From NCBI RefSeq assembly GCF_001435575.1, contig NZ_AZEA01000004.1:40093-104092 (forward strand): DNA of 64,000 bases, in the 5' to 3' direction. Below are positions 1-64,000 of the stretch, one piece after another. Source of the stretch: Lentilactobacillus sunkii DSM 19904. Lineage in GTDB: Bacteria > Bacillota > Bacilli > Lactobacillales > Lactobacillaceae. The position numbers were made by a program, and so were the translations under genes. Position 1 is the stretch's first letter. The number at the start of each line of letters is the position of its first letter. The notes beneath the pieces are model-generated. The model was not told the DNA's origin and did not search any database. It saw nothing but the letters and a program-made list of their open reading frames with translations.

Positions 1-68
1 AGGGTTTCAGTCAAAGTACCCTTAGAAACCGCATCACCCGGACCTCGTCGCACTCTAGGAGGATGCTC

Positions 69-278
69 TTGCTTACCGGAAAAATTAAAAGTTACAACCC
101 ACAAAATGCATTTGGCTTTATCACTCAAGACAGCGGTGAAGATGATTTGTTTTTCTTCAAAAATGCTTTTCCTGAAGATCAATATGGCACCATTCAAATC
201 GGCAGCCCGGTTGAATACGTCGTTGTTCAAGGACAAAAGGGGTCGCAAGCTGCCAAAGCCCACGTTACAGACAAATAA
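69..278 (+). CDS. Cold-shock-domain-like small protein
   Basis: A 69-residue protein resembling a single cold-shock (CSD) fold, a family that binds single-stranded RNA or DNA. The start TGKIKSYNPQNAFGFIT follows the CspA pattern GKVKWFN..KGFGFI, so the RNP1-like FGFI is present. The RNP2-like strand reads DLFFF instead of the usual VFVHF, so the binding face is unusually Phe-rich and lacks the conserved His. TTG at 69 is chosen because AGGAGG at 57-62 sits six bases before it; the ATG at 63 lies against that ribosome binding site. The frame is open to the window edge, but the upstream residues do not look like a CSD. A non-standard CSD paralog is more likely than the main Csp. Confidence 0.7.
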   Translation: MLTGKIKSYNPQNAFGFITQDSGEDDLFFFKNAFPEDQYGTIQIGSPVEYVVVQGQKGSQAAKAHVTDK

Positions 279-345
279 CCGTCTTGATTGCAAAGATCAG
301 GCTTTATTTGTAGAATGTTAATATTAACTAAAAAAGGTGATCGAG

Positions 346-888
346 TTGGATTTTGAAGAACGAGTAGTTGGCAGTGAAAAAATTTACGATGGTGCCATTA
401 TTAATGTTGAGAAGCAAACCGTTAAGCTGCCTGATGGTCAGACTTCCTTTCGGGAAATTGTTCATCATTCTGGTGCGGTCGGTATTCTAGCCCTCACTAA
501 AGACAATAAGATTATTCTTGAAAAACAGTGGCGGGCCCCTGTTAAGAAAACCACTATTGAGATTCCTGCCGGTAAGGTTGACGGCCGGGACAGCAGCTTT
601 CATGACACAGTTGTCCGGGAACTGAACGAAGAGATTCGTTATGTTCCAAAAACGATCAAAGAACTTTATGGCTTTTATTCATCCGTTGGCTTTTCTGATG
701 AGTTTATGAAGCTCTATCTGGCAGAAGATTTGGAACCAGTCAAAAACCAATTACCACGTGATAAGGGCGAGTTTCTTGAAGTATTTGAAAAAACGATGGA
801 TGAAGCCATCCAAATGATTGCGGACGGCGAAATTCAAGATGCAAAAACCATTACTGCAATTCAGTATTGGCAGTTAATGCAAAAGTAG
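346..888 (+). CDS. Nudix hydrolase, ADP-ribose pyrophosphatase-like
   Basis: A 180-residue Nudix protein of the ADP-ribose pyrophosphatase (NudF/YqkG) type, expected to cleave ADP-ribose to AMP and ribose 5-phosphate. EIPAGKV precedes the Nudix helix, and RELNEE (about residues 91-96) supplies the metal-binding glutamates. The box is not canonical: the acid upstream of the helix is shifted, and the Gly after EE is Arg98. TTG at 346 is preferred over GTG at 337 because the AAGGTGA binding site covers the latter. It leads a same-strand run with the small anchored protein and mtnN. The family is secure; the substrate is inferred. Confidence 0.82.
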   Translation: MDFEERVVGSEKIYDGAIINVEKQTVKLPDGQTSFREIVHHSGAVGILALTKDNKIILEKQWRAPVKKTTIEIPAGKVDGRDSSFHDTVVRELNEEIRYVPKTIKELYGFYSSVGFSDEFMKLYLAEDLEPVKNQLPRDKGEFLEVFEKTMDEAIQMIADGEIQDAKTITAIQYWQLMQK

Positions 889-901
889 GTGACCATTTAA
901 C

Positions 902-1231
902 TTGGCGATCGATGATAACAAAAAGGGTGATGGGAAGCCATTAACCCGGGAACAGTACCGAAAATTAAAGCTTCAACAAGAAGAAGATTTTGAAGCCCGC
1001 GATAAACGGCGGGTACAGGTTGAACGGGAATATGCCAGAAAGCATCAACAAGGAGAACCAATTGCACAACCTGAACCTCAGCCAACAACCCGTGCCCACG
1101 AAAATGTTAAGCCGGCAGAAGATTTTAAGACACCGCGATGGCATCGAATTAATCGTAAATTGAATTGGACAATCACAATCTTAATTTTGTTGATGGTGGT
1201 CGTCTTTTTGGTGTTGTTTTTTGTTAACTAA
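902..1231 (+). CDS. Small C-terminally anchored membrane protein, unknown function
   Basis: I do not recognise a named function for this 109-residue protein. Residues 1-80 are highly charged and helical, rich in Lys, Arg, Glu and Gln, with a Pro-containing stretch (QPEPQPTT). About residues 88-108 form one hydrophobic segment at the very end, so it looks tail-anchored with the charged part in the cytoplasm. The start is TTG at 902, with AGGTGA nine bases upstream overlapping the end of the Nudix gene. It lies between the Nudix gene and mtnN and is probably cotranscribed with both. Confidence 0.7.
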   Translation: MAIDDNKKGDGKPLTREQYRKLKLQQEEDFEARDKRRVQVEREYARKHQQGEPIAQPEPQPTTRAHENVKPAEDFKTPRWHRINRKLNWTITILILLMVVVFLVLFFVN

Positions 1232-1242
1232 GGAGAATTTAA

Positions 1243-1932
1243 ATGACTTACGGAATTATTTGTGCAATGGACGAAGAACTTGCAATCCTGAAAGAAGCCT
1301 TGTCTGGCGAACAAACTAAACACTATGGCAATGCCGATTATTATCTTGGCGCTATTCATGGTCAACAATTAGTGATTGTTAAATCAGGAATTGGTAAAGT
1401 TCAAGCTGGAATAACGACATCGACTTTAATTAATGCGTTCCATGTGGATGCGGTGATTAATTCGGGCTCGGCTGGTGGAATTGGTGATGGCTTATCCGTG
1501 GGTGACATTGTTGTTGCAACTGAAACAGCCTATCACGATGTCGATGTGACCACTTCTGGTTATAAAGTGGGCCAGCTGCCTGGATTTCCAGCAAGATTTC
1601 CTGCGTCTGACAAGTTGGCTGCCAAAATTGTTAAAGCTGCCAAGAATAGCGGCGTTCCTGCTCATGAAGGCTTGATCGTTTCGGGCGATCAATTTATTGC
1701 CGATAGCAACAAAATTGCTGAGATCAAACGTAACTTCCCAGATGCCCTTTGTTCGGAAATGGAAGGGGCAGCCGTTGGCCAGGTTGCCTATCAAAATAAG
1801 ATTCCTTATGCTGTTATTCGGGCAATGTCGGATGTTGGCGATGAAAATGCTGAAATGAGTTTTGATAAGTTTATTATCATTGCCGGGAAAAAATCCGGTC
1901 AGATGTTGATTGACCTCTTTAAGAACGAGTGA
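1243..1932 (+). CDS. mtnN: 5'-methylthioadenosine/S-adenosylhomocysteine nucleosidase
   Basis: A 229-residue Pfs/MTAN enzyme. It removes adenine from methylthioadenosine and S-adenosylhomocysteine, recycling SAM by-products and supplying S-ribosylhomocysteine to LuxS where present. Key residues fall at the same numbers as in the E. coli enzyme: Glu12 (MDEEL), Glu174 in SEMEGAA, and Asp197 in MSDVGD. The NSGSAGG motif near residue 75 is the phosphorylase-fold substrate loop. ATG follows AAGGAG. It sits 11 bases after the anchored protein and just before the cysteine desulfurase. Confidence 0.95.
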   Translation: MTYGIICAMDEELAILKEALSGEQTKHYGNADYYLGAIHGQQLVIVKSGIGKVQAGITTSTLINAFHVDAVINSGSAGGIGDGLSVGDIVVATETAYHDVDVTTSGYKVGQLPGFPARFPASDKLAAKIVKAAKNSGVPAHEGLIVSGDQFIADSNKIAEIKRNFPDALCSEMEGAAVGQVAYQNKIPYAVIRAMSDVGDENAEMSFDKFIIIAGKKSGQMLIDLFKNE

Positions 1933-1950
1933 ATTTAGGAAGTGAAAATA

Positions 1951-3114
1951 GTGAAAGAAATATATTTGGACAACGCTGCTACAACCCCGGTTTCCGAGGA
2001 AGTTTACACTGAATTGATGGACAAGTACAAAAACATTTATGGAAATGCTTCAACACTATATGGATTGGGACGCGAATCCAAAGCAATTATGGAGAGTTCC
2101 AGAGATATCATTGCCAAAAGCATTAACGCTGATCCCGACGACATTGTCTTTACAAGCGGTGGCTCAGAGAGTGATAACACTGCGATAACTCAAACTGCTA
2201 TTGCCCGGAAATCACTTGGGAATCACATTATTACGACGGCAATTGAGCATGAAGCCGTTTTAAGGCCCTGTGAGGCTCTTGAAAAGATGGGGTTCAGAGT
2301 TACCTATTTACCGGTCGATCAGTACGGAAACATCTCATTAGACGACTTTAAAGCTGCATTGGACGATGACACCATCCTGGTTTCCATTATGACTGGAAAT
2401 AACGAGGTTGGTTCTGTTATGCCGATTCACGAAATCGGTGAGATTTTGAAAGACCATCAAGCCTGGTTCCACACTGATGCGGTTCAGGCTTATGGTTTGT
2501 TGGATATTGATGTTCAACGCGATCACATTGACATGCTTTCAACTTCCGCCCACAAGATTAACGGGCCTAAGATGATTGGTTTCTTGTATCGTCGCAAGGG
2601 CGTTAATTTTCCAAGCTTGATCAAGGGTGGCGATCAAGAAGAAAAGCGTCGTGCCGGCACTGAAAATGTTCCTGCCATCGCTGGATTTGCCAAAGCAGTT
2701 GAGACGATTACTTCCGAAGAAAAGGCTCACCGTCAATCCAAATATTTGAAATTTAAGCATTATATTGCCGATAAACTAAAGGCAAATGGTGTTGAGTTTG
2801 AAGTCAACGGCCGGATTACTGAAGATAATTTAAATCATGTGTTTAATATTTGGCTCAAAGGAGTTTCAACCTACGTGATGCAGACAAATCTGGATCTCGC
2901 TGGGATTGCTGTATCCGGTGGTTCGGCATGTACTGCCGGCAGCATTGAGCCTTCCCACGTCCTGGTTGCAATGTATGGTAAAGACAGCCCACGCATAAGT
3001 GAGTCAATCCGAATCAGCTTTGGGCGGTATAATGAAATTGAAGACCTGGACAAACTGGTAGATGCAATTACCAAGATTGTTAATCGGGTAAAAAACAAGG
3101 GGGTAAAGATGTAA
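1951..3114 (+). CDS. nifS: NifS/IscS-type cysteine desulfurase
   Basis: A 387-residue class V PLP enzyme that takes sulfur from cysteine as a persulfide for tRNA thiolation or Fe-S assembly. It has LDNAATTP at the N-terminus, the PLP lysine in SAHKINGPK (Lys202), and the catalytic cysteine in GGSACTAGS (Cys327). The short active-site loop resembles IscS/NifS group I enzymes. GTG at 1951 is chosen over GTG at 1942 because the latter overlaps the AGGAAG binding site. The stop overlaps the next start (TAATG). No iscU or thiI is adjacent; mnmA lies 10.5 kb downstream, so a role in tRNA thiolation is inference. Confidence 0.93.
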   Translation: MKEIYLDNAATTPVSEEVYTELMDKYKNIYGNASTLYGLGRESKAIMESSRDIIAKSINADPDDIVFTSGGSESDNTAITQTAIARKSLGNHIITTAIEHEAVLRPCEALEKMGFRVTYLPVDQYGNISLDDFKAALDDDTILVSIMTGNNEVGSVMPIHEIGEILKDHQAWFHTDAVQAYGLLDIDVQRDHIDMLSTSAHKINGPKMIGFLYRRKGVNFPSLIKGGDQEEKRRAGTENVPAIAGFAKAVETITSEEKAHRQSKYLKFKHYIADKLKANGVEFEVNGRITEDNLNHVFNIWLKGVSTYVMQTNLDLAGIAVSGGSACTAGSIEPSHVLVAMYGKDSPRISESIRISFGRYNEIEDLDKLVDAITKIVNRVKNKGVKM

Positions 3115-3458
3115 TGGCATTTTCAAAAACTGGTAAGGTAAACGGTGACGATACAGTTTATGAATTGAAAGACAACGTTAAGCGTTTCACCTTACGTGAT
3201 TTAGGATTTATTGAAGGTAAAACCGGTGTCTTTTCGTTGGAAAAATCACTCGATCCAACGTCACCTTATAACGCAAATTATAAGTTCAAAATGAAGGTTG
3301 ATAAAGAATTGACCGGTTTCAGAATGGCGATTACCACCGGTAATGGTTTGGAAAAGGTCAACATCTTCAACAACCCGGATACTGAACAAAGTGTTGAACA
3401 ATATCAATTTATTATTAACGATCTGATTGATCGGGATGTCATCAAAAGACAAGTGTGA
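3114..3458 (+). CDS. DUF1831 protein, partner of cysteine desulfurase
   Basis: A 114-residue soluble protein of the DUF1831 family, which in lactobacilli is usually encoded directly after a NifS-like desulfurase. No catalytic motif or cysteine pair is visible. The sequence alternates short strands and charged turns (LRDLGF, YKFKMKVDKEL), consistent with a small alpha/beta fold. Translational coupling is likely because its ATG shares a base with the nifS stop. A role as accessory factor to the desulfurase is inferred from this pairing alone. Confidence 0.8.
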   Translation: MAFSKTGKVNGDDTVYELKDNVKRFTLRDLGFIEGKTGVFSLEKSLDPTSPYNANYKFKMKVDKELTGFRMAITTGNGLEKVNIFNNPDTEQSVEQYQFIINDLIDRDVIKRQV

Positions 3459-3534
3459 TGAGCGTCAATTGCGTCGAATTAAGTTTAATCGAAGTAACCA
3501 TGACTTTTGCATAAACTAAAAAATCATTTGCTTA

Positions 3535-3580
3535 ACAGCCACCAACTCAACCAAATGAGTTGGTGGCTGTTTTATTTTTT
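3535..3580 (+). terminator. Rho-independent terminator after nifS-DUF1831
   Basis: A perfect 15-bp stem (3535-3549 with 3556-3570) with a six-base loop is followed by a T-rich tract to 3580. It ends the mtnN-nifS-DUF1831 transcript. Confidence 0.9.
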
Positions 3581-3589
3581 CGAAAACCA

Positions 3590-3618
3590 TTGACACTGTA
3601 ATACAAAAGGAATAAATT
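3590..3618 (+). promoter_or_regulatory. Promoter of first branched-chain aminotransferase
   Basis: TTGACA at 3590-3595 and TAAATT at 3613-3618 are separated by 17 bases. The leader to the start codon is about 160 nt. I see no T-box or clear CodY box in it. Confidence 0.6.
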
Positions 3619-3784
3619 AGACAATAATTAAGATATGATGATAAACGGATAAGTAATGATCTTATGAACAACTCAGAGCGCCACGTTCGTCTGATGATTT
3701 CTTACATATCTGAATTGTAGAAACCATACTTAGTTACAACGCTTATCACCTGCTTAATCAATATTTTAAGGAGGACACATATAC

Positions 3785-4810
3785 ATGGCAAAACAAAAGT
3801 TAGAAGATCTTGATTGGACCAACCTTGGATTCGCATATCGGGATTTACCATATAGTTATAACGAGGAATTTAAGGATGGCAAGTGGCAAAATGGTGGCTT
3901 GACCACTGACTCATCGTTAACCTTCAACGAAGCAGCCGAAGACTTACATTACGGTCAGGAAGTTTTTGAAGGGATGAAGGCATATCGTACAAAGGACGGC
4001 AAAATTCAGCTTTTCCGTCCCAACATGAATGCAAAGCGTTTCAACAATTCGGCTGATCGATTAGTCATGGAACGTTACCCAGAAGATAAATTTGTTGATG
4101 CTGTAAAGCAGGTTGTTAAAGCCAACGCAGACTTTGTCCCACCGTACGGTACCGGCGGTTCACTTTACATTCGCCCGTTTATGGTTGGAACTGAACCATT
4201 AGTTGGTGTTTCACCTTCATCAACCTACACTTTCCATATTTATGCCACTCCGGTTGGTGCCTATATCAAAGGGCTTCATCCAATGCCATACATGGTCAGC
4301 AAGTATGACCGAGCCGCATATGCCGGAACCGGTCAGGCCAAGACAGCCGGTAACTATGCCGGTAGTTTGTTAGCCGCAAAGGAAGCCAAAGATAACGGCT
4401 TTGCTGGTGAACTTTATCTGGATCCTCGTCAACATAAGTACATTGATGAATTTGGCGGTGCCAACTTCTACGCTATCGGCAAAGATGGTAAGTTCTACAC
4501 CCCAAAGTCTCACTCAATCCTGCCTTCAATCACGAAGAAGTCAATCTTACAAATCGCAAAAGACTTAGGATTGGATCCTTCCGAAACCAACATTGACGTT
4601 AATGATCTTGATGAATATACAGAAGCAGGGGCCATGGGTACTGCCGCCGTTATTTCACCAGTTGGTTCATTAACCAATAATGGCAAGAAGCATGTCTTCT
4701 ACAGTGAAACTGAACCAGGACCCGTTACTCAAAAACTTTACGATACATTGTTTGGTATTCAATCAGGTGATGTAGAAGATAAATATGGCTGGGTTGTTCC
4801 AGTCGAATAA
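3785..4810 (+). CDS. ilvE: Branched-chain amino acid aminotransferase, copy 1
   Basis: A 341-residue class IV aminotransferase that transfers the amino group between Leu, Ile or Val and 2-oxoglutarate. The PLP lysine is Lys186 in GQAKTAGNYAGS. Other family marks are LHYGQEVFEGMKAY, SLYIRPFM, and GTAAVISPVGS near the phosphate-binding site. ATG at 3785 follows AAGGAGG by ten bases. No ilv or leu biosynthetic genes flank it, so it may act mainly in branched-chain amino acid catabolism. It is followed by its own terminator and then by a diverged paralog. Confidence 0.95.
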   Translation: MAKQKLEDLDWTNLGFAYRDLPYSYNEEFKDGKWQNGGLTTDSSLTFNEAAEDLHYGQEVFEGMKAYRTKDGKIQLFRPNMNAKRFNNSADRLVMERYPEDKFVDAVKQVVKANADFVPPYGTGGSLYIRPFMVGTEPLVGVSPSSTYTFHIYATPVGAYIKGLHPMPYMVSKYDRAAYAGTGQAKTAGNYAGSLLAAKEAKDNGFAGELYLDPRQHKYIDEFGGANFYAIGKDGKFYTPKSHSILPSITKKSILQIAKDLGLDPSETNIDVNDLDEYTEAGAMGTAAVISPVGSLTNNGKKHVFYSETEPGPVTQKLYDTLFGIQSGDVEDKYGWVVPVE

Positions 4811-4823
4811 TGATTAAATGAAA

Positions 4824-4857
4824 GTTGGCTGTCGTCATTGACGATGGCCACTTTTTT
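4824..4857 (+). terminator. Terminator between the two aminotransferase genes
   Basis: TGGC-TG-TCGTC pairs with GACGA-TG-GCCA (G-U wobbles in the middle) around the loop ATT, followed by six T residues. Confidence 0.75.
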
Positions 4858-4881
4858 GATGTCAAAACGACCTGAAAGCGA

Positions 4882-4910
4882 TTGACATTTTCGTCATCAA
4901 ACATTAGAAT
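4882..4910 (+). promoter_or_regulatory. Strong promoter of second branched-chain aminotransferase
   Basis: TTGACA at 4882-4887, a 17-base spacer and TAGAAT at 4905-4910, 57 bases before the start codon. The paralog can therefore be transcribed on its own. Confidence 0.8.
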
Positions 4911-4966
4911 ATTAGAAATTGGTTAGACCGATTAAATACTTACTACATATCCTCAGGAGGGACACT

Positions 4967-6004
4967 ATGGCAAAAGCAAAACCGGCAGCACAAATTGATT
5001 GGGAAAACTTGGGATTCGATTATATGGATTTACCATATCGATTCTTAGCCCATTATAAAGATGGTCAATGGGATGATGGCGAATTGACCGAAGACGGAAC
5101 GTTACATATCAGCGAAGGCTCGACCGGACTCCACTATGGTCAGGCTGATTTCGAAGGACTCAAAGCATACCGAACAAAGGACGGCAGCATTAATTTATTC
5201 AGACCGGATCAAAATGCTCAACGGATGCAAAGATCCTGTGCCCGTTTATTAATGCCGGCATTCCCGGAAGACAAATTTGTTGCGGCAGTTAAAAAAGTGG
5301 TCGCAGCCAATGCAGATTACGTACCGCCATACGGTACCGGTGGGACGTTATACTTACGGCCGTTGATGATTGGGGTTGGCGGCAACATCGGCGTTCATCC
5401 CGCACAGGAATATATCTTCACTATTTTTGCAATGCCCGTTGGCGCCTACTACAAGGGTGGCTTAAAGCCAACGAATTTCACAACTTCATACTACGATCGG
5501 GCTGCTCCTCATGGGACTGGTCAAAGCAAAGTCGGCGGTAATTATGGTGGTAGCCTGCTTCCTGGAGATGAAGCCCATAAAGCCGGGTATTCTGACGTGA
5601 TTTACCTGGATCCAGCAACTCATACCAAGATCGAAGAAGCCGGTTCGGCCAACTTCTTTGGAATTACCAAAGATGACCAGTTTGTGACACCCAAATCAGA
5701 TTCCATTTTACCAAGTATTACCAAGTACTCACTACTTTATCTGGCAGAACATCGCTTGGGCTTAAAAGCAGTTGAAGGGGATGTCTTCATTGACGATCTG
5801 GATCGCTTTAAAGAGGCCGGCGCTATGGGAACGGCAGCTGTTATTGCACCAATCGGCGGGATCGAGTATAAAGACAAGCTTCACGTTTTCTACAGTGAAA
5901 CAGAGGTCGCTCCGATCACCAAGAAACTATACAATGAGTTGACTGGCATCCAATTCGGGGATGTTGAAGCCCCAGAAGGCTGGATTCAAAAAGTTGAAGT
6001 ATAA
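4967..6004 (+). CDS. ilvE: Branched-chain amino acid aminotransferase, copy 2
   Basis: A 345-residue class IV aminotransferase clearly paralogous to the upstream gene (shared IDWENLGF/LDWTNLGF start, LHYGQ, PPYGTGG, GAMGTAAVI). The PLP lysine is Lys188 in GQSKVGGNYGGS. Its ligand region differs (LRPLMIGVGGNIGVHP, GGLKPTNF), so substrate preference may have shifted. ATG at 4967 is chosen because CAGGAGGG lies just upstream; the frame stays open further 5' but without a binding site. Separate promoter and terminator make it an independent unit. Confidence 0.92.
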   Translation: MAKAKPAAQIDWENLGFDYMDLPYRFLAHYKDGQWDDGELTEDGTLHISEGSTGLHYGQADFEGLKAYRTKDGSINLFRPDQNAQRMQRSCARLLMPAFPEDKFVAAVKKVVAANADYVPPYGTGGTLYLRPLMIGVGGNIGVHPAQEYIFTIFAMPVGAYYKGGLKPTNFTTSYYDRAAPHGTGQSKVGGNYGGSLLPGDEAHKAGYSDVIYLDPATHTKIEEAGSANFFGITKDDQFVTPKSDSILPSITKYSLLYLAEHRLGLKAVEGDVFIDDLDRFKEAGAMGTAAVIAPIGGIEYKDKLHVFYSETEVAPITKKLYNELTGIQFGDVEAPEGWIQKVEV

Positions 6005-6017
6005 ATGATTTTGACAG

Positions 6018-6057
6018 AGGCTGATTTCCCTACAATGAACGGGAAACAGCCTTTTTC
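6018..6057 (+). terminator. Terminator after second aminotransferase
   Basis: AGGCTG-A-TTTCCC (6018-6030) pairs with GGGAAA-CAGCCT (6041-6052), leaving one unpaired A, followed by a T run. Confidence 0.85.
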
Positions 6058-6083
6058 TGAAAGAAAGATCGGGGGCAGGTACA

Positions 6084-6920
6084 TTGATTAAAAGAGAAGG
6101 TCATTCACATACAGAGTTTTGTCCCCATGGCAGTGGTGATGATGTCGAGTTGATGATTCAAAAGGCCATCAAGTTGGGCTTTAAAGAATATAGCATTACC
6201 GAACATTCGCCGTTGCCGGAAGAATTCGCCGATTTTTACCAGGGTCAATTGACAGGTTTAACGGAAGCGTCAATGGCTGCAGCTGATTTGGATGCCTATT
6301 TTGCCAAAGCTAATCATATGAGAGAAAAGTATGCTGATCAAATTAAAATTCACATTGGGTTTGAAGTCGACTATCTTGCCGATTTTACCGACTGGACACG
6401 TGAATTTTTGAATCAGTATGGTCCTCAAACGACTGACAACATTCTTTCGGTTCATTTTATGAAAGGTAAGAATGGTAAATATTGGTGTGTTGACGATACC
6501 CCCGAGGACTTTCGAGAAGGGCTTTTGAGTCAGAACCCTCATTCACAAGAATTATATGCGGCATATTTTCACGAGGTCTTGGCATCAGCCCAAGCTGATC
6601 TGGGTCAATATGCCCCGAACCGAATCGGCCACATGACGTTGATTAAGAAATTTCAGGATCTGTTTGATTTGGACCGGAAATTCTCATCAGATAATGGGCA
6701 AATCATCACTTCAATATTGCATACAGTTAAAGAGCAGGGCAGAGAACTGGATCTGAACGCTGCCGGACTTTATAAACAATTCTGTAATGAACAGTATCCA
6801 ACCTATTCCATCATCAAGATGGCAAAACAATTAAAGATTCCAATGGTTTATGGAAGTGACGCCCATAGCATTGATGATATTGGCCGCGGATACAATGGCG
6901 TGGTTTCTTTAGCTGAATAA
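6084..6920 (+). CDS. hisJ: Histidinol-phosphatase, PHP family (HisJ/HisK)
   Basis: A 278-residue PHP-domain phosphatase expected to convert histidinol phosphate to histidinol. Metal-ligand motifs appear in order: GHSHTEFCPHG at the N-terminus, ITEHSPLP near residue 39, IGFEVDY near 95, LSVHFM near 118, and YGSDAHSIDDIG near the C-terminus. The start is TTG at 6084 with only a weak GGGGGCAGG site upstream. It lies before the His T-box, so it is not under that leader. HisB of this operon lacks the phosphatase domain, so this gene supplies the missing step. Confidence 0.9.
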   Translation: MIKREGHSHTEFCPHGSGDDVELMIQKAIKLGFKEYSITEHSPLPEEFADFYQGQLTGLTEASMAAADLDAYFAKANHMREKYADQIKIHIGFEVDYLADFTDWTREFLNQYGPQTTDNILSVHFMKGKNGKYWCVDDTPEDFREGLLSQNPHSQELYAAYFHEVLASAQADLGQYAPNRIGHMTLIKKFQDLFDLDRKFSSDNGQIITSILHTVKEQGRELDLNAAGLYKQFCNEQYPTYSIIKMAKQLKIPMVYGSDAHSIDDIGRGYNGVVSLAE

Positions 6921-6925
6921 ATGGC

Positions 6926-6953
6926 TTGACTTTTAAATGGTTCATGATATTAT
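6926..6953 (+). promoter_or_regulatory. Promoter of the T-box his operon
   Basis: TTGACT at 6926-6931 and TATTAT at 6948-6953 are spaced 16 bases apart. Transcription from about 6960 would give a leader of roughly 320 nt that carries the T-box. Confidence 0.6.
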
Positions 6954-6984
6954 ATGAAGTTAATAAAGATAATTTAATAAAATA

Positions 6985-7266
6985 AGGTTTTGATTAGAAA
7001 AAGTAATCGGCATCTAAATTAAAGAGAGCTCCGTGGCTGAGAAGGAGTATTTTGAACCGGTGAACACACATCTATGAACCAATCGGTTGAACATAGTAGG
7101 CCGGTTCGCATGTTTAGCGTTATCAGGGTTACCATATCTGTTATCACAGGATGACTAGATATTGGCAACGTAAGGCCGGCTACTGTGAGGTAGCGGCAAA
7201 TTGAGGTGGAACCACGACTTTAAGGCGTCCTCGAAGACTGGATATCAGTTTTCGAGGACTTTTTTT
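6985..7266 (+). promoter_or_regulatory. T-box leader, histidine-specific
   Basis: A tRNA-sensing riboswitch. An AGAGAG element (from 7023) opens stem I, GTGGCTGAGAA follows at 7033-7043, and GGTGAACACACATC at 7059-7072 reads as a specifier loop in which the codon after GAA is CAC (histidine). The conserved T-box GAGGTGGAACCACG lies at 7203-7216. A terminator stem (GTCCTCGAA at 7227-7235 with TTCGAGGAC at 7251-7259) plus a T run follows 11 bases after the T-box. Uncharged tRNA-His should stabilise the antiterminator and switch on hisZ to hisC. The acceptor bulge reads UGGA, which would pair best with a U discriminator base; this is unexpected for tRNA-His. Outer boundaries are approximate. Confidence 0.9.
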
Positions 7267-7288
7267 ATAGAAATAGGAAGTGAGCATG

Positions 7289-8428
7289 ATGAAAAATACT
7301 AATTTACCCAGTGGGACCCGTGATGAATTTGGAATCGAAGCAGAGGTCAAAGAAACAATTCAAAACAAACTTTTTAAGACATTTCGTCAGCGGGGGTTCA
7401 GAAAGCTGACGACTCCCGTACTGGAATATTCAGATGTTTTTAAACCACTGAGCGCGGAAGATTATCGACCATACCAACTGTTGGACGATCAAGGTGAGCC
7501 GTTGGTGTTGCGTCCCGACCTGACGCTTCCGGTTGCCCGGGTGATGAGTACGACGGGAATCGAATTGCCGGTTAAGTGGTATTACGGCGGCGACGTTTTC
7601 CGAGTAAAGAAACAACTATCCGGCAGTTATAATCAGCTTACCCAAGCCGGCATTGAAATTGTTGGCTACAAAGGTCTGAAAGCAGACTGGGAGTGCTTGG
7701 AGGTTGCCCTTTCCGGATGCAAATCCATGGGAATTGAAAATGTCACCATTGAATTGAGTCACGCAAAATTTGTGGATACCTTAATTGAACAGCTGGAACT
7801 ACCAGATCCGACCAAAGACAGTTTGAAACAGGCGCTCTTTGCCAAAGATCTTAGTAAATACAGCCAGTTGTCCCAGCCACTCAGTGATACGCAATTTGGC
7901 CGATTCTTGGGTGAATGGCCATGGTTGTTTGGCAACTTTGATACAGTGATGGCTGTTGTTGAAACCTTACCTGAAATCGATGGCCTTCAGTCCATTATCA
8001 CCAGTTTGAAATCGACTGCAGCCTTTATTAATCAATTATTTCCTGAGGCTAACGTTACGCTTGATTTAAGCATTCCTTCACCGCAAAGCTATTACACGGG
8101 CATGGCATTTCGTGGTTTTACCGACAAATCGGCTGGCTATCTGTTCAGTGGCGGTCGATATGATGATCTGTTGACGAATTTTCAAAATGTTAAAACATCA
8201 GCTGTTGGTGTGGCTTTCGATGTTGATGCGTTGGTTGAACGGACGAGTTTACCGGATGACCAACCCGGCGCGTTGATATTTTTCACCAGTGATCAATGGC
8301 AGCAGGCAGAAGAAACATTGGCAAAGGTCCCTAATTCGACATTGTGTCTGACGGACAGCTTTGAATCAGCCCAACGGCTTGCGGCCAGTTCCAACAGTCG
8401 CTTGATCGATTTAACAAAAAGCAGGTGA
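7289..8428 (+). CDS. hisZ: ATP phosphoribosyltransferase regulatory subunit
   Basis: About 379 residues with the class II aminoacyl-tRNA synthetase-like fold of HisZ. It binds short HisG and provides allosteric control of the first histidine step; it does not charge tRNA. The N-terminus LPSGTRDEF and the core VLRPDLTLPVARV and FSGGRYDDLL are HisS/HisZ-like. At about 380 residues it lacks the anticodon-binding domain of HisS. ATG at 7289 is preferred (AGGAAG at 7275-7280); GTG at 7280 overlaps that site, and ATG at 7286 is also possible. First gene after the T-box. Confidence 0.92.
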   Translation: MKNTNLPSGTRDEFGIEAEVKETIQNKLFKTFRQRGFRKLTTPVLEYSDVFKPLSAEDYRPYQLLDDQGEPLVLRPDLTLPVARVMSTTGIELPVKWYYGGDVFRVKKQLSGSYNQLTQAGIEIVGYKGLKADWECLEVALSGCKSMGIENVTIELSHAKFVDTLIEQLELPDPTKDSLKQALFAKDLSKYSQLSQPLSDTQFGRFLGEWPWLFGNFDTVMAVVETLPEIDGLQSIITSLKSTAAFINQLFPEANVTLDLSIPSPQSYYTGMAFRGFTDKSAGYLFSGGRYDDLLTNFQNVKTSAVGVAFDVDALVERTSLPDDQPGALIFFTSDQWQQAEETLAKVPNSTLCLTDSFESAQRLAASSNSRLIDLTKSR

Positions 8429-8432
8429 AAAA

Positions 8433-9086
8433 ATGGAACGAATAAAAATTGCCCTTACAAAGGGCCGTACAGAAGATCAAGTTGTCCCGTTACTTGAAGC
8501 AGCCGGTATTAATTGCGACGGCATCCGAAATAAGCAGCGGAGATTGATATTTGACGAAGATCCCCGCTATGAAATTATTTTGGTGAAGGGACCTGACGTT
8601 CTGACATATCTTAATAATGGGTCAGTTCAAATCGGCATCGTTGGTAGTGATATTTTAACCGAGCAGGAAAATTTCCAATATGCGATGCTCGATCTCGATG
8701 TTGGTAAATGTCGATTCGTCCTGGCATCAACCAAGAATTTTAATCCACAAGCGCATCGGCGAAAGATTATCGCAACCAAGTATCCAAACATTACCAAACG
8801 GTATTTCCAAGGGATTGGCGAAGACGTTGAGATTATTAAAATTGAAGGATCCGTTGAATTGGCCCCTTTAATTGGATTGGCTGATGCCATTGTCGATATT
8901 GTTGAGACTGGTAATACCCTCCGTGAGAACAACCTTCAAATATATGCCAAGCTGCAGCCCGTCAACACTAAAGTCGTCGTCAATCGGCTGGCTTTAAGAC
9001 AGTATCAGCCGCAGATCAAAGAATTGATCGCAAACCTGGAAAATGCCAACCAACAGATGGTTCAGTCGAAACTAATCAAGGAGTGA
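8433..9086 (+). CDS. hisG: ATP phosphoribosyltransferase, short form
   Basis: A 217-residue short HisG that joins ATP and PRPP to give phosphoribosyl-ATP. It lacks the C-terminal regulatory domain, in keeping with hisZ next door. The [11 protein letters not shown] start and the PRPP-binding stretch [18 protein letters not shown] are visible. It begins four bases after hisZ stops. The following gene is hisB, with no hisD between them, although hisD commonly occupies this position. Confidence 0.95.
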
Positions 9087-9091
9087 GCAAA

Positions 9092-9676
9092 ATGAGAACA
9101 GCAACAATTTCCCGCAACACAAAAGAAACCCAGATTGAACTAAGCCTCAACCTGGATGACTATTCAAACATTCGAATTGATACAGGGATTGGTTTCTTCA
9201 ATCATATGCTTGACGCATTTGCCAGACACGGCCGTTTTGGACTGGTTGTCAAGGCCAAAGGCGATTTAGACGTTGACCCTCACCACACAACCGAAGATGT
9301 TGGGATTGCATTGGGCATGGCACTCAAAGAAGCGCTCGGTGACAAGGCTGGAATTGAACGCTTTGGCTCTGCCCTGATTCCGCTTGATGAAACCCTCAGC
9401 CGGGTCGTCATTGATCTTTCCGGACGATCTTATCTGGTATTCAAAGCTGAATTTGAAAATGATCACTTGGGTGGATACGATACCGAAGTAACCGAAGACT
9501 TCTTCCAAGCATTTGCTTTTAATGCAGAAATGAACGTTCACGCAGAAGTCTTATATGGAAGAAACACGCATCACAAAATTGAAACACTGTTTAAAGCACT
9601 GGGTAGATCACTAAGAGCAGCGGTTACCATTAATCCAGAGATTAAGGGGATTCCATCGACCAAGGGGGTTATCTAA
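9092..9676 (+). CDS. hisB: Imidazoleglycerol-phosphate dehydratase
   Basis: A 194-residue monofunctional IGPD that dehydrates imidazole glycerol phosphate to imidazole acetol phosphate. Metal-binding motifs are [27 protein letters not shown] and [14 protein letters not shown]. No HAD phosphatase domain is present. ATG at 9092 is chosen with AAGGAG at 9078-9083 as its binding site, which overlaps the hisG stop region. The stop overlaps the hisH start (TAATG). Confidence 0.95.
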
Positions 9677-10302
9677 TGATTGTGATCATTGATTATGATA
9701 CTGGGAATACACGGAACGTGAAGAATGCTTTGGATTATCTGGGCGTTCCCAACCAATTATCGGCTGATCCCAAGCAGATTTTGGCGGCTGATGGGCTGAT
9801 TTTACCGGGCGTAGGAGCGTTTAAAAAGGCAATGGATTCTCTTAATGAACGGGGACTGGTGACCACAATCCGGCAGGCAGCCGATAAAGGGATTCCGATG
9901 CTGGGAATCTGTTTAGGGATGCAGCTGCTTTTTGATAAAAGTTTTGAGTTCGGTGAATCGGCTGGATTGGGCTTGATTCCCGGCGAAGTTGTGCCAATTC
10001 CTGCCAACCTTGGGGTCAAGGTGCCACACATGGGCTGGGATAAGAATCAGTCACAGCAGGCCGATGTTTTGGCGGACAAATTTAATGGTCAGTTCAGCTA
10101 CTTCGTTCATTCCTTCTATGTTGAGACAGCCCCAGAAAATATTTTATCGACAGTCGATTATGGGATTGAGATTCCCAGTATCGTTAGAAAAGACAATGTT
10201 ATTGGATTTCAATTTCATCCTGAAAAAAGCGGTGAGGTTGGATTAAATGGATTGGCAAAGTTCAAGGAGATGGTGGAAAATGCAGATTATTCCCGCAATT
10301 GA
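9676..10302 (+). CDS. hisH: Imidazole glycerol phosphate synthase, glutaminase subunit
   Basis: A 208-residue class I glutamine amidotransferase that passes ammonia to HisF. The nucleophile is Cys79 in GICLGMQLLFD, and the His/Glu pair is in FQFHPEKSGEVG. The last 23 bases overlap hisA in a different frame, which suggests translational coupling. Confidence 0.95.
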   Translation: MIVIIDYDTGNTRNVKNALDYLGVPNQLSADPKQILAADGLILPGVGAFKKAMDSLNERGLVTTIRQAADKGIPMLGICLGMQLLFDKSFEFGESAGLGLIPGEVVPIPANLGVKVPHMGWDKNQSQQADVLADKFNGQFSYFVHSFYVETAPENILSTVDYGIEIPSIVRKDNVIGFQFHPEKSGEVGLNGLAKFKEMVENADYSRN

Positions 10303-11008
10303 TTTAAAAAATCAGCAAAGTGTCAGATTATATCAGGGTGATTTTAAACAAACCACAATTATCAACGACTCGCCATTGGATCAGGCTTTGGCAATTGAAA
10401 AGGCCGGATTGGGAAATCTTCATCTGGTTGACCTCGATGGCGCAAAGTCAGGTCGGCCTGTCAATCGGGCAACAATTGAAGCGATTTGTTCTGAAACCGG
10501 ACTTCAAGTTGAAGTTGGCGGCGGTATTCGCTCACTTTCTCAAATCAATACGTACCTCACTTCCGGCGTTAACCGGGTCATCCTTGGGTCGGCAGCATTA
10601 AATGATCCAACCTTGGTTCAGCAGGCGATTGAGCAATTTGGCGCAGACCAAATCGTCGTTGGAATTGATGGAAAAAATGGTCGGGTTGCCGTTTCCGGAT
10701 GGCTTGAGCAAAGTTCTGTTGAAATGAGCGAACTGATGGCTTCGATGGTTGCCTTTGGGGTTAAAACCTTTGTGGTAACTGACATTTCTCGTGACGGTAC
10801 CATGACCGGTCCAAATACCAATCAATTAAAGGGCCTTCAAATCAAGTTTCCTGAAGCAACCGTTGTGGCTTCTGGCGGGATTCGCAACGTGGCTGACCTG
10901 AAACAATTGGAAACAGCGGGCATTAAAGCTGCAATTATTGGTAAGGCGATGGCAACCGGCGATCTGCCGCTTCAAGTATTGGCGGAGGTGAATGCCAATG
11001 TTGGCTAA
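10280..11008 (+). CDS. hisA: Phosphoribosylformimino-5-aminoimidazole carboxamide ribotide isomerase
   Basis: A 242-residue TIM barrel that isomerises ProFAR to PRFAR. It has the catalytic aspartate in IIPAIDL near residue 8, VGGGIRS as the first phosphate loop, [15 protein letters not shown] with the second catalytic aspartate, and VASGGIRN as the second phosphate loop. ATG at 10280 lies inside the end of hisH, with AAGGAG at 10264-10269 upstream. Confidence 0.95.
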
Positions 11009-11756
11009 ACGAATTATTCCCTGTCTGGATGTTGACCATGGGCGCGTCAAAAAGGGTGTTAATTTTGTGAACCTTCAAGACGTTGGCGACCCGACTGAAA
11101 TTGCGGCTGCTTATCAGAAGCAGGGAGCCGATGAACTGGTGTTTTTGGACATCACTGCCACAAACGAAAAACGCAAAGCAATCGTTGAAACGATTGAGCA
11201 GGTGGCGACTCAAGTATTTATGCCCCTGACCGTTGGCGGCGGGATTCACAGCGTCGACGATATGCAAAACTTGTTGAAGGCTGGTGCCGACAAGACGGCG
11301 GTCAACTCGGCAGCAGTCAGCAATCCGGAATTAATAACAGAAGGGGCTGAGAAGTTTGGTGCCCAGTGCATTGTGTTAGCGATTGACGCCAAATGGAATC
11401 CAGACACACAGCAATACGATGTTTACGTTAACGGTGGGCGGAAACAAACGCCTTTAAATGCAATTGAATGGGCCAAACGGGGTGTTGAACTTGGTGCCGG
11501 GGAATTGCTGGTCACCAGTATGGATAAAGACGGCACCAAGAGTGGCTATGATATTGAGTTATACAAACAACTGACAGAGGCGGTTAATGTGCCGGTTATT
11601 GCTTCAGGCGGGTGCGGGAAACTTCAGGATTTTGCCGATGTGTTCGACCAATCTCAAGTTGACGGTGCGCTGGCTGCTTCGGTTTTTCATTTTGGTGAAT
11701 TGACAATTCCAGATGTGAAAAACGATTTGCGTAAAGATGGGGTGACAGTTCGATGA
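10998..11756 (+). CDS. hisF: Imidazole glycerol phosphate synthase, cyclase subunit
   Basis: A 252-residue TIM barrel that, with HisH, makes imidazole glycerol phosphate and AICAR. Catalytic Asp is in [21 protein letters not shown] and [13 protein letters not shown] are typical. ATG at 10998 is chosen over ATG at 10992 because GGAGGTG ends at 10990, leaving a normal seven-base spacing. It overlaps hisA by 11 bases, and its stop overlaps hisI (ATGA). Confidence 0.96.
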
Positions 11757-12088
11757 AACCTGATTTCAAAAAATATCCGGACGGCCTGGTACCGACAATT
11801 GTGATTGATGACAATACCAAGCAGGTCTTGATGATGGCCTATGTAAATGAAGAAAGCTTTAACTTAAGTATGAAGACGCGACAGACCTGGTTTTGGTCCC
11901 GCAGCCGACAGGAATTGTGGCATAAGGGCGAAACTAGTGGCAACACCCAGGAAATTGTCTCGATTGACATTGACTGTGATGAAGATACATTGTTAATGAA
12001 AGTGATTCCGGCTGGGCCGGCATGCCATACCGGCCACACCAGCTGCTTTTATCGAACAATTCTGCCGGAGCAGGCAAAGGAGGAATAA
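11753..12088 (+). CDS. hisI: Phosphoribosyl-AMP cyclohydrolase
   Basis: A 111-residue HisI that opens the purine ring of phosphoribosyl-AMP. Zinc and magnesium ligands are seen in [28 protein letters not shown] and [11 protein letters not shown]. It is encoded separately from HisE rather than fused. The start overlaps the hisF stop by four bases. Confidence 0.95.
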
Positions 12089-12091
12089 GTT

Positions 12092-12412
12092 ATGCAAGAT
12101 TTAGACGAATTATATAAATTAATTTTGGAGAGAAAAAGCAACCCTGAAAAAGGGTCATACACAGATTACTTATTTACCAAAGGTTTGGACAAGATTCTCA
12201 AGAAAGTCGGTGAAGAGGCAACCGAGGTGGTGGTTGCCGCCAAGAACCCATCCGATCCTGATTTCATTCTTGAAGTGGCCGATTTGGCCTATCACGTTGA
12301 AGTTTTGATGGCTGAACGGGGAATTACCCCTGACCAGATTAAAAAGGAGCTTGCCGGACGCGAAGGTAAGCAAAGCATTACAAAGGATCGAAAAGAAATT
12401 AAGGAGTGGTAG
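12092..12412 (+). CDS. hisE: Phosphoribosyl-ATP pyrophosphatase
   Basis: A 106-residue all-helical MazG-like HisE that converts phosphoribosyl-ATP to phosphoribosyl-AMP. The [15 protein letters not shown] helix and [13 protein letters not shown] carry the Mg-binding acids. It starts three bases after the hisI stop, with AAGGAGGAAT as ribosome binding site. Confidence 0.95.
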
Positions 12413-12414
12413 GA

Positions 12415-13494
12415 ATGGTCAAAGAAGCCGTCAAACACTTGGAACCATACGTTCCCGAATTAACTCTGGAGCAGCTTAAGCAGCAAAAGGGCTTGAAAAA
12501 GCTGGTCCGGTTATCGGCTAATGAAAATGCATATGGCACGTCACCAGATGTGGCAAAAGCATTGGACAAGTGGCATTACGCCGACTCAAATTTGTATCCG
12601 GACAGCAATGCCGAAGAGTTGAGGGAAATCATTGCTTCTCAGTTTGATATCAAACCGAATAAGCTGATTTTTGGGAATGGCTTGGATGAAATCATCGAAC
12701 TTTTATCGCGGGTTATTTTGGAACCTGGGGATGAAGTCCTTGATCCGGAACCGACCTTTTCCGAGTATGCCCTTCATTCCGAGATTGAGGGCGCAAAACT
12801 TAAATCAGTTCCCTTGGATGAATCCGGCAGAATTGATTTAAATGCCTTGACTCGCGAAATAACGCCAAAGACAAAAATGATTTGGCTGTGCAACCCCAAT
12901 AATCCAACTGGCACTTTTTTGGAGCCCAAGGCAATCCGGTCCTTTATTGCAGAAGTTTCCAAGTCGGTGACGGTGATTGTTGACGAAGCCTACATTGATT
13001 TCACAGGGAACGCGCGCGATTCAGTTGTTCCGTTGACGGCTGAGTTTGAAAATCTGGTGGTACTTCGGACATTTTCAAAAGCATATGGTTTGGCCAACTT
13101 CCGCGTTGGGTTTGCGATTTGTTCCGAGCCTTTGATTGGCTACTTACAGGCAGTTCGGCTACCGTACAACCTAAGCACCTTTGCTGAAATCGCTGCGACC
13201 GCTGCGTTTAAAGATCAGTCATTTGTAGCTGGTGCCGTAAAAAAGATTATTGATGAACGACAAAAATGGGAACATTTTCTGATTAAATCCGGACTCCCAT
13301 TTTATGATTCCGCAACTAATTTTATCTTCTTTCAAGTAAAGGGTGGCGATGCAAATGCGCTTCACGAATTTTTGCTGGAAAACGGTTATTTACTTCGGAA
13401 TGGTTTACGCAAGGACTGGCTGCGGGTTACAATCGGCCGACCGGAAGACAATCAGGCCGTTCAAACCCTGATCACCAAATTTCTTGGACAATAA
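12415..13494 (+). CDS. hisC: Histidinol-phosphate aminotransferase
   Basis: A 359-residue fold-type I aminotransferase that converts imidazole acetol phosphate and glutamate to histidinol phosphate. The PLP lysine is Lys222 in RTFSKAYGLANFRVG. NPNNPTGTF and VDEAYIDF are the usual cofactor motifs. ATG at 12415 (AAGGAG at 12401-12406) is preferred over GTG at 12406. It is the last gene of the operon. A GCATTC/GAATGC stem follows at about 13514-13532, but without a T run. Confidence 0.95.
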   Translation: MVKEAVKHLEPYVPELTLEQLKQQKGLKKLVRLSANENAYGTSPDVAKALDKWHYADSNLYPDSNAEELREIIASQFDIKPNKLIFGNGLDEIIELLSRVILEPGDEVLDPEPTFSEYALHSEIEGAKLKSVPLDESGRIDLNALTREITPKTKMIWLCNPNNPTGTFLEPKAIRSFIAEVSKSVTVIVDEAYIDFTGNARDSVVPLTAEFENLVVLRTFSKAYGLANFRVGFAICSEPLIGYLQAVRLPYNLSTFAEIAATAAFKDQSFVAGAVKKIIDERQKWEHFLIKSGLPFYDSATNFIFFQVKGGDANALHEFLLENGYLLRNGLRKDWLRVTIGRPEDNQAVQTLITKFLGQ

Positions 13495-13594
13495 TTTTAC
13501 TTACAAAAAGTAGCATTCATTTCGAGAATGCGTTAATATTAGTTTTACTGGAAATTACGACCTTCAACTCGTGGATTCTCCAGAATCTAATTGA

Positions 13595-14734
<1,140 letters not shown>

Positions 14735-14741
14735 TCAAAAT

Positions 14742-14772
14742 AAAAAAGTTGACGTTTTTCGTCAACTTTTTT
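14742..14772. terminator. Bidirectional terminator between mnmA and reverse-strand gene
   Basis: A 13-bp perfect stem, AAAAAAGTTGACG with CGTCAACTTTTTT, around a T-rich loop. It has T runs on both strands and serves the two convergent genes. Confidence 0.9.
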
Positions 14773-14809
14773 ATTTTGCTCAATATTCATATCTCTTTAC
14801 ACAATTTAA

Positions 14810-15205
14810 TCAGCAGCCGGAACTGCTGGCAGTCATTCCTTTTTTGAATGCTGCCAACACATCGGCTCCTTTTGTAATTTGAACGGCGCCGTCGAGTAAC
14901 TCTGCGTCATCACTGAGACGAATGCTGTTTGCTTGAAAATCCATCTTCAGGCCCTTTCCTAAAAAGGTTAGGTCATAGTTTGAAGTATAGAAAGGCAAGC
15001 CGGCATTGTTTTCTAATTTAACCGGGTAGGCCGGATCCGGAGCATGTATAATAACGATGTTGAAGTTTGCGCCAATGGTACATGCGCCGCCTTTTAACGA
15101 GTACTTGCCGCCACCGTCGTCTGCAATTAAGAGCAGGGTTTGATTCTGGAAGCGCGGGCCATTAAGCAGATGGATCATTGAATCTGATAATTGAATTTTT
15201 GCCAT
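14810..15205 (-). CDS. Iron-sulfur cluster biosynthesis (HesB-like) family protein
   Basis: A 131-residue protein resembling the Firmicute Fe-S biosynthesis family (LLLIADDGGGKYSLKGGACTIG is the typical core). Only two cysteines are present, one in GGACTIG and one at the very C-terminus (SSSGC). It therefore lacks the Cys-Gly-Cys pair that true A-type carriers use, and it may have another role. ATG is preceded by AGAGGTGA on the reverse strand. It is convergent with mnmA and divergent from the phosphatase gene. Confidence 0.65.
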   Translation of the reverse strand: MAKIQLSDSMIHLLNGPRFQNQTLLLIADDGGGKYSLKGGACTIGANFNIVIIHAPDPAYPVKLENNAGLPFYTSNYDLTFLGKGLKMDFQANSIRLSDDAELLDGAVQITKGADVLAAFKKGMTASSSGC

Positions 15206-15285
15206 AAAAAATCACCTCTAATTACATTGTACACAACCAGTCAAGAAGTAAAAGCTAATTTTTAATTAGAAATATGGTGATGTTT

Positions 15286-15314
15286 TTGAAATCAGGCGAT
15301 TTTCCTGTCATAAT
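15286..15314 (+). promoter_or_regulatory. Promoter of the histidine phosphatase-TPR-recD2 unit
   Basis: TTGAAA at 15286-15291, a 17-base spacer and CATAAT at 15309-15314. Confidence 0.55.
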
Positions 15315-15349
15315 GTAAGAAGCTAAAATTAGTTTTGGAGGAATGCAAT

Positions 15350-16006
15350 TTGACTAAGTTGTACTTTGTTCGGCATGGCAAAACAGAATGGAACCTTGAA
15401 AGCCGCTATCAAGGTGCTGGTGGCGATTCACCGTTACTTCCCCAAAGCTATGATGAAATGGATATGTTGGGGAGGCATTTTCAAAAAGTGGCGTTTGCCC
15501 ACATATATGCCAGTCCAATCAAGCGAGCCCGGGTAACTGCTGCGCGAATCAACCGCAAATTAAAGAAACACGTGAAGATTTCTTTACTGTCACGGCTGGA
15601 AGAATTTCATTTGGGAAAAATGGAAGGCCAGAAATTTGCCGATGTTGAGCAGCAATATCCCGAAGAATTCGAAGATTTTCGAAACCATCCCGATTTGTAT
15701 AATCCAAAGAATATTGGCGGTGAAAGCTATCGGGATGTCATTAATCGGATGACCCCGGCAATCAGTGCGATTGTCAAGGCATATCCGAATGACAATATTA
15801 TGATTGTCAGTCACGGTGCCGCGTTAAACGCTGAGATCAACGCTTTACTCGAAGTGCCACTCCCAGACCTACGAAAACGCGGTGGCCTTGCCAACACCAG
15901 CACGACTATTTTGGAAAGTACTGATGGCGGACAATCCTATCAGTTGATTGACTGGAACGATACCAGTTATTTGAACAAAAAATTAGACCCGACAGATTTG
16001 GTATAG
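15350..16006 (+). CDS. Histidine phosphatase (phosphoglycerate mutase family) protein
   Basis: A 218-residue branch 1 histidine phosphatase. The phosphorylated His lies in LYFVRHGKTEWN; the second His is in IVSHGAALNAEI; the acid is in LEEFHLGKMEG. Other core residues are in IYASPIKRARVTA. Substrate cannot be told from sequence; such proteins are often GpmB/CobC-like phosphatases rather than glycolytic mutases. TTG at 15350 follows GGAGGA by seven bases. Confidence 0.85.
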   Translation: MTKLYFVRHGKTEWNLESRYQGAGGDSPLLPQSYDEMDMLGRHFQKVAFAHIYASPIKRARVTAARINRKLKKHVKISLLSRLEEFHLGKMEGQKFADVEQQYPEEFEDFRNHPDLYNPKNIGGESYRDVINRMTPAISAIVKAYPNDNIMIVSHGAALNAEINALLEVPLPDLRKRGGLANTSTTILESTDGGQSYQLIDWNDTSYLNKKLDPTDLV

Positions 16007-16014
16007 GTGACGAT

Positions 16015-16755
16015 ATGGCAAATAATTCTGATAAAATCAAAAAATTACAAAAACAAAATCAGGAAAATCAGCGTAATTATACTAAGAAACGTGAAGCGGA
16101 AGAAGCCAAGGCTAAAGCTGCCATTCATAAGCTGGTTGAAAAGGTCGATCGAGATCCCAACAATTACCATCACTACTATGATTTGGCAACTTTTCTGGTG
16201 GAAGCAAAGGATTATGAACAGGCTGAGGAGCTTTTGATGAAGGCGCTCGGCTTATTTGATAAATCTTCTCAAGATGTTAAAGACACGCTGAGGTTTGGGC
16301 TTGGAAATGTGTACTATGCCGCAGAAGAGTACGACAAGGCCATTAAGATCTTTCAAGAGATTAACGACAAGAAGCTCCAAGCTGAATCCTATATTATGCT
16401 TGCCCAAAGTTATATGGCAAAAGGTGATAACAAGCGGGCAATGGTTTTCGCGCTGTCTGCTCAAAGTGCCAGACATGACGATCCGGATGTGAACCAGATG
16501 ATCGGCGATAATTTATTGGCACTCGGTAACTTTGCCCAGGCTGCCGGCTTTTATGACATTGTATTAAAAGCCGAACCAGAAAACGGCAAGGCTAACTTTA
16601 ACCGCGGACTGGTGGCAATGGTTAACGGCGAAGACTTTGAAAAATACTTTGCGAAGGCCAAACAGTCTGATCCTGATTATTTTAACAAAGGTCAGCAGAA
16701 GCTTAAGGATATTGAAAAAGTTATTCAAATTAACAAAGATAAGAAACAAAAGTAA
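16015..16755 (+). CDS. Tetratricopeptide-repeat protein
   Basis: A 246-residue protein with a charged coiled-coil N-terminus (residues 1-45, Lys/Gln/Glu rich) followed by several TPR-like helix pairs (YYDLATFLVEAKDYEQAEELL, GNVYYAAEEYDKAIKIF, GDNLLALGNFAQAAGFY). It is probably a cytoplasmic scaffold with no enzyme motif. It starts just after the phosphatase stop and is followed 27 bases later by recD2, so the three are likely cotranscribed. The partner is unknown. Confidence 0.85.
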   Translation: MANNSDKIKKLQKQNQENQRNYTKKREAEEAKAKAAIHKLVEKVDRDPNNYHHYYDLATFLVEAKDYEQAEELLMKALGLFDKSSQDVKDTLRFGLGNVYYAAEEYDKAIKIFQEINDKKLQAESYIMLAQSYMAKGDNKRAMVFALSAQSARHDDPDVNQMIGDNLLALGNFAQAAGFYDIVLKAEPENGKANFNRGLVAMVNGEDFEKYFAKAKQSDPDYFNKGQQKLKDIEKVIQINKDKKQK

Positions 16756-16782
16756 TACTTAAGATGAACAAGGAGGACCGTC

Positions 16783-19263
16783 TTGGACCGTTCAATGGAT
16801 TTATTTGGCTCAGAACAAAATAATCACGAACCACAATATGTTGATGGCCGATTAAAGGCGATCTTCTTTTCGAGTAACGACAGTTTTTACAAAGTCGTTC
16901 TGGTTGAAATTACTGATACAAATGTTAATTGGCCGGAAGAAGAAATTGTTGTCACTGGGAATTTTGGTGACTTGGTAGAAGAAAACAGTTACCACTTCAC
17001 TGGCAAATTGGTGGACCATCCCCGTTACGGCAAACAGTTTCAGGCCGCCAATTACACCAGTGTCATTGCAACGACTCGCGAAGGGGTCGTCAAATATTTA
17101 TCCGGTGACCAATTTCCGGGAATCGGTAAAAAGACTGCTGAGAGAGTTGTCGACGTTTTGGGCGATGATGCAATCGAAAAAATAACGGCTGACAGTCGGG
17201 TCCTTGATGATGTGCCAATCAGTCCAAAATTACGAACAGCAATTGTTGAAAATCTAAATACCGATGATAACTTGGAAAAAGTGATTGTCGGGCTTAACAG
17301 CTATGGTTTCTCCAGTGCGATCGCTTCGGCAATTTATCAAAAATACCATGAAGACGCCTTGAAAATTATTTCAGAAAATCCTTATCAACTCGTTGAAGAT
17401 ATTGACGGGATCAGCTTTAAAAAGGCCGATGCCATTGCGTTGAGATTAGGAATTGTCCCTGATTCCAACGAGCGCATTCGGGCTGGACTGATGTATGCGA
17501 TTGATGAATTGTGCCTGCAAAACGGGGATACCTATACGACCACGGCACCTTTGATTGAAACAGCCACCAGCGTTTTGGAAGGCAATTCCGATCAGCGGAT
17601 TCCCGGCAAAAAACTGGCCGAAAGCTTGGTGGAGCTTGCCAAAGAAGGCAAGGTTGTCGGCGAAGAGAATCGAATTTATTTAACCCGGTTGTACAATGCC
17701 GAGGTTCAAATTGCCGATCATTTAAATCGAGTGATTAAAAACAAAGACGACGAAGGCAGGCTCAAAGAAGATACCATTAAGAAGCAGCTTCGAGTCGTTG
17801 AGACCCAATTTGACATCAATTATGATGATTCTCAAGTTGCTGCCATTGTTCAGGCCATTCAGTCACCTGCATTTATTTTGACTGGTGGACCCGGTACTGG
17901 TAAGACCACGATTATCAACGGTATTGTCAACACTTATGCCCGTCTGCACGAGTATTCTTTGGACATCAATTCATATAAGGACAAGCCGTTTCCAATCGTA
18001 CTTGCTGCGCCAACCGGTCGTGCAGCCAAGCATATGACCGAATCAACCGGGCTGCCGGCCAGTACAATTCACAGGCTTCTCGGATTGAACGGACGGGAGT
18101 CCAATGACACAGTTGGAACCAAGGACATTGAAGGTGCGCTGTTGATCATTGATGAAATGTCGATGGTAGATACTTACTTATTTAGATCATTAGTTCGAGC
18201 AATTCCCAACCACATGCAGGTGGTTCTGGTGGGAGATCAGGATCAGCTGCCTTCAGTTGGCCCGGGACAAGTCTTCCACGATTTGCTGGTATCAAAGCAG
18301 ATTCCAGCCATGCAACTCAACACCATTTATCGGCAGGAAAAAGGCTCATCCATTATCCAGCTGGCACATGATATCCATCGTGGCGAGCTATCAGATGATT
18401 TTACGAAGAATCAATCGGATCGCTCATTTATTCCCTGCAATGAATACCAGATATCGTCGGTTATTGAGCAGGTAACTAAACGGGCCAAGCAAAAAGACTT
18501 TGGTCTGATGGATGTTCAAGTCCTAGCACCAATGTATCGTGGTCGTGCCGGAATTGACCGACTGAACGATGTCGTCCAACAGGTCTGGCAGGGGGATGTT
18601 ACAGGCAAAAAGTCTGTGACCATCCGTGAGCACACCTATCGGATTGGTGATAAAGTGCTCCAATTAGTGAATAACCCTGAGCAAAATGTCTTTAACGGTG
18701 ACATCGGAATTATCGTCGCCATGGAGGCCGTTAAAGGTCAAAAGACACCCAATAAAATTACGATCGATTTCGATGAGACTGAAGTCACATACGAAAAAAA
18801 TGAATGGACCCAGTTTACTTTGGCATACTGTACGTCAATTCATAAAGCCCAAGGTAGTGAGTTCAAGATGGTGATCTTACCGATTGTCCGTCAATTTTCA
18901 CGGATGCTGCAGAGAAATCTCCTATACACTGCCGTGACTCGGGCCAGCGACTTTTTGATTATGCTGGGTGAAAAAGAAGCCTTTGAGCAATGTGTTCGAA
19001 GTGTTTCCGTGAACCGGCAGACCAGTTTGGTCAAACGATTGGTTGACACAGTTGGTCTTACGTCGGAAACCAGTGTTGTCGATGTGAACTCGAGTGCTGA
19101 GGATGGTGACTCGGATAAAGAAGTTCAACCGTCTGGGACTGAAAATAATGACCTGCAAGCCGACATCCCCGACCATTTAACCACTGAAGTGATCAACCAA
19201 AGCAGGATTGACCCAATGATTGGAATGGATGATGTCACTCCTAAAGACTTTATGAAGTCTTAG
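16783..19263 (+). CDS. recD2: ATP-dependent RecD2-type DNA helicase
   Basis: An 826-residue SF1B 5'-3' helicase of the RecD2 type, acting in DNA repair outside a RecBCD complex. The N-terminal extension has helix-hairpin-helix-like segments (FPGIGKKTAERV). Helicase motifs are GGPGTGKTTI (Walker A), LIIDEMSMVD (motif II), GDQDQLPSVGPG (motif III), TIYRQ (motif IV) and TSIHKAQGSEF (motif V/VI). The C-terminal 70 residues are acidic and poorly conserved. TTG at 16783 follows AGGAGG by six bases; ATG at 16795 is an alternative. Confidence 0.93.
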   Translation: MDRSMDLFGSEQNNHEPQYVDGRLKAIFFSSNDSFYKVVLVEITDTNVNWPEEEIVVTGNFGDLVEENSYHFTGKLVDHPRYGKQFQAANYTSVIATTREGVVKYLSGDQFPGIGKKTAERVVDVLGDDAIEKITADSRVLDDVPISPKLRTAIVENLNTDDNLEKVIVGLNSYGFSSAIASAIYQKYHEDALKIISENPYQLVEDIDGISFKKADAIALRLGIVPDSNERIRAGLMYAIDELCLQNGDTYTTTAPLIETATSVLEGNSDQRIPGKKLAESLVELAKEGKVVGEENRIYLTRLYNAEVQIADHLNRVIKNKDDEGRLKEDTIKKQLRVVETQFDINYDDSQVAAIVQAIQSPAFILTGGPGTGKTTIINGIVNTYARLHEYSLDINSYKDKPFPIVLAAPTGRAAKHMTESTGLPASTIHRLLGLNGRESNDTVGTKDIEGALLIIDEMSMVDTYLFRSLVRAIPNHMQVVLVGDQDQLPSVGPGQVFHDLLVSKQIPAMQLNTIYRQEKGSSIIQLAHDIHRGELSDDFTKNQSDRSFIPCNEYQISSVIEQVTKRAKQKDFGLMDVQVLAPMYRGRAGIDRLNDVVQQVWQGDVTGKKSVTIREHTYRIGDKVLQLVNNPEQNVFNGDIGIIVAMEAVKGQKTPNKITIDFDETEVTYEKNEWTQFTLAYCTSIHKAQGSEFKMVILPIVRQFSRMLQRNLLYTAVTRASDFLIMLGEKEAFEQCVRSVSVNRQTSLVKRLVDTVGLTSETSVVDVNSSAEDGDSDKEVQPSGTENNDLQADIPDHLTTEVINQSRIDPMIGMDDVTPKDFMKS

Positions 19264-19301
19264 CAATATCAGGGAAAACTTATAAAGTTCAGACTAAATT
19301 A

Positions 19302-19310
19302 TGTTAAAAT
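19302..19310 (+). promoter_or_regulatory. Extended -10 promoter of prs
   Basis: TGT followed by TAAAAT forms an extended -10. There is no good -35 at the usual distance. Confidence 0.35.
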
Positions 19311-19348
19311 TTAAATAAATAGGTAAAGAAGAATACTTGGAGGATATC

Positions 19349-20308
19349 ATGGCCGAATCAAAAACGCATCCCAATCTTAAATTATTTTCTTTGAGTTCCA
19401 ACCATCACTTGGCTGAAGAAATTAGTAAGGCAGTCGGTGTGCCCCTTGGTAAAGCAACTGTAGAAAAGTTCAGTGATGACGAAATCAAGATTAGTGTTGA
19501 TGAAAGTATCCGGGGCGACGAAGTGTACATCATTCAGTCAGTTTCCGATCCTGTCAACTCCAACTTGATGGAGTTACTGATTATGGTAGATGCTGTGCGT
19601 CGAGCAAGTGCAAAGTCAATCAACGTCGTCATTCCTTATTATGGATACTCACGGGCTGATCGGAAGGCTCGTTCAAGAGAGCCGATTACAGCTAAATTAG
19701 TTGCTTCATTTTTAGAGATGGATGGTGTTGACCGTGTAGTTGCACTTGATCTTCATGCTGACCAGATCCAGGGCTTCTTCAATATTCCTGTCGACCATTT
19801 GAAGGCCGATACTTTACTGGCCCATTACTTTATCACAACCCATCATAGTTCAGACGTTGTGGTTGTTTCACCAGACCATACCGGTGTTTCCCGTGCCAGA
19901 AAGTTTGCCGAACTCTTAAACGCTCCGATTGCGATTATTGACAACCGTTCTCCGGAAGATTCGACAACTGTTCCTGAATCGGTTATCGGTAATGTCAAAG
20001 GAAAACGGGCAATCATTGTTGATGACATGATTGATACCGCATTTAAGCTGACAATTGCAGCAGAGACCTTGAAGAAGGCCGGGGCAACCGATGTCTTTGC
20101 AATTGCAACCCATGCGGTCTTCTCGGGGGATGCTCAACAGCGTCTTCAAGACTCACCTATCAAAAAGGTGATTGTGACAGATTCAATTAGTATTTCCAAA
20201 GCCGATCAATTTGAAAAGCTTGAAGTCGTTTCAGTCGGCCAATTATTTGGCGAGGCGATTTCGCTGATTCATAATCATAAATCAGTCGGTCGGCTGTTCG
20301 GAAGATAA
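19349..20308 (+). CDS. prs: Ribose-phosphate pyrophosphokinase paralog
   Basis: A 319-residue class I PRPP synthetase homolog (ribose 5-phosphate + ATP to PRPP + AMP). Most landmarks are kept: [48 protein letters not shown], and [18 protein letters not shown]. The PRPP loop is altered: residues 225-235 read [11 protein letters not shown], where typical enzymes have DD--DTAGTIT. Gly232 is thus Phe and Thr233 is Lys in the ribose-phosphate-binding turn. ATG at 19349 with GGAGGA upstream. Activity is uncertain; a second, standard prs may exist elsewhere in the genome. Confidence 0.85.
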
Positions 20309-20333
20309 AATATTTTACGAGGTGGATTAATTT

Positions 20334-21323
20334 ATGTATAAGGCAAATGACGATCGTTATGAAAACGCAGTAGTTCGCAGAGCTGGAAATTCCGGACTGC
20401 AATTACCCGCACTATCATTCGGATTGTGGCACAGTTTTGGCGATGATGCCAATTACGGCGACAGTGAAAAAGTCATTTTGAAGGCCTTTGACCTGGGAAT
20501 CTTTAGTTTTGACAACGCGTACAATTACGGTCCCGGTTCTGGTGCTGCAGAGCGGATGTTCGGTGAGGTTTATCGGGCTAATCTCAAACCATATCGGGAT
20601 GAATTAGTGATCACGACTAAAGCCGGTTTCAACATGTGGCCCGGCCCTTACGGAAACTTTTCATCAAAGAAGACCCTGGTCAATGCTTTGGATGGCAGTT
20701 TGAAACGGATGGGTTTGGACTATGTCGACGTCTATTACAGTCATCGATTTGATCCAAATACCAGTCTTGAAGAAACTGCCGAAGCTCTGGATGAAATTGT
20801 TCGTTCAGGTAAAGCTTTATACATTGGGATTTCCAACTATAATTCAAAACAAACTGCAGAGATTATTAAATACTTTAAAGAACTTCATACACCATTTGTA
20901 GTCAACCAGGCTTCTTATAACATGTTGAATCGTGGTGTTGAAGACGATGGCCTGCTGGATACATTGAGCAGCAATAATAAAGCCTTGGTGGCATATGGTC
21001 CACTCGCTGAAGGGTTGTTGACTGATAAATATCTCAATGGCATGGATGACGACGTTAAGATTCACTGGAGTAACGAATTTGTCATTAAGCATGGCAAAGA
21101 CGAATTAGTAAAGAAACTCAATGAATTAAATGACATTGCAAAGAACCGCGGTCAAAATTTGGCCCAGATGTCTTTGGCTTGGCTGCTGCATGATAAGACA
21201 GTTGCCAGTGTCGTCACGGGCGCTTCCAAGATCAATCATCTTGAGGACAACATGAAAGCACTCAAGAATCTTGACTTTACGACGGATGAACTCGAAAAAA
21301 TTGATAAAATTGTTAAAGAATAG
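20334..21323 (+). CDS. Aldo/keto reductase (YghZ/Kvbeta-like)
   Basis: A 329-residue NADPH-dependent aldo/keto reductase close to the YghZ (glyceraldehyde 3-phosphate reductase) and K-channel beta branch. The catalytic set is visible: Asp and Tyr in SFDNAYNYGPG, Lys in ITTKAGFNMWPGPYG, His in YYSHRFD. The cofactor region near the C-terminus contains VVTGASKINHLEDN. ATG at 20334 follows GAGGTGG. It lies between prs and rbsR; a direct link to ribose use is not proven. Confidence 0.9.
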   Translation: MYKANDDRYENAVVRRAGNSGLQLPALSFGLWHSFGDDANYGDSEKVILKAFDLGIFSFDNAYNYGPGSGAAERMFGEVYRANLKPYRDELVITTKAGFNMWPGPYGNFSSKKTLVNALDGSLKRMGLDYVDVYYSHRFDPNTSLEETAEALDEIVRSGKALYIGISNYNSKQTAEIIKYFKELHTPFVVNQASYNMLNRGVEDDGLLDTLSSNNKALVAYGPLAEGLLTDKYLNGMDDDVKIHWSNEFVIKHGKDELVKKLNELNDIAKNRGQNLAQMSLAWLLHDKTVASVVTGASKINHLEDNMKALKNLDFTTDELEKIDKIVKE

Positions 21324-21370
21324 TTTGGAAAACAACTAAATACACTGTATAAATTGAGCGTTAAATTGGG

Positions 21371-21386
21371 ATTAAACCGGTTTAAT
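21371..21386. promoter_or_regulatory. LacI-family operator upstream of rbsR
   Basis: A perfect 16-bp palindrome, ATTAAACCGGTTTAAT, with the central CG typical of LacI-family sites. It covers the -35 position of the promoter whose -10 is TATAAT at 21400-21405. RbsR most likely represses its own operon by blocking polymerase here. Confidence 0.8.
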
Positions 21387-21399
21387 GCTTTTTATTTGT

Positions 21400-21405
21400 T
21401 ATAAT
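21400..21405 (+). promoter_or_regulatory. -10 element of the rbsRK promoter
   Basis: Consensus TATAAT, 38 bases before the rbsR start. The -35 position falls inside the operator and matches consensus poorly. Confidence 0.6.
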
Positions 21406-21442
21406 CTAGACAAAGACATTTGACTGTGAATGGAGAATAAAT

Positions 21443-22450
21443 ATGACAAAGAAAGTGACAATTACAGACCTTGCAGCGCGGGCAAAGGTTTCCGTAACAA
21501 CCGTTTCTCAGATTTTGAACGGCAAAGCTGCCAGATTTAGCAGTAAAACCGTTGAAAAGGTCAAACAGCTGCAACAGGAAATGGGTTATGTTCCGGATTT
21601 CAATGCACAAAGTTTGATTAGAAAAAGCGGTCGGACAATTGGGGTTTTGGTTCCTAACATCAACAACCCGTTTTTTAGTCAGTTTTTGCGGGGAATTGAG
21701 GCCGAAGCAATTAAGCAGGACTATGTACCGCTTATTTTTGGCTCTAACAACAGCGAGGAGCAGGAGACACACTATCTCTTTGAATCTGTCAGAAGGGCCG
21801 CAGACGGCATGATAATCGCTTCTGCGGTGTCTGATATTAACTATATTGATAATATTTTAAATCAAAACGGCATTCCCTATATTTTGATCGATCAAGCCCC
21901 AGTCGTTAAGGGTGATCGAGTGGAAGCAAATAATCAAAAAGGCGGTCAATTGCTGGCCGATTATTTGATCAAGAAAGGGCATACCAACGTTGTCGTGGTG
22001 GGTGCTGAAAAGCCGACTCTCAATCTTCAGGAACGGCTGGAGGGATTTGCTGACGTGTATCAGAAAAATGGCACACCAATCGCCGATGACCGAATCATTA
22101 CCACTCAGATGACTAAAAAGGGCGGATATGCTGCCACAGCCGCTGTTTTGGCAATGAAGCCAACTGCGATTTTTGCCATCAACGACGAAGTTGCTATTGG
22201 GCTTTATCGCGGTATTGAAGAAGCGGGATTAAAGATTCCGGACGATATTTCAATCGTCGGATACGATGATATTGATTTGAGCGCGTATATTTTTCCAAAG
22301 TTGACCACTGTTCATCAACCAGCTTTTGAAATGGGAAGCAGTGCAGCTCAGTTGATTATCAAGCGGATTGAGGATCATAAAGAGCCCCTTCAACAGGTTT
22401 CACTTCCAGTATTGCTGATTGATCGAGACAGTGTTCGGTCAATTGGATGA
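21443..22450 (+). CDS. rbsR: LacI-family transcriptional regulator, ribose type
   Basis: A 335-residue LacI/GalR regulator. The helix-turn-helix is TITDLAARAKVSVTTVSQIL (residues 5-24), followed by the hinge helix region (AQSLIRKSGRTIGVLVPNIN). The sugar-binding periplasmic-binding-protein-like core holds NNPFFSQFLRGIE, FAINDEVAIGLYRGI and SIVGYDDIDLSAYIFPKLTTV. Ribose as effector is inferred from rbsK directly downstream. A perfect palindromic operator lies in its own promoter. Confidence 0.88.
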   Translation: MTKKVTITDLAARAKVSVTTVSQILNGKAARFSSKTVEKVKQLQQEMGYVPDFNAQSLIRKSGRTIGVLVPNINNPFFSQFLRGIEAEAIKQDYVPLIFGSNNSEEQETHYLFESVRRAADGMIIASAVSDINYIDNILNQNGIPYILIDQAPVVKGDRVEANNQKGGQLLADYLIKKGHTNVVVVGAEKPTLNLQERLEGFADVYQKNGTPIADDRIITTQMTKKGGYAATAAVLAMKPTAIFAINDEVAIGLYRGIEEAGLKIPDDISIVGYDDIDLSAYIFPKLTTVHQPAFEMGSSAAQLIIKRIEDHKEPLQQVSLPVLLIDRDSVRSIG

Positions 22451-22539
22451 GTTCCGGAAGTTGTGAATCTAACGAAGATTTGGTAAAATTTAGTTAAAGG
22501 TTTTAGCACACCATACAAAAGGGTTTATAGGAGGTCATT

Positions 22540-23457
22540 ATGACAAACAAAGTGGTTGTTCTTGGCAGTTTAAATGTTGATACAACATTGCTTATTAATC
22601 AAATGCCGAAACCGGGCGAGACTATTAGCGCAATCAGCAAAACAAATTCAGCTGGTGGAAAAGGTGCCAATCAAGCTGTCGCCGCTGCCCGTTCTGGCGC
22701 CGTTACCAGCTTTATTGGGCAAGTCGGTGATGATAGTAATGGTCAATTTATGATCGATGCCTTAAAAAATGATGACATCAATACAGATCACGTCGCGGTT
22801 GACCATGAGAACGGCACTGGATCGGCCGTTATCCTGCTGGATAGCGATGGGCAAAACAGTATTATGGTATACGGCGGTGCCAATCAGGCGATGCAGCCGG
22901 CCACCATCAGTAACAGTGAAGCATTAATTGCTGACGCCGATATTTTGATCGCCCAATTTGAAACACCACAGGCAGTGACGTATGAAGCCTTCAAATTAGC
23001 CAAGAAGCACAATGTGACCACCATCTTAAATCCTGCACCGGCCTCTAAAATAATTGACGGGTTGTTGGAAGTGACCGACCTGGTCGTTCCAAATGAAACC
23101 GAAAGCACAACGTTAACCGGCCTCGAAGTGGATGATATTGAGACAATGAACACGAATGCTGAAAAGTTTGCTGAAATGGGTGTCCATCATTTAATTATCA
23201 CTGTTGGTGCCCGTGGTGCGTATTATCACACGCCGGATGACAGCGGATTTGTTCCGGCTTTTAAAGTCAAAGCCAAGGATACAACCGCAGCTGGTGACAC
23301 CTTCATCGGTGCCTTCAGTGCCAAGGTCAAAAAAGATTTGTCAAATATGCAGGATGCACTGGTATACGCTCAGCAGGCGTCATCAATTACAGTTCGACGA
23401 CTGGGGGCCCTGCCTTCAATTCCAACCGAAAAGGAAATCAAAGAAGAATACAAGTAA
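22540..23457 (+). CDS. rbsK: Ribokinase
   Basis: A 305-residue PfkB-family kinase that phosphorylates ribose to ribose 5-phosphate. It has the N-terminal GSLNVDTTL and SAGGKGANQAVAAARSGA sugar-binding motif, and the C-terminal DTTAAGDTFIGAF motif with the catalytic base Asp and anion hole. AGGAGG precedes ATG 22540. The usual partners rbsD and rbsU or an ABC transporter are not next to it, so ribose entry must be encoded elsewhere. Confidence 0.93.
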   Translation: MTNKVVVLGSLNVDTTLLINQMPKPGETISAISKTNSAGGKGANQAVAAARSGAVTSFIGQVGDDSNGQFMIDALKNDDINTDHVAVDHENGTGSAVILLDSDGQNSIMVYGGANQAMQPATISNSEALIADADILIAQFETPQAVTYEAFKLAKKHNVTTILNPAPASKIIDGLLEVTDLVVPNETESTTLTGLEVDDIETMNTNAEKFAEMGVHHLIITVGARGAYYHTPDDSGFVPAFKVKAKDTTAAGDTFIGAFSAKVKKDLSNMQDALVYAQQASSITVRRLGALPSIPTEKEIKEEYK

Positions 23458-23501
23458 TTTTTTATCAAATTCGTGGAATAAACTTCTTTTTTCGTAAACT
23501 G

Positions 23502-23530
23502 TTGCTTTCTTGAAAATTTTCTGGTAGTAT
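23502..23530 (+). promoter_or_regulatory. Promoter of orphan 72-residue gene
   Basis: TTGCTT at 23502-23507, a 17-base spacer and TAGTAT at 23525-23530. The leader is about 95 nt. Confidence 0.55.
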
Positions 23531-23632
23531 ATCCAGACGTTAGCAGGAAGTTAATAAATGTTAACATTTCTGCGTCAAGAAAGAATCGTTGATTAACAAA
23601 TTCAAATTTCACTTTCAAAGGAGTTTATAGCT

Positions 23633-23851
23633 ATGAGCAATAAGTTAGAAATTCTGAGAGAATACCAAAAGGCGTCCTCGAAGCTTGATCAATTAAAGTC
23701 CCAAGAAGCAGACAAGATCAAGTCTACCTCAGTGAATACGAGTTCTACCCAAGTAATCACACCACAGTTTGGAAACGAAATGACCCATTTGAATGAAGAG
23801 TGTATGCAGCTGAACATGATTCTCGAAGCAATGGATGCTTCAGAAGATTAG
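23633..23851 (+). CDS. Small hypothetical protein, 72 residues
   Basis: I do not recognise the family. The first 27 residues are charged and probably helical (KLEILREYQKASSKLDQLKSQ), the middle is rich in Ser, Thr and Asn, and the end is acidic (MILEAMDASED). No signal peptide or membrane segment. It is a convincing gene because AAAGGAG lies ten bases before ATG and it has its own promoter and terminator. Nothing nearby points to a role. Confidence 0.7.
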   Translation: MSNKLEILREYQKASSKLDQLKSQEADKIKSTSVNTSSTQVITPQFGNEMTHLNEECMQLNMILEAMDASED

Positions 23852-23860
23852 TGGCTGTTT

Positions 23861-23896
23861 AAAAGACGGTATCGTTACATGACGATGCCGTCTTTT
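23861..23896 (+). terminator. Terminator of the 72-residue gene
   Basis: AAAAGACGG-T-ATCGT pairs with ACGAT-G-CCGTCTTTT, with a wobble pair in the middle, followed by T residues. Confidence 0.85.
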
Positions 23897-23944
23897 ATTG
23901 TGTGGACTTGTGTATGCCCTCATGTTAAAAATGATGATATATCA

Positions 23945-23995
23945 AAAGGCCACTGGTACAATCCTGAATTGGATTAAAACCAGTGGCCTTTTTTT
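23945..23995. terminator. Bidirectional hairpin before the reverse-strand ADP-ribosylglycohydrolase
   Basis: AAAGGCCACTGGT (23945-23957) pairs with ACCAGTGGCCTTT (23979-23991), with an inner AATCC/GGATT stem. A T run is present on the forward strand, a shorter one on the reverse. Confidence 0.75.
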
Positions 23996-24020
23996 ATGGA
24001 TTGTGACGATATTGAGCTGA

Positions 24021-24980
24021 TTAAAAGTAGTCGGATAATAAGGCAACCGATACAGCAATCTTGATTTGATTTCTGCCCTGAAGCTTTGATAGCCAGTTCT
24101 CCGGGAATGTCACCGGAGCGAACAGCAGCGAAGCCAACATTGACGTAATTGAACCGATCGTATCGGCATCACTCCCTAAATTGACGGCTTTTGACACGGC
24201 AACGTTATATTGCTCGGAATTCATCAGACACCAAAAAACGGTGTTGAGGGTCGCAATCACATCACTGGACGGTTTTATTTTGGTACTGGATTGTCTTAAG
24301 AAGTGAGACTCCTCTAATTGCTCAAAAAAGGGCACCTGAGCGGCGAATTCTTCTTTCGAGCGGTAATAGTCCAGGGCTTCTTTAACGGCTCTCAGCATGG
24401 CATATTTGTTGGGATTTTGAATCAACCTGATAATGACGTTTGTTAAGATTCCTGAACCAATAAATGTTTTTGGTGTTCGATTGGTGATAGCAGTGTAATC
24501 GTGAATCATTTTGACGGTGGCATCATCAAAAGTGTACTGTCGATTTTTGGTCAAAATGAAGAACGCCAATGGCATTAACCGTTTGAGCGCAGTGTTATTG
24601 TTATCTGAGTCCAGGGTGCCGCCGCACAATATCGGTTCAACACCGCTTTCGAAGCGTTTGATGGCTTCTTTGGTGGTCTCGTCGACGTCATATGCCCGAT
24701 TAAAGGGGGTATAGTCTCCCAAATGGTACCATTGCGAGTACCGCATCATCAGATCATAAAGATTGTATCCAAAAGTTAAGCTAACTAAAGCCGCAATTGA
24801 CATTGACGTATCATCCGACCATGTGCCGGCCGGCACCCCGGTAGCTTGGTGATCTACCATTTGGTTAACGGGTTCGTCAAAGGGATTGCTTCTGGTATCA
24901 TGTTGAATCGGAAAGCCAAGTGCGTCTCCCAAAGCAACTGCTGTTAGTGATTGAAATAGTAGGTAGCTCGTTGAATACAT
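24021..24980 (-). CDS. ADP-ribosylglycohydrolase (DraG/ARH) family protein
   Basis: A 319-residue member of the DraG family, which removes ADP-ribose from proteins or small molecules using two magnesium ions. Motifs are ALGDALGFPIQHDTRS at the N-terminus, GTWSDDTSMSIAAL near residue 57, and NLGSDADTIGSITSMLASLL near the C-terminus, which hold the metal-binding acids. No ADP-ribosyltransferase is encoded nearby. ATG at 24980 is preceded by GAGGTAAT. The target is unknown. Confidence 0.88.
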   Translation of the reverse strand: MYSTSYLLFQSLTAVALGDALGFPIQHDTRSNPFDEPVNQMVDHQATGVPAGTWSDDTSMSIAALVSLTFGYNLYDLMMRYSQWYHLGDYTPFNRAYDVDETTKEAIKRFESGVEPILCGGTLDSDNNNTALKRLMPLAFFILTKNRQYTFDDATVKMIHDYTAITNRTPKTFIGSGILTNVIIRLIQNPNKYAMLRAVKEALDYYRSKEEFAAQVPFFEQLEESHFLRQSSTKIKPSSDVIATLNTVFWCLMNSEQYNVAVSKAVNLGSDADTIGSITSMLASLLFAPVTFPENWLSKLQGRNQIKIAVSVALLSDYF

Positions 24981-25019
24981 GGTATTACCTCGTCGTTAGT
25001 TTTCGCGGTTGGAAAATGG

Positions 25020-25970
25020 TTATCGAATCCAAAATGGATACTTGACGGTTTCAAGCATGAGATTGTAAGTTCGTTCACCGAGCTCTTCACCATCAATTTG
25101 ACCGTATCGATTACCATTTGTTTTTATAAACAGCTGTTTTTCATGGTAATGATGTATAAATTTGAGTCGTAGGTGTCTCTTTAAAAATATCATAGATATA
25201 AATAAAATCAATTGCCAAATGGACGGTTTTTCGACGAGCACCAGGTCCAAATGGTCGTCTAACGCCGACGCAGTGGGAACAATATTGATTCCACCACCAA
25301 AATAAGAAATATCAGTTGTTGTTAACAAAAAGGTGTTTTTGAATGTCTTTTTAGTTAAATCTGTACCCGAAATTTCTGTGTAGAAGCCTTTAAAATTGTT
25401 AATGACGTTTAATATAGCCGCCATGTATGAAAATTTGCCAAAGAATGGATTACTTTTTAGTGATGAATGGTTGGCAAGATGAACCACATTGGCATCAAAG
25501 CCAATTCCAAAGTTATTGGTAAAAAAACCGTCTGTGTGATTATCCAGATCAGTATAATGGCCGACATTGATTGTAGTTGGTTCTTTGCAGTTCAGAATAT
25601 TTGTCAGAGCTTTCTCCCAGCGCAGCGGAATCTTCATGCCACGGGCAAAATCGTTCCCTGATCCAATCGGCAAGAATGAAATTGGAACTTGATTTTCATT
25701 GGGATGAGTTTCGTAGTATCGTTTGCAGCCCAGAAGCGTTTCGTGGAGAGTTCCATCCCCGCCGGCAGCAACAATAACTGCGTCCTTTTGATGAGTTGCG
25801 TCAATTCGACTGAGAATTTGTTCGGCCAATTCGACTGCGTGGTCCGCGTATTCGGTATATACGGCCTTGTATGAAACATTGGCTGCAGCAAGCCGCGCTT
25901 TGATGTCCGGCCATACTTTTCTGGCATTATTGCCACCTGCAAATAAATTGATAATAATAAAATATTTCAT
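25020..25970 (-). CDS. Diacylglycerol/lipid kinase family protein
   Basis: A 316-residue DagK/YegS-type lipid kinase. Motifs are INLFAGGNNARKV near the N-terminus, AAGGDGTLHETLLG (the nucleotide-binding GGDGT), LPIGSGNDFARGM, NFGIGFDANVV, and QIDGEEL at the C-terminal site. The family phosphorylates diacylglycerol or related lipids at the membrane. It could recycle diacylglycerol from lipoteichoic acid synthesis, but the substrate is inferred. It is on the reverse strand before the ADP-ribosylglycohydrolase. Confidence 0.88.
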   Translation of the reverse strand: MKYFIIINLFAGGNNARKVWPDIKARLAAANVSYKAVYTEYADHAVELAEQILSRIDATHQKDAVIVAAGGDGTLHETLLGCKRYYETHPNENQVPISFLPIGSGNDFARGMKIPLRWEKALTNILNCKEPTTINVGHYTDLDNHTDGFFTNNFGIGFDANVVHLANHSSLKSNPFFGKFSYMAAILNVINNFKGFYTEISGTDLTKKTFKNTFLLTTTDISYFGGGINIVPTASALDDHLDLVLVEKPSIWQLILFISMIFLKRHLRLKFIHHYHEKQLFIKTNGNRYGQIDGEELGERTYNLMLETVKYPFWIR

Positions 25971-26020
25971 CTGAAATGATGCCCCCGGGTTAATATGTTT
26001 GATTCAATCACATATTATGT

Positions 26021-26063
26021 AAAAAAACTTGAGGATCAGATATAAAAATATCCGGTTCTCAAG
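26021..26063 (-). terminator. Terminator of rpoY-rnjA (reverse strand)
   Basis: On the reverse strand CTTGAG pairs with CTCAAG around a partly paired AT-rich interior, followed by seven T residues. Confidence 0.75.
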
Positions 26064-26087
26064 CTTTCTGATTAGTCACGTTAAGTT

Positions 26088-27776
26088 TTATTGTTCTTTA
26101 CCATTCATGATTAACATTGGTAAAATCATCGGATGTCTTTCAGTCTTGTCATAAAGAAATTCCTGAAGATCATCAATAACGGCGCTTCTAATAGAAGACT
26201 CAGTTGCTTTCTTAGCGCGCATTGACTTTCTAATGGTCTTAAATACTCTACGGCGACCTTCATCAAGGAGCTCACCGGATTCACGCATGTAGACGAAACC
26301 ACGTGAGAGAATATCCGGACCGGATTGGATTTCTTGATTATCAAGATTGATTGTGGCAACGACCACGACAATTCCTTCTTCGGAAAGCAGCTGTCGATCA
26401 CGTAAAACAACGTTACCGACATCACCAATTCCACTGCCGTCAATGTAAACGTCACCGGCAGTGAAGTGACCAGCCATTCGTGCATTATCTTTTGAAAGAG
26501 CCAAAACGTCACCATTTTGCATGATGAAGCTGTGATCCAACGGCACACCACATTGTTCAGCGAGTTCCGTATGGATTTTGAGCATTCTGTACTCACCATG
26601 AATTGGCATGAAGAACTTCGGCTTCATCAGGCGTAACATTAACTTCTGTTCTTCCTGGCCACCATGACCGGAAGTATGAATGTTGTTAACCCGGCCATGA
26701 ATCACATTGGCGCCGGCTTCTTCAAGCTTGTTAATGACACTGTTAACGCTGGTTGTGTTTCCTGGAATTGGGTTACTCGAGAAAATAACCGTATCGCCAG
26801 GCTGAATTGAAATCTGGCGGTGGGTACCATTGGCAATCCGTGAAAGGGCAGCCATTGGTTCACCTTGAGATCCGGTACATAAAATCAGGGTCTTATTAGC
26901 TGGAAGCGACTGCAGTTCGTGTGCGTCAACGAATGCATCATCCGGAATATCAAGATATCCCAATTCACGTCCGTTAACGATGGCTGCATCCATGCTTCGA
27001 CCAAAGACAGCAATCTTACGTCCATGGGCCATGGCATTATCACAAGCCGTTTTTATCCGTGAAATATTAGAAGCAAATGTTGCAAAAATAATTCGCTCCT
27101 GAATATTGTCGAAGATATGGGCAATTGAATTTCCAACCCATTTTTCAGAGTGGGTCCAGATTGGCTTTTCGGCATTGGTACTGTCAGACATCAAACAAAG
27201 AACGCCTTCAGCACCCAATCGGGCCATCTCTTGTAAATCAGGCGGCTGGTTGGTCACTGGTGTGAGGTCGAACTTATAATCACCAGTTTCCACAATCACA
27301 CCGACCGGGGTATGAACGGCAATTCCGACAGTGTCTGGAATTGAGTGGGTGGTTCTGAAGAATGAAACCTTCATTTTTCGGAACTTAAGAACGGACTTGT
27401 CGCTAATTTCGTGTAATTCAACGGAATTCAGCAAGCCGTGTTCTTCCAATTTATTTTTGATAAGCGCCATCGCAAGTGGTCCGGCATAAATAGGGACGTT
27501 TAAGACCTTCATCAAATATGGGACACCGCCGATATGATCTTCGTGACCATGGGTGATGACCAAAGCTTTGATCTTATCCTTATTTTCAACCAGATACTGA
27601 TAGTCTGGAATCACATAATCGACACCCAACAGGTCATCCTCAGGGAATTTGATTCCCGCATCAATCAAAATGATTTCATCTTGAAATTGGATACCGTAAG
27701 TGTTTTTACCGATTTCGCCCAAACCACCAACGCCATAGATAGCTGCTTCGTTATTCTTGACGTTTAGTTTTTTCAT
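26088..27776 (-). CDS. rnjA: Ribonuclease J1
   Basis: A 562-residue metallo-beta-lactamase/beta-CASP ribonuclease with 5'-3' exo- and endonuclease activity, central to mRNA decay and 16S rRNA maturation. The intact metal motif is HGHEDHIGG (His76, His78, Asp80, His81). Other marks are TTHSIPDTVGIAV, VIVETGDYKFD, TFASNISRI, and TSGHGGQEE in the beta-CASP region. The C-terminal domain is VRDLS-like (RGFVYMRESGELLDEG). The start overlaps the rpoY stop by four bases. Confidence 0.95.
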   Translation of the reverse strand: MKKLNVKNNEAAIYGVGGLGEIGKNTYGIQFQDEIILIDAGIKFPEDDLLGVDYVIPDYQYLVENKDKIKALVITHGHEDHIGGVPYLMKVLNVPIYAGPLAMALIKNKLEEHGLLNSVELHEISDKSVLKFRKMKVSFFRTTHSIPDTVGIAVHTPVGVIVETGDYKFDLTPVTNQPPDLQEMARLGAEGVLCLMSDSTNAEKPIWTHSEKWVGNSIAHIFDNIQERIIFATFASNISRIKTACDNAMAHGRKIAVFGRSMDAAIVNGRELGYLDIPDDAFVDAHELQSLPANKTLILCTGSQGEPMAALSRIANGTHRQISIQPGDTVIFSSNPIPGNTTSVNSVINKLEEAGANVIHGRVNNIHTSGHGGQEEQKLMLRLMKPKFFMPIHGEYRMLKIHTELAEQCGVPLDHSFIMQNGDVLALSKDNARMAGHFTAGDVYIDGSGIGDVGNVVLRDRQLLSEEGIVVVVATINLDNQEIQSGPDILSRGFVYMRESGELLDEGRRRVFKTIRKSMRAKKATESSIRSAVIDDLQEFLYDKTERHPMILPMLIMNGKEQ

Positions 27777-27994
27777 TTATTATTAAACTCCGTTACTTTG
27801 TAATCAGGACTACTTTGCTCATATTCCAAGTGCTTTCCTTGGAGGGGCTCGATGAATTCAATATCGTAATCGGTATTGTCTTCAACAAGTGCGTGAGCTT
27901 CAACTTCTGTGTCGGCCTCAACATAGAGTGAATGAGTCGTTTCCCGGCGAGGGCTTTCCTTTTTGCTGGGTTGATATAAAACCTTCCAAATCAT
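27773..27994 (-). CDS. rpoY: RNA polymerase epsilon subunit
   Basis: A 73-residue protein of the Firmicute-specific RpoY (YkzG) family, a small auxiliary subunit of RNA polymerase. Typical features are MIWKVLYQPSKKESPRRETT at the start, the LYVEA strand, and NTDYDIEFIEPLQGKHLEYE in the middle. It overlaps rnjA (ATGA), the usual arrangement, which ties a transcription subunit to an RNA-decay enzyme. It is preceded by an AGGAGT site on the reverse strand. Confidence 0.93.
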   Translation of the reverse strand: MIWKVLYQPSKKESPRRETTHSLYVEADTEVEAHALVEDNTDYDIEFIEPLQGKHLEYEQSSPDYKVTEFNNK

Positions 27995-28085
27995 AAAAAA
28001 ACTCCTTTAAAATTATACAATTTTTTTGCAGAAACTCGAGGTTTCCTTACGGACAAGTGGTTGTGAAAACACAACTAATAACGAT

Positions 28086-28094
28086 ATTCTAACA
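28086..28094 (-). promoter_or_regulatory. Extended -10 promoter of rpoY-rnjA
   Basis: On the reverse strand TGT precedes TAGAAT. The -35 is weak (TATACT). Confidence 0.4.
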
Positions 28095-28186
28095 TAATCT
28101 AAAAAATAAGTATATAAACATGAAAGTAATCAGCAAACCGCAATGCATGGTAAAATTGAATCAATGAAAAGAAATGGGGCTCGGTT

Positions 28187-28681
28187 ATGAACGTTGATTT
28201 AATCATTCAGATTATCATTGGATTGGTTGCGGCGTTTGCTGTTTATAATTTAATCCATTATATATTTGTAACTAGACCGGGAAGAAAACGGCTGGCACTG
28301 GCACAGCGAATCGCCAACGAAGCAGTCAAATCTTCTATTAGCAAATTGGTTGAGCAGGAAGTTCTGCTGCCCTTTGACGAAAATGATCTTAAATCTGAGG
28401 ATATTGCCGAAGTTTGGGGCAGGGGCGTTATGGCCTTTGAGTATCATCTGGCTGGTGAAAAAATTAAAGATTCAATTCCTGAATTCAGAAAGTCATTGTC
28501 ACACTCTCTTGAGCAATATGGTGACGATCATCATATGCACGCCCATGCCGATGATGCCGACAGGCCCGCGTTTATGGTGACGGATGTCTGGCAGCTCGAC
28601 GACCGGGTGCATTTTGATGTTGCTTATTTGGTGAATACAACGACGATCGAGTACGTGGATGATTTGAAGAGACTACATTAA
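28187..28681 (+). CDS. Membrane-anchored hypothetical protein with His-rich loop
   Basis: I do not recognise the family. The 164 residues begin with one hydrophobic segment (about residues 4-27, LIIQIIIGLVAAFAVYNLIH) and positive residues after it (RPGRKRL), so the bulk is predicted in the cytoplasm. A stretch near residues 113-126 (DDHHMHAHADDADR) has four His and five Asp and could bind metal. It is divergent from rpoY and ends at a terminator shared with the convergent Rgg gene. The ribosome binding site is weak (GGGGCT). Confidence 0.7.
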   Translation: MNVDLIIQIIIGLVAAFAVYNLIHYIFVTRPGRKRLALAQRIANEAVKSSISKLVEQEVLLPFDENDLKSEDIAEVWGRGVMAFEYHLAGEKIKDSIPEFRKSLSHSLEQYGDDHHMHAHADDADRPAFMVTDVWQLDDRVHFDVAYLVNTTTIEYVDDLKRLH

Positions 28682-28685
28682 TTAA

Positions 28686-28716
28686 GCGGTTGAGGATGAT
28701 CCTCAATCGGTTTTTT
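28686..28716 (+). terminator. Terminator overlapping the end of the convergent rgg gene
   Basis: TTGAGGA and TCCTCAA form the stem around TGA, extended by a partial CGG match, followed by six T residues. The right arm includes the last codons and stop of the reverse-strand regulator. Confidence 0.7.
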
Positions 28717-29605
28717 GTTCACGTCGATATTTATCAGCCAATTTTTGACGGACTTTTAAAATAGCTAATAAATTGTGGTCGATGGTTGGCGAATACAGTT
28801 CTTCCAAGTCCTTTAATGTGTTAATGATTTTGTTGGCTTTTTGGGGATTACCAAAGTAAAGGTTCCATATTGCAATAATGACTTGTTCACTGAGACGACC
28901 GTTCCACGTCAAATTATATCGGTTCACCGAGGTTACTTTGGTCAACAGTTTCTTGGCAGCATATGGATTGTCGATGTTCAACTGAATTTGGATCAAACTT
29001 AGGTACATCCCCATCAATGCATCAGTGATATGAAACGGATCATTGTTGGATAAAATATAATTTTGACAATTATTTTCAAAACGATTCACAATTTTGGGGA
29101 TCATGCTCAATTCATTTTTGCTGGCAGCAATTGGCAGCAAAATACTAGCATCTTTGATTTCTTGAATGGTCCATGTTTTTGACTGGAATAATTTGTTCCA
29201 TAGATCATTCATAGCAGAAGTCACAATAAAATCTTTGGAATGATAAGCATCTAATAATATTTGTCCAGTTACAGCAATTGACCGAAAATTAGGTTGACTG
29301 CTGTTTTTATTCTCGTTAATTATTTTTCCCATTTCTTGAAGGTTGTGGACATCATAGGCAGCATCAAGTTGATGGCGTAATTCCTGGCTTTTGGATTGGT
29401 GATAATCATTTTGGATGAATCTGAATTCATCTGCAGACATTGACAAATTATCCAGAACCATAAATAGTTTTTCAGATCCAATCTCGTTGATACCATTTTC
29501 AAATCGACTGGCGAAAGATTTGGATATAATACCGGAATAGACTTCCAAAGAAGTTAAACCTTTGATTTTACGGATTTCTCTGACAGTTGGGCCAATTTTT
29601 TTCAT
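28703..29605 (-). CDS. Rgg/MutR-family transcriptional regulator
   Basis: A 300-residue regulator with an N-terminal XRE helix-turn-helix (about residues 4-60: VREIRKIKGLTSLEVYSG, then SFASRFENG) and a long helical C-terminal region of the TPR-like Rgg type. That region usually binds a short signalling peptide. ATG at 29605 is chosen because AGGAGA lies just upstream; the frame continues 11 codons further without a site. It is divergent from an MFS transporter, its likely target. No clear peptide pheromone gene is adjacent. Confidence 0.82.
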   Translation of the reverse strand: MKKIGPTVREIRKIKGLTSLEVYSGIISKSFASRFENGINEIGSEKLFMVLDNLSMSADEFRFIQNDYHQSKSQELRHQLDAAYDVHNLQEMGKIINENKNSSQPNFRSIAVTGQILLDAYHSKDFIVTSAMNDLWNKLFQSKTWTIQEIKDASILLPIAASKNELSMIPKIVNRFENNCQNYILSNNDPFHITDALMGMYLSLIQIQLNIDNPYAAKKLLTKVTSVNRYNLTWNGRLSEQVIIAIWNLYFGNPQKANKIINTLKDLEELYSPTIDHNLLAILKVRQKLADKYRREQKTD

Positions 29606-29704
29606 TAACTTTCTCCTAGTTGCGTATATGCAATACATTTTACCTCGGATGGCTTCAAAGTGGTAGTAATCTTCAATTAATCAAAATTGAAGAAGGTCCT
29701 GCAA

Positions 29705-30985
29705 ATGAAAATTAGCAATCACGAATCAAACGTACAAATTTTAAAGGATGTTTCAAGTAATCTTATCAGTACTTTTTGCGGCGACATGTTCTCCTTTGCT
29801 CTGGGCCTCATGCTGCTCCATGCAACCGGGATGTCATTGAGCTTTGGATTATCAATGATTATCATGCCAATTGTGACGTTGATCGGGTTGGTGCCAATTG
29901 GGAATTTAGTTGACACTTATCGACACAAACACATTTTGGTCATCAGCTTGATGGTCCGGATTATTGCTCTTGTTATATATGCGATAACCATCGGTCATTT
30001 CAATGGGACGGGGAAGTTGGGACCAACAATCATCTTTTTAGCAGTCAATTACGTTTCGGTTAACGTCTCCAATTCAGGGTACACAGCTTCTGTTCATGAA
30101 TTAGTGAATACAAGCCACATTCAAAGGCTCAATTCACTGAGCCAGGCTGCCTCATCATTTGCCTCAACGTTTTCTCCGGTTATTGCCGCTTCATTATATG
30201 TTCTGGTCGGATTCCGGTCGTTTATTATTTTTCAATTGGCAGCCCACACCATTGCTTTGATCATACTGGTATCCATGCACTTTCATTATGCAAGCACACC
30301 TAAGAAGGAATTGTCGGTTTCACACGAATCACAGCTTGGAAAGTTTAAATTGGGCTTACAATATCTGATGTCTCACAAGTTCTTGAGATATTTAATCTGT
30401 GTGGCACTGTTCTTGAACTTCATCTTCGCTGTCACGAATGTGGGGTTACCGTTTATTGTTGTTCAACATTTACATCTGGGTAATCTGACACTTGGAATAT
30501 TGAACTCCGCGGATGCAGTGGGGATGTTGGCGGGAAATTTGATCATCAGTATGGCACCTGAAATCAAGCAGTTGGCAAAAATTCTTGCGACGACCATGTG
30601 TGTCATCGGTTTTGCCCTCTGTGGGATTGGTTGGTTGTTTATTGCTGATCCAAGTATGTGGACCGTGAGAATCATTGGGGCTTTAATGGTGTTTTCAGTT
30701 GGCATGTCATTAGCCTTCATGAACACACCGTTTGGCATTTATATGCAAAAGACCGTGCCGACAAGTTTGATGGGGCGGGTTTCTTCAACAGAGATGTCGT
30801 TGAACATGATATCCATTCCCATCGGAACCGTTTTTTATTCATTCATTTTTCAGCTTTTTCCAAATGGGTTTGTCTTCATTGCTTCGGGTATCTTGATGCT
30901 TGGTGTTACTGGTTTAACAATGCCAACGTTCATCCATACCCGGATGCCCGATCAAGATGAGGATGTGGAGATGGAAAAAGAATAA
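29705..30985 (+). CDS. Major facilitator superfamily transporter
   Basis: A 426-residue MFS protein with about 12 hydrophobic segments. The cytoplasmic loop after helix 2 reads GNLVDTYRHKHIL, the MFS signature region. A central loop (STPKKELSVSHESQLGKFKLG) divides the two halves, and the C-terminus is acidic (DQDEDVEMEKE). Its family resembles drug or macrolide efflux carriers (MefA-like), but the substrate cannot be read. ATG at 29705 follows AGAAGG by eight bases. It is probably controlled by the divergent Rgg regulator. Confidence 0.85.
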   Translation: MKISNHESNVQILKDVSSNLISTFCGDMFSFALGLMLLHATGMSLSFGLSMIIMPIVTLIGLVPIGNLVDTYRHKHILVISLMVRIIALVIYAITIGHFNGTGKLGPTIIFLAVNYVSVNVSNSGYTASVHELVNTSHIQRLNSLSQAASSFASTFSPVIAASLYVLVGFRSFIIFQLAAHTIALIILVSMHFHYASTPKKELSVSHESQLGKFKLGLQYLMSHKFLRYLICVALFLNFIFAVTNVGLPFIVVQHLHLGNLTLGILNSADAVGMLAGNLIISMAPEIKQLAKILATTMCVIGFALCGIGWLFIADPSMWTVRIIGALMVFSVGMSLAFMNTPFGIYMQKTVPTSLMGRVSSTEMSLNMISIPIGTVFYSFIFQLFPNGFVFIASGILMLGVTGLTMPTFIHTRMPDQDEDVEMEKE

Positions 30986-31097
30986 TCATTTAAAAATTTG
31001 ATTGATTAATAAGCAAAACATTTTGTTTGCAAGTATTATGAAAAAAGCATTGATTACTTACAAAAAATACATTAATTATTGATTCACAATGTATTAC

Positions 31098-31139
31098 AAA
31101 AGGAGCTTGCCTCGGATTTATAAGGCAAACTCCTTTTTG
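31098..31139. terminator. Terminator between MFS gene and convergent def
   Basis: AAAAGGAG-C-TTGCC pairs with GGCAA-A-CTCCTTTT with one mismatch. The T run is better on the forward strand. Confidence 0.8.
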
Positions 31140-31239
31140 TTTGGCTGCTTTAATAAGTGCCTTTCTTCTATATATTGACAACTTGATTCGATGGTTGACA
31201 TGATCAGATTGGTTGGGATCACCTGTGATCATAAATCTG

Positions 31240-31806
31240 TTAATAAATAAAGATTTCATCGTCCGTCTTAGCGAACGGATTGTCCTTATTAATATGATCA
31301 TAGAATAATGTGCCGTGCAAATGATCAATTTCATGTTGGCAGACAATTGCCGGATAATTTTTTAAACGGACCTTGTGTTCTTGACCGTCGACGTCTTGGT
31401 ACTTCAGGGTAATTCTGGCAGCACGGGGAACGTATCCTTGAATATCTTTGTCAACTGACAAACAGCCTTCACCTTCAGTCAACGCACCACGCTGAACTGA
31501 GTTCGATACGATGACCGGGTTAATGATGACATCTTTGAAAAGCGGTTTGCCTTTTTCATCTTCATCCTCACTTGGTACCAAAACCGATGCCATCATTTCT
31601 GAGACACCGACTTGTGGGGCTGCCAGGCCAACTCCTGCACGCAGACCTAATTTTTGACATTGCTCTGGGTCCTGACTGACTTCAAGATATTCCATGAGGT
31701 CATGTGCCAGTTGTTTATCATCTTTACTCAATGGAAATTTGACTTGTTGGGCTTGTTTGCGGAGAACCGGATCTCCATCTCGTACAATATCTTTCATTAA
31801 AAACAC
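31240..31806 (-). CDS. def: Peptide deformylase
   Basis: A 188-residue type II (Gram-positive) deformylase that removes the formyl group from new proteins. The three metal and active-site motifs are [16 protein letters not shown] and HEIDHLHG. The insertion after motif I ([13 protein letters not shown]) is typical of type II. GTG at 31806 is preferred because GGAGGT lies seven bases upstream; the ATG three codons later (31797) is too far from that site. It is divergent from pdhA. Confidence 0.94.
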
Positions 31807-31919
31807 GCTAAAGACCTCCGAAAATAGTTTAATCATTAATTCAGCAACTTCTATTCTAACTTAATTCTAAGAAAAAAACTATATTCACAAAGTTGATGTT
31901 TTTTCACAAACTATACTCC

Positions 31920-31934
31920 CGCAAGCGGTTTCAA
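31920..31934. promoter_or_regulatory. Candidate catabolite-responsive element upstream of pdhA
   Basis: Read on the reverse strand TTGAAACCGCTTGCG matches 14 of 15 positions of the CcpA consensus WTGNAANCGNWNNCW. It lies 62 bases upstream of the pdhA -35. A second, weaker match (TTGCAAACGTTCGTG, 31996-32010) overlaps that -35. Confidence 0.4.
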
Positions 31935-31995
31935 CCCAAATTTTGTCAAGTGTAAATTATATTCAAAAAAGTTGGTTTCATAACAATGAAAGGGC

Positions 31996-32024
31996 TTGCA
32001 AACGTTCGTGAAAAATGCTAAATT
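31996..32024 (+). promoter_or_regulatory. Promoter of pdhABCD
   Basis: TTGCAA at 31996-32001, a 17-base spacer and an extended -10 (TGC then TAAATT at 32019-32024). Confidence 0.6.
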
Positions 32025-32095
32025 TAACTTGTGGTTTAGAAGTGATCAGTTTGTACATCACAAGTCTAGCTTTACAGGAAAGGAAAGTGTTATCT

Positions 32096-33217
32096 ATGGC
32101 AGCAAAGAGTAAGCATGTTGTTGATTTTGCCAAGATCAAATCAACGATGAGCGATCCGTATAAGAAACCAGTTCAAGTTATCGATGAAACCGGGAAAATA
32201 GTTAATCAAGAATTATTTGACCAATTCAGTGATGATGAACTAGTTACGCTGATGGAAAAGATGGTTTGGGAACGTGCATTGCATGAACAAACAATGAACT
32301 TTTCACGTCAGGGACGATTAGGTTTCTATGCTCCAACATTTGGTGAGGAAGCTTCAGAGATGGGGATTGCTCACGCAATGAAGAAACAAGACTACCTATT
32401 CCCAGCATATCGTGATTTACCACAATTAATCCAACACGGTGCAACCGTTAAAGAGGGTTACTTATGGTCAAAAGGTCACTATCAAGCTTATGACTACGTA
32501 CGTCGCGGTGTACGTGCATTTATCCCACAAATTATTATCGGTGCTCAGTATGTTCAATCAGCTGGTGCTGCATTAGGAATTAAGAAGAACGGTGAAAAAG
32601 ATACCATCGCTTACACATTTACCGGTGATGGTGGTACTTCACAGGGTGACTTCTATGAAGGAATCAACTTCGCAAGTTCATTCCAAGCACCAGAAGTATT
32701 CTTCGTTCAAAATAACGGCTGGGCAATTTCAGTTCCACGGAAGACTCAAACCGCTGCTGAAACCTTGGCACAAAAAGGTGTTGCTTCAGGTGTTCCTGGC
32801 GTCCAAGTTGACGGTATGGATATTCTCGCAACATACTTGGTTGCAAAAGAAGCTCGTGACTTCGCAGTTGCCGGCAATGGTCCAGTATTAGTTGAAACAT
32901 TGACTTATCGTTTCGGTGCCCACAGTTCAGCCGGTGATGATCCTAGTCGTTACCGTACTAAAGAAGAAGAAAAACCATGGTTCGACCGAGACCCACTAAT
33001 TCGTTTGAGAAAAGTTTTGACTGACAAGAAGCTTTGGGATCAAGACAAAGAAGACAAATTGGTAGCCCAATATAAAGATGAATTCAAGGAAGCAATGAAA
33101 GATGCCGAAGCTGCTCCTAAGCAAAAGGTTAGTGACTTCTTGAAGCATACGTTTGAAGTTCCAACCCCAGATGTTGCAGCTGACATTAAGAAATTCGAAG
33201 CAAAGGAGTCGAAGTAA
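32096..33217 (+). CDS. pdhA: Pyruvate dehydrogenase E1 component, alpha subunit
   Basis: A 373-residue TPP-dependent E1 alpha that decarboxylates pyruvate together with PdhB. The TPP/Mg motif is GDGGTSQGDFYEGINFASSF running to VQNN. The regulatory-loop region reads TYRFGAHSSAGDDPSRYR. ATG at 32096 follows AGGAAAG; the frame runs further upstream but through the promoter. First gene of a complete pdhABCD operon. Confidence 0.95.
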   Translation: MAAKSKHVVDFAKIKSTMSDPYKKPVQVIDETGKIVNQELFDQFSDDELVTLMEKMVWERALHEQTMNFSRQGRLGFYAPTFGEEASEMGIAHAMKKQDYLFPAYRDLPQLIQHGATVKEGYLWSKGHYQAYDYVRRGVRAFIPQIIIGAQYVQSAGAALGIKKNGEKDTIAYTFTGDGGTSQGDFYEGINFASSFQAPEVFFVQNNGWAISVPRKTQTAAETLAQKGVASGVPGVQVDGMDILATYLVAKEARDFAVAGNGPVLVETLTYRFGAHSSAGDDPSRYRTKEEEKPWFDRDPLIRLRKVLTDKKLWDQDKEDKLVAQYKDEFKEAMKDAEAAPKQKVSDFLKHTFEVPTPDVAADIKKFEAKESK

Positions 33218-33219
33218 TC

Positions 33220-34197
33220 ATGGCTAAAATGACATATATTAAAGCAATTACCAACGGACTTGACCAAGTATTACAAGACGATCCGAAGACTCTGATTTTT
33301 GGTGAAGATGTTGGTAAAAACGGTGGTGTGTTCCGTACTACTGAAGGACTTCAAGATAAATATGGCGAAGACCGGGTATTCGATACACCATTAGCTGAAT
33401 CAGGAATTTTAGGAATGTCAATCGGATTGGCATTGACTGGCTGGCGTCCAATCCCAGAAATTCAATTTATGGGATTCACAATGGAAGCCGTTGACTCAAT
33501 TGGCGGTCAAATGTCACGTAACCGATTCCGTTTCTCAGGTGACGTTACAATGCCTATTACCATCAGAACACCATTTGGTGGTGGTACTCATACCGCTGAA
33601 CTTCACGGTGATTCACTTGAAAACCTGTTCATTGGGATCCCCGGATTACGTGTTGTAACCCCAGCAAATCCTTATGATGCAAAAGGAATGGTAATCTCAG
33701 CCGTTGAAAACAACGACCCAGTATTATTCATGGAAAACTTGAAGCTTTATCGTTCAATGAAGGATGAAGTTCCAGATGGCCATTATACTGTTCCCCTAGA
33801 CAAGGCAAATGTTGTTCGTGAAGGATCTGACATTACCGTTGTTGCTTACAGTGCCGAAGTTAACGAAGCACTCAAGGTAGCAGATAAATTAGAAAAAGAG
33901 AACATCTCTGTTGAAGTTATTGACTTACGTTCATTATCACCAATTGATGACGCAACTATCTTTGCTTCAATCGACAAGACTCATAAAGTAGTGATCGCTC
34001 AAGAAGCACAGGCTATGGCTGGTGCCGGAGCTAAAGTAGCTTCAGACATTGCTGAAAACGACATTATGTCATTGGATGCACCAATTGGCCGAGTATCTGC
34101 TCCAGACAGCATCTTCCCATTTGCTATGGCTGAAAATTATTGGCTTCCAAATGCTGACGATATTGAAGCTAAAGTACGAGAAATTTTAAACTACTAA
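33220..34197 (+). CDS. pdhB: Pyruvate dehydrogenase E1 component, beta subunit
   Basis: A 325-residue E1 beta, transketolase-like. Landmarks are LIFGEDVGKNGGVFRTTEGL, ESGILGMSIGLALTGWRPIPEIQFMGF, and VIDLRSLSPIDDATI. It begins two bases after the pdhA stop, with AAAGGAG inside the pdhA end as its site. It forms the alpha2beta2 E1 with PdhA. Confidence 0.96.
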   Translation: MAKMTYIKAITNGLDQVLQDDPKTLIFGEDVGKNGGVFRTTEGLQDKYGEDRVFDTPLAESGILGMSIGLALTGWRPIPEIQFMGFTMEAVDSIGGQMSRNRFRFSGDVTMPITIRTPFGGGTHTAELHGDSLENLFIGIPGLRVVTPANPYDAKGMVISAVENNDPVLFMENLKLYRSMKDEVPDGHYTVPLDKANVVREGSDITVVAYSAEVNEALKVADKLEKENISVEVIDLRSLSPIDDATIFASIDKTHKVVIAQEAQAMAGAGAKVASDIAENDIMSLDAPIGRVSAPDSIFPFAMAENYWLPNADDIEAKVREILNY

Positions 34198-34232
34198 AAT
34201 TCTAATTTGTAACAGAAAGGAAGTTAGATCCC

Positions 34233-35576
34233 ATGGCTTATAAGTTTAAACTACCAGAAATGGGAGAAGGTATCACTGAAGGTGAAATTGCTACCTGGGA
34301 TGTAAAGGTTGGCGACACTGTCAAGGAAGACGATCCGTTAGTAGAAATTCAAAACGATAAGTCTGTCCAAGAAATGCCATCTCCAGTTGCTGGAACCATT
34401 AAGAGTATTGAAAAGAAGGAAGGGGAGACCGCTGAAAAAGGTGACGTTTTAGTTGTCATCGATGATGGATCTCCTGACGAACCTGACGATTCAGCTCCTG
34501 CAGCACCTGCAAAAGAAGAAGCTGCTCCAGCTAAAGAAGAAGCACCTGCTCCAGCTGCTGCCGCACCAGCCCCAGCCGCTGCACCAGCTCCGGCTGCAGT
34601 TACTGCTGCACCAGCTGCATCAAATCCAAATGCCATTGTGAAAGCAATGCCATCAGTCCGTCAATATGCACGTGACAAGGGTGTTGATATCACAGCGGTT
34701 CCTGCTACAGGGAATCATGGTCAGATTACCAAAGCTGATATTGACAGCTTCAATCCAGCCGCTGCTCCAGCTGCAACTGCTGCTGCACCTGCAGCATCCG
34801 CAGCTCCTGCCGGCGAAGCAAAAGCTGCCGCTGGACAATCAGTTGCTCCTTGGAAGTCAGATCAACCTGATCTTGAAACTCGTGAACCAATGTCACCAAT
34901 GCGTAAGATCATTGCCAAGGCAATGCGTACGTCTAAAGACATTGCACCTCATGTAACTTCATTTGATGATGTTGAAGTTAGTGCATTAATGGCTAACCGT
35001 AAGAAGTACAAGCAAGCAGCTGCTGACCAGGATATTCATTTGACATTCTTACCTTACATCGTTAAGGCATTGGTTGCCGTTATGAAGAAGTATCCTGAGT
35101 TCAACGCTTCGATTGATGACACTACTCAAGAAATCGTTTACAAGCATTACTTCAATGTTGGTATCGCAACAAACACTGATCATGGTTTGTATGTACCAAA
35201 CATTAAGAATGCTGATTCCAAGGGTATGTTTGAAATTGCTAAAGAAATTACCGACAACACTCAAGCTGCTTACGACAACAAGCTTGGCCCAGATACAATG
35301 AAGGGTGGTTCAATTACCATCAGTAACGTTGGATCAATTGGTGGCGGCTGGTTCACTCCAGTTATCAACCAACCTGAAGTTGCTATCTTAGGTGTTGGTA
35401 AGATTGCCAAGGAACCATACGTTGATCCTGAAGACGGCGAAATCAAAGTTGGCAGTGTGCTGAAACTTTCATTGAGCTATGATCACAGATTAATTGATGG
35501 TGCCCTTGCACAAAATGCTTTGAATTACATGAATCAATTGCTTCATGATCCAGCAATGCTGTTGATGGAAGGATGA
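34233..35576 (+). CDS. pdhC: Dihydrolipoamide acetyltransferase (E2)
   Basis: A 447-residue E2 core. Domains in order: one lipoyl domain (residues 1-80) with the lipoylated Lys43 in [10 protein letters not shown]; an Ala/Pro/Glu-rich flexible linker (about 86-130); the E1/E3-binding domain (about 136-172, [16 protein letters not shown]); a second Ala-rich linker; and the catalytic domain (from about 218) ending in [13 protein letters not shown] with the catalytic His. The low-complexity linkers give spurious Ala-rich reading frames on both strands. Confidence 0.96.
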
Positions 35577-35583
35577 TCGAATA

Positions 35584-37008
35584 ATGGCTGATGTTGAAAA
35601 GAAAGAAACAGTAATTATCGGAGCTGGCCCTGGTGGCTACGTTGCCGCAATCCGTGCATCCGAATTAGGACAAAAAGTAACACTGATTGAAAAATCAGAT
35701 ACACTTGGCGGTGTTTGTTTAAACGTTGGTTGTGTTCCTTCCAAAGCTTTGATCGCTGCTGGGCATCGTCTGCAGGAAGCAAATGATGCTTCGACGTATG
35801 GAATTACGACTCAACCAGCTTCAATCGATTTTGCCAAGACACAAGACTGGAAGCAAAAGAAGGTTGTTGACCGAATGACCAGCGGTGTTAAGATGCTGCT
35901 GAACAAGCACAAGGTTGAAATCATTCATGGAGAAGCTGTTCTGGACAGTGATACTCAGTTACGAGTAATGCCGACAGGACCACAACAATTCATGAGTGCA
36001 GATACTGGAACGACCATTCAGTTTGACAACTTAATCATTGCCAGTGGTTCACATCCAATTGAAATTCCTGGATTCAAGTTTGACGGTCGGGTTGTTGACT
36101 CAACCGGCGGCTTGAACCTTCCGGAAATTCCAAAAGAATTCGTTGTTATCGGTGGTGGATATGTTGGTACCGAATTAGCTGGCGCTTATGCCAACTTGGG
36201 TGCTCATGTAACCATTATTGAAGGATTGGATTCTATCTTGAATGGATTCACCAAAGATATGGTTTCGTTGGTTGTTAAGAACTTGAAGAAGAAGGGCGTT
36301 GACATTCATACCAGTGCCAAAGCAATTTCTTCAAGTCAGGATGACAACAGTGTTTCTGTAACGTACGAAGAAGATGGCAAACAAACAACCATCAAAGCTG
36401 ACTACTGCATGGTAACTGTTGGTCGTCGTCCTAATACTGATGATCTCGGCTTGGAATACACCAAGGTTAAAGTTGACGATCACGGAATTGTTCAAACTGA
36501 TGATCAAGGCAGAACTGATTCAGAACATATCTTCGCAATCGGAGATATTGCGTCAGGTCCTGCATTGGCTCATAAAGCATTCTTCCAAGGCAAGGTTGCT
36601 GCCGGTGCAATTTCCGGTAAGAACACAGCAAATGATTATGTCGGTGTTCCTGCGGTCTGCTTCTCAGATCCAGAAATCGCTGTTGTTGGTATGACTCAAG
36701 CACAGGCCAAGGATAAGGATATTGAAGTTTCGACTTCGAAGTTCCCATTCGCAGGTAACGCTCGTGCCGTATCACTCGACGAAGCTGAAGGATTTGTTCG
36801 TTTAATCTTCACCAAAGATGACAAGACCATCGTTGGTGGCGAAATCGTTGGACCAGGTGCAAGTGATTTGATTGCCGAATTAAGTTTGGCAGTTAATAGT
36901 CACATGAATGTTGAGGACATTGCCCTTACCATTCATCCACATCCAACTTTGAGCGAACCAATTCAAGAAGCTGCTGATGTTGGATTAGGATTCCCAACGC
37001 ATATTTAA
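35584..37008 (+). CDS. pdhD: Dihydrolipoamide dehydrogenase (E3)
   Basis: A 474-residue flavoprotein disulfide reductase that reoxidises the lipoyl group with NAD. FAD motif GAGPGGYVAAIRASELG; redox pair Cys45/Cys50 in GGVCLNVGCVPSK; NAD motif VVIGGGYVGTELA; second FAD motif IFAIGDIASGPALAHKA; and the catalytic His in IHPHPTLSEPIQEAA. ATG follows pdhC by seven bases. Last gene of the operon. Confidence 0.96.
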   Translation: MADVEKKETVIIGAGPGGYVAAIRASELGQKVTLIEKSDTLGGVCLNVGCVPSKALIAAGHRLQEANDASTYGITTQPASIDFAKTQDWKQKKVVDRMTSGVKMLLNKHKVEIIHGEAVLDSDTQLRVMPTGPQQFMSADTGTTIQFDNLIIASGSHPIEIPGFKFDGRVVDSTGGLNLPEIPKEFVVIGGGYVGTELAGAYANLGAHVTIIEGLDSILNGFTKDMVSLVVKNLKKKGVDIHTSAKAISSSQDDNSVSVTYEEDGKQTTIKADYCMVTVGRRPNTDDLGLEYTKVKVDDHGIVQTDDQGRTDSEHIFAIGDIASGPALAHKAFFQGKVAAGAISGKNTANDYVGVPAVCFSDPEIAVVGMTQAQAKDKDIEVSTSKFPFAGNARAVSLDEAEGFVRLIFTKDDKTIVGGEIVGPGASDLIAELSLAVNSHMNVEDIALTIHPHPTLSEPIQEAADVGLGFPTHI

Positions 37009-37013
37009 AAAAA

Positions 37014-37133
37014 GTGTGCGACAAAACCCGGGTTGACCCCGGAGTGTAACGCAAGAAAGCCAGCGATGAACTTGTTCATCGCTGGCTTTTTTGTGTTACA
37101 CAGTAGGGGTCAGGGTTGTCGGAGCATAGCTCA
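37014..37133 (+). repeat. Imperfect long inverted repeat downstream of pdhD
   Basis: The core is a perfect 15-bp stem with a CTTG loop (37056-37089) and six T residues (37087-37092), which would end the pdh transcript. Outside it the flanks also pair in blocks: GTGTAAC with GTTACAC, GACCCC with GGGGTC, CGACAA with TTGTCG. The whole is about 120 bases, longer than a normal terminator. It may be one copy of a dispersed palindromic element; that cannot be shown from one copy. Confidence 0.55.
37056..37092 (+). terminator. Terminator of pdhABCD
   Basis: AAAGCCAGCGATGAA and TTCATCGCTGGCTTT around CTTG, ending in a T run. From 37134 to 37400 I see no gene, only AT-rich sequence. Confidence 0.9.
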
Positions 37134-37310
37134 AAAGCTGAAGGCAGCTGGATATAGGATAACAATGCAAAGAGCAGAAATATCATTTTTCAGAGTTCTG
37201 GATCGTCCCCCAGTAGTCTAGCCAGGCTTTCAGCCACTGCGTTCACAAATAGACTTTAAGTGATTGCAATACAACACAGTTCAATAAATATTACCCTTGG
37301 GCAACTTTAT

Positions 37311-37324
37311 TGAAAACGGTGAAA
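37311..37324. promoter_or_regulatory. Weak cre-like site upstream of UPF0223 gene
   Basis: TGAAAACGGTGAAA matches the left half and centre of the CcpA consensus but lacks the right-hand CA. It lies about 100 bases before the promoter. Confidence 0.25.
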
Positions 37325-37411
37325 ACATTTACATGATTACAAACAGGGCACATTTTGATATTTCTAAGATTAATTGAATCGGCAAAAATGACAAACTTTG
37401 GTCATTTCTGT

Positions 37412-37439
37412 TTCACAAAGGCCACATGTATCATATAAT
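37412..37439 (+). promoter_or_regulatory. Promoter of UPF0223-phosphatase pair
   Basis: TTCACA at 37412-37417, a 16-base spacer and TATAAT at 37434-37439. Confidence 0.6.
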
Positions 37440-37472
37440 AAAGTCAACGCAGAGATGATCGGAGTGAGAATA

Positions 37473-37760
37473 ATGGCTGATGGGTACGAATACCCTTTGA
37501 TTGACGGCTTGAATGTTGATGAAATTATTGATGTTGTGAATTTTTTTCAGACAGTTGAACAGGCTTATGAGCAATCAAATGGTGTCAAACGAGCGGATTT
37601 TATTGATGCTTATCGAAAATTTCAACAAATTGTTCCTTCAAAGATGGAACAAAAACAGCTTGAAAAAGAATTCGAACAGCGATCTGGTTACAGTGCCTAC
37701 CAGGTAGTCAAAATCTCCAAGGATGCACAATCGATTAATTTAAAGATACACGAGGCATAG
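37473..37760 (+). CDS. UPF0223 family protein
   Basis: A 95-residue all-helical protein of UPF0223 (YktA-like), function unknown. The typical start YEYPLIDGLNVDEIIDVVNF and the end GYSAYQVVKISK are present. ATG at 37473 is set by the GGAGTGAG site; the frame is open further upstream through the promoter. It is one base from the inositol-phosphatase gene, a pairing seen in other Firmicutes. Confidence 0.85.
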   Translation: MADGYEYPLIDGLNVDEIIDVVNFFQTVEQAYEQSNGVKRADFIDAYRKFQQIVPSKMEQKQLEKEFEQRSGYSAYQVVKISKDAQSINLKIHEA

Positions 37761-37761
37761 A

Positions 37762-38541
37762 ATGGAAATTAACGAAGTCAAACAAATTGATAAGACAGTT
37801 AAAGGGTGGCTGCATGAATCTCGAGACAACGTCCTAAGAAAGATTGATACCCGACTGACGGTGGATACAAAAACAAGTCGAAAAGATTTGGTTACAAATA
37901 TTGATAAGCAGAATGAAAAGTTTTTAGTCAGTAAGATTCGAGCTTTTGATCCTAATGCAAAAATATTGGGCGAAGAGGGCTTTGGCGATCAGGTTCATTC
38001 TACGGATGGTCGGATTTGGATTATCGATCCAATTGACGGCACAATGAACTTTGTTAAGCAGCGAAACCACTTTGCGATCATGATTGCCTTATATGAAGAT
38101 GGAAAAGGCGTTTTGGGTTATGTAATGGATGTCATTGGGAAGCATTTGCTTTCAGGAGGTCCTGATTTAGGAGTCTTTGATAATGGTAGACCGTTACCCC
38201 CAATTCAAGATACAACCCTTAGGGAAGGCTTGATTGGTCTAAGTGGCCCCATGGTATTGCACAACGATTATAATATGGTAGATATTGCCCAACAGTCCTT
38301 GGGAATGCGCATTTATGGCAGTGCTGGCATTGACATCATCTCAGTTCTTCGGGGTGAATTAGTTGGATATATTTCTTATTTGAAGCCTTGGGACTTTGGG
38401 GCGGGCAGAATTTTGTGTCAAACTGCCGGGCTTAAGATGACAACTATTGACGGACAGCGATTAGATGTGTTATCATCAACACCAGTATTGTTAGCAACAC
38501 GAAATGCACATCAAGACATTCTTACAATCGTAAGTAAATGA
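37762..38541 (+). CDS. Inositol monophosphatase family protein
   Basis: A 259-residue Mg-dependent phosphatase. Motifs are KDLVTNIDKQNE, ILGEEGFGD (metal Glu), WIIDPIDGTMNFVKQ (catalytic Asp-x-Asp-Gly) and LKPWDFGAGRIL. The family dephosphorylates inositol phosphate, fructose bisphosphate, pAp or NADP; the substrate here is not readable. Cotranscribed with the UPF0223 gene, with its own terminator. Confidence 0.88.
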   Translation: MEINEVKQIDKTVKGWLHESRDNVLRKIDTRLTVDTKTSRKDLVTNIDKQNEKFLVSKIRAFDPNAKILGEEGFGDQVHSTDGRIWIIDPIDGTMNFVKQRNHFAIMIALYEDGKGVLGYVMDVIGKHLLSGGPDLGVFDNGRPLPPIQDTTLREGLIGLSGPMVLHNDYNMVDIAQQSLGMRIYGSAGIDIISVLRGELVGYISYLKPWDFGAGRILCQTAGLKMTTIDGQRLDVLSSTPVLLATRNAHQDILTIVSK

Positions 38542-38545
38542 TCGG

Positions 38546-38571
38546 ACTGTGACAGTTGTCACAGTTTTTTT
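38546..38571 (+). terminator. Terminator before typA
   Basis: ACTGTGACA with TGTCACAGT around GT, then a T run. Confidence 0.85.
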
Positions 38572-38640
38572 ATGCGAAGATATATGAAGTGACAAGATGT
38601 ACAACATTCGGTTTGATTTAAATGAAGGGAAGCCAACGAC

Positions 38641-40488
38641 TTGGATACTAAATTAAAAACACGCGACGACATTCGTAACATCGCCATTATTGCCCATGTT
38701 GACCACGGTAAGACAACCTTGGTTAACGAAATGTTAAAGCAGTCAGACACACTTGATCAACACGTACAGATTGAGGATCGTGCCCTTGACTCGAATGCCA
38801 TTGAACGAGAACGTGGAATCACCATTCTCTCAAAGAACACTGCCGTTCGTTATGGCGACAAACAAATTAACATCCTGGATACCCCAGGACATGCGGATTT
38901 CGGTGGTGAAGTTGAACGGATCATGCGAATGGTTGATGGCTGTTTACTTGTCGTTGATGCTTTCGAAGGTACAATGCCTCAGACCCGGTTCGTTTTGAAG
39001 AAAGCTCTTGAACAACACTTAACCCCAATCGTTGTGATTAACAAGGTTGACCGTGAAGGTGCCCGTCCTCAAGAAGTTGTGGATGAAGTTCTTGACTTAT
39101 TTATTGAACTTGGTGCTGATGAAGAACAACTCGATTTCCCTGTTGTATACGCATCAGCTATGAACGGTACTTCAAGTTACGATCCTGACATCAGCAAGCA
39201 GGAACATACAATGAAGCCAATCTTTGATACAATCATCAAGGATATTCCAGCTCCTATCGATAATTCAGACGAACCACTTCAATTCCAGGTTGCAATGCTT
39301 GATTATAACGACTTCGTTGGTCGTATCGGAATTGGCCGGATCTTCCGTGGAACAATCAAGGTCGGTGACAGTGTTACTGTTATGAAGCTTGATGGTTCAA
39401 AGCAGAACTTCCGTGTTACCAAGTTAATGGGATTCTTTGGTTTGAAGAAAGAAGATATCGATTCAGCCAAGGCTGGTGATTTAATCGCCGTTTCTGGTAT
39501 GGAAGATATTAATGTTGGAGAAACAGTTGTTGACCCTAAGGATCCGGAACCACTTCCAATCCTTAGAATTGACGCACCAACTCTTCAAATGACCTTTGGA
39601 ACCAACACTTCACCATTTGCCGGTCAAGACGGTAAATTCGTCACTGCTCGTCAGTTGGGAGATCGTTTGAAGCGTGAACTTCATACTGATGTTTCATTAC
39701 GAGTTGAAGATACCGACACCCCAGGTTCATGGGTCGTTTCAGGTCGTGGTGAGCTGCATTTGTCAATTTTAGTTGAAACCCTGCGTCGTGAAGGCTTTGA
39801 ACTTCAAGTATCACGTCCAGAAGTTATCTATCGAGAAGTTGACGGCACAATGTGCGAACCATTTGAATCAGTTCAAATCGATACACCAGATGAATATACT
39901 GGTTCCATTATTGATACCCTTTCACAACGTAAAGGTACCATGCAGAACATGGAAACAACCGATAATGGTCAAACTCGTTTGACATTCCTGGCACCATCAC
40001 GTGGATTGATCGGATATTCAACTGAATTCCTTTCATTAACTCGTGGTTATGGTATCTTAAACCATACCTTTGAAAAGTACAGTCCTGTTATCAAGGGCTG
40101 GAACCCTGGCCGTAAGAAGGGGACTCTTGTATCAATGAACTCCGGCAAAGCAACTACCTATGCAATGATGGGTATTGAAAGTCGTGGTACATTGTTAATT
40201 GACCCAGGTACAGAAGTATATGAAGGTATGATCGTTGGTGAAAATAACCGTGAGAACGATATCACTGTTAACATCACCAAAGGTAAGAACCTGACCAACG
40301 TCCGTGCTGCCGGTTCCGATGATATGGCTCGGATTAACACACCAACTCACCTTTCACTTGAAGAATCACTTGAATTCTTGAATGAAGATGAATTGTGTGA
40401 AGTTACTCCTAACTTCATTCGTTTGAGAAAGAAGATTCTTAACTCAAACACTCGTGAAAAAGAAGCCAAGAAGAAGCGTCACAACTAA
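38641..40488 (+). CDS. typA: Translational GTPase TypA/BipA
   Basis: A 615-residue ribosome-associated GTPase of the EF-G family, linked to stress adaptation and 50S assembly. G motifs: [10 protein letters not shown] (G1), RGITI (G2), [10 protein letters not shown] (G3), NKVDREGA (G4). The C-terminal TypA-specific part includes [16 protein letters not shown] and the Lys-rich tail ([11 protein letters not shown]). The start is TTG at 38641 with GAAGGGA ten bases upstream; it aligns with the usual N-terminus. Confidence 0.96.
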
Positions 40489-40504
40489 AATCAAATTTTA
40501 AACG

Positions 40505-40547
40505 AACCACAGTTAGTCCAATCTGGACTGATTGTGGTTTTTATTTT
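40505..40547 (+). terminator. Terminator of typA
   Basis: AACCACA-G-TTAGTCCA pairs with TGGACTGA-T-TGTGGTT, followed by a T-rich run. Confidence 0.85.
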
Positions 40548-40628
40548 GCTGTCATTTTCCGGAGAGCCAATTAGTTTGTTAAATTCCCGTAAACCGTTTG
40601 GTGATTCAGAAAAGTGAACTTTTAATTA

Positions 40629-40637
40629 TGATATAAT
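40629..40637 (+). promoter_or_regulatory. Extended -10 promoter of ftsW
   Basis: TGA then TATAAT at 40632-40637, 46 bases before the start. The -35 is poor. Confidence 0.5.
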
Positions 40638-40683
40638 GTAGGTCGATGTCCGTACATATTATTTGGAAAGTGGAGTTGGACCA

Positions 40684-41865
40684 ATGGGGAAAGAACGTTT
40701 AAAAAATCTTGATTATGTTATCTTTATTCCGTATATCATTATGTCAATTGTTGGGGTTGTCATGGTGTATTCTGCCAGTGCAAATATTGCAATCCAAAAT
40801 GGTGGGAATCCGCTAAGTTACCTGATTAAGCAGTTGATCTTCGTAGTTTTGAGTGTCGGAATTGTCTTCTTCATGATGAGGATGAATATTAAATATTTAC
40901 GGATCCAAGGTTTCTTGAAAATCCTGCTTGCCCTGTTTGTTGTTGTTTTAGTTTGTCTGTTGGCTTTCGGAAAAACAATCAACGGAGCTGCGGGGTGGAT
41001 TCACCTTGGGCCGGTCAATATTCAACCTGCCGAATTTGTAAAATTCTTTTTGATTATTTGGCTGGCTGATGCCATTGATAGGGGACAGCCCGAGATCACC
41101 CTTTCAGTTCGTAACTGGTGGGATCAGATGAAGCGGCCGTTATTTTGGACAGTCGTTTTAATCGCTTTGATTTTAAAGCAGCCTGACTCCGGTGGGGCCG
41201 CAATTAATTTGGCAATTGCATTCATTTTGTTTAACTGCAGCGGTTTTTCATGGAAACATGCTTTATCGATTATCTATGGCTGTGCGGCCGGAGCTGTTTT
41301 GATATTTGAAATGGTTTTAGTTCCCATGGCTAAGTCTGATTCTTTCTCTCATTCTTATCAACTTCAACGGATTGTCGCTTTTACCAATCCGTTTGGGCAC
41401 GCCCAGGGAACGGGCCAACAAGTCGTTAATTCATATTATGCAATTAGTAATGGTGGATTATTTGGTGTTGGCCTTGGTAACAGTGTTCAAAAAACCGGTT
41501 ATCTGCCTGAACCAAATACCGATTTTATTATGTCAATTCTGACTGAAGAACTTGGTGCAATTGCTGCTTTTATTGTTTTGGCGTTACTAACTATCATTAT
41601 TTTGAGAACGGTCCAAATTGGTGTTCGCAGCAATGATACTTATCAAAGCCTCATATGTTATGGTGTTGCAACCTATATGTCAATCCAAACATTCTTCAAT
41701 ATGGGTGGTGTATTGGGTGTTCTACCAATCACCGGGGTGACTTTCCCGTTTATCAGTTACGGGGGATCCAGTATTTTGACGCTTTCACTGTGCTTGGGGC
41801 TGGTATTGAATATCAGCAGCAGCCAACGAATACAGCGGCGGGCAATGAAAGTTGCCCGAAAATAA
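40684..41865 (+). CDS. ftsW: FtsW/RodA/SpoVE family peptidoglycan polymerase
   Basis: A 393-residue polytopic protein with about ten membrane segments. It is a SEDS glycosyltransferase that polymerises lipid II. Signature stretches: VYSASANIAIQNGGNP, INGAAGWIHLGPVNIQPAEFVKFFLI, KQPDSGGAAINLAIA, and the C-terminal NMGGVLGVLPITGVTFPFISYGGSS. ATG at 40684 follows TGGAG. FtsW (division) is favoured over RodA by the typA-ftsW-ylbG context. Confidence 0.9.
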   Translation: MGKERLKNLDYVIFIPYIIMSIVGVVMVYSASANIAIQNGGNPLSYLIKQLIFVVLSVGIVFFMMRMNIKYLRIQGFLKILLALFVVVLVCLLAFGKTINGAAGWIHLGPVNIQPAEFVKFFLIIWLADAIDRGQPEITLSVRNWWDQMKRPLFWTVVLIALILKQPDSGGAAINLAIAFILFNCSGFSWKHALSIIYGCAAGAVLIFEMVLVPMAKSDSFSHSYQLQRIVAFTNPFGHAQGTGQQVVNSYYAISNGGLFGVGLGNSVQKTGYLPEPNTDFIMSILTEELGAIAAFIVLALLTIIILRTVQIGVRSNDTYQSLICYGVATYMSIQTFFNMGGVLGVLPITGVTFPFISYGGSSILTLSLCLGLVLNISSSQRIQRRAMKVARK

Positions 41866-41880
41866 ATTCTAGGAGATGTA

Positions 41881-42165
41881 ATGATGACATTGGATATTCA
41901 ACCAACAACTGGATTAATCGTTTATTTGCATTCGATTCGCCATTCAAGAAATCTTAAGTCATATGGCAGACTTTATTACGTTTCCAAGCGAATGCGTTAC
42001 GGGTTGATCTATGTTAATAAAGATGATGAAGAAGAAATTACAAAAAAATTGTCTTCACAAAACTACGTTAAGCAAGTTGTTCCTTCACATTTAAACGAGT
42101 TGGTTCATGAAGTTGAAGGAAAAACCGATTTGGAAGATGATGATTTGGCGGACGAGGATTATTAG
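41881..42165 (+). CDS. YlbG family protein (UPF0298/DUF2129)
   Basis: A 94-residue cytoplasmic protein of unknown function. The core GLIVYLHSIRHSRNLKSYGRLYYVSKRMRYGLIYVN is characteristic of the family, and the tail is acidic. Two ATG codons (41881 and 41884) follow AGGAGA; either could be used. As in other Firmicutes it precedes rsmD and coaD. Confidence 0.88.
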   Translation: MMTLDIQPTTGLIVYLHSIRHSRNLKSYGRLYYVSKRMRYGLIYVNKDDEEEITKKLSSQNYVKQVVPSHLNELVHEVEGKTDLEDDDLADEDY

Positions 42166-42179
42166 AGTCGAGGTATGGT

Positions 42180-42746
42180 ATGAGAATTGTATCTGGTAAA
42201 TATGGTGGTATTCGATTAACACCGGTTAAAAGCGATAAGACTCGCCCAACTACTGACAAGGTAAAAGAATCGTTATTTAGTATGACCGGTCCCTATTATC
42301 AAGGCGGCAAGTTTTTGGACCTTTTTGCCGGATCTGGCGCCGTTGGCATTGAAGCAGTTTCCAGAGGAATGGACAGCGCTGTGTTGGTTGATCGCCAGTA
42401 TCAAGCAATTAAGGCGATCAAAGAAAACATCGCCAAGATTCATGCCGAAGACCGGTTTGAGGTTATCAAAGGCAATGCAGAAGTCATCTTGAAACAATTA
42501 GCTGAAGATGGTGTGAAATTCGACATGGTCTTTCTTGACCCACCGTATAAGCTCCAAAAGATAACGGAGACGTTGGCAAAACTAAAGTCACTTCAACTCC
42601 TCAATGATGGTGCCACGGTGATTTGTGAAACCGACGACCATACTGAATTACCAGATGAGCTCGATGGCTTTCAAGCCATTAAGCAGAAAAATTATGGACT
42701 GACAAACTTAACGATCTATGACTATCAAGCGGGGAATAAGCAATGA
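42180..42746 (+). CDS. rsmD: 16S rRNA (guanine966-N2)-methyltransferase
   Basis: A 188-residue class I SAM methyltransferase. It has the RIVSGKYGGIRL start, KVKESLFSM, the SAM loop DLFAGSGAVGIEAVSRG and the catalytic FLDPPY. It modifies 16S rRNA in the 30S head. The stop overlaps coaD (ATGACA). Confidence 0.94.
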   Translation: MRIVSGKYGGIRLTPVKSDKTRPTTDKVKESLFSMTGPYYQGGKFLDLFAGSGAVGIEAVSRGMDSAVLVDRQYQAIKAIKENIAKIHAEDRFEVIKGNAEVILKQLAEDGVKFDMVFLDPPYKLQKITETLAKLKSLQLLNDGATVICETDDHTELPDELDGFQAIKQKNYGLTNLTIYDYQAGNKQ

Positions 42747-43222
42747 CAAAAGCTTTATATGCAGGGAGTTTCGATCCAATCACGTTTGGTCACATTGATG
42801 TTATCAAGCGCGCAAGTCGGGTCTTTGACAAGGTGTATGTTGCAATTAGCATTAATACCCATAAACATGCACTGTTTACAGATGATCAAAGAGCAGATTT
42901 CGCTCGGCAGGCACTGGAAAATTTGGATAATGTAGAGGTTCTCGTTTCAGAAGAATTAACTGTCAAATTGGCTCGAAGCTTGGGAGCAACTGTCTTGGTC
43001 CGTGGTGTTCGGGGTGGAAGCGATCTGGATTCAGAAATGTCAATTGCCGGGTTAAATGAGAAAATGGATGACAGCATTCAAACTATCTTTATCCCAACTG
43101 CGGCAAACTACCGGGATCTTTCATCGAGTATGATCAAAGAAATCGCTAAATTCCACGGCAATATTGATAAGTTTGTTACTGTACCGGTTGTGAAGGCACT
43201 AACCGAAAAATATCGGTCATAA
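42743..43222 (+). CDS. coaD: Phosphopantetheine adenylyltransferase
   Basis: A 159-residue nucleotidyltransferase that makes dephospho-CoA, the penultimate step of CoA synthesis. ATP-binding motif AGSFDPITFGHIDVI; RGVRGGSDLDSE; and YRDLSSSMIKEIA at the C-terminal signature. It overlaps rsmD by four bases. Confidence 0.96.
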   Translation: MTKALYAGSFDPITFGHIDVIKRASRVFDKVYVAISINTHKHALFTDDQRADFARQALENLDNVEVLVSEELTVKLARSLGATVLVRGVRGGSDLDSEMSIAGLNEKMDDSIQTIFIPTAANYRDLSSSMIKEIAKFHGNIDKFVTVPVVKALTEKYRS

Positions 43223-43250
43223 AAAAATAGTATAAGAGAGTGGTGGACTG

Positions 43251-44288
43251 ATGAAAAAGTGGTTTAAGAAGTATCTTATTTGGTTTGCCATTTTGCTTTT
43301 TATTGCGATTGGGTTTCTGTGGCCGCTTCCAAAATATATCGAAGGTCCTGGCGATGCAGCAAATCTAAGCAAAATTGTGAACATCAAGCAGCACCCAGAT
43401 AAGCAAAAAGGACAATTCATGTTGATGTCGGTCAGCATTGCCCAAGCAAGGCCGTTCACGTATCTGTATGCTAAATTGAGTCCATATTACTCAATCGAAC
43501 CTGAAGAGGCCGTTACAGGCGGTCAGGATATGAAAGAGTACAGCAAGGTTCAGCAGATATACATGAACGGATCAATTAACAGTGCAATTTATACTGCTTA
43601 TCACCAGGCAAATAAAGCTGTCAAAATCAAGTATCGCGGAATCTATGTCATGAGCATCATGAAAAATTCCAAGTTCAAAGATAAGCTGAAAGTTGGGGAC
43701 GTTGTTGTTGCTCTAGATGGTCATCATTTTCAAAGTTCAGCCGGCTTTATTAAATATGTCAAAAAGCAAAAGTATGGTCAGAAGTTGACGGTTGCCTACA
43801 AACGAAACGGGAAACTTCATGAGGCAACTGCACCATTGGGCATGATTTCCAAGCATCGGGCAGGAATTGGAATTACATTGACTGATGATATCCAGGTTAA
43901 ACCATCAATTCCAATTAAAGTTCACCCTGGCCAAGTTGGCGGACCATCCGGTGGGCTGATGTTCTCGCTCCAAATTTATAGTCAACTAACAAATAAGAAT
44001 TTAAGACATGGACAAAAGGTTGCCGGAACTGGAACTGTTGACGGGTTTGGAAATGTTGGTGAAATTGGCGGAATTGATAAAAAAGTAATCACTGCCAAGA
44101 AGCATGGTGCAAAGATCTTCCTTGCCCCGTACATTAAACCAACGAAGTACATTTTAAAGTATGAAGAGGATCACAAAACCAATTATCAGTTGGCTAAAGA
44201 AACAGCAAAAAAATATGCACCTTCAATGAAAGTGATTCCTGTTAAGACATTTGCCCAAGCAGTTTCAGTATTAGAGAAAAATAAATAG
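43251..44288 (+). CDS. sepM: PDZ-Lon membrane protease (SepM/YlbL family)
   Basis: A 345-residue protein: an N-terminal membrane anchor (about residues 9-27), a PDZ domain (about 130-205, KVGDVVVALDGHHFQS), and a C-terminal Lon-type Ser/Lys protease (GGPSGGLMFSLQIY with the Ser; GGIDKKVITAKKHGA with the Lys). Predicted to act outside the membrane. In streptococci SepM trims the competence peptide; here it lies just before comEA-EB-EC, but no peptide gene is visible. Confidence 0.9.
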   Translation: MKKWFKKYLIWFAILLFIAIGFLWPLPKYIEGPGDAANLSKIVNIKQHPDKQKGQFMLMSVSIAQARPFTYLYAKLSPYYSIEPEEAVTGGQDMKEYSKVQQIYMNGSINSAIYTAYHQANKAVKIKYRGIYVMSIMKNSKFKDKLKVGDVVVALDGHHFQSSAGFIKYVKKQKYGQKLTVAYKRNGKLHEATAPLGMISKHRAGIGITLTDDIQVKPSIPIKVHPGQVGGPSGGLMFSLQIYSQLTNKNLRHGQKVAGTGTVDGFGNVGEIGGIDKKVITAKKHGAKIFLAPYIKPTKYILKYEEDHKTNYQLAKETAKKYAPSMKVIPVKTFAQAVSVLEKNK

Positions 44289-44298
44289 CATTATTGAT

Positions 44299-44328
44299 AA
44301 AAGGATTAGATAAACTAATCCTTTTTTT
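44299..44328 (+). terminator. Terminator after sepM
   Basis: AAAGGATTA and TAATCCTTT form the stem, followed by a run of T residues. Confidence 0.85.
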
Positions 44329-44358
44329 CGTATGTACATTTTAGAAGGGAGGTACAGT

Positions 44359-45093
44359 ATGGATAGGATACGTGAGTTCATTGATGAATATCTTTATCAG
44401 ATACTGATTGGCCTAGTTGCAGTCATTATTATTTTTATGTTTGTTATTGGTGGAATGCTCATTCGAGGAGGCGATGATGCTTCAGAAGGTGATGATCAGA
44501 GTATGATCAGAAGTTCAACCAGCACGACGGCAGATTCAGCTTCACAAACATCAACGCCTCAGGAGCAGACCAAGCCAGTTTCGTCAGGGTCAAATCAGCA
44601 AATGTACGTGGACGTCAAAGGTGCCGTGAAGAATCCTGGTGTGTACCAAATCAGTGGTAATATGCGGGTGGTCGATGCAATCGCATTGGCTGGTGGGTAT
44701 AATCGCTCGGCAGATAAGAAGAAAATCAATCTTGCCCAAAAATTGACCGACCAGCAGGTGATCTATGTGCCAATACGAGGCGAAAAGGGCACCCCGGTCA
44801 CTTCCACAGTAGGTACGGCATCAACACCTGAAGCATCTGAGCAAACGCCCTCAGCGGACGGCTCAGGCTCAACAGCAGATAGCGGATCAACAACCGGTTC
44901 CCAGCAAATTAATCTGAATACCGCTGATAAGACAAAGCTCCAGGAACTAACCGGCATTGGCGAAAAAAAGGCCGATCAAATCATTGCTTATCGTCAGGCC
45001 CATGGTCAATTTAAAAATATTGAGGAGCTAAAAGAAGTCCCTGGATTTGGCGACAAAACCTTTGCTAATCTTAAATCTTCAATTTGCGTATAG
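44359..45093 (+). CDS. comEA: ComEA competence DNA receptor
   Basis: A 244-residue membrane-anchored DNA-binding protein for uptake of single-stranded DNA. One N-terminal membrane segment (about 15-36), a Ser/Thr/Gln-rich stalk, an SLBB domain (YVDVKGAVKNPGVYQISGN), a second Ser/Gly-rich linker, and a C-terminal helix-hairpin-helix pair (INLNTADKTKLQELTGIGEKKA ending VPGFGDKTFANL). ATG at 44359 follows GGGAGGT. First gene of comEA-EB-EC. Confidence 0.93.
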   Translation: MDRIREFIDEYLYQILIGLVAVIIIFMFVIGGMLIRGGDDASEGDDQSMIRSSTSTTADSASQTSTPQEQTKPVSSGSNQQMYVDVKGAVKNPGVYQISGNMRVVDAIALAGGYNRSADKKKINLAQKLTDQQVIYVPIRGEKGTPVTSTVGTASTPEASEQTPSADGSGSTADSGSTTGSQQINLNTADKTKLQELTGIGEKKADQIIAYRQAHGQFKNIEELKEVPGFGDKTFANLKSSICV

Positions 45094-45144
45094 CCCAAAA
45101 TGCGAATTTGAGATATGATTTACACCAGAGAAGGTGGAATGAAA

Positions 45145-45621
45145 ATGGATAAGCGAATTAAATGGGACCAATATTTTATGATGCAGGCTGTTTTGTTGGC
45201 CTCAAGAAGCACATGTGAGCGATTATCCGTTGGTGCTGTCATTGTCAGAGATAAGCGGATCATTGCCGGTGGATATAACGGATCTGTTGCCGGAGATGAT
45301 CATTGTATTGATGTTGGCTGTTACTTGGAAGATGGTCATTGCGTTAGAACAATTCATGCGGAGATGAATGCCATCCTTCAATGTGCCAAGTTCGGCGAGA
45401 GTACAGATAATGCAGAAATATATGTGACGGACTTTCCCTGTCTCCAATGTACAAAAATGCTGTTGCAGGCAGGAATCACCAAGATCAATTACTTGAGAAA
45501 CTACCATAATAATGATTACGCACAAAAGTTGATTAGTTTGAAGAATATTGAATTAAACAAAATAAAATTGACTCAAGCCGACATGGATAGAGTTCCATTC
45601 GAATCCTATTTGTCTGAATAG
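45145..45621 (+). CDS. comEB: ComEB / deoxycytidylate deaminase family protein
   Basis: A 158-residue zinc-dependent cytidine/dCMP deaminase. Zinc ligands are in TIHAEMNAIL and DFPCLQCTKML; CERLSVGAVIVRDKRI is the typical N-terminal part, and extra Cys/His (DDHCIDVGC, DGHCVR) suggest a second metal site as in dCMP deaminases. ATG at 45145 lies nine bases after GAAGGTGG; ATG at 45139 is too close. It sits between comEA and comEC as in Bacillus. Confidence 0.92.
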   Translation: MDKRIKWDQYFMMQAVLLASRSTCERLSVGAVIVRDKRIIAGGYNGSVAGDDHCIDVGCYLEDGHCVRTIHAEMNAILQCAKFGESTDNAEIYVTDFPCLQCTKMLLQAGITKINYLRNYHNNDYAQKLISLKNIELNKIKLTQADMDRVPFESYLSE

Positions 45622-45623
45622 TT

Positions 45624-47876
45624 ATTAATAAAAACTGGCTCATCTTTCCCGCTGGCGTTATGTTGTTCATGAGTATGGCAATGGCTGGTAATGTTTTGAT
45701 TGGGCTCGGATTATTGAGCTTGTTTTTTCTACGAATTTTATTATTACGAAATTTGAAAGTCATCATCGCTTGTGTATTGGCGGCAGCTGTATTTTCTGCA
45801 GCTTGTCTGCTTTCAAATCATCAATTGTCACAAATCCCTAGTAAGCAATCATATGTTGTTAAGGTTTATCCGGACACAACGAAGGTTGACGGGGCGAATC
45901 TAAGCTTTATTGCCAAGCCCGAGGATACCAACCAAAAGATGGTCTTTTATGCCAGACTAAAGGACAAATGCCAGCAGCAACTGTTTAAGCAGAGTGTGGA
46001 TCCGTTGATGGTTACAGTAGCGGGTAAGCCGTCGGACTTTCTGCCGGCAACGAATGTGAATCAGTTTGATGCTGAACGGTATTATCATCATCAAAAAATC
46101 AATTCTTCATTTATTGTTGAAAACATTCATTTTGATGGGTCTCCCCGAAGGCAGACGATTATTGATCGGATTCACATTATTCGTGCACAATTTAACCATT
46201 ATTGCCAACGACTCCCGAAGACGTTGGGGATATACGCAACCGGTTTGATCAGTGGCTATCGGGCAAATGATTTTTTTGATGAAATGACTGGCGTTCAGCG
46301 TTTGGGCCTTCTTCACATTTTTAGCATTTCAGGGATGCATGTAGCTTATTTTCTTTCCATTGTTGATCAATTGATGGCATGGCTGGGACTATCCAAGCTC
46401 AAAAAGGCAATTATTGCCATCACTCTACTGGGAGGATATTTTGTTTTTTCTGGTGGCTCGCCAGGGTTGATGAGGGCTGTGATCATGGCAGTAATTGCAA
46501 TTATCAATCGGCTTTTAAAGCTGGGATTTTCAAGGCTCGATATTTGGAGTACATCCTTGATGATAAACCTGTTGATTTTACCTGAAACCATGTTCTTAAT
46601 GGGTGTTCAGTTAAGTTATGGGCTGTCACTTGGGTTGATTGCTTCGGAAAAGTTTTCATATATTAAACAAACGATTTTGTTGAACTTACTGACGGTGCCG
46701 ATTCTGTTATTCAATCTCTATGAATGGCATGTTTTAAGCGTTGCTGTTAATCTGATTGTTTTGCCAATCTTTGGTCAAATCATTTTCCCCTTGGTCATCC
46801 TCGGTGTAATTGTTGGAGCCGCCGGAGCTATCTTAACCACTCCAATTGACTGGGTCCTTCATGTCTTTAACGATGGGCTAAACGCCATTAGTGGTCTGCC
46901 TGGGATGATTGTGTTTGGGAAACCGCCTTTGGTTATGGTTCTGCTCATGCTTTCGCTGACATTTTTCCTTGCTATCGCCGATCGCCTGTATGCCAAACAG
47001 ATTTCCTTAGCATTGGTGACTATTTATCTGGGCACATTTTGCTGGATTCACTTTCCAATAAATGGTGAGGTAACGATGTTTGATATTGGTCAAGGGGACA
47101 GTTTTTTGATCCGCGAGCCTTTCAACCGGAGCGTGACAATGATTGACACTGGTGGGAAGGTTCAGTTTAATTCCGAATCATGGCAAAAAGGAACCCAGCA
47201 TTATCAAGCAAAACGATTATCGATTAATTATTTAAAAAGTATTGGTATTTCAAAGATCGATAATCTATGTGTGAGTCACCAAGATGCCGATCATTGTGGT
47301 GATCTACCGGCATTCATTGAAGAAATGGCAATTGGTCAAATTATCATACCTTTGGGGATGGATAAGAATCCCAGCTTCATGCAGAAAATTGCCAAGCGAC
47401 AAAACAAGACCAAATTGCTGTGTGTGAATGATGAAATGCAGGTTGCGAAGCTGCCTGCCACCATATACCACCCGTATTTAGCCGGTAAAGGTGAGAACCA
47501 TGATTCGATGGTTTTGGGAACTCAAAAAGGGGGACTAAGCTGGCTGTTCACAGGCGATCTGGATCGTCCAGGAGAGCTGGATACAATTGCTCGGCACCCC
47601 GGATTGACCGCTGACGTATTGAAAGTAGGCCACCATGGGAGTAAAACATCTTCTGATCCGCAATTTATCACATCGGTTAAGCCGCGGATTGCGTTAATCT
47701 CTGCAGGTCGGCATAACCGATATGGACACCCAAACGACGAAACGTTAGTGACACTTAAGCAGCACCATGTCCGAATCTTTAATACCCAAAAACAGGGTAT
47801 GGTAAGATATATTTATCGAAATAATACCGGGCACTTTGAAACGGTGTTAAAAGGCAACGAAGGGAACTTAGAATGA
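45624..47876 (+). CDS. comEC: ComEC competence DNA channel
   Basis: A large polytopic protein (about 750 residues) that moves single-stranded DNA across the membrane. Hydrophobic segments at both ends of the first 480 residues flank the competence domain (RLGLLHIFSISGMHVAYFLS). The C-terminal metallo-beta-lactamase-like domain holds FDIGQGDSFLI, HQDADHCGDL, TGDLD and VGHHGSKTSS. The first ATG (45660) has no binding site and would start inside a hydrophobic segment. The frame is open back to 45618, and ATT at 45624 gives a plausible start (NKNWLIFPAG) two bases after comEB. The stop overlaps holA. Confidence 0.85.
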   Translation: MNKNWLIFPAGVMLFMSMAMAGNVLIGLGLLSLFFLRILLLRNLKVIIACVLAAAVFSAACLLSNHQLSQIPSKQSYVVKVYPDTTKVDGANLSFIAKPEDTNQKMVFYARLKDKCQQQLFKQSVDPLMVTVAGKPSDFLPATNVNQFDAERYYHHQKINSSFIVENIHFDGSPRRQTIIDRIHIIRAQFNHYCQRLPKTLGIYATGLISGYRANDFFDEMTGVQRLGLLHIFSISGMHVAYFLSIVDQLMAWLGLSKLKKAIIAITLLGGYFVFSGGSPGLMRAVIMAVIAIINRLLKLGFSRLDIWSTSLMINLLILPETMFLMGVQLSYGLSLGLIASEKFSYIKQTILLNLLTVPILLFNLYEWHVLSVAVNLIVLPIFGQIIFPLVILGVIVGAAGAILTTPIDWVLHVFNDGLNAISGLPGMIVFGKPPLVMVLLMLSLTFFLAIADRLYAKQISLALVTIYLGTFCWIHFPINGEVTMFDIGQGDSFLIREPFNRSVTMIDTGGKVQFNSESWQKGTQHYQAKRLSINYLKSIGISKIDNLCVSHQDADHCGDLPAFIEEMAIGQIIIPLGMDKNPSFMQKIAKRQNKTKLLCVNDEMQVAKLPATIYHPYLAGKGENHDSMVLGTQKGGLSWLFTGDLDRPGELDTIARHPGLTADVLKVGHHGSKTSSDPQFITSVKPRIALISAGRHNRYGHPNDETLVTLKQHHVRIFNTQKQGMVRYIYRNNTGHFETVLKGNEGNLE

Positions 47877-48898
47877 ACTATTCGCAATTAATAAAAGAAT
47901 TAAACGATGGGGCCCCCGATTCAGTTTATTTGATTTTGGGCGATCAGTCCTATCTTTCACAACAAATTAAAGATGCGTTTACCAAGATTATCCCCGAAAG
48001 TGAACGTTCGATGAATATCGGCAGCTATGATATGGAAGATACTTCTATTTCGGCAGCGGTTGAGGATGCAATCTCCGTTCCATTTTTTGGTGAACGGCGG
48101 TTGGTGATGATTAATCGACCGTATTTCTTAACAGGGATGCGAACCAAATCAAAAGTTGAACAAAATGTCGATGATTTTCTTGAGTATTTAAAGCATCCCG
48201 AGGAATCAACGGTGATGGTTATCTTTGCGCCATACGAGAAGTTGGATTCACGGAAAAAAGTCACCAAGGCGCTCAAAAAAGTTGCTGTTACAGTGGAAAT
48301 TGGCAAACTTCGAGAGAATGAAATTAAAAAGTTGGTTACTGAAAAGATTACTGCTGCTGGATTCAACATCGATCATGATGCATTGGATAGAATGGTGGAA
48401 TTGACAGGGGGCAAGCTGACCGCGATGATGAGCGACCTGCCAAAGCTGCTTTTATATAATAATGAATCCAAAGAAATCGGGATCGACTCTGTCAATGGTC
48501 TCGTCAGCCGGTCAATGGAACAAAATGTTTTCGATCTAGTTAACAGCGTTCTCCAGAAGAACCCTAAACAGTCGATGGATATTTATCATCAGCTGATTTT
48601 GGAAAATGATGAACCCATTCGGATTAATGCCGTTTTGATTCAGCAGTTTCGGCTGTTGCTGCAGGTCATGATTCTGCAGAAGCATGGCTATTCCCAGGGA
48701 AACCTTGCTGCGACCCTTAAAGTTCATCCATACCGGGTAAAGCTTGCAATGCAAACGGTTAGAAAGTTTAATTATGATCAATTACGAGATGCATATATTG
48801 GACTGGTTGATACCGAACGTCAGATGAAATCTACCAATCGCCCGCCTGAACTGTTATTTGAACTTTTTGTTCTTAAGTTTATGAAAAGTGTGGGTTAA
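47873..48898 (+). CDS. holA: DNA polymerase III delta subunit
   Basis: A 341-residue clamp-loader delta subunit, which opens the beta sliding clamp. It has the AAA-like N-terminal domain (VYLILGDQSYLSQQIKDAF), VPFFGERRLVMI, and the C-terminal collar (KVHPYRVKLAMQTVRKF). It overlaps comEC (ATGA) and is followed by the convergent rpsT, the common Firmicute order. Confidence 0.93.
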   Translation: MNYSQLIKELNDGAPDSVYLILGDQSYLSQQIKDAFTKIIPESERSMNIGSYDMEDTSISAAVEDAISVPFFGERRLVMINRPYFLTGMRTKSKVEQNVDDFLEYLKHPEESTVMVIFAPYEKLDSRKKVTKALKKVAVTVEIGKLRENEIKKLVTEKITAAGFNIDHDALDRMVELTGGKLTAMMSDLPKLLLYNNESKEIGIDSVNGLVSRSMEQNVFDLVNSVLQKNPKQSMDIYHQLILENDEPIRINAVLIQQFRLLLQVMILQKHGYSQGNLAATLKVHPYRVKLAMQTVRKFNYDQLRDAYIGLVDTERQMKSTNRPPELLFELFVLKFMKSVG

Positions 48899-48906
48899 GA
48901 TATACT

Positions 48907-48951
48907 AAAACAGGCACAGAAACTGCATTTGCAGCTTCTGTGCCTGTTTTT
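48907..48951 (+). terminator. Terminator of the comE-holA operon
   Basis: AAAACAGGCACAGAA and TTCTGTGCCTGTTTT form a 15-bp perfect stem with an inner CTGC/GCAG pairing. Confidence 0.88.
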
Positions 48952-48956
48952 AGATA

Positions 48957-48986
48957 CAAAAAAAGTTGTTAGCCTAACTAACAACT
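48957..48986 (-). terminator. Terminator of rpsT (reverse strand)
   Basis: On the reverse strand AGTTGTTAG and CTAACAACT pair around TTAGG, followed by a T run. Confidence 0.88.
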
Positions 48987-48995
48987 GGAAAGGTA

Positions 48996-49259
48996 TTATT
49001 TTGCTAACTTTGAAGTTAAACGTGACTTGTCACGAGCAGCCTTGTTAGCTTTGATTAAGCCCTTTGATTTTGCGCGATCAATTGCGCTGATTGCGTTAAT
49101 GTATAAATCCTTAACGTCGTCAGAACCGGCAATTTGTGCCTTTTGGAACTTCTTAACTGCAGTACGGTATGTACTCAATTGAGCAGCATTACGACGTTGT
49201 GCTTTTTCGTTAGTTTTAACACGTTCGATAGCAGATTTGATAATTGGCATTTGACTCAC
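48996..49259 (-). CDS. rpsT: Ribosomal protein S20
   Basis: An 87-residue basic helical protein of the 30S subunit. The typical start [16 protein letters not shown] and the C-terminal [17 protein letters not shown] are present. GGAGGTGA lies eight bases before ATG on the reverse strand. It is convergent with holA and divergent from rpsO, a conserved arrangement. Confidence 0.97.
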
Positions 49260-49306
49260 CTCCGAGTATTATTCTTAGTAAAAATTATTAAATTTCAACA
49301 AGCATC

Positions 49307-49335
49307 ATTATACAAAAATCGGCGAACTATTGCAA
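49307..49335 (-). promoter_or_regulatory. Promoter of rpsT (reverse strand)
   Basis: On the reverse strand TTGCAA, a 17-base spacer and TATAAT. Confidence 0.75.
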
Positions 49336-49366
49336 CCCAAACAATGAACGAATTTCATTGGTAGGC

Positions 49367-49395
49367 TTGTATTTAATTGGGAAATCCGTTATACT
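49367..49395 (+). promoter_or_regulatory. Promoter of rpsO
   Basis: TTGTAT at 49367-49372, a 17-base spacer and TATACT at 49390-49395. Confidence 0.7.
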
Positions 49396-49404
49396 ATTTT
49401 TTGT

Positions 49405-49478
49405 GTGTTGTACAAGACCTTCGACTTAGTTTGTCGGGTACCACTTCCGCTTACTCAGTTGTTGGCTTCAAAAAAATT
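49405..49478 (+). promoter_or_regulatory. Candidate S15 autoregulatory leader of rpsO
   Basis: The leader between the promoter and rpsO can fold into a hairpin with CGAC/GTCG and ACC/GGT pairings inside a GTAC/GTAC closing stem (49411-49440). Firmicute rpsO mRNAs often carry a leader bound by S15 itself. The assignment is by position and foldability only. Confidence 0.35.
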
Positions 49479-49496
49479 AAAAGGTGGTTATATACT

Positions 49497-49766
49497 ATGG
49501 CAATTACACAGACCAAGAAAAACGAAATTATCAACAAGTTTGCTCGTCACGAAGGCGATACCGGTTCAGCAGAGGTTCAAATCGCTGTTTTAACTGCAGA
49601 TATCAACGAACTGAACGAACATATGCGTACACATCGTAAGGATTATCATTCACAACGTGGACTTATGAAGAAGATTGGTCATCGTCGTAACTTATTGGCA
49701 TATTTACGTGACAATGATGTTACCCGTTACCGTCAATTAATCAAAGACTTGGGTCTTCGTCGTTAA
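49497..49766 (+). CDS. rpsO: Ribosomal protein S15
   Basis: An 89-residue helical 30S protein that binds the central domain of 16S rRNA. Canonical segments: [37 protein letters not shown] and [18 protein letters not shown] at 49497 follows AAAGGTGG. Single gene with its own terminator. Confidence 0.97.
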
Positions 49767-49780
49767 TATTAACATTTCGG

Positions 49781-49807
49781 GAACGGATTTTATCCGTTCT
49801 TTTTTTA
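49781..49807 (+). terminator. Terminator of rpsO
   Basis: GAACGGAT and ATCCGTTC around a three-base loop, followed by eight T residues. Confidence 0.92.
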
Positions 49808-49868
49808 TACATATTATATTTAAAAAACAGCAATCTTTTTTTGAAAAATTCGGTTTCAACAAAAAATA

Positions 49869-49877
49869 TGTTAAACT
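49869..49877 (+). promoter_or_regulatory. Extended -10 promoter of rnjB
   Basis: TGT followed by TAAACT. The -35 is weak. Confidence 0.4.
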
Positions 49878-49931
49878 AAAAGAAGCTGAAAACGAACGTA
49901 AAAAAGAACATATTAATTTTTGAGGTGAATC

Positions 49932-51647
49932 ATGAAAAACGAAATAAAAGTCATGGCAATTGGTGGCGCCCGCGAAAACGGCAAAAACATGTACGCGGTT
50001 GACATTAATGGCGGAATCTATATTTTGGACTGTGGTCTAAAATATCCTGAAAACGAATTATTAGGGATTGACGTTGTCATTCCCGACTTTAGCTGGCTGG
50101 AAGAAAATAAGGATCGAATTGTCGGAGTTTTCCTGACACATGGTCATGCAGACTCGATTGGTGCAATTTCATACTTTTTGAGCAAGTTTGACGTTCCTGT
50201 CTTTGGTTCAGAAATGACCATTGAATTGGCCAAGCTAAATGTTGCTGATTCTGAAGAGATCAAGAGCTTTGATGATTTTCACGTTGTTAGTGACCGTAGT
50301 GAGATTGATTTTGACGATATTAAGGTTACTTTCTTTAAGACAACTCATTCAATTCCTGGTTCCCTGGGCATCGCACTGCATACGTCAGACGGCATTATCG
50401 TATATACCGGTGATTTTAAGTTTGACCAGACAGCAGCACCGATTTACCAAACCAATTATTCTGCATTAACTCAGCTTGGCGATGAAGGGGTTTTGGCCTT
50501 GCTTGACGATTCTGGGAATGCTGAGAATCCCAAGCCAAGTGCTTCAGAAAAGAAAATTGCAGAATATATTTATGACACATTTAATTACCAGAGCAGCCGA
50601 ATTATTGTTGCCAGTGTTGCATCTAACATTTTAAGAATGCAGCAGGTTTTCAATGCGGCTGCCAGAACAGGTCGCAGAGTTTATCTGACAGGTCATGATT
50701 TGGAACGAATTGTAAAAACAGCCATGGGGTTAAACACCTTGAAGCTGCCTGAAGACAATTTGTTGATTGGATCACTTGATGAGCTAAAGAAGATGGCACC
50801 GGACAAAGTGGTGATCATTCAGACTGGTAAGATGGGTGAACCAATCAAGGCGATTCAGCGGATGGCCAACAAAGAACAAAGTGATATCAACATTGAGCCT
50901 GGCGATCTGGTATTCATTACAACAACACCATCGACTGCTATGGAAACAACCGTAGCCAAAACTCGGGATATGGTTTATCGGGCAGACGGTGAAGTGAAAA
51001 TGATTTCTGATGAGATGAATTCATCGGGAGATGCGAGTCAATCCGACCTTCAGTTATTAATGAATCTTCTCCATCCAAAGTATGTAATTCCAGTTCAAGG
51101 TGAGTATCGACTGCTTGAAGCCAACGCCAATTTAGCAAAAGAAATTGGATATACCGACGATCAAATTGTTATTCCCGCCAAAGGTGATATTATTTCCATC
51201 TCGAAGGATGATATTCATCTCGGAAAAGGCGTCGATCTTGCTGACACCATGATTGATGGAATTGGAATCGGGGATATTGGAAACATTGTCCTCCGTGATC
51301 GAAAGGTTCTTTCCGAAGATGGGATTTTCGTTGCCGTTGTCACAATTGACCGAAAAAAGAAACGAATTGTTTCAAGCCCTAAATTAACTTCACGAGGATT
51401 TGTTTACGTTAAGGCTAACAAGGATCTAATGAAGGATGCTGCTGGAATTATTGAAAAGACGGTTACCAATAATTTAGAGCATAAAGAATTTGATTGGAGC
51501 AATTTGAAGCAGGACGTGCGTGAAGACTTAAGCGATTATCTTTACAAGCAGACCAAACGGCGACCTGTTATTCTGCCGGTTATCATGGAAGTTAACCAGC
51601 ATCACAAACGTTCGAAGAAAAAACAAAAAGCAACTGAAAAAGATTAA
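49932..51647 (+). CDS. rnjB: Ribonuclease J2
   Basis: A 571-residue metallo-beta-lactamase/beta-CASP protein paralogous to RNase J1. The metal motif is HGHADSIGA (His70, His72, Asp74), with Ser75 where J1 has a His ligand. This agrees with J2 proteins being weak nucleases that act in complex with J1. Other marks are TTHSIPGSLGIAL, YTGDFKFD and VASVASNILRM. A basic C-terminal tail (KRSKKKQKATEK) could aid RNA binding. Monocistronic. Confidence 0.94.
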   Translation: MKNEIKVMAIGGARENGKNMYAVDINGGIYILDCGLKYPENELLGIDVVIPDFSWLEENKDRIVGVFLTHGHADSIGAISYFLSKFDVPVFGSEMTIELAKLNVADSEEIKSFDDFHVVSDRSEIDFDDIKVTFFKTTHSIPGSLGIALHTSDGIIVYTGDFKFDQTAAPIYQTNYSALTQLGDEGVLALLDDSGNAENPKPSASEKKIAEYIYDTFNYQSSRIIVASVASNILRMQQVFNAAARTGRRVYLTGHDLERIVKTAMGLNTLKLPEDNLLIGSLDELKKMAPDKVVIIQTGKMGEPIKAIQRMANKEQSDINIEPGDLVFITTTPSTAMETTVAKTRDMVYRADGEVKMISDEMNSSGDASQSDLQLLMNLLHPKYVIPVQGEYRLLEANANLAKEIGYTDDQIVIPAKGDIISISKDDIHLGKGVDLADTMIDGIGIGDIGNIVLRDRKVLSEDGIFVAVVTIDRKKKRIVSSPKLTSRGFVYVKANKDLMKDAAGIIEKTVTNNLEHKEFDWSNLKQDVREDLSDYLYKQTKRRPVILPVIMEVNQHHKRSKKKQKATEKD

Positions 51648-51651
51648 TTCA

Positions 51652-51687
51652 AAAACGAGTAATTCATTCATTTGAATTACTCGTTTT
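51652..51687 (+). terminator. Terminator of rnjB
   Basis: AAAACGAGTAATTCA and TGAATTACTCGTTTT pair closely; the T run is short. Confidence 0.75.
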
Positions 51688-51714
51688 CTGTAGATGTCAA
51701 TAATGGAGGAAAAT

Positions 51715-52644
51715 ATGGCTGAGATTGCAAAAAATGATCAGGTCATTTTATTGAGTGCACAAGAAGATCTTAAAGACGGTCGATTCAACCAAGTGATTAA
51801 CAATGCCGAGCATTTATTGAAAAAATATCCCAACGAATTGGAAATTAACGGCCTGTACGCGAGTGCTCTATATTATTTGAAAAAATATCACGATGCCTAT
51901 GAGACCGTTCAAAACTTTGCTGATGAGCTGATTGTCTATCCGAAATACCAAGAAAATGTGTTAAACATATTTCTGGCAAATCAAATTTACATGGCAGCAA
52001 GGGAAGTGCTGGGTCAGGCACCTTCTGAAAAGTATGAGGAGTGGCAAAGACTGATCATTGATCAAGAAGATCGCTTTCGAAAAGGTAATGGCAACAAATT
52101 AGCAGTAGAAACTCGAAATTTTGCTCACCTCGGAGCGCATTCAGTTTATGAACAGGTTCAAGAAATCAAAACCGCACAGAAACTTCCATTAAAGGAATAT
52201 GTGTCGGCTGCCAAAATTTTGTTAAATGATCCGTTTGGATGGCAGGTTTCAAAAACGCAAGTCTTATTAGAGCTCATGAAAGTAAAAGTTTCTGAAAACG
52301 TCCAGCTGTTTTGGATGGACGGTAAAGCCCACACCATAAGTGTTGACGAATTAAAACCATTGGCCGAATACCAATCTTTTGTGAATGTCCTGCGAAAAAT
52401 AGATGAGAAGTTTGCCGCAGAGGATCCAATCAAGTTGGATCTTCTTGAAAAAATGCTATTCACGCAAAGTAATTATATTTATCCGTATTTTGATAAGGTG
52501 ATAACCGAACCGGACTTTTGGGCAGATGCAATTGCTGCTCAAACCTTTGGTGGAACAGTATCTGCCAGTGATTCGCAAGAGAAGCAGATGTTATCATGGA
52601 TTCGGCTGATTCATGACCAAGAGATTAAAATTGGTCTCATATAA
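51715..52644 (+). CDS. TPR-like protein of unknown function
   Basis: A 309-residue soluble helical protein. The N-terminal third has TPR-like helix pairs (GRFNQVINNAEHLLKKYPNEL, YASALYYLKKYHDAYETV). The remainder is helical without a recognisable enzyme motif. A segment PFGWQVSKTQVLLELMKVKVSE resembles parts of other Lactobacillales TPR proteins. ATG at 51715 follows GGAGGA. It lies between rnjB and tuf, with no close partner. Confidence 0.72.
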   Translation: MAEIAKNDQVILLSAQEDLKDGRFNQVINNAEHLLKKYPNELEINGLYASALYYLKKYHDAYETVQNFADELIVYPKYQENVLNIFLANQIYMAAREVLGQAPSEKYEEWQRLIIDQEDRFRKGNGNKLAVETRNFAHLGAHSVYEQVQEIKTAQKLPLKEYVSAAKILLNDPFGWQVSKTQVLLELMKVKVSENVQLFWMDGKAHTISVDELKPLAEYQSFVNVLRKIDEKFAAEDPIKLDLLEKMLFTQSNYIYPYFDKVITEPDFWADAIAAQTFGGTVSASDSQEKQMLSWIRLIHDQEIKIGLI

Positions 52645-52676
52645 CTAAATTATTTTCGGAAAATGGAGGGAATCTG

Positions 52677-52705
52677 TTTACAAACAATTCTAGTATCGAT
52701 ATAAT
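52677..52705 (+). promoter_or_regulatory. tuf promoter P1
   Basis: TTTACA at 52677-52682, a 17-base spacer and TATAAT at 52700-52705. Confidence 0.8.
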
Positions 52706-52734
52706 ACTTAAGGATTCTTCGAAAATTGACTACT

Positions 52735-52762
52735 TTGTCTTTTCCAGAAGATGTAGTATAAT
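52735..52762 (+). promoter_or_regulatory. tuf promoter P2
   Basis: TTGTCT at 52735-52740, a 16-base spacer and TATAAT at 52757-52762, about 58 bases downstream of P1. Confidence 0.65.
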
Positions 52763-52825
52763 AACACTTAGAAATGCATTGATGCGAATTGATGTAATTC
52801 TTGAAAACAACAGGAGGTTTCATTA

Positions 52826-54013
52826 ATGGCAAAAGAACATTATGAAAGAACAAAACCCCATGTAAACATTGGTACTATTGGCCATATTGATCATGGGAAA
52901 ACTACTTTGACTGCTGCTATCACTAAAGTATTGGCTTCAAAGGGTCTCGCTAAAGCTGAAGACTATGCCGATATCGATGCAGCTCCAGAGGAACGTGAAC
53001 GTGGTATAACTATCAACACTGCGCACGTGGAATACGAAACTGAAAAGCGTCACTATGCCCATATCGATGCTCCAGGACATGCTGATTACATTAAAAACAT
53101 GATCACTGGTGCCGCTCAAATGGATGGTGCTATTTTGGTTGTTGCCGCAACTGATGGCCCAATGCCACAAACTCGTGAACATATCTTACTTGCTCACCAA
53201 GTTGGTGTTGATTACATCGTTGTATTCTTAAACAAGACTGATTTAGTTGATGATGACGAATTAGTTGACTTGGTTGAGATGGAAGTTCGTGAATTACTTT
53301 CTGAATACGATTATCCTGGTGATGATATTCCTGTTCTCCGTGGTTCAGCTCTTAAAGCACTTGAGGGCGACAAGGAACAAGAACAAGTTATCCTTGACTT
53401 AATGGATGTTGTTGATGAATATATTCCAACTCCAGAACGTGACGACAGCAAACCATTCTTGATGCCAGTTGAAGATGTCTTCACTATCACTGGTCGTGGT
53501 ACTGTTGCATCTGGCCGTATCGATCGTGGTACTGTTAAAGTCGGTGACGAAGTTGAAATCGTTGGTTTGAGTGATCAACCATTGAAGTCAACTGTTACTG
53601 GTTTGGAAATGTTCCGTAAGACATTGGATCAAGGTCAAGCCGGAGATAACGTTGGTGTTCTTCTTCGTGGTATCGACCGTGACCAAGTTGTCCGTGGACA
53701 AGTTCTTGCTGCTCCTGGTTCAATCCAGACCCACAAGAAGTTCGAAGGTCAAGTTTATATCTTGACTAAAGAAGAAGGTGGACGTCATACTCCATTCTTC
53801 TCAAACTACCGTCCACAATTCTACTTCCATACCACCGATGTTACCGGTGTTATCGAATTGGAAAAGGGCGTAGAAATGGTTATGCCTGGTGATAACGTTA
53901 CATTCCAAGTTGAATTAACTAAGCCAGTTGCCATTGAAAAAGGTACTAAGTTCACCATCCGTGAAGGTGGCCATACTGTTGGTGCCGGTGTTGTTAGTGA
54001 CGTTAATGACTAG
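52826..54013 (+). CDS. tuf: Elongation factor Tu
   Basis: A 395-residue translation GTPase that brings aminoacyl-tRNA to the ribosome. G1 [10 protein letters not shown] (most EF-Tu proteins have [10 protein letters not shown]), G2 RGITI, G3 [13 protein letters not shown]4 NKTD; domains 2 and 3 are complete. ATG 52826 with AGGAGG. Codon use is strongly biased, as expected for high expression. It stands alone rather than in the str operon. Confidence 0.98.
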
Positions 54014-54036
54014 TTTCATTCGTTAAGAGCACACTT

Positions 54037-54070
54037 AAGCTGTGAGGACAATTCCTCGCAGCTTTTTTTA
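54037..54070 (+). terminator. Terminator of tuf
   Basis: AAGCTG-T-GAGGA with TCCTC-G-CAGCTT, followed by a T run. Confidence 0.9.
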
Positions 54071-54096
54071 TTCGTAAAGGTTCATTTGAAATTAAT

Positions 54097-54125
54097 TTTA
54101 CATTTTATGATTAATACGTTAAAAT
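54097..54125 (+). promoter_or_regulatory. Promoter of tig
   Basis: TTTACA at 54097-54102, a 17-base spacer and TAAAAT at 54120-54125. Confidence 0.7.
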
Positions 54126-54183
54126 AACAATGTTATGCAATTATGAAATTGTAAAAAAATCTTTTGGTCTCGGAGGAAAAAAG

Positions 54184-55518
54184 ATGTCTGCAAAATGGGA
54201 AAAGAAAGGTACCAATGATGGCGAATTAACATTCGAAATCGGTACAGATTCAATTAAATCAGGATTAGATCGTGCATTCAAAAAGAACAAGAACAGTATC
54301 CGTGTACCTGGCTTCCGTAAAGGAAAGGTTCCTCGTGCAATTTTCACTAAGATGTATGGTGAGGAAGCATTATATGAAGATGCTCTCAACATTCTCTTGC
54401 CTGACGAATACGAAAAGGCTGTTCAAGATGCTAAGATCGAACCAGTTGACCAACCAAAAATTAATGTTGAGTCAATGGAAAAGGGCAAACCATGGGTTAT
54501 CAAGGCAAACGTTACGGTTAAACCAGACGTTAAGCTTGGCGACTACAAAGGCTTGAGCGTTCCAAAGCAAAACACCCGTGTTTACCAAAAAGACGTTGAC
54601 GCTGAATTGGAAAAGAAGCGTGAAAGTCAAGCTGAATTGGTACTTAAGGAAGACAAAGCTGCTGAAAAAGGCGATACAGTTGTGATCGACTTTAAAGGTA
54701 CGGTTGACGGCAAGCCATTTGAAGGTGGCAGTGCTGAAAACCATTCACTCGAATTAGGTTCAAATTCATTTATTCCAGGTTTTGAAGATCAATTGATTGG
54801 TCATAAAGCCGGCGATGATGTTGAAGTTAAAGTGACATTCCCTAAAGATTACCAAGCTAAAGATTTAGCCGGTAAGGACGCAGTCTTTGAGACTAAGATT
54901 CATGAAGTTAAGACAAAGGAATTACCTAAGTTGGATAACGACTTTGCAAAAGATGTTGACGAAGATGTTGACAGTCTTGATGAATTGAAGGAAAAAATCA
55001 AGGACGATCTTAAGTCACAAAAGAAGAGCGAAGCACGTGATGCAATTGAGGATGCGGCAATTAGTGAAGCAACTGACAATGCCGAAGTAAAAGACATTCC
55101 TCAAGCAATGATCGACGAAGATATCCAACGTCAAATGGATCAATATCTTGCAGGTATGCAACAACAAGGTATCAATCAGGATATGTACTTCCAGTTAACT
55201 GGAACTAAGCCTGAAGATCTTAAGAAGCAATTCTCAGATGGTGCCGAGAAACGGGTTAAAACCAACTTAGTTCTTGAAGCAATCGTTGCTGCTGAAAAGA
55301 TCGAACCATCAGAAGATGATGTTAAGGCAGAAGTTAAGAACCTTGCAAAACAATATGGTATGAAGGAAGACGCTGTTCGCAGTGCCTTAACTGAAGACAT
55401 GTTGAAGCATGATATCGCAATCAAGCAAGCAATTGACATGATTGTTGATTCATCCAAGCAAGACGCCAAAGCAAAGTCAACTGAATCAGATGCTAAAGAC
55501 GAAAGCTCAGAAAAATAG
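54184..55518 (+). CDS. tig: Trigger factor
   Basis: A 444-residue ribosome-bound chaperone and prolyl isomerase. The ribosome-binding domain includes the loop GFRKGKVPR (GFRxGKxP signature) near residue 44. The FKBP-like domain spans about 160-245 ([20 protein letters not shown]), and the long helical chaperone arm follows. The tail is acidic and Ser-rich ([13 protein letters not shown]). ATG at 54184 follows GGAGGA. Followed by clpX, a conserved order. Confidence 0.97.
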
Positions 55519-55532
55519 TTTTCTGCGTAATT

Positions 55533-55565
55533 AAAAGACCCGTTAATTTGACGGGTCTTTTTTTC
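55533..55565 (+). terminator. Terminator of tig
   Basis: AAAAGACCCGT and ACGGGTCTTTT around TAATTTG, followed by a T run. Confidence 0.92.
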
Positions 55566-55581
55566 CGGATAAGCGGATTGA

Positions 55582-55609
55582 TTGCAATTTATACATGGTA
55601 TGGTAAAGT
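55582..55609 (+). promoter_or_regulatory. Promoter of clpX
   Basis: TTGCAA at 55582-55587, a 16-base spacer and an extended -10 (TGG then TAAAGT). Confidence 0.45.
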
Positions 55610-55668
55610 TACTCTTAGTTGATTATTAATAATATTTAAAGTCCATCTTGGATGGAGGAGTGAATAAT

Positions 55669-56916
55669 TTGTTTGAAGATAACGAATCCAGCGGGCCTAT
55701 TACTTGCTCGTTTTGTGGAAAAACGCAGGATCAGGTAAAGAAAATTGTTGCCGGTCCTGGCGTCTATATTTGTAATGAATGTATTGATTTATGTAAAGAA
55801 ATCATTGATGAAGAGCTTGCACCAGAAAAATCATCAGAAGACCTACTCAAAGTTCTGACTCCTGCCCAAATTCTTGATAAATTGAATGAATTCGTCATTG
55901 GTCAGGAAAATGCCAAGCGGACACTTTCTGTTGCTGTTTATAATCATTATAAGCGGGTTAATGAAATGATTAGTGAACCTGATGATGATTTGGAGCTTCA
56001 AAAGAGCAACATTTGTATCATCGGACCAACCGGATCAGGTAAAACTTACTTGGCCCAGACTTTAGCAAAAATTCTCAACGTCCCATTTGCAATTGCTGAT
56101 GCAACAACGTTAACTGAAGCAGGGTATGTTGGTGAAGATGTTGAAAACATTTTGTTGAAGCTCTTGCAAAATGCCGACTATGATGTTGAGCGGGCTGAAC
56201 ACGGCATTATCTACATTGATGAAATCGATAAGATTGCCAAGAAATCGGAGAACGTTTCAATCACTCGTGATGTTTCCGGTGAAGGTGTTCAACAAGCTTT
56301 ACTGAAGATTCTTGAAGGCACAATTGCCAATGTTCCACCTCAGGGTGGTCGTAAGCATCCTCAACAAGAATTCATTCAAATCGATACAACTAACATTCTG
56401 TTTATTGTTGGTGGTGCCTTTGATGGTATCGAAGGGATTGTGAAGAGCCGTCTTGGTGACAAGACAATTGGTTTCGGAACTAACTCCGATGAAGCTGCCG
56501 AAGTAGATTCCAAGAATATTATGCAATCTGTTATTCCAGAAGACCTGTTGAAGTTTGGTTTAATTCCAGAGTTCATTGGTCGTCTGCCCATTCTGACTGC
56601 ACTTGATAAGTTGGATGAACATGATTTGGTTCGAATTTTGACTGAACCAAAGAATGCATTGGTTAAGCAGTACCAGAAATTGATTGAGCTTGATGGCGCG
56701 GAACTGGAATTTGCTCCAGGAGCTCTTGAAAAGATGGCCCAGTTGGCAATTGCTCGTGATACCGGTGCTCGTGGCCTTCGTTCAATTATTGAAGGGGTTA
56801 TGCGCGATATCATGTTTGATTTGCCTAGCCGAAATGACGTTTCTAAAGTTATTATTACACCAGAAACCGTTACCGATCATAAAGAACCAGAACTAATCTT
56901 AAAACAAGCATCGTAA
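55669..56916 (+). CDS. clpX: ATP-dependent Clp protease ATP-binding subunit ClpX
   Basis: A 415-residue AAA+ unfoldase that feeds proteins to ClpP. The N-terminal zinc domain is CSFCGKTQ with CNECIDLC. Walker [13 protein letters not shown], Walker [12 protein letters not shown], sensor and pore motifs ([11 protein letters not shown]), and the ClpP-contact IGF loop ([10 protein letters not shown]). TTG at 55669 is chosen because GGAGGAG ends eight bases upstream. clpP is not adjacent. Confidence 0.97.
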
Positions 56917-56922
56917 TTCCTA

Positions 56923-56969
56923 GAAATCTGATGTAAACTTTAGATAGTTTACTGTCAGATTTCTTTTTT
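56923..56969 (+). terminator. Terminator of clpX
   Basis: GAAATCTGA and TCAGATTTC with an inner GTAAAC/GTTTAC stem, followed by a T run. Confidence 0.85.
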
Positions 56970-57002
56970 ATTCACAATTTTTATTATCGAAGGAGTGGTT
57001 TC

Positions 57003-57590
57003 ATGGAGGTTCACAACGTCGACCTTACGATTAGTGCTGTCGCAGAAAAACAATATCCAAATACTCAATTTCCAGAAATAGCGTTAGTTGGGCGGTCAAA
57101 TGTCGGGAAATCTTCACTAACCAATGTCTTGATTAATCGCAACAAATTTGCCCGGACATCCAGCCAGCCAGGCAAAACGCAAACACTCAATTTTTATAAC
57201 ATTGAAGATAAACTCTATTTCGTGGATGTTCCAGGTTATGGTTATGCCAAAGCTTCCAAGGCCAGCCGTGAAAAATGGGGACGCATGATTGAGACATATT
57301 TGACCAAGCGAGAACAGTTGAAGGGTGTCATTACTTTGGTGGATGGCCGTCATGCACCAACTGATGATGATATTTCGATGCATAACTGGTTGAAGTATTA
57401 CAATATTCCAATTTTGACTGTCGCAACCAAGATGGATAAAATTTCCGGTGGTAAATGGAATAAGCAGGAATCACTGATTAAAAAAACGCTCCAGCTTGAT
57501 GCTAACGAGCCTTTGATCATGTTTTCGGCTTTAACCAAAGCGGGTAAAAATGAAATTTGGCGTTGGATTGAGGGGAGAATGAAACGATGA
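57003..57590 (+). CDS. engB: Ribosome biogenesis GTPase YsxC/EngB
   Basis: A 195-residue small GTPase needed for 50S assembly. G1 [11 protein letters not shown]3 [12 protein letters not shown]4 TKMDKISG; the [12 protein letters not shown] stretch is the switch region. ATG follows GAAGGAG. Downstream of clpX as in Bacillus. The stop overlaps the next gene (ATGA). Confidence 0.96.
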
Positions 57591-57898
57591 ATTTTGATGA
57601 ATATCAAAAAGCAGCCAATCGGACATTAATGGGTAATGAGCAGGTTTTGACGAACTGTGCTTTGGGGCTTACCGGCGAATCCGGTGAGGTTGCCGATTTA
57701 ATTCGTAAATATACTTTTCAGAGCAAAGACCTTAATCACGATCAATTGGTTAAGGAAATGGGAGATGTTCTTTGGTATCTATCACAGATTTCCGAATGGG
57801 CAGACATTCCATTTGATGAAGTTGCCACGGATAACATTAAACGTCTGGAAAAACGTTATCCATCACAGCATGGTGGCGTTAATCAGGTAAATATTTAA
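57587..57898 (+). CDS. MazG-like nucleotide pyrophosphohydrolase domain protein
   Basis: A 103-residue all-alpha NTP pyrophosphatase-like protein. Metal motif helices are [16 protein letters not shown] and [14 protein letters not shown], with the E-x-x-E and E-x-x-D pattern. Such enzymes remove non-canonical nucleotides; the substrate is unknown. It is coupled to engB by a four-base overlap. Confidence 0.88.
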
Positions 57899-57918
57899 TC
57901 AATCTATTTTTTCATATC

Positions 57919-57952
57919 AAAAGCAGCCATTCCAAAGATGGCTGCTTTTTTT
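57919..57952 (+). terminator. Terminator of engB-MazG unit
   Basis: AAAAGCAGCCAT and ATGGCTGCTTTT around TCCAAAG, followed by T residues. Confidence 0.92.
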
Positions 57953-58010
57953 GACGTTTTTTCTAAAAATGGCTCATAATTGTATATTCGACATAATAAT
58001 TTCGAAAATA

Positions 58011-58027
58011 ATGAATAAAACATAAAA
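58011..58027. promoter_or_regulatory. ARG-box-like operator upstream of argG
   Basis: ATGAATAAAACATAAA resembles the Firmicute ArgR box (CATGAATAAAAATKCAAK). It lies immediately upstream of the argG -35. A further ATGAATA half-site (58041-58047) lies between -35 and -10. Binding is inferred. Confidence 0.45.
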
Positions 58028-58031
58028 ACAG

Positions 58032-58060
58032 TTGCATTTAATGAATATTGGTGTTAATCT
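58032..58060 (+). promoter_or_regulatory. Promoter of argGH
   Basis: TTGCAT at 58032-58037, a 17-base spacer and an extended -10 (TGT then TAATCT at 58055-58060). Confidence 0.7.
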
Positions 58061-58099
58061 CAATACATTGAATTTTTAAGAAAATAAGAGGGAATATAT

Positions 58100-59395
58100 A
58101 TGTCAGAAAATAATAAAGTAATTTTAGCTTATTCCGGCGGTTTGGATACTTCAGTTGCAATTCCTTGGTTACACGACAAGGGTTACGATGTTGTGGCCTG
58201 CTGTATTAATGTTGGTGAAGGTAAGGATTTGGACTTCATCAAGCAAAAGGCACTCAACGTTGGTGCCGTTAAAGCATATGTAATCGACGCACTTGACGAA
58301 TTTGCCGACAATTATGCATCTGTAGCTTTGAAGGCAAATGCAATGTACGAAGGATCATATCCTTTGATTTCCGCATTGTCACGTCCATTAATTTCAAAGA
58401 CATTGGTTCAAATTGCCCATCAGGAGCATGCGACTGCCGTTGCTCACGGTTGTACCGGTAAAGGAAATGACCAGGTCCGTTTTGAAGTTGCCATCCATGG
58501 TCTTGATCCTCAACTCGATGTTTTGAGCCCCGTTCGTGACTGGCACTGGTCTCGTGAACAGGAAATCGAGTATGCAAAGGATCACAATATTCCAATTCCA
58601 ATTGATTTGGATTCACCTTACTCAATCGATGCCAACATCTGGGGACGTGCCAACGAAGCCGGAATCTTGGAAGACCCATGGCAAAGTGCACCTGAAGATG
58701 CTTTCGCAATCACTAATCCAATCGAAAACACCCCGGACACACCAACCGAAGTTGAAATCACTTTTGAAAAGGGAATTCCAACTGAACTGAATGGTCAGAA
58801 AATGAAGTTTTCAGAAATTATTCAAGAGTTGAATGAAACCGCCGGTGAAAATGGTGTTGGCCGAATTGACCACATTGAAAACCGTTTGGTCGGCATCAAA
58901 TCTCGTGAAGTATACGAAGCACCCGCAGCAACTGTCTTGTTGAAGGCTCATAAAGAGCTGGAAGATTTGACCTTTGAACGTGATCTGGCACATTTCAAGC
59001 CAACCATTGAAAAACAACTTAGTGAACTTGTTTATAATGCATTGTGGTTCTCACCATTGATGGATTCTATTCAGGCATTTATTGATAAGTCCCAAGAAGT
59101 TGTAAATGGGGTTATCAAGCTTCAATTATTTAAGGGTAATGTCATGATTCTTGGCCGTAAATCAGATTCTTCTCTTTATGACAAAGATTTGGCAACCTAC
59201 ACATCTTCAGATTCCTTCGATCAAGAAGCTGCCAAAGGGTTCATCAAGCTTTGGGGCCTTCCTACTCAGGTTTACCAACAAGTTGCCCTCAAAAACAAGA
59301 ATTCGCAATTTGTTAAAGCCGTTACCAAGTCTCAATTAAAAGACAAAGTAACTGTTCACGAACAAAATTCTGCACATACGGGAGCTAAAAAATAA
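58100..59395 (+). CDS. argG: Argininosuccinate synthase
   Basis: A 431-residue ATP-dependent ligase that joins citrulline and aspartate. The ATP PP-loop is [15 protein letters not shown]; the citrulline/aspartate region is [28 protein letters not shown] and [15 protein letters not shown] are characteristic. A Lys-rich tail follows. No argF, argD or carAB is nearby, so citrulline must come from other loci or arginine deiminase activity. Confidence 0.96.
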
Positions 59396-60778
59396 ATGAG
59401 CACTAAGAAATTATGGGGTGGTCGTTTTCAAGAGCAAGCAGCCGAATGGGTTGATCAATTTGGTGCATCAATTTCGTTTGACCAGTTAATGGCGGATGAG
59501 GATATTGAAGGCTCATTGGCTCATGTCAAAATGTTGGGGCATACCAAGATTCTACCTATGGGCGATGTCAACCAAATTGTTGACGGGCTGAATGCACTTC
59601 GAGATGATTTACACGCGGGTAAGTTACACTTTACTGTTGAAAATGAAGATATTCATATGAATATTGAGGCTTTACTGACGGATCGGATTGGTCCCGTGGC
59701 AGGAAAGCTTCATACTGCGCGATCTCGAAATGACCAAGTTGCGACTGACTTTCATTTGTATTTAAAGAATCGGTTGCCACAGGTGATTGATGAAATCACA
59801 ACTTTACAAAAAACATTGGTAGAGATGGCTGAAAAAAATGTTGAAACCATCATGCCCGGCTATACGCATTTACAACATGCTCAGCCGATTTCGTATGGTC
59901 ATTACCTGATGGCTTATTATCAGATGTTAAAACGTGATAAGGAACGATTTACCTTTAATATGAAGCATACTGACATTCTCCCTCTGGGGGCTGCTGCACT
60001 GGCGGGGACAACTTTCCCAATTGATCGTGAATATACTGCTAAAGAATTGGGATTTGGTCAAGTCTATCCCAACTCACTGGATGCAGTTTCTGACCGAGAT
60101 TTTGCGTTAGAATTTTTAAGTAATAGTTCAATTTTGATGATGCACTTATCTCGTTTTTGCGAAGAAATCAGCATGTGGGTCAGTCATGAGTTCAAATATC
60201 TTGAATTGAGTGACGCCTATACGACCGGAAGCTCGATTATGCCACAGAAGAAGAACCCGGATATGGCTGAGTTAATCCGTGGAAAATCAGGCCGGGTATA
60301 TGGCCATTTGATCGGACTCCTGTCAACCATGAAATCTTTACCCCTTGCATACAACAAGGACCTTCAAGAGGATAAGGAAGGCACATTTGATACCGTCAAG
60401 ACACTATTACCATCTTTAAAAGTGTTCAACGGCATGTTAAAAACTGCCAAACCAAATGTCGAGCGAATGAAGCACGCGACTGAGAATGATTTTTCAAATG
60501 CCACTGAATTGGCTGATTATTTGGCAACCAAAGGGATTCCATTCCGTGAAGCCCATGGGATTGTTGGGAAACTCGTTTTAAAGGGCATAGAAACCCACCA
60601 GAACCTTCAGGACATGTCATTAGACACATTACAGGCAGCATCGTCTAAAATCCAAGAGGATGTCTATCACGACCTTAAATCAGAGGTTGCTGTTGAACGT
60701 CGTCATTCTCTGGGTGGAACTGGATTTGATCAGGTGCGCCTGCAGATTCAAAATGCCAAGAAAGAATTAGGCGAATAA
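59396..60778 (+). CDS. argH: Argininosuccinate lyase
   Basis: A 460-residue fumarase/aspartase superfamily lyase that releases arginine and fumarate. Motifs: KLWGGRFQE at the start, [32 protein letters not shown] (His), and the catalytic signature [14 protein letters not shown]. It begins at the base after the argG stop, so the two are translationally linked. Confidence 0.97.
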
Positions 60779-60813
60779 CCGATAGTACTGCATATATATT
60801 TTCTATAAATTCA

Positions 60814-60845
60814 AAAAAGGATATGCCAGATGGCATATCCTTTTT
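60814..60845 (+). terminator. Terminator of argGH
   Basis: AAAAAGGATATGCC and GGCATATCCTTTTT around AGAT; the T run is part of the right arm. Confidence 0.9.
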
Positions 60846-60904
60846 ATTGGTAACAATTTAACGGTTTTAAGCGAGATGCTTATTCTTGAGTATCTCGGAC
60901 ATTT

Positions 60905-61069
60905 CTAAAACCACTTTTTCTTAGGTCTTTCTTCATTCTTACGTTTCTGATCTTTATCTTTTTTATCATGTTTTAAAAACTTATCACGCTTTTTATCTTC
61001 CGGATCCATTTCGGCAAATTTACCGAAGATTGCGTCCATGTCGTTTTGGCGATTGACTTTTAATGCCAT
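60905..61069 (-). CDS. Small basic protein, 54 residues, unknown
   Basis: I do not recognise this 54-residue protein. It starts MALKVNRQNDMDAIFGKFAE, then becomes very charged (MDPEDKKRDKFLKHDKK) and ends ERPKKKWF. About a third of residues are Lys or Arg and there is no hydrophobic segment, so a nucleic-acid or ribosome-associated role is possible but unproven. Support: AGGAGA ten bases before the reverse-strand ATG, no internal stop, and codon use like its neighbours. It fills an otherwise empty 480-base gap between argH and the transporter. Confidence 0.7.
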   Translation of the reverse strand: MALKVNRQNDMDAIFGKFAEMDPEDKKRDKFLKHDKKDKDQKRKNEERPKKKWF

Positions 61070-61158
61070 CGTGCTTCATCTCCTAACTCTTTTACGACAT
61101 AACTATAGCAAATATTCCCCTAAAAGTCACACTTATTGGTTATTGACTGTATATTTGT

Positions 61159-61175
61159 ATGAATAATGCATAATT
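61159..61175. promoter_or_regulatory. ARG-box-like site upstream of the ABC transporter
   Basis: ATGAATAATGCATAATT shares ATGAATAA and CATAA with the argG site, and TGTATATT occurs upstream in both regions. A TTGACT at 61143-61148 precedes it, so the site may lie within the promoter. Confidence 0.35.
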
Positions 61176-61259
61176 CTAACTTATTATAGATTTTTATTGC
61201 ATAAATTATATTTATGGTGTAGTGTATTGGTTATTATAAATTTCGGAAGAGGGAAAGTC

Positions 61260-62729
61260 ATGAAAAAGAATTTTAAAGCTATTATCCAGATTATTTTGAT
61301 GGCTGCTGCGATGTTTGCTTTAACAGTAGTCTCCACGAACCACGTTTCCGCCGCAGACACTTCACTCCAACGGGTTAAACAACGGGGTGAACTGATTATG
61401 GTTACCAGTCCCGACTATCCGCCATATGAATTTCAAGTGAATAAACATGGCAAGGATCAAATTGTCGGAATGGATATTGATGTCGCCAAGAAGGTTGCAA
61501 AAGATCTTCACGTAAAATTGGTGATTAAAAGTATGAACTTTGACTCGCTGCTGGTTGCCATCCAGACCGGTAAAGCAGATATGGCAATTGGGGGAATTAA
61601 TCCAACTGCTGCCCGTCGTCAGAGCGTGGACTTCTCAAAGATTTATTATACGGGTGGTCAAAGCTTTTTGATCAATTCCAGTGATGTGAATAAATACAAG
61701 AGTGTCAAAAATCTGAAGGGCGCAAAGATTGGTGCCCAAACAGGAACTTTGCAATATGGTTTGGCAAAGAAGCGAATTCCAAATGCCAGTGTTAAAGGGA
61801 TGGATAAGTCAACCGACCTTGTATTGGCGCTGAAAACTCACAAGATCGATGCTTTGGGAATTGAAAAGCCAAGTGCCGAAGCTTACGTAAAAAATGATCC
61901 CAGCTTAAAGATGATTCCTTCCGGCTATAGTTTGAATAAGAATGAGACCGGGGCCGCCATTGCATTTAAAAAAGGATCAACCAGTTTGGTTAACGCGGTT
62001 AATAAGTCGATTGACCAAATTAAGGCAAAAGATTTAACTTCTCAGTATTTGGCAGATGCAGGGAAATACATGAAAGTTAATACAGTTAATACTTCAATGT
62101 TCCATTATTGGAAGTATTTTGCCAAAGGTGTTGAATACACAATCCTCATTTCAATTGTTTCAACTTTCTTTGGTGTTTTGATTGGGGTTGTCTTGGCATT
62201 GATGCGTTTTTCCAAACAAAAATGGCTTCGAGGTCTGGCAATCAGCTATACCGAATTTATTCGGGGCACACCTTTGATGGTCCAGGTTCTGTTTGTCTAC
62301 TTCGGAATTGGGGTGGTCGTTAATATCCCCGCGTTAATTTCAGGGATGATCGCTGTTTCGTTAAATAGTGGTGCGTATGTTGCCGAAATTATCCGTGGTG
62401 GAATTAATTCAGTTGCCAAAGGCCAAACCGAGGCGGCTGAAAGTTTGGGTCTCTCCAAAGGTGATCTGATGCGCTTCGTTATTTTACCCCAAGCATTTAA
62501 GAATATCTGGCCGGCTTTGGGTAATGAATTTATTTCCTTAATCAAGGAAAGTTCCATTGTTTCAATTATCGGTGTCACAGATTTGATCTACCAGTTAAAC
62601 ATTGTCCGGGCGGATACTTATCGTGGTGTCATGCCAATCTTTGTCGCAATGTTGCTATACTTCATCATGACATTTGCATTGACCAGAGTTTTGAACCATT
62701 TTGAAGGGAAGATGAAACATGCAGGATAA
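61260..62729 (+). CDS. Amino-acid ABC transporter, substrate-binding protein fused to permease
   Basis: A 489-residue fusion. A signal-type N-terminus (hydrophobic about 7-28, cut near VSAADTS) leads to a type 3 amino-acid binding domain (about 35-270: [51 protein letters not shown]). This is followed by a His/Glu/Gln-type permease domain with membrane segments from about 290 and the ATPase-contact loop ([23 protein letters not shown]). Glutamine is the usual ligand of such fusions; arginine or another polar amino acid is possible given the ARG-like box upstream. ATG 61260. Confidence 0.92.
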
Positions 62730-63468
62730 AAAAATTCTCGAAGTTAATCATTTAAGCAAAAAGTTTGGTAATAATGAGATTTTAAAAGATATCAACGGGA
62801 CCGTTAAATCAGGTGAGGTTATTTGTGTGATTGGTCCTTCAGGAGCTGGAAAGAGTACCTTTCTTCGCTGCTTAAACCTGTTGGAAAAACCGACGGCCGG
62901 CGAAGTTAAATTTGAAGGAACCGACCTGACAAATGTTGATGAGAAACAGTTGATTAATTTGCGTGAACGGATGGGAATGGTTTTCCAAAGTTTCAATCTT
63001 TTCCCCAACATGACGGTTATTGAAAATTTGAAATTGGCGCCTATCCGCGTTAAACATATGAAAGATGACGAAGCCCAAAAAGTTGCTATGCATTTATTGG
63101 ACCGGGTTGGTTTGGCTGAAAAGGCCAATGCGTACCCAAGCAGCTTATCAGGTGGTCAGCAGCAACGGGTTGCCATTGCCAGAGCTTTAGCTATGAATCC
63201 AGAGGTGATGCTGTTTGATGAGCCAACCAGTGCCTTGGATCCCGAGATGGTCGGTGAAGTTTTGGAAGTTATGAACGAACTGGCTAAAGAAGGAATGACG
63301 ATGGTAGTGGTCACTCATGAGATGGGTTTTGCCAAAGAAGTTGCCGATGAAGTGTGGTTCATGGCAGACGGCTATATTCTTGAACGAAATAAGCCGGTTG
63401 AATTATTTGATAATCCCCAAAATGAGCGGGCAAAAGATTTCATTGGAAAGATTATTCAAAATGTTTAA
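62719..63468 (+). CDS. glnQ: Amino-acid ABC transporter ATP-binding protein
   Basis: A 249-residue ATPase paired with the fusion permease. Walker [17 protein letters not shown]-loop [11 protein letters not shown], signature [15 protein letters not shown], Walker [15 protein letters not shown], and H-loop VVTHEMGFA. It overlaps the permease by 11 bases, so the two are translated together. Specificity is set by the binding domain. Confidence 0.94.
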
Positions 63469-63485
63469 GTTACAAATGAGTTTGT

Positions 63486-63536
63486 AAAAATGCGATGATT
63501 CGAATCTGCAATTTGGATTTGAATCATCGCATTTTT
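63486..63536 (+). terminator. Terminator of the ABC transporter operon
   Basis: AAAATGCGATGATTC and GAATCATCGCATTTT with an inner GAATC/GGATTT pairing, followed by a T run. Confidence 0.88.
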
Positions 63537-63597
63537 ATCAGTGGTCAGTCATTTATCAATTGGTCTTTTGGTCGTCGTTGACAGTGGTTCACATCAG

Positions 63598-63626
63598 TTG
63601 AACCAAACATATATTCGATGTATACT
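63598..63626 (+). promoter_or_regulatory. Promoter of uvrC
   Basis: TTGAAC at 63598-63603, a 17-base spacer and TATACT at 63621-63626. Confidence 0.6.
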
Positions 63627-63659
63627 TTTTAGATGAATATCACGAAAGGAGTGAGTTTT

Positions 63660-64000
63660 TTGGCAAGTGAATATATCGAACATAAGTTGGCTTTATTGCC
63701 TGATATGCCTGGTTGTTACCTGATGAAGGACATTAACGGAAAGATTATTTATGTTGGAAAAGCCAAGAACTTAAAGAATCGGGTCCGCTCATATTTTAAG
63801 AGCAGCCATGAAGGCAAGACGGCCCGGTTGGTCTCCGAAATAGCTGACTTTGAATATATCGTTGTTTCAAGTGATAAGGAGTCATTCTTACTTGAAATCA
63901 CTTTAATTCAAAAGCACCGGCCGTATTTCAATATTAAATTAAAACAGGGTAATGGTGGGTACCCATATATCAAGATTACCAACGAACGCGACCCACAAAT
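63660..64000 (+). CDS. uvrC: UvrC excinuclease subunit (5' end, cut by window)
   Basis: The first 113 codons of UvrC, the nucleotide-excision repair nuclease. The GIY-YIG domain is clear: [20 protein letters not shown] then [14 protein letters not shown], followed by [20 protein letters not shown] and [13 protein letters not shown]. The start is TTG at 63660 with AAGGAG eight bases upstream. The rest of the gene lies beyond the window edge. Confidence 0.93.

Follow-up and report, generated by a model that had tools for sequence, protein, structure and literature searches.

A degenerate second PRPP synthase of the Lactobacillales is a candidate pseudoenzyme that may act on the canonical copy

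Lactobacillales genomes with two genes for PRPP synthase carry, wherever we read both copies, one canonical gene (prs1) and one (prs2) whose product has lost catalytic residues; this order-wide loss of sequence always lies beside a canonical copy. From the residues that are missing, we infer that Prs2 is catalytically inactive. Our main reading, to which we assign a probability of roughly 0.6, is that Prs2 is an old PRPP-synthase pseudoenzyme that likely sits in mixed oligomers with Prs1 and tunes it. Nucleotides, histidine, tryptophan, and NAD all depend on PRPP synthesis as a chokepoint. If the reading holds, then lactobacilli, streptococci, and several further families of Lactobacillales carry a pseudoenzyme under an enzyme's name; its database names need correcting, as do metabolic models in which Prs2 figures as another PRPP synthase; and there is a tractable bacterial system for studying how pseudoenzymes tune PRPS.

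The window, a stretch of 64,000 nucleotides from Lentilactobacillus sunkii DSM 19904, contains the copy of prs2 that we began with (Table 1). Its start (ATG) and end were read from the sequence. The ORF program also listed a TTG start at 19337, which overlaps the ribosome-binding site. Residue names such as K194, R196, and N200 follow human PRPS numbering.

Table 1. Location of prs2, its motifs, and its immediate neighbors in the window
Feature	Coordinates	Strand	Basis or remark
prs2, degenerate PRPP-synthase paralog, 319 aa	19349..20308 (stop included)	+	ORF and homology
Ribosome-binding site GGAGGA before the ATG at 19349	19339..19344	+	Read directly
FLAG motif FSDDE, aa 41-45 (human F35/D37/E39), key residues intact	19469..19483	+	Kept in 60/60 Prs2
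Regulatory flexible loop, 14 aa, aa 98-111; Q97 to Ala; R96, K100, and R104 kept	19640..19681	+	Alignment
Pyrophosphate loop, 13 aa, aa 173-185; first Gly to Thr	19865..19903	+	Gly in 1/60 Prs2 versus 67/67 canonical
Catalytic flexible loop, 19 aa, aa 196-214; K194/R196/N200 to N/S/S	19934..19990	+	Alignment
Ribose-5-phosphate loop, 12 aa, aa 224-235, with F232 and K233	20018..20053	+	Translation
C-terminal allosteric segment SVGRLF, aa 312-317; S308 and F313 kept, S310 to Gly	20282..20299	+	Alignment
recD2 helicase gene, directly upstream of prs2	16783..19263	+	Commonest neighbor in Lactobacillaceae-type loci
Aldo/keto reductase (AKR) gene, 25 bases downstream of prs2	20334..21323	+	ORF and family check

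Active class I PRPP synthases have a Lys and an Arg in the catalytic flexible loop (K197/R199 in Bacillus subtilis; K194/R196 in human) and Thr228 with Gly227 in the ribose-5-phosphate (R5P) loop. In an alanine-scanning study, changing K197 or R199 of the B. subtilis enzyme reportedly caused large losses of rate. The window protein has neither pair: the flexible-loop positions are N199 and S201, and F232 and K233 stand in the R5P loop. It does have the full-length PRPS fold and sequence homology. It also keeps F35, D37, E39, R96, H130, D171, D220, D221, D224, and T225, as well as S47, R49, K100, R104, Q135, D143, S308, and F313. In the Escherichia coli enzyme, R5P is bound by D170, D220, D221, T225, and T228 (PMC9232217). 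A phosphate at this site in human PRPS2 touches the G227 backbone as well as T225 and T228 (PMC10227994).

The first-pass annotation of this DNA had singled out F232 and K233 as unusual and suggested that the enzyme might be inactive or regulatory. Translation of residues 224-235 confirms the pair, and PRPP synthases do have Gly and Thr there: in canonical copies from Lactobacillales, the Gly is present in 66 of 67 and the Thr in all 67, and both are present in 8 of 8 Bacillales outgroup sequences. Because relatives that are 95-96% identical to the window protein (L003, L004, and L032) share the FK, it is not a sequencing slip. An alignment of Prs proteins from the Lactobacillales does contain this variant, but as a local detail (5 of 60 Prs2 rows, Lentilactobacillus only). 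In the open-licence papers that we consulted, we came across no FK enzyme with demonstrated activity. The suggestion of an inactive or regulatory protein fits the data, as residues of the flexible loop and the pyrophosphate (PP) loop are also lost across the class, but FK is not the key to it.

Our alignment has 135 rows (67 canonical Lactobacillales, 8 Bacillales outgroup, and 60 Prs2), which were taken from 236 copies plus the window, with near-duplicates and some further loci left out. Among the 60 Prs2 rows, R196 is retained in 1, N200 in 3, K194 in 12, G173 in 1, G227 in 2, and T228 in 16, and no row keeps K194, R196, and N200 together. (The one match to R196, in L199, is likely an accident of the alignment.) Other residues are kept throughout: F35, D37, and E39 of the FLAG motif, which a subunit lends to its neighbor's active site, and R96, H130, D220, D221, and the allosteric residues R49 and D143 are each found in 60 of 60 rows, and T225 in 56 of 60. 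Apart from G227, every residue that we counted is present in all 67 canonical copies. Some losses are specific to part of the class. Allosteric S310 is gone from 41 of 43 Lactobacillaceae Prs2, and in the streptococcal/enterococcal-type rows, K100 is lost and D171 and D224 have become Lys and Asn (12 of 12 in each case). To place these losses, we considered the 101 columns that are near-invariant in canonical copies. Less than 50% retention in Lactobacillaceae Prs2 was seen for 8 of the 23 columns in the three catalytic loops versus 6 of the 78 elsewhere (Fisher p = 0.003), so the loss is concentrated in the catalytic loops and is not due to chance.

These losses hit the protein's own catalysis and spare the parts that a subunit gives to its neighbor, along with much of adenine-nucleotide binding, which is why we favor a non-catalytic partner. 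In the mechanism that we propose by analogy, an old duplicate of Prs1 would have been stripped of catalytic residues in the flexible loop, of the initial PP-loop Gly, and, in the majority of Lactobacillaceae, of the R5P-loop Gly-Thr. Diphosphate transfer by such a protein should be too slow to be useful. The fold would have been retained, along with the FLAG residues and the greater part of both the ATP pocket and the allosteric residues. Prs2 would then probably assemble with Prs1 into mixed dimers or hexamers, supply its intact FLAG motif to a Prs1 active site, and tune the output of Prs1 or its response to ADP and phosphate. The evidence about the interface consists of the FLAG and allosteric residue counts. 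Given that D220, D221, and H130 are retained, the pocket could still bind a ligand, which is compatible with a role as a sensor. Several observations point away from a pseudoenzyme: the retention of H130, D220, D221, and T225 would also suit substrate binding or slow conversion, K194 and T228 survive in some rows, S310 and K100 are lost, and the genes of the two proteins are mostly unlinked.

A more specific version of this reading, which we hold tentatively and at somewhat less than even odds, is that Prs2 is the first recognized class of bacterial PRPP-synthase pseudoenzymes, order-wide and largely vertically inherited, that it forms mixed hexamers with Prs1 and lends them its FLAG motif, that its own site, often rebuilt with Lys or Arg, has become an effector site, and that it is convergent with the eukaryotic PRPSAP proteins. 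The rebuilt site also bears on another explanation. A Lys or Arg occupies aa 233 in 38 of 60 Prs2, and 47 of 60 have a basic residue at aa 232 or 233; both counts are 0 of 67 in canonical copies. Prs2 might be an active diphosphate or phosphate transferase that works on another pentose phosphate or with another donor, contacted by the new Lys or Arg, and the universal retention of H130, D220, D221, and FLAG would agree with this. However, R196 has no conserved substitute (Ser, Asp, Gly, Asn, Ala, Glu, or His in Lactobacillaceae Prs2), and the changes at D171 and D224 in the streptococcal/enterococcal type also argue against a transferase, which we consider unlikely.

A new substrate would also gain from the ribose genes close by in Lentilactobacillus, but these neighbors are not conserved. 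The AKR gene, rbsR, and rbsK noted in the first-pass annotation are real, yet they give weak support as a hint of function. Of 62 Lactobacillaceae-type loci, 16 have the AKR gene directly after prs2. The direct order prs2-AKR-rbsR occurs in eight of the loci that we fetched, all from the window's genus (L003-L007 and L032-L034). A looser version, with one more gene between, is found in one Secundilactobacillus locus (L036). From the 25-base spacing, prs2 and the AKR gene are probably co-transcribed. A hairpin whose tail is rich in T (21356-21390) separates the AKR gene from rbsR, and rbsRK may thus be transcribed on its own, although the terminator scan overall found no more terminators than expected by chance. 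A general functional link between prs2 and rbsRK is unsupported, as is one between prs2 and recD2.

By sequence and by predicted structure, Prs2 is a full-length member of the class I family (B. subtilis Prs; NF002618, NF002686; TIGR01251). The window protein just passes the NCBIfam equivalog NF002618 (ribose-phosphate diphosphokinase; score 465.3, cut-off 460), Pfam finds three PRPS/phosphoribosyltransferase domains in it, and the Prs2 of Streptococcus sanguinis passes its own equivalog, NF002686 (618.8 versus a cut-off of 506). The window protein and five other Prs2 that we tested all score above the cut-off of one or more models bearing the name ribose-phosphate diphosphokinase. In structure alignments, the identity to B. 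subtilis Prs is 54-56%. Unlike that enzyme, Prs2 is without the Lys, Arg, and Asn of the flexible loop, the first Gly of the PP loop, and the Gly-Thr of the R5P loop. An AlphaFold2 model (from 27 sequences, canonical ones included) has a mean pLDDT of 85.6, with the regulatory loop (101-112) below 50. Among its structural matches, B. subtilis Prs ranks first (Z = 39.4 over 305 residues, 2.4 Å), and human PAP39 and PAP41 match with Z of 35.5 and 35.2. As the model resembles active enzymes no less than PAP39 and PAP41, the fold cannot separate an enzyme from a pseudoenzyme.

One of the weaker fold matches is PyrR (Z = 13.7), and regulators with a PRTase fold exist. Taken with the retention of several ligand-pocket residues and the loss of catalytic ones, this would suit a stand-alone sensor of a ligand (such as adenine nucleotides, PRPP, or ppGpp) whose partners are proteins other than Prs1. 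But Prs2 has no extra domain, and no neighbor is conserved across the order: the gene directly upstream is recD2 in 40 of 62 Lactobacillaceae-type loci (often in the order mnmA-gpm-TPR-recD2-prs2) versus 0 of 28 others, and in 19 of those 28, namely the streptococcal loci and most loci of family f3, the next gene after prs2 is one that we call cysteine-desulfurase-like from the look of its sequence. A sensor of this kind thus seems improbable. Canonical prs has a different neighborhood, as the preceding gene is one that we take to be glmU-like in 61 of 81 loci and in none of the 49 degenerate copies.

The annotation had proposed looking for a second, canonical prs in the same genome, and there is one: L. 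sunkii has two prs matches (also by Pfam PF14572), the window copy and a canonical gene that is 62% identical to it (G000:C4:36404-37345). Across 151 genomes of the family, we found two Prs matches in 127 and one in 24, and searching these 24 again with the canonical protein gave one match each. We read 38 of the 127 two-copy genomes in the family (one per two-copy genus, all those sampled from the window's genus, and its own genome) and all 24 single-copy genomes; from the rest of the Lactobacillales, we read 16 of 33 two-copy genomes and 5 of 28 single-copy genomes. In each of the 54 two-copy genomes that we read, one copy is canonical, with the KRR loop, and the other is degenerate and lacks it. 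The 29 single-copy genomes that we read all carry the KRR form, and none relies on Prs2. Among the 90 copies without KRR (a set with some near-duplicates in it, as well as the window's own gene and L074, from Neobacillus), none keeps the PP-loop Gly, the R5P-loop Gly, and the R5P-loop Thr together. The only Prs that we found in five genomes of genus g29 (L131-L135) has DTGHT, with His at the R5P-loop Gly, and its flexible loop is longer by two residues. This suggests that the Gly is dispensable, and because these five single-copy genomes carry His there, this position alone is not diagnostic of activity.

As a control, we examined 139 sampled genomes of Bacilli outside the Lactobacillales, of which 22 gave two or more Prs matches at E 1e-60. 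Of the 14 extra copies in the 13 of these genomes that we read, 13 keep K194 and R196. Degeneration is therefore a trait of the Prs2 class and not of second copies generally. A few of the extra copies in other Bacilli have odd loops: L262 (a third copy, in G295) has D220 changed to Val along with KRQ, L251 (G315) has the same change of D220, L070 has DTAET, and L074 has DTART and DRRQ. From their sequences, these are possibly separate degenerations.

The closest known parallel is with eukaryotic PRPSAP1 and PRPSAP2 (PAP39/PAP41; the fungal Prs1/Prs5 type), which are also class I duplicates beside an active copy. Human PRPSAP2 has substitutions at D171, K194, R196, N200, and T225 that are described as blocking the coordination of ATP and R5P and the stabilization of the transition state, while its dimer interfaces are conserved (PMC12238573). 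The pattern of loss in Prs2 resembles the one reported for PRPSAP, and the same flexible-loop residues (K194, R196, and N200) are gone. There are also differences. PRPSAP proper has a non-homologous insertion within the catalytic flexible loop (PMC12238573), and Prs2 is without this long insertion; the loop of the window protein has the canonical length of 19 residues, and that of some Prs2 relatives has a few extra residues. Furthermore, T225 and D171 are kept in most Lactobacillaceae Prs2, Prs2 is bacterial, and its binding to a partner is proposed only.

This parallel bears on whether Prs2 could be a slow but genuine PRPP synthase for special conditions. Outside the loops, Prs2 keeps most residues of the active site, and K194 (12/60) and T228 (16/60) are not entirely gone, as a slow enzyme might show. 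Yet R196 and N200 are lost nearly throughout, three of the five substitutions that disable PRPSAP2 fall at the same loop positions (PMC12238573), and in none of the 29 single-copy genomes is Prs2 the sole copy. We regard a slow synthase as quite improbable.

Prs2 is also under purifying selection. Rough estimates of dN/dS (several dS values exceed 1) were 0.011-0.053 in 11 of 15 Prs2 pairs (four pairs with infinite dS were left out) and 0.009-0.014 in 4 of 6 Prs1 pairs (omitting one saturated pair and one without an amino-acid change). None of the 236 copies has an internal stop, including the 90 copies without KRR. Across the family, Prs2 drifts more quickly, with a mean pairwise identity of 54% among 43 rows against 72% among 43 rows of Prs1, and the Prs2 frame of genome G164 (L263, family f8) is without its N-terminal part, hinting at a recent loss of prs2 in this one genome. 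Together with the 24 of 151 family genomes that show no second Prs, this indicates that prs2 can be lost. The stop codons noted in the second prs genes of G205 and G198 are the natural ends of those genes; only G164 looks broken. Faster evolution and the G164 frame are what a decaying pseudogene or relic would show, but the unbroken frames, the low dN/dS in the lineages tested, and the second match in most of the family make this very improbable.

In a quick tree of the 135 rows, a single clade (SH-aLRT 91, on a branch that is not starred) takes in 58 of the 60 Prs2 rows. L224_4073, which lies in tandem directly behind a canonical prs, pairs with that neighbor, and L219 (a prs copy at about 3020-3954) is unplaced; by sequence, both look like independent degeneration events. 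Long branches are a worry for trees of Prs2. With the catalytic-loop columns removed (67 rows), a free quick tree required three changes for Prs2, two of them forced by starred branches. On this set, one clade without L224_4073 and L219 was not rejected (p-AU = 0.70), nor was one clade of all 34 Prs2 (p-AU = 0.18). A common origin of Prs2 is likely, though not proven, and is supported by synteny. We do not claim a single origin for every Prs2, as L224_4073 and L219 fall outside the 58-row clade.

In the open-licence papers that we searched, PRPS pseudoenzymes are reported from eukaryotes only; a bacterial class, if our interpretation of the residues is correct, would be new. A preprint from June 2026 describes their origin more than 30 times in eukaryotes (37 events, from a screen of a eukaryotic set only) and reports, from sequence logos, that the major prokaryotic classes of PRPS retain the universally conserved catalytic residues (PMC13252144). 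In its main text, no word starts with lactobac, streptococ, firmicutes, bacillota, bacilli, or lactic. Bacteria and archaea are described as typically expressing one PRPS (PMC12238573). In the titles and abstract openings of the open-licence literature, we found no bacterial PRPS pseudoenzyme and no Lactobacillales Prs2 called inactive. Two text matches to "prs2" were set aside: in PMC10249872 it is a guide RNA, and in PMC11681623 it is mostly human PRS2. The main texts of three streptococcal transposon papers (PMC5806208, PMC12053914, and PMC4440532) do not mention prs.

The genes that follow prs2 in streptococcal-type loci are also present in the window, at a different place. In those loci, the desulfurase-like gene is followed by a gene of 113-115 aa and then, in L217, by mnmA. 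Homologs of the desulfurase-like and small-gene pair are at 1942-3458 of the window. In five Lactobacillaceae loci (L035, L036, L044, L049, and L051), the small gene is just before mnmA (with a short ORF between in one) and no histidine genes intervene, unlike in the window, where a histidine operon (7280-13494; hisC confirmed) separates the pair from mnmA. The first ORFs of this operon (7280-9086) presumably encode HisZ and the short HisG. HisZ offers a further parallel to the role proposed for Prs2, as a catalytically retired paralog of HisRS that serves as the regulatory subunit of short HisG in PRPP-dependent metabolism; its fold is unrelated to that of Prs2, and it acts on a different enzyme.
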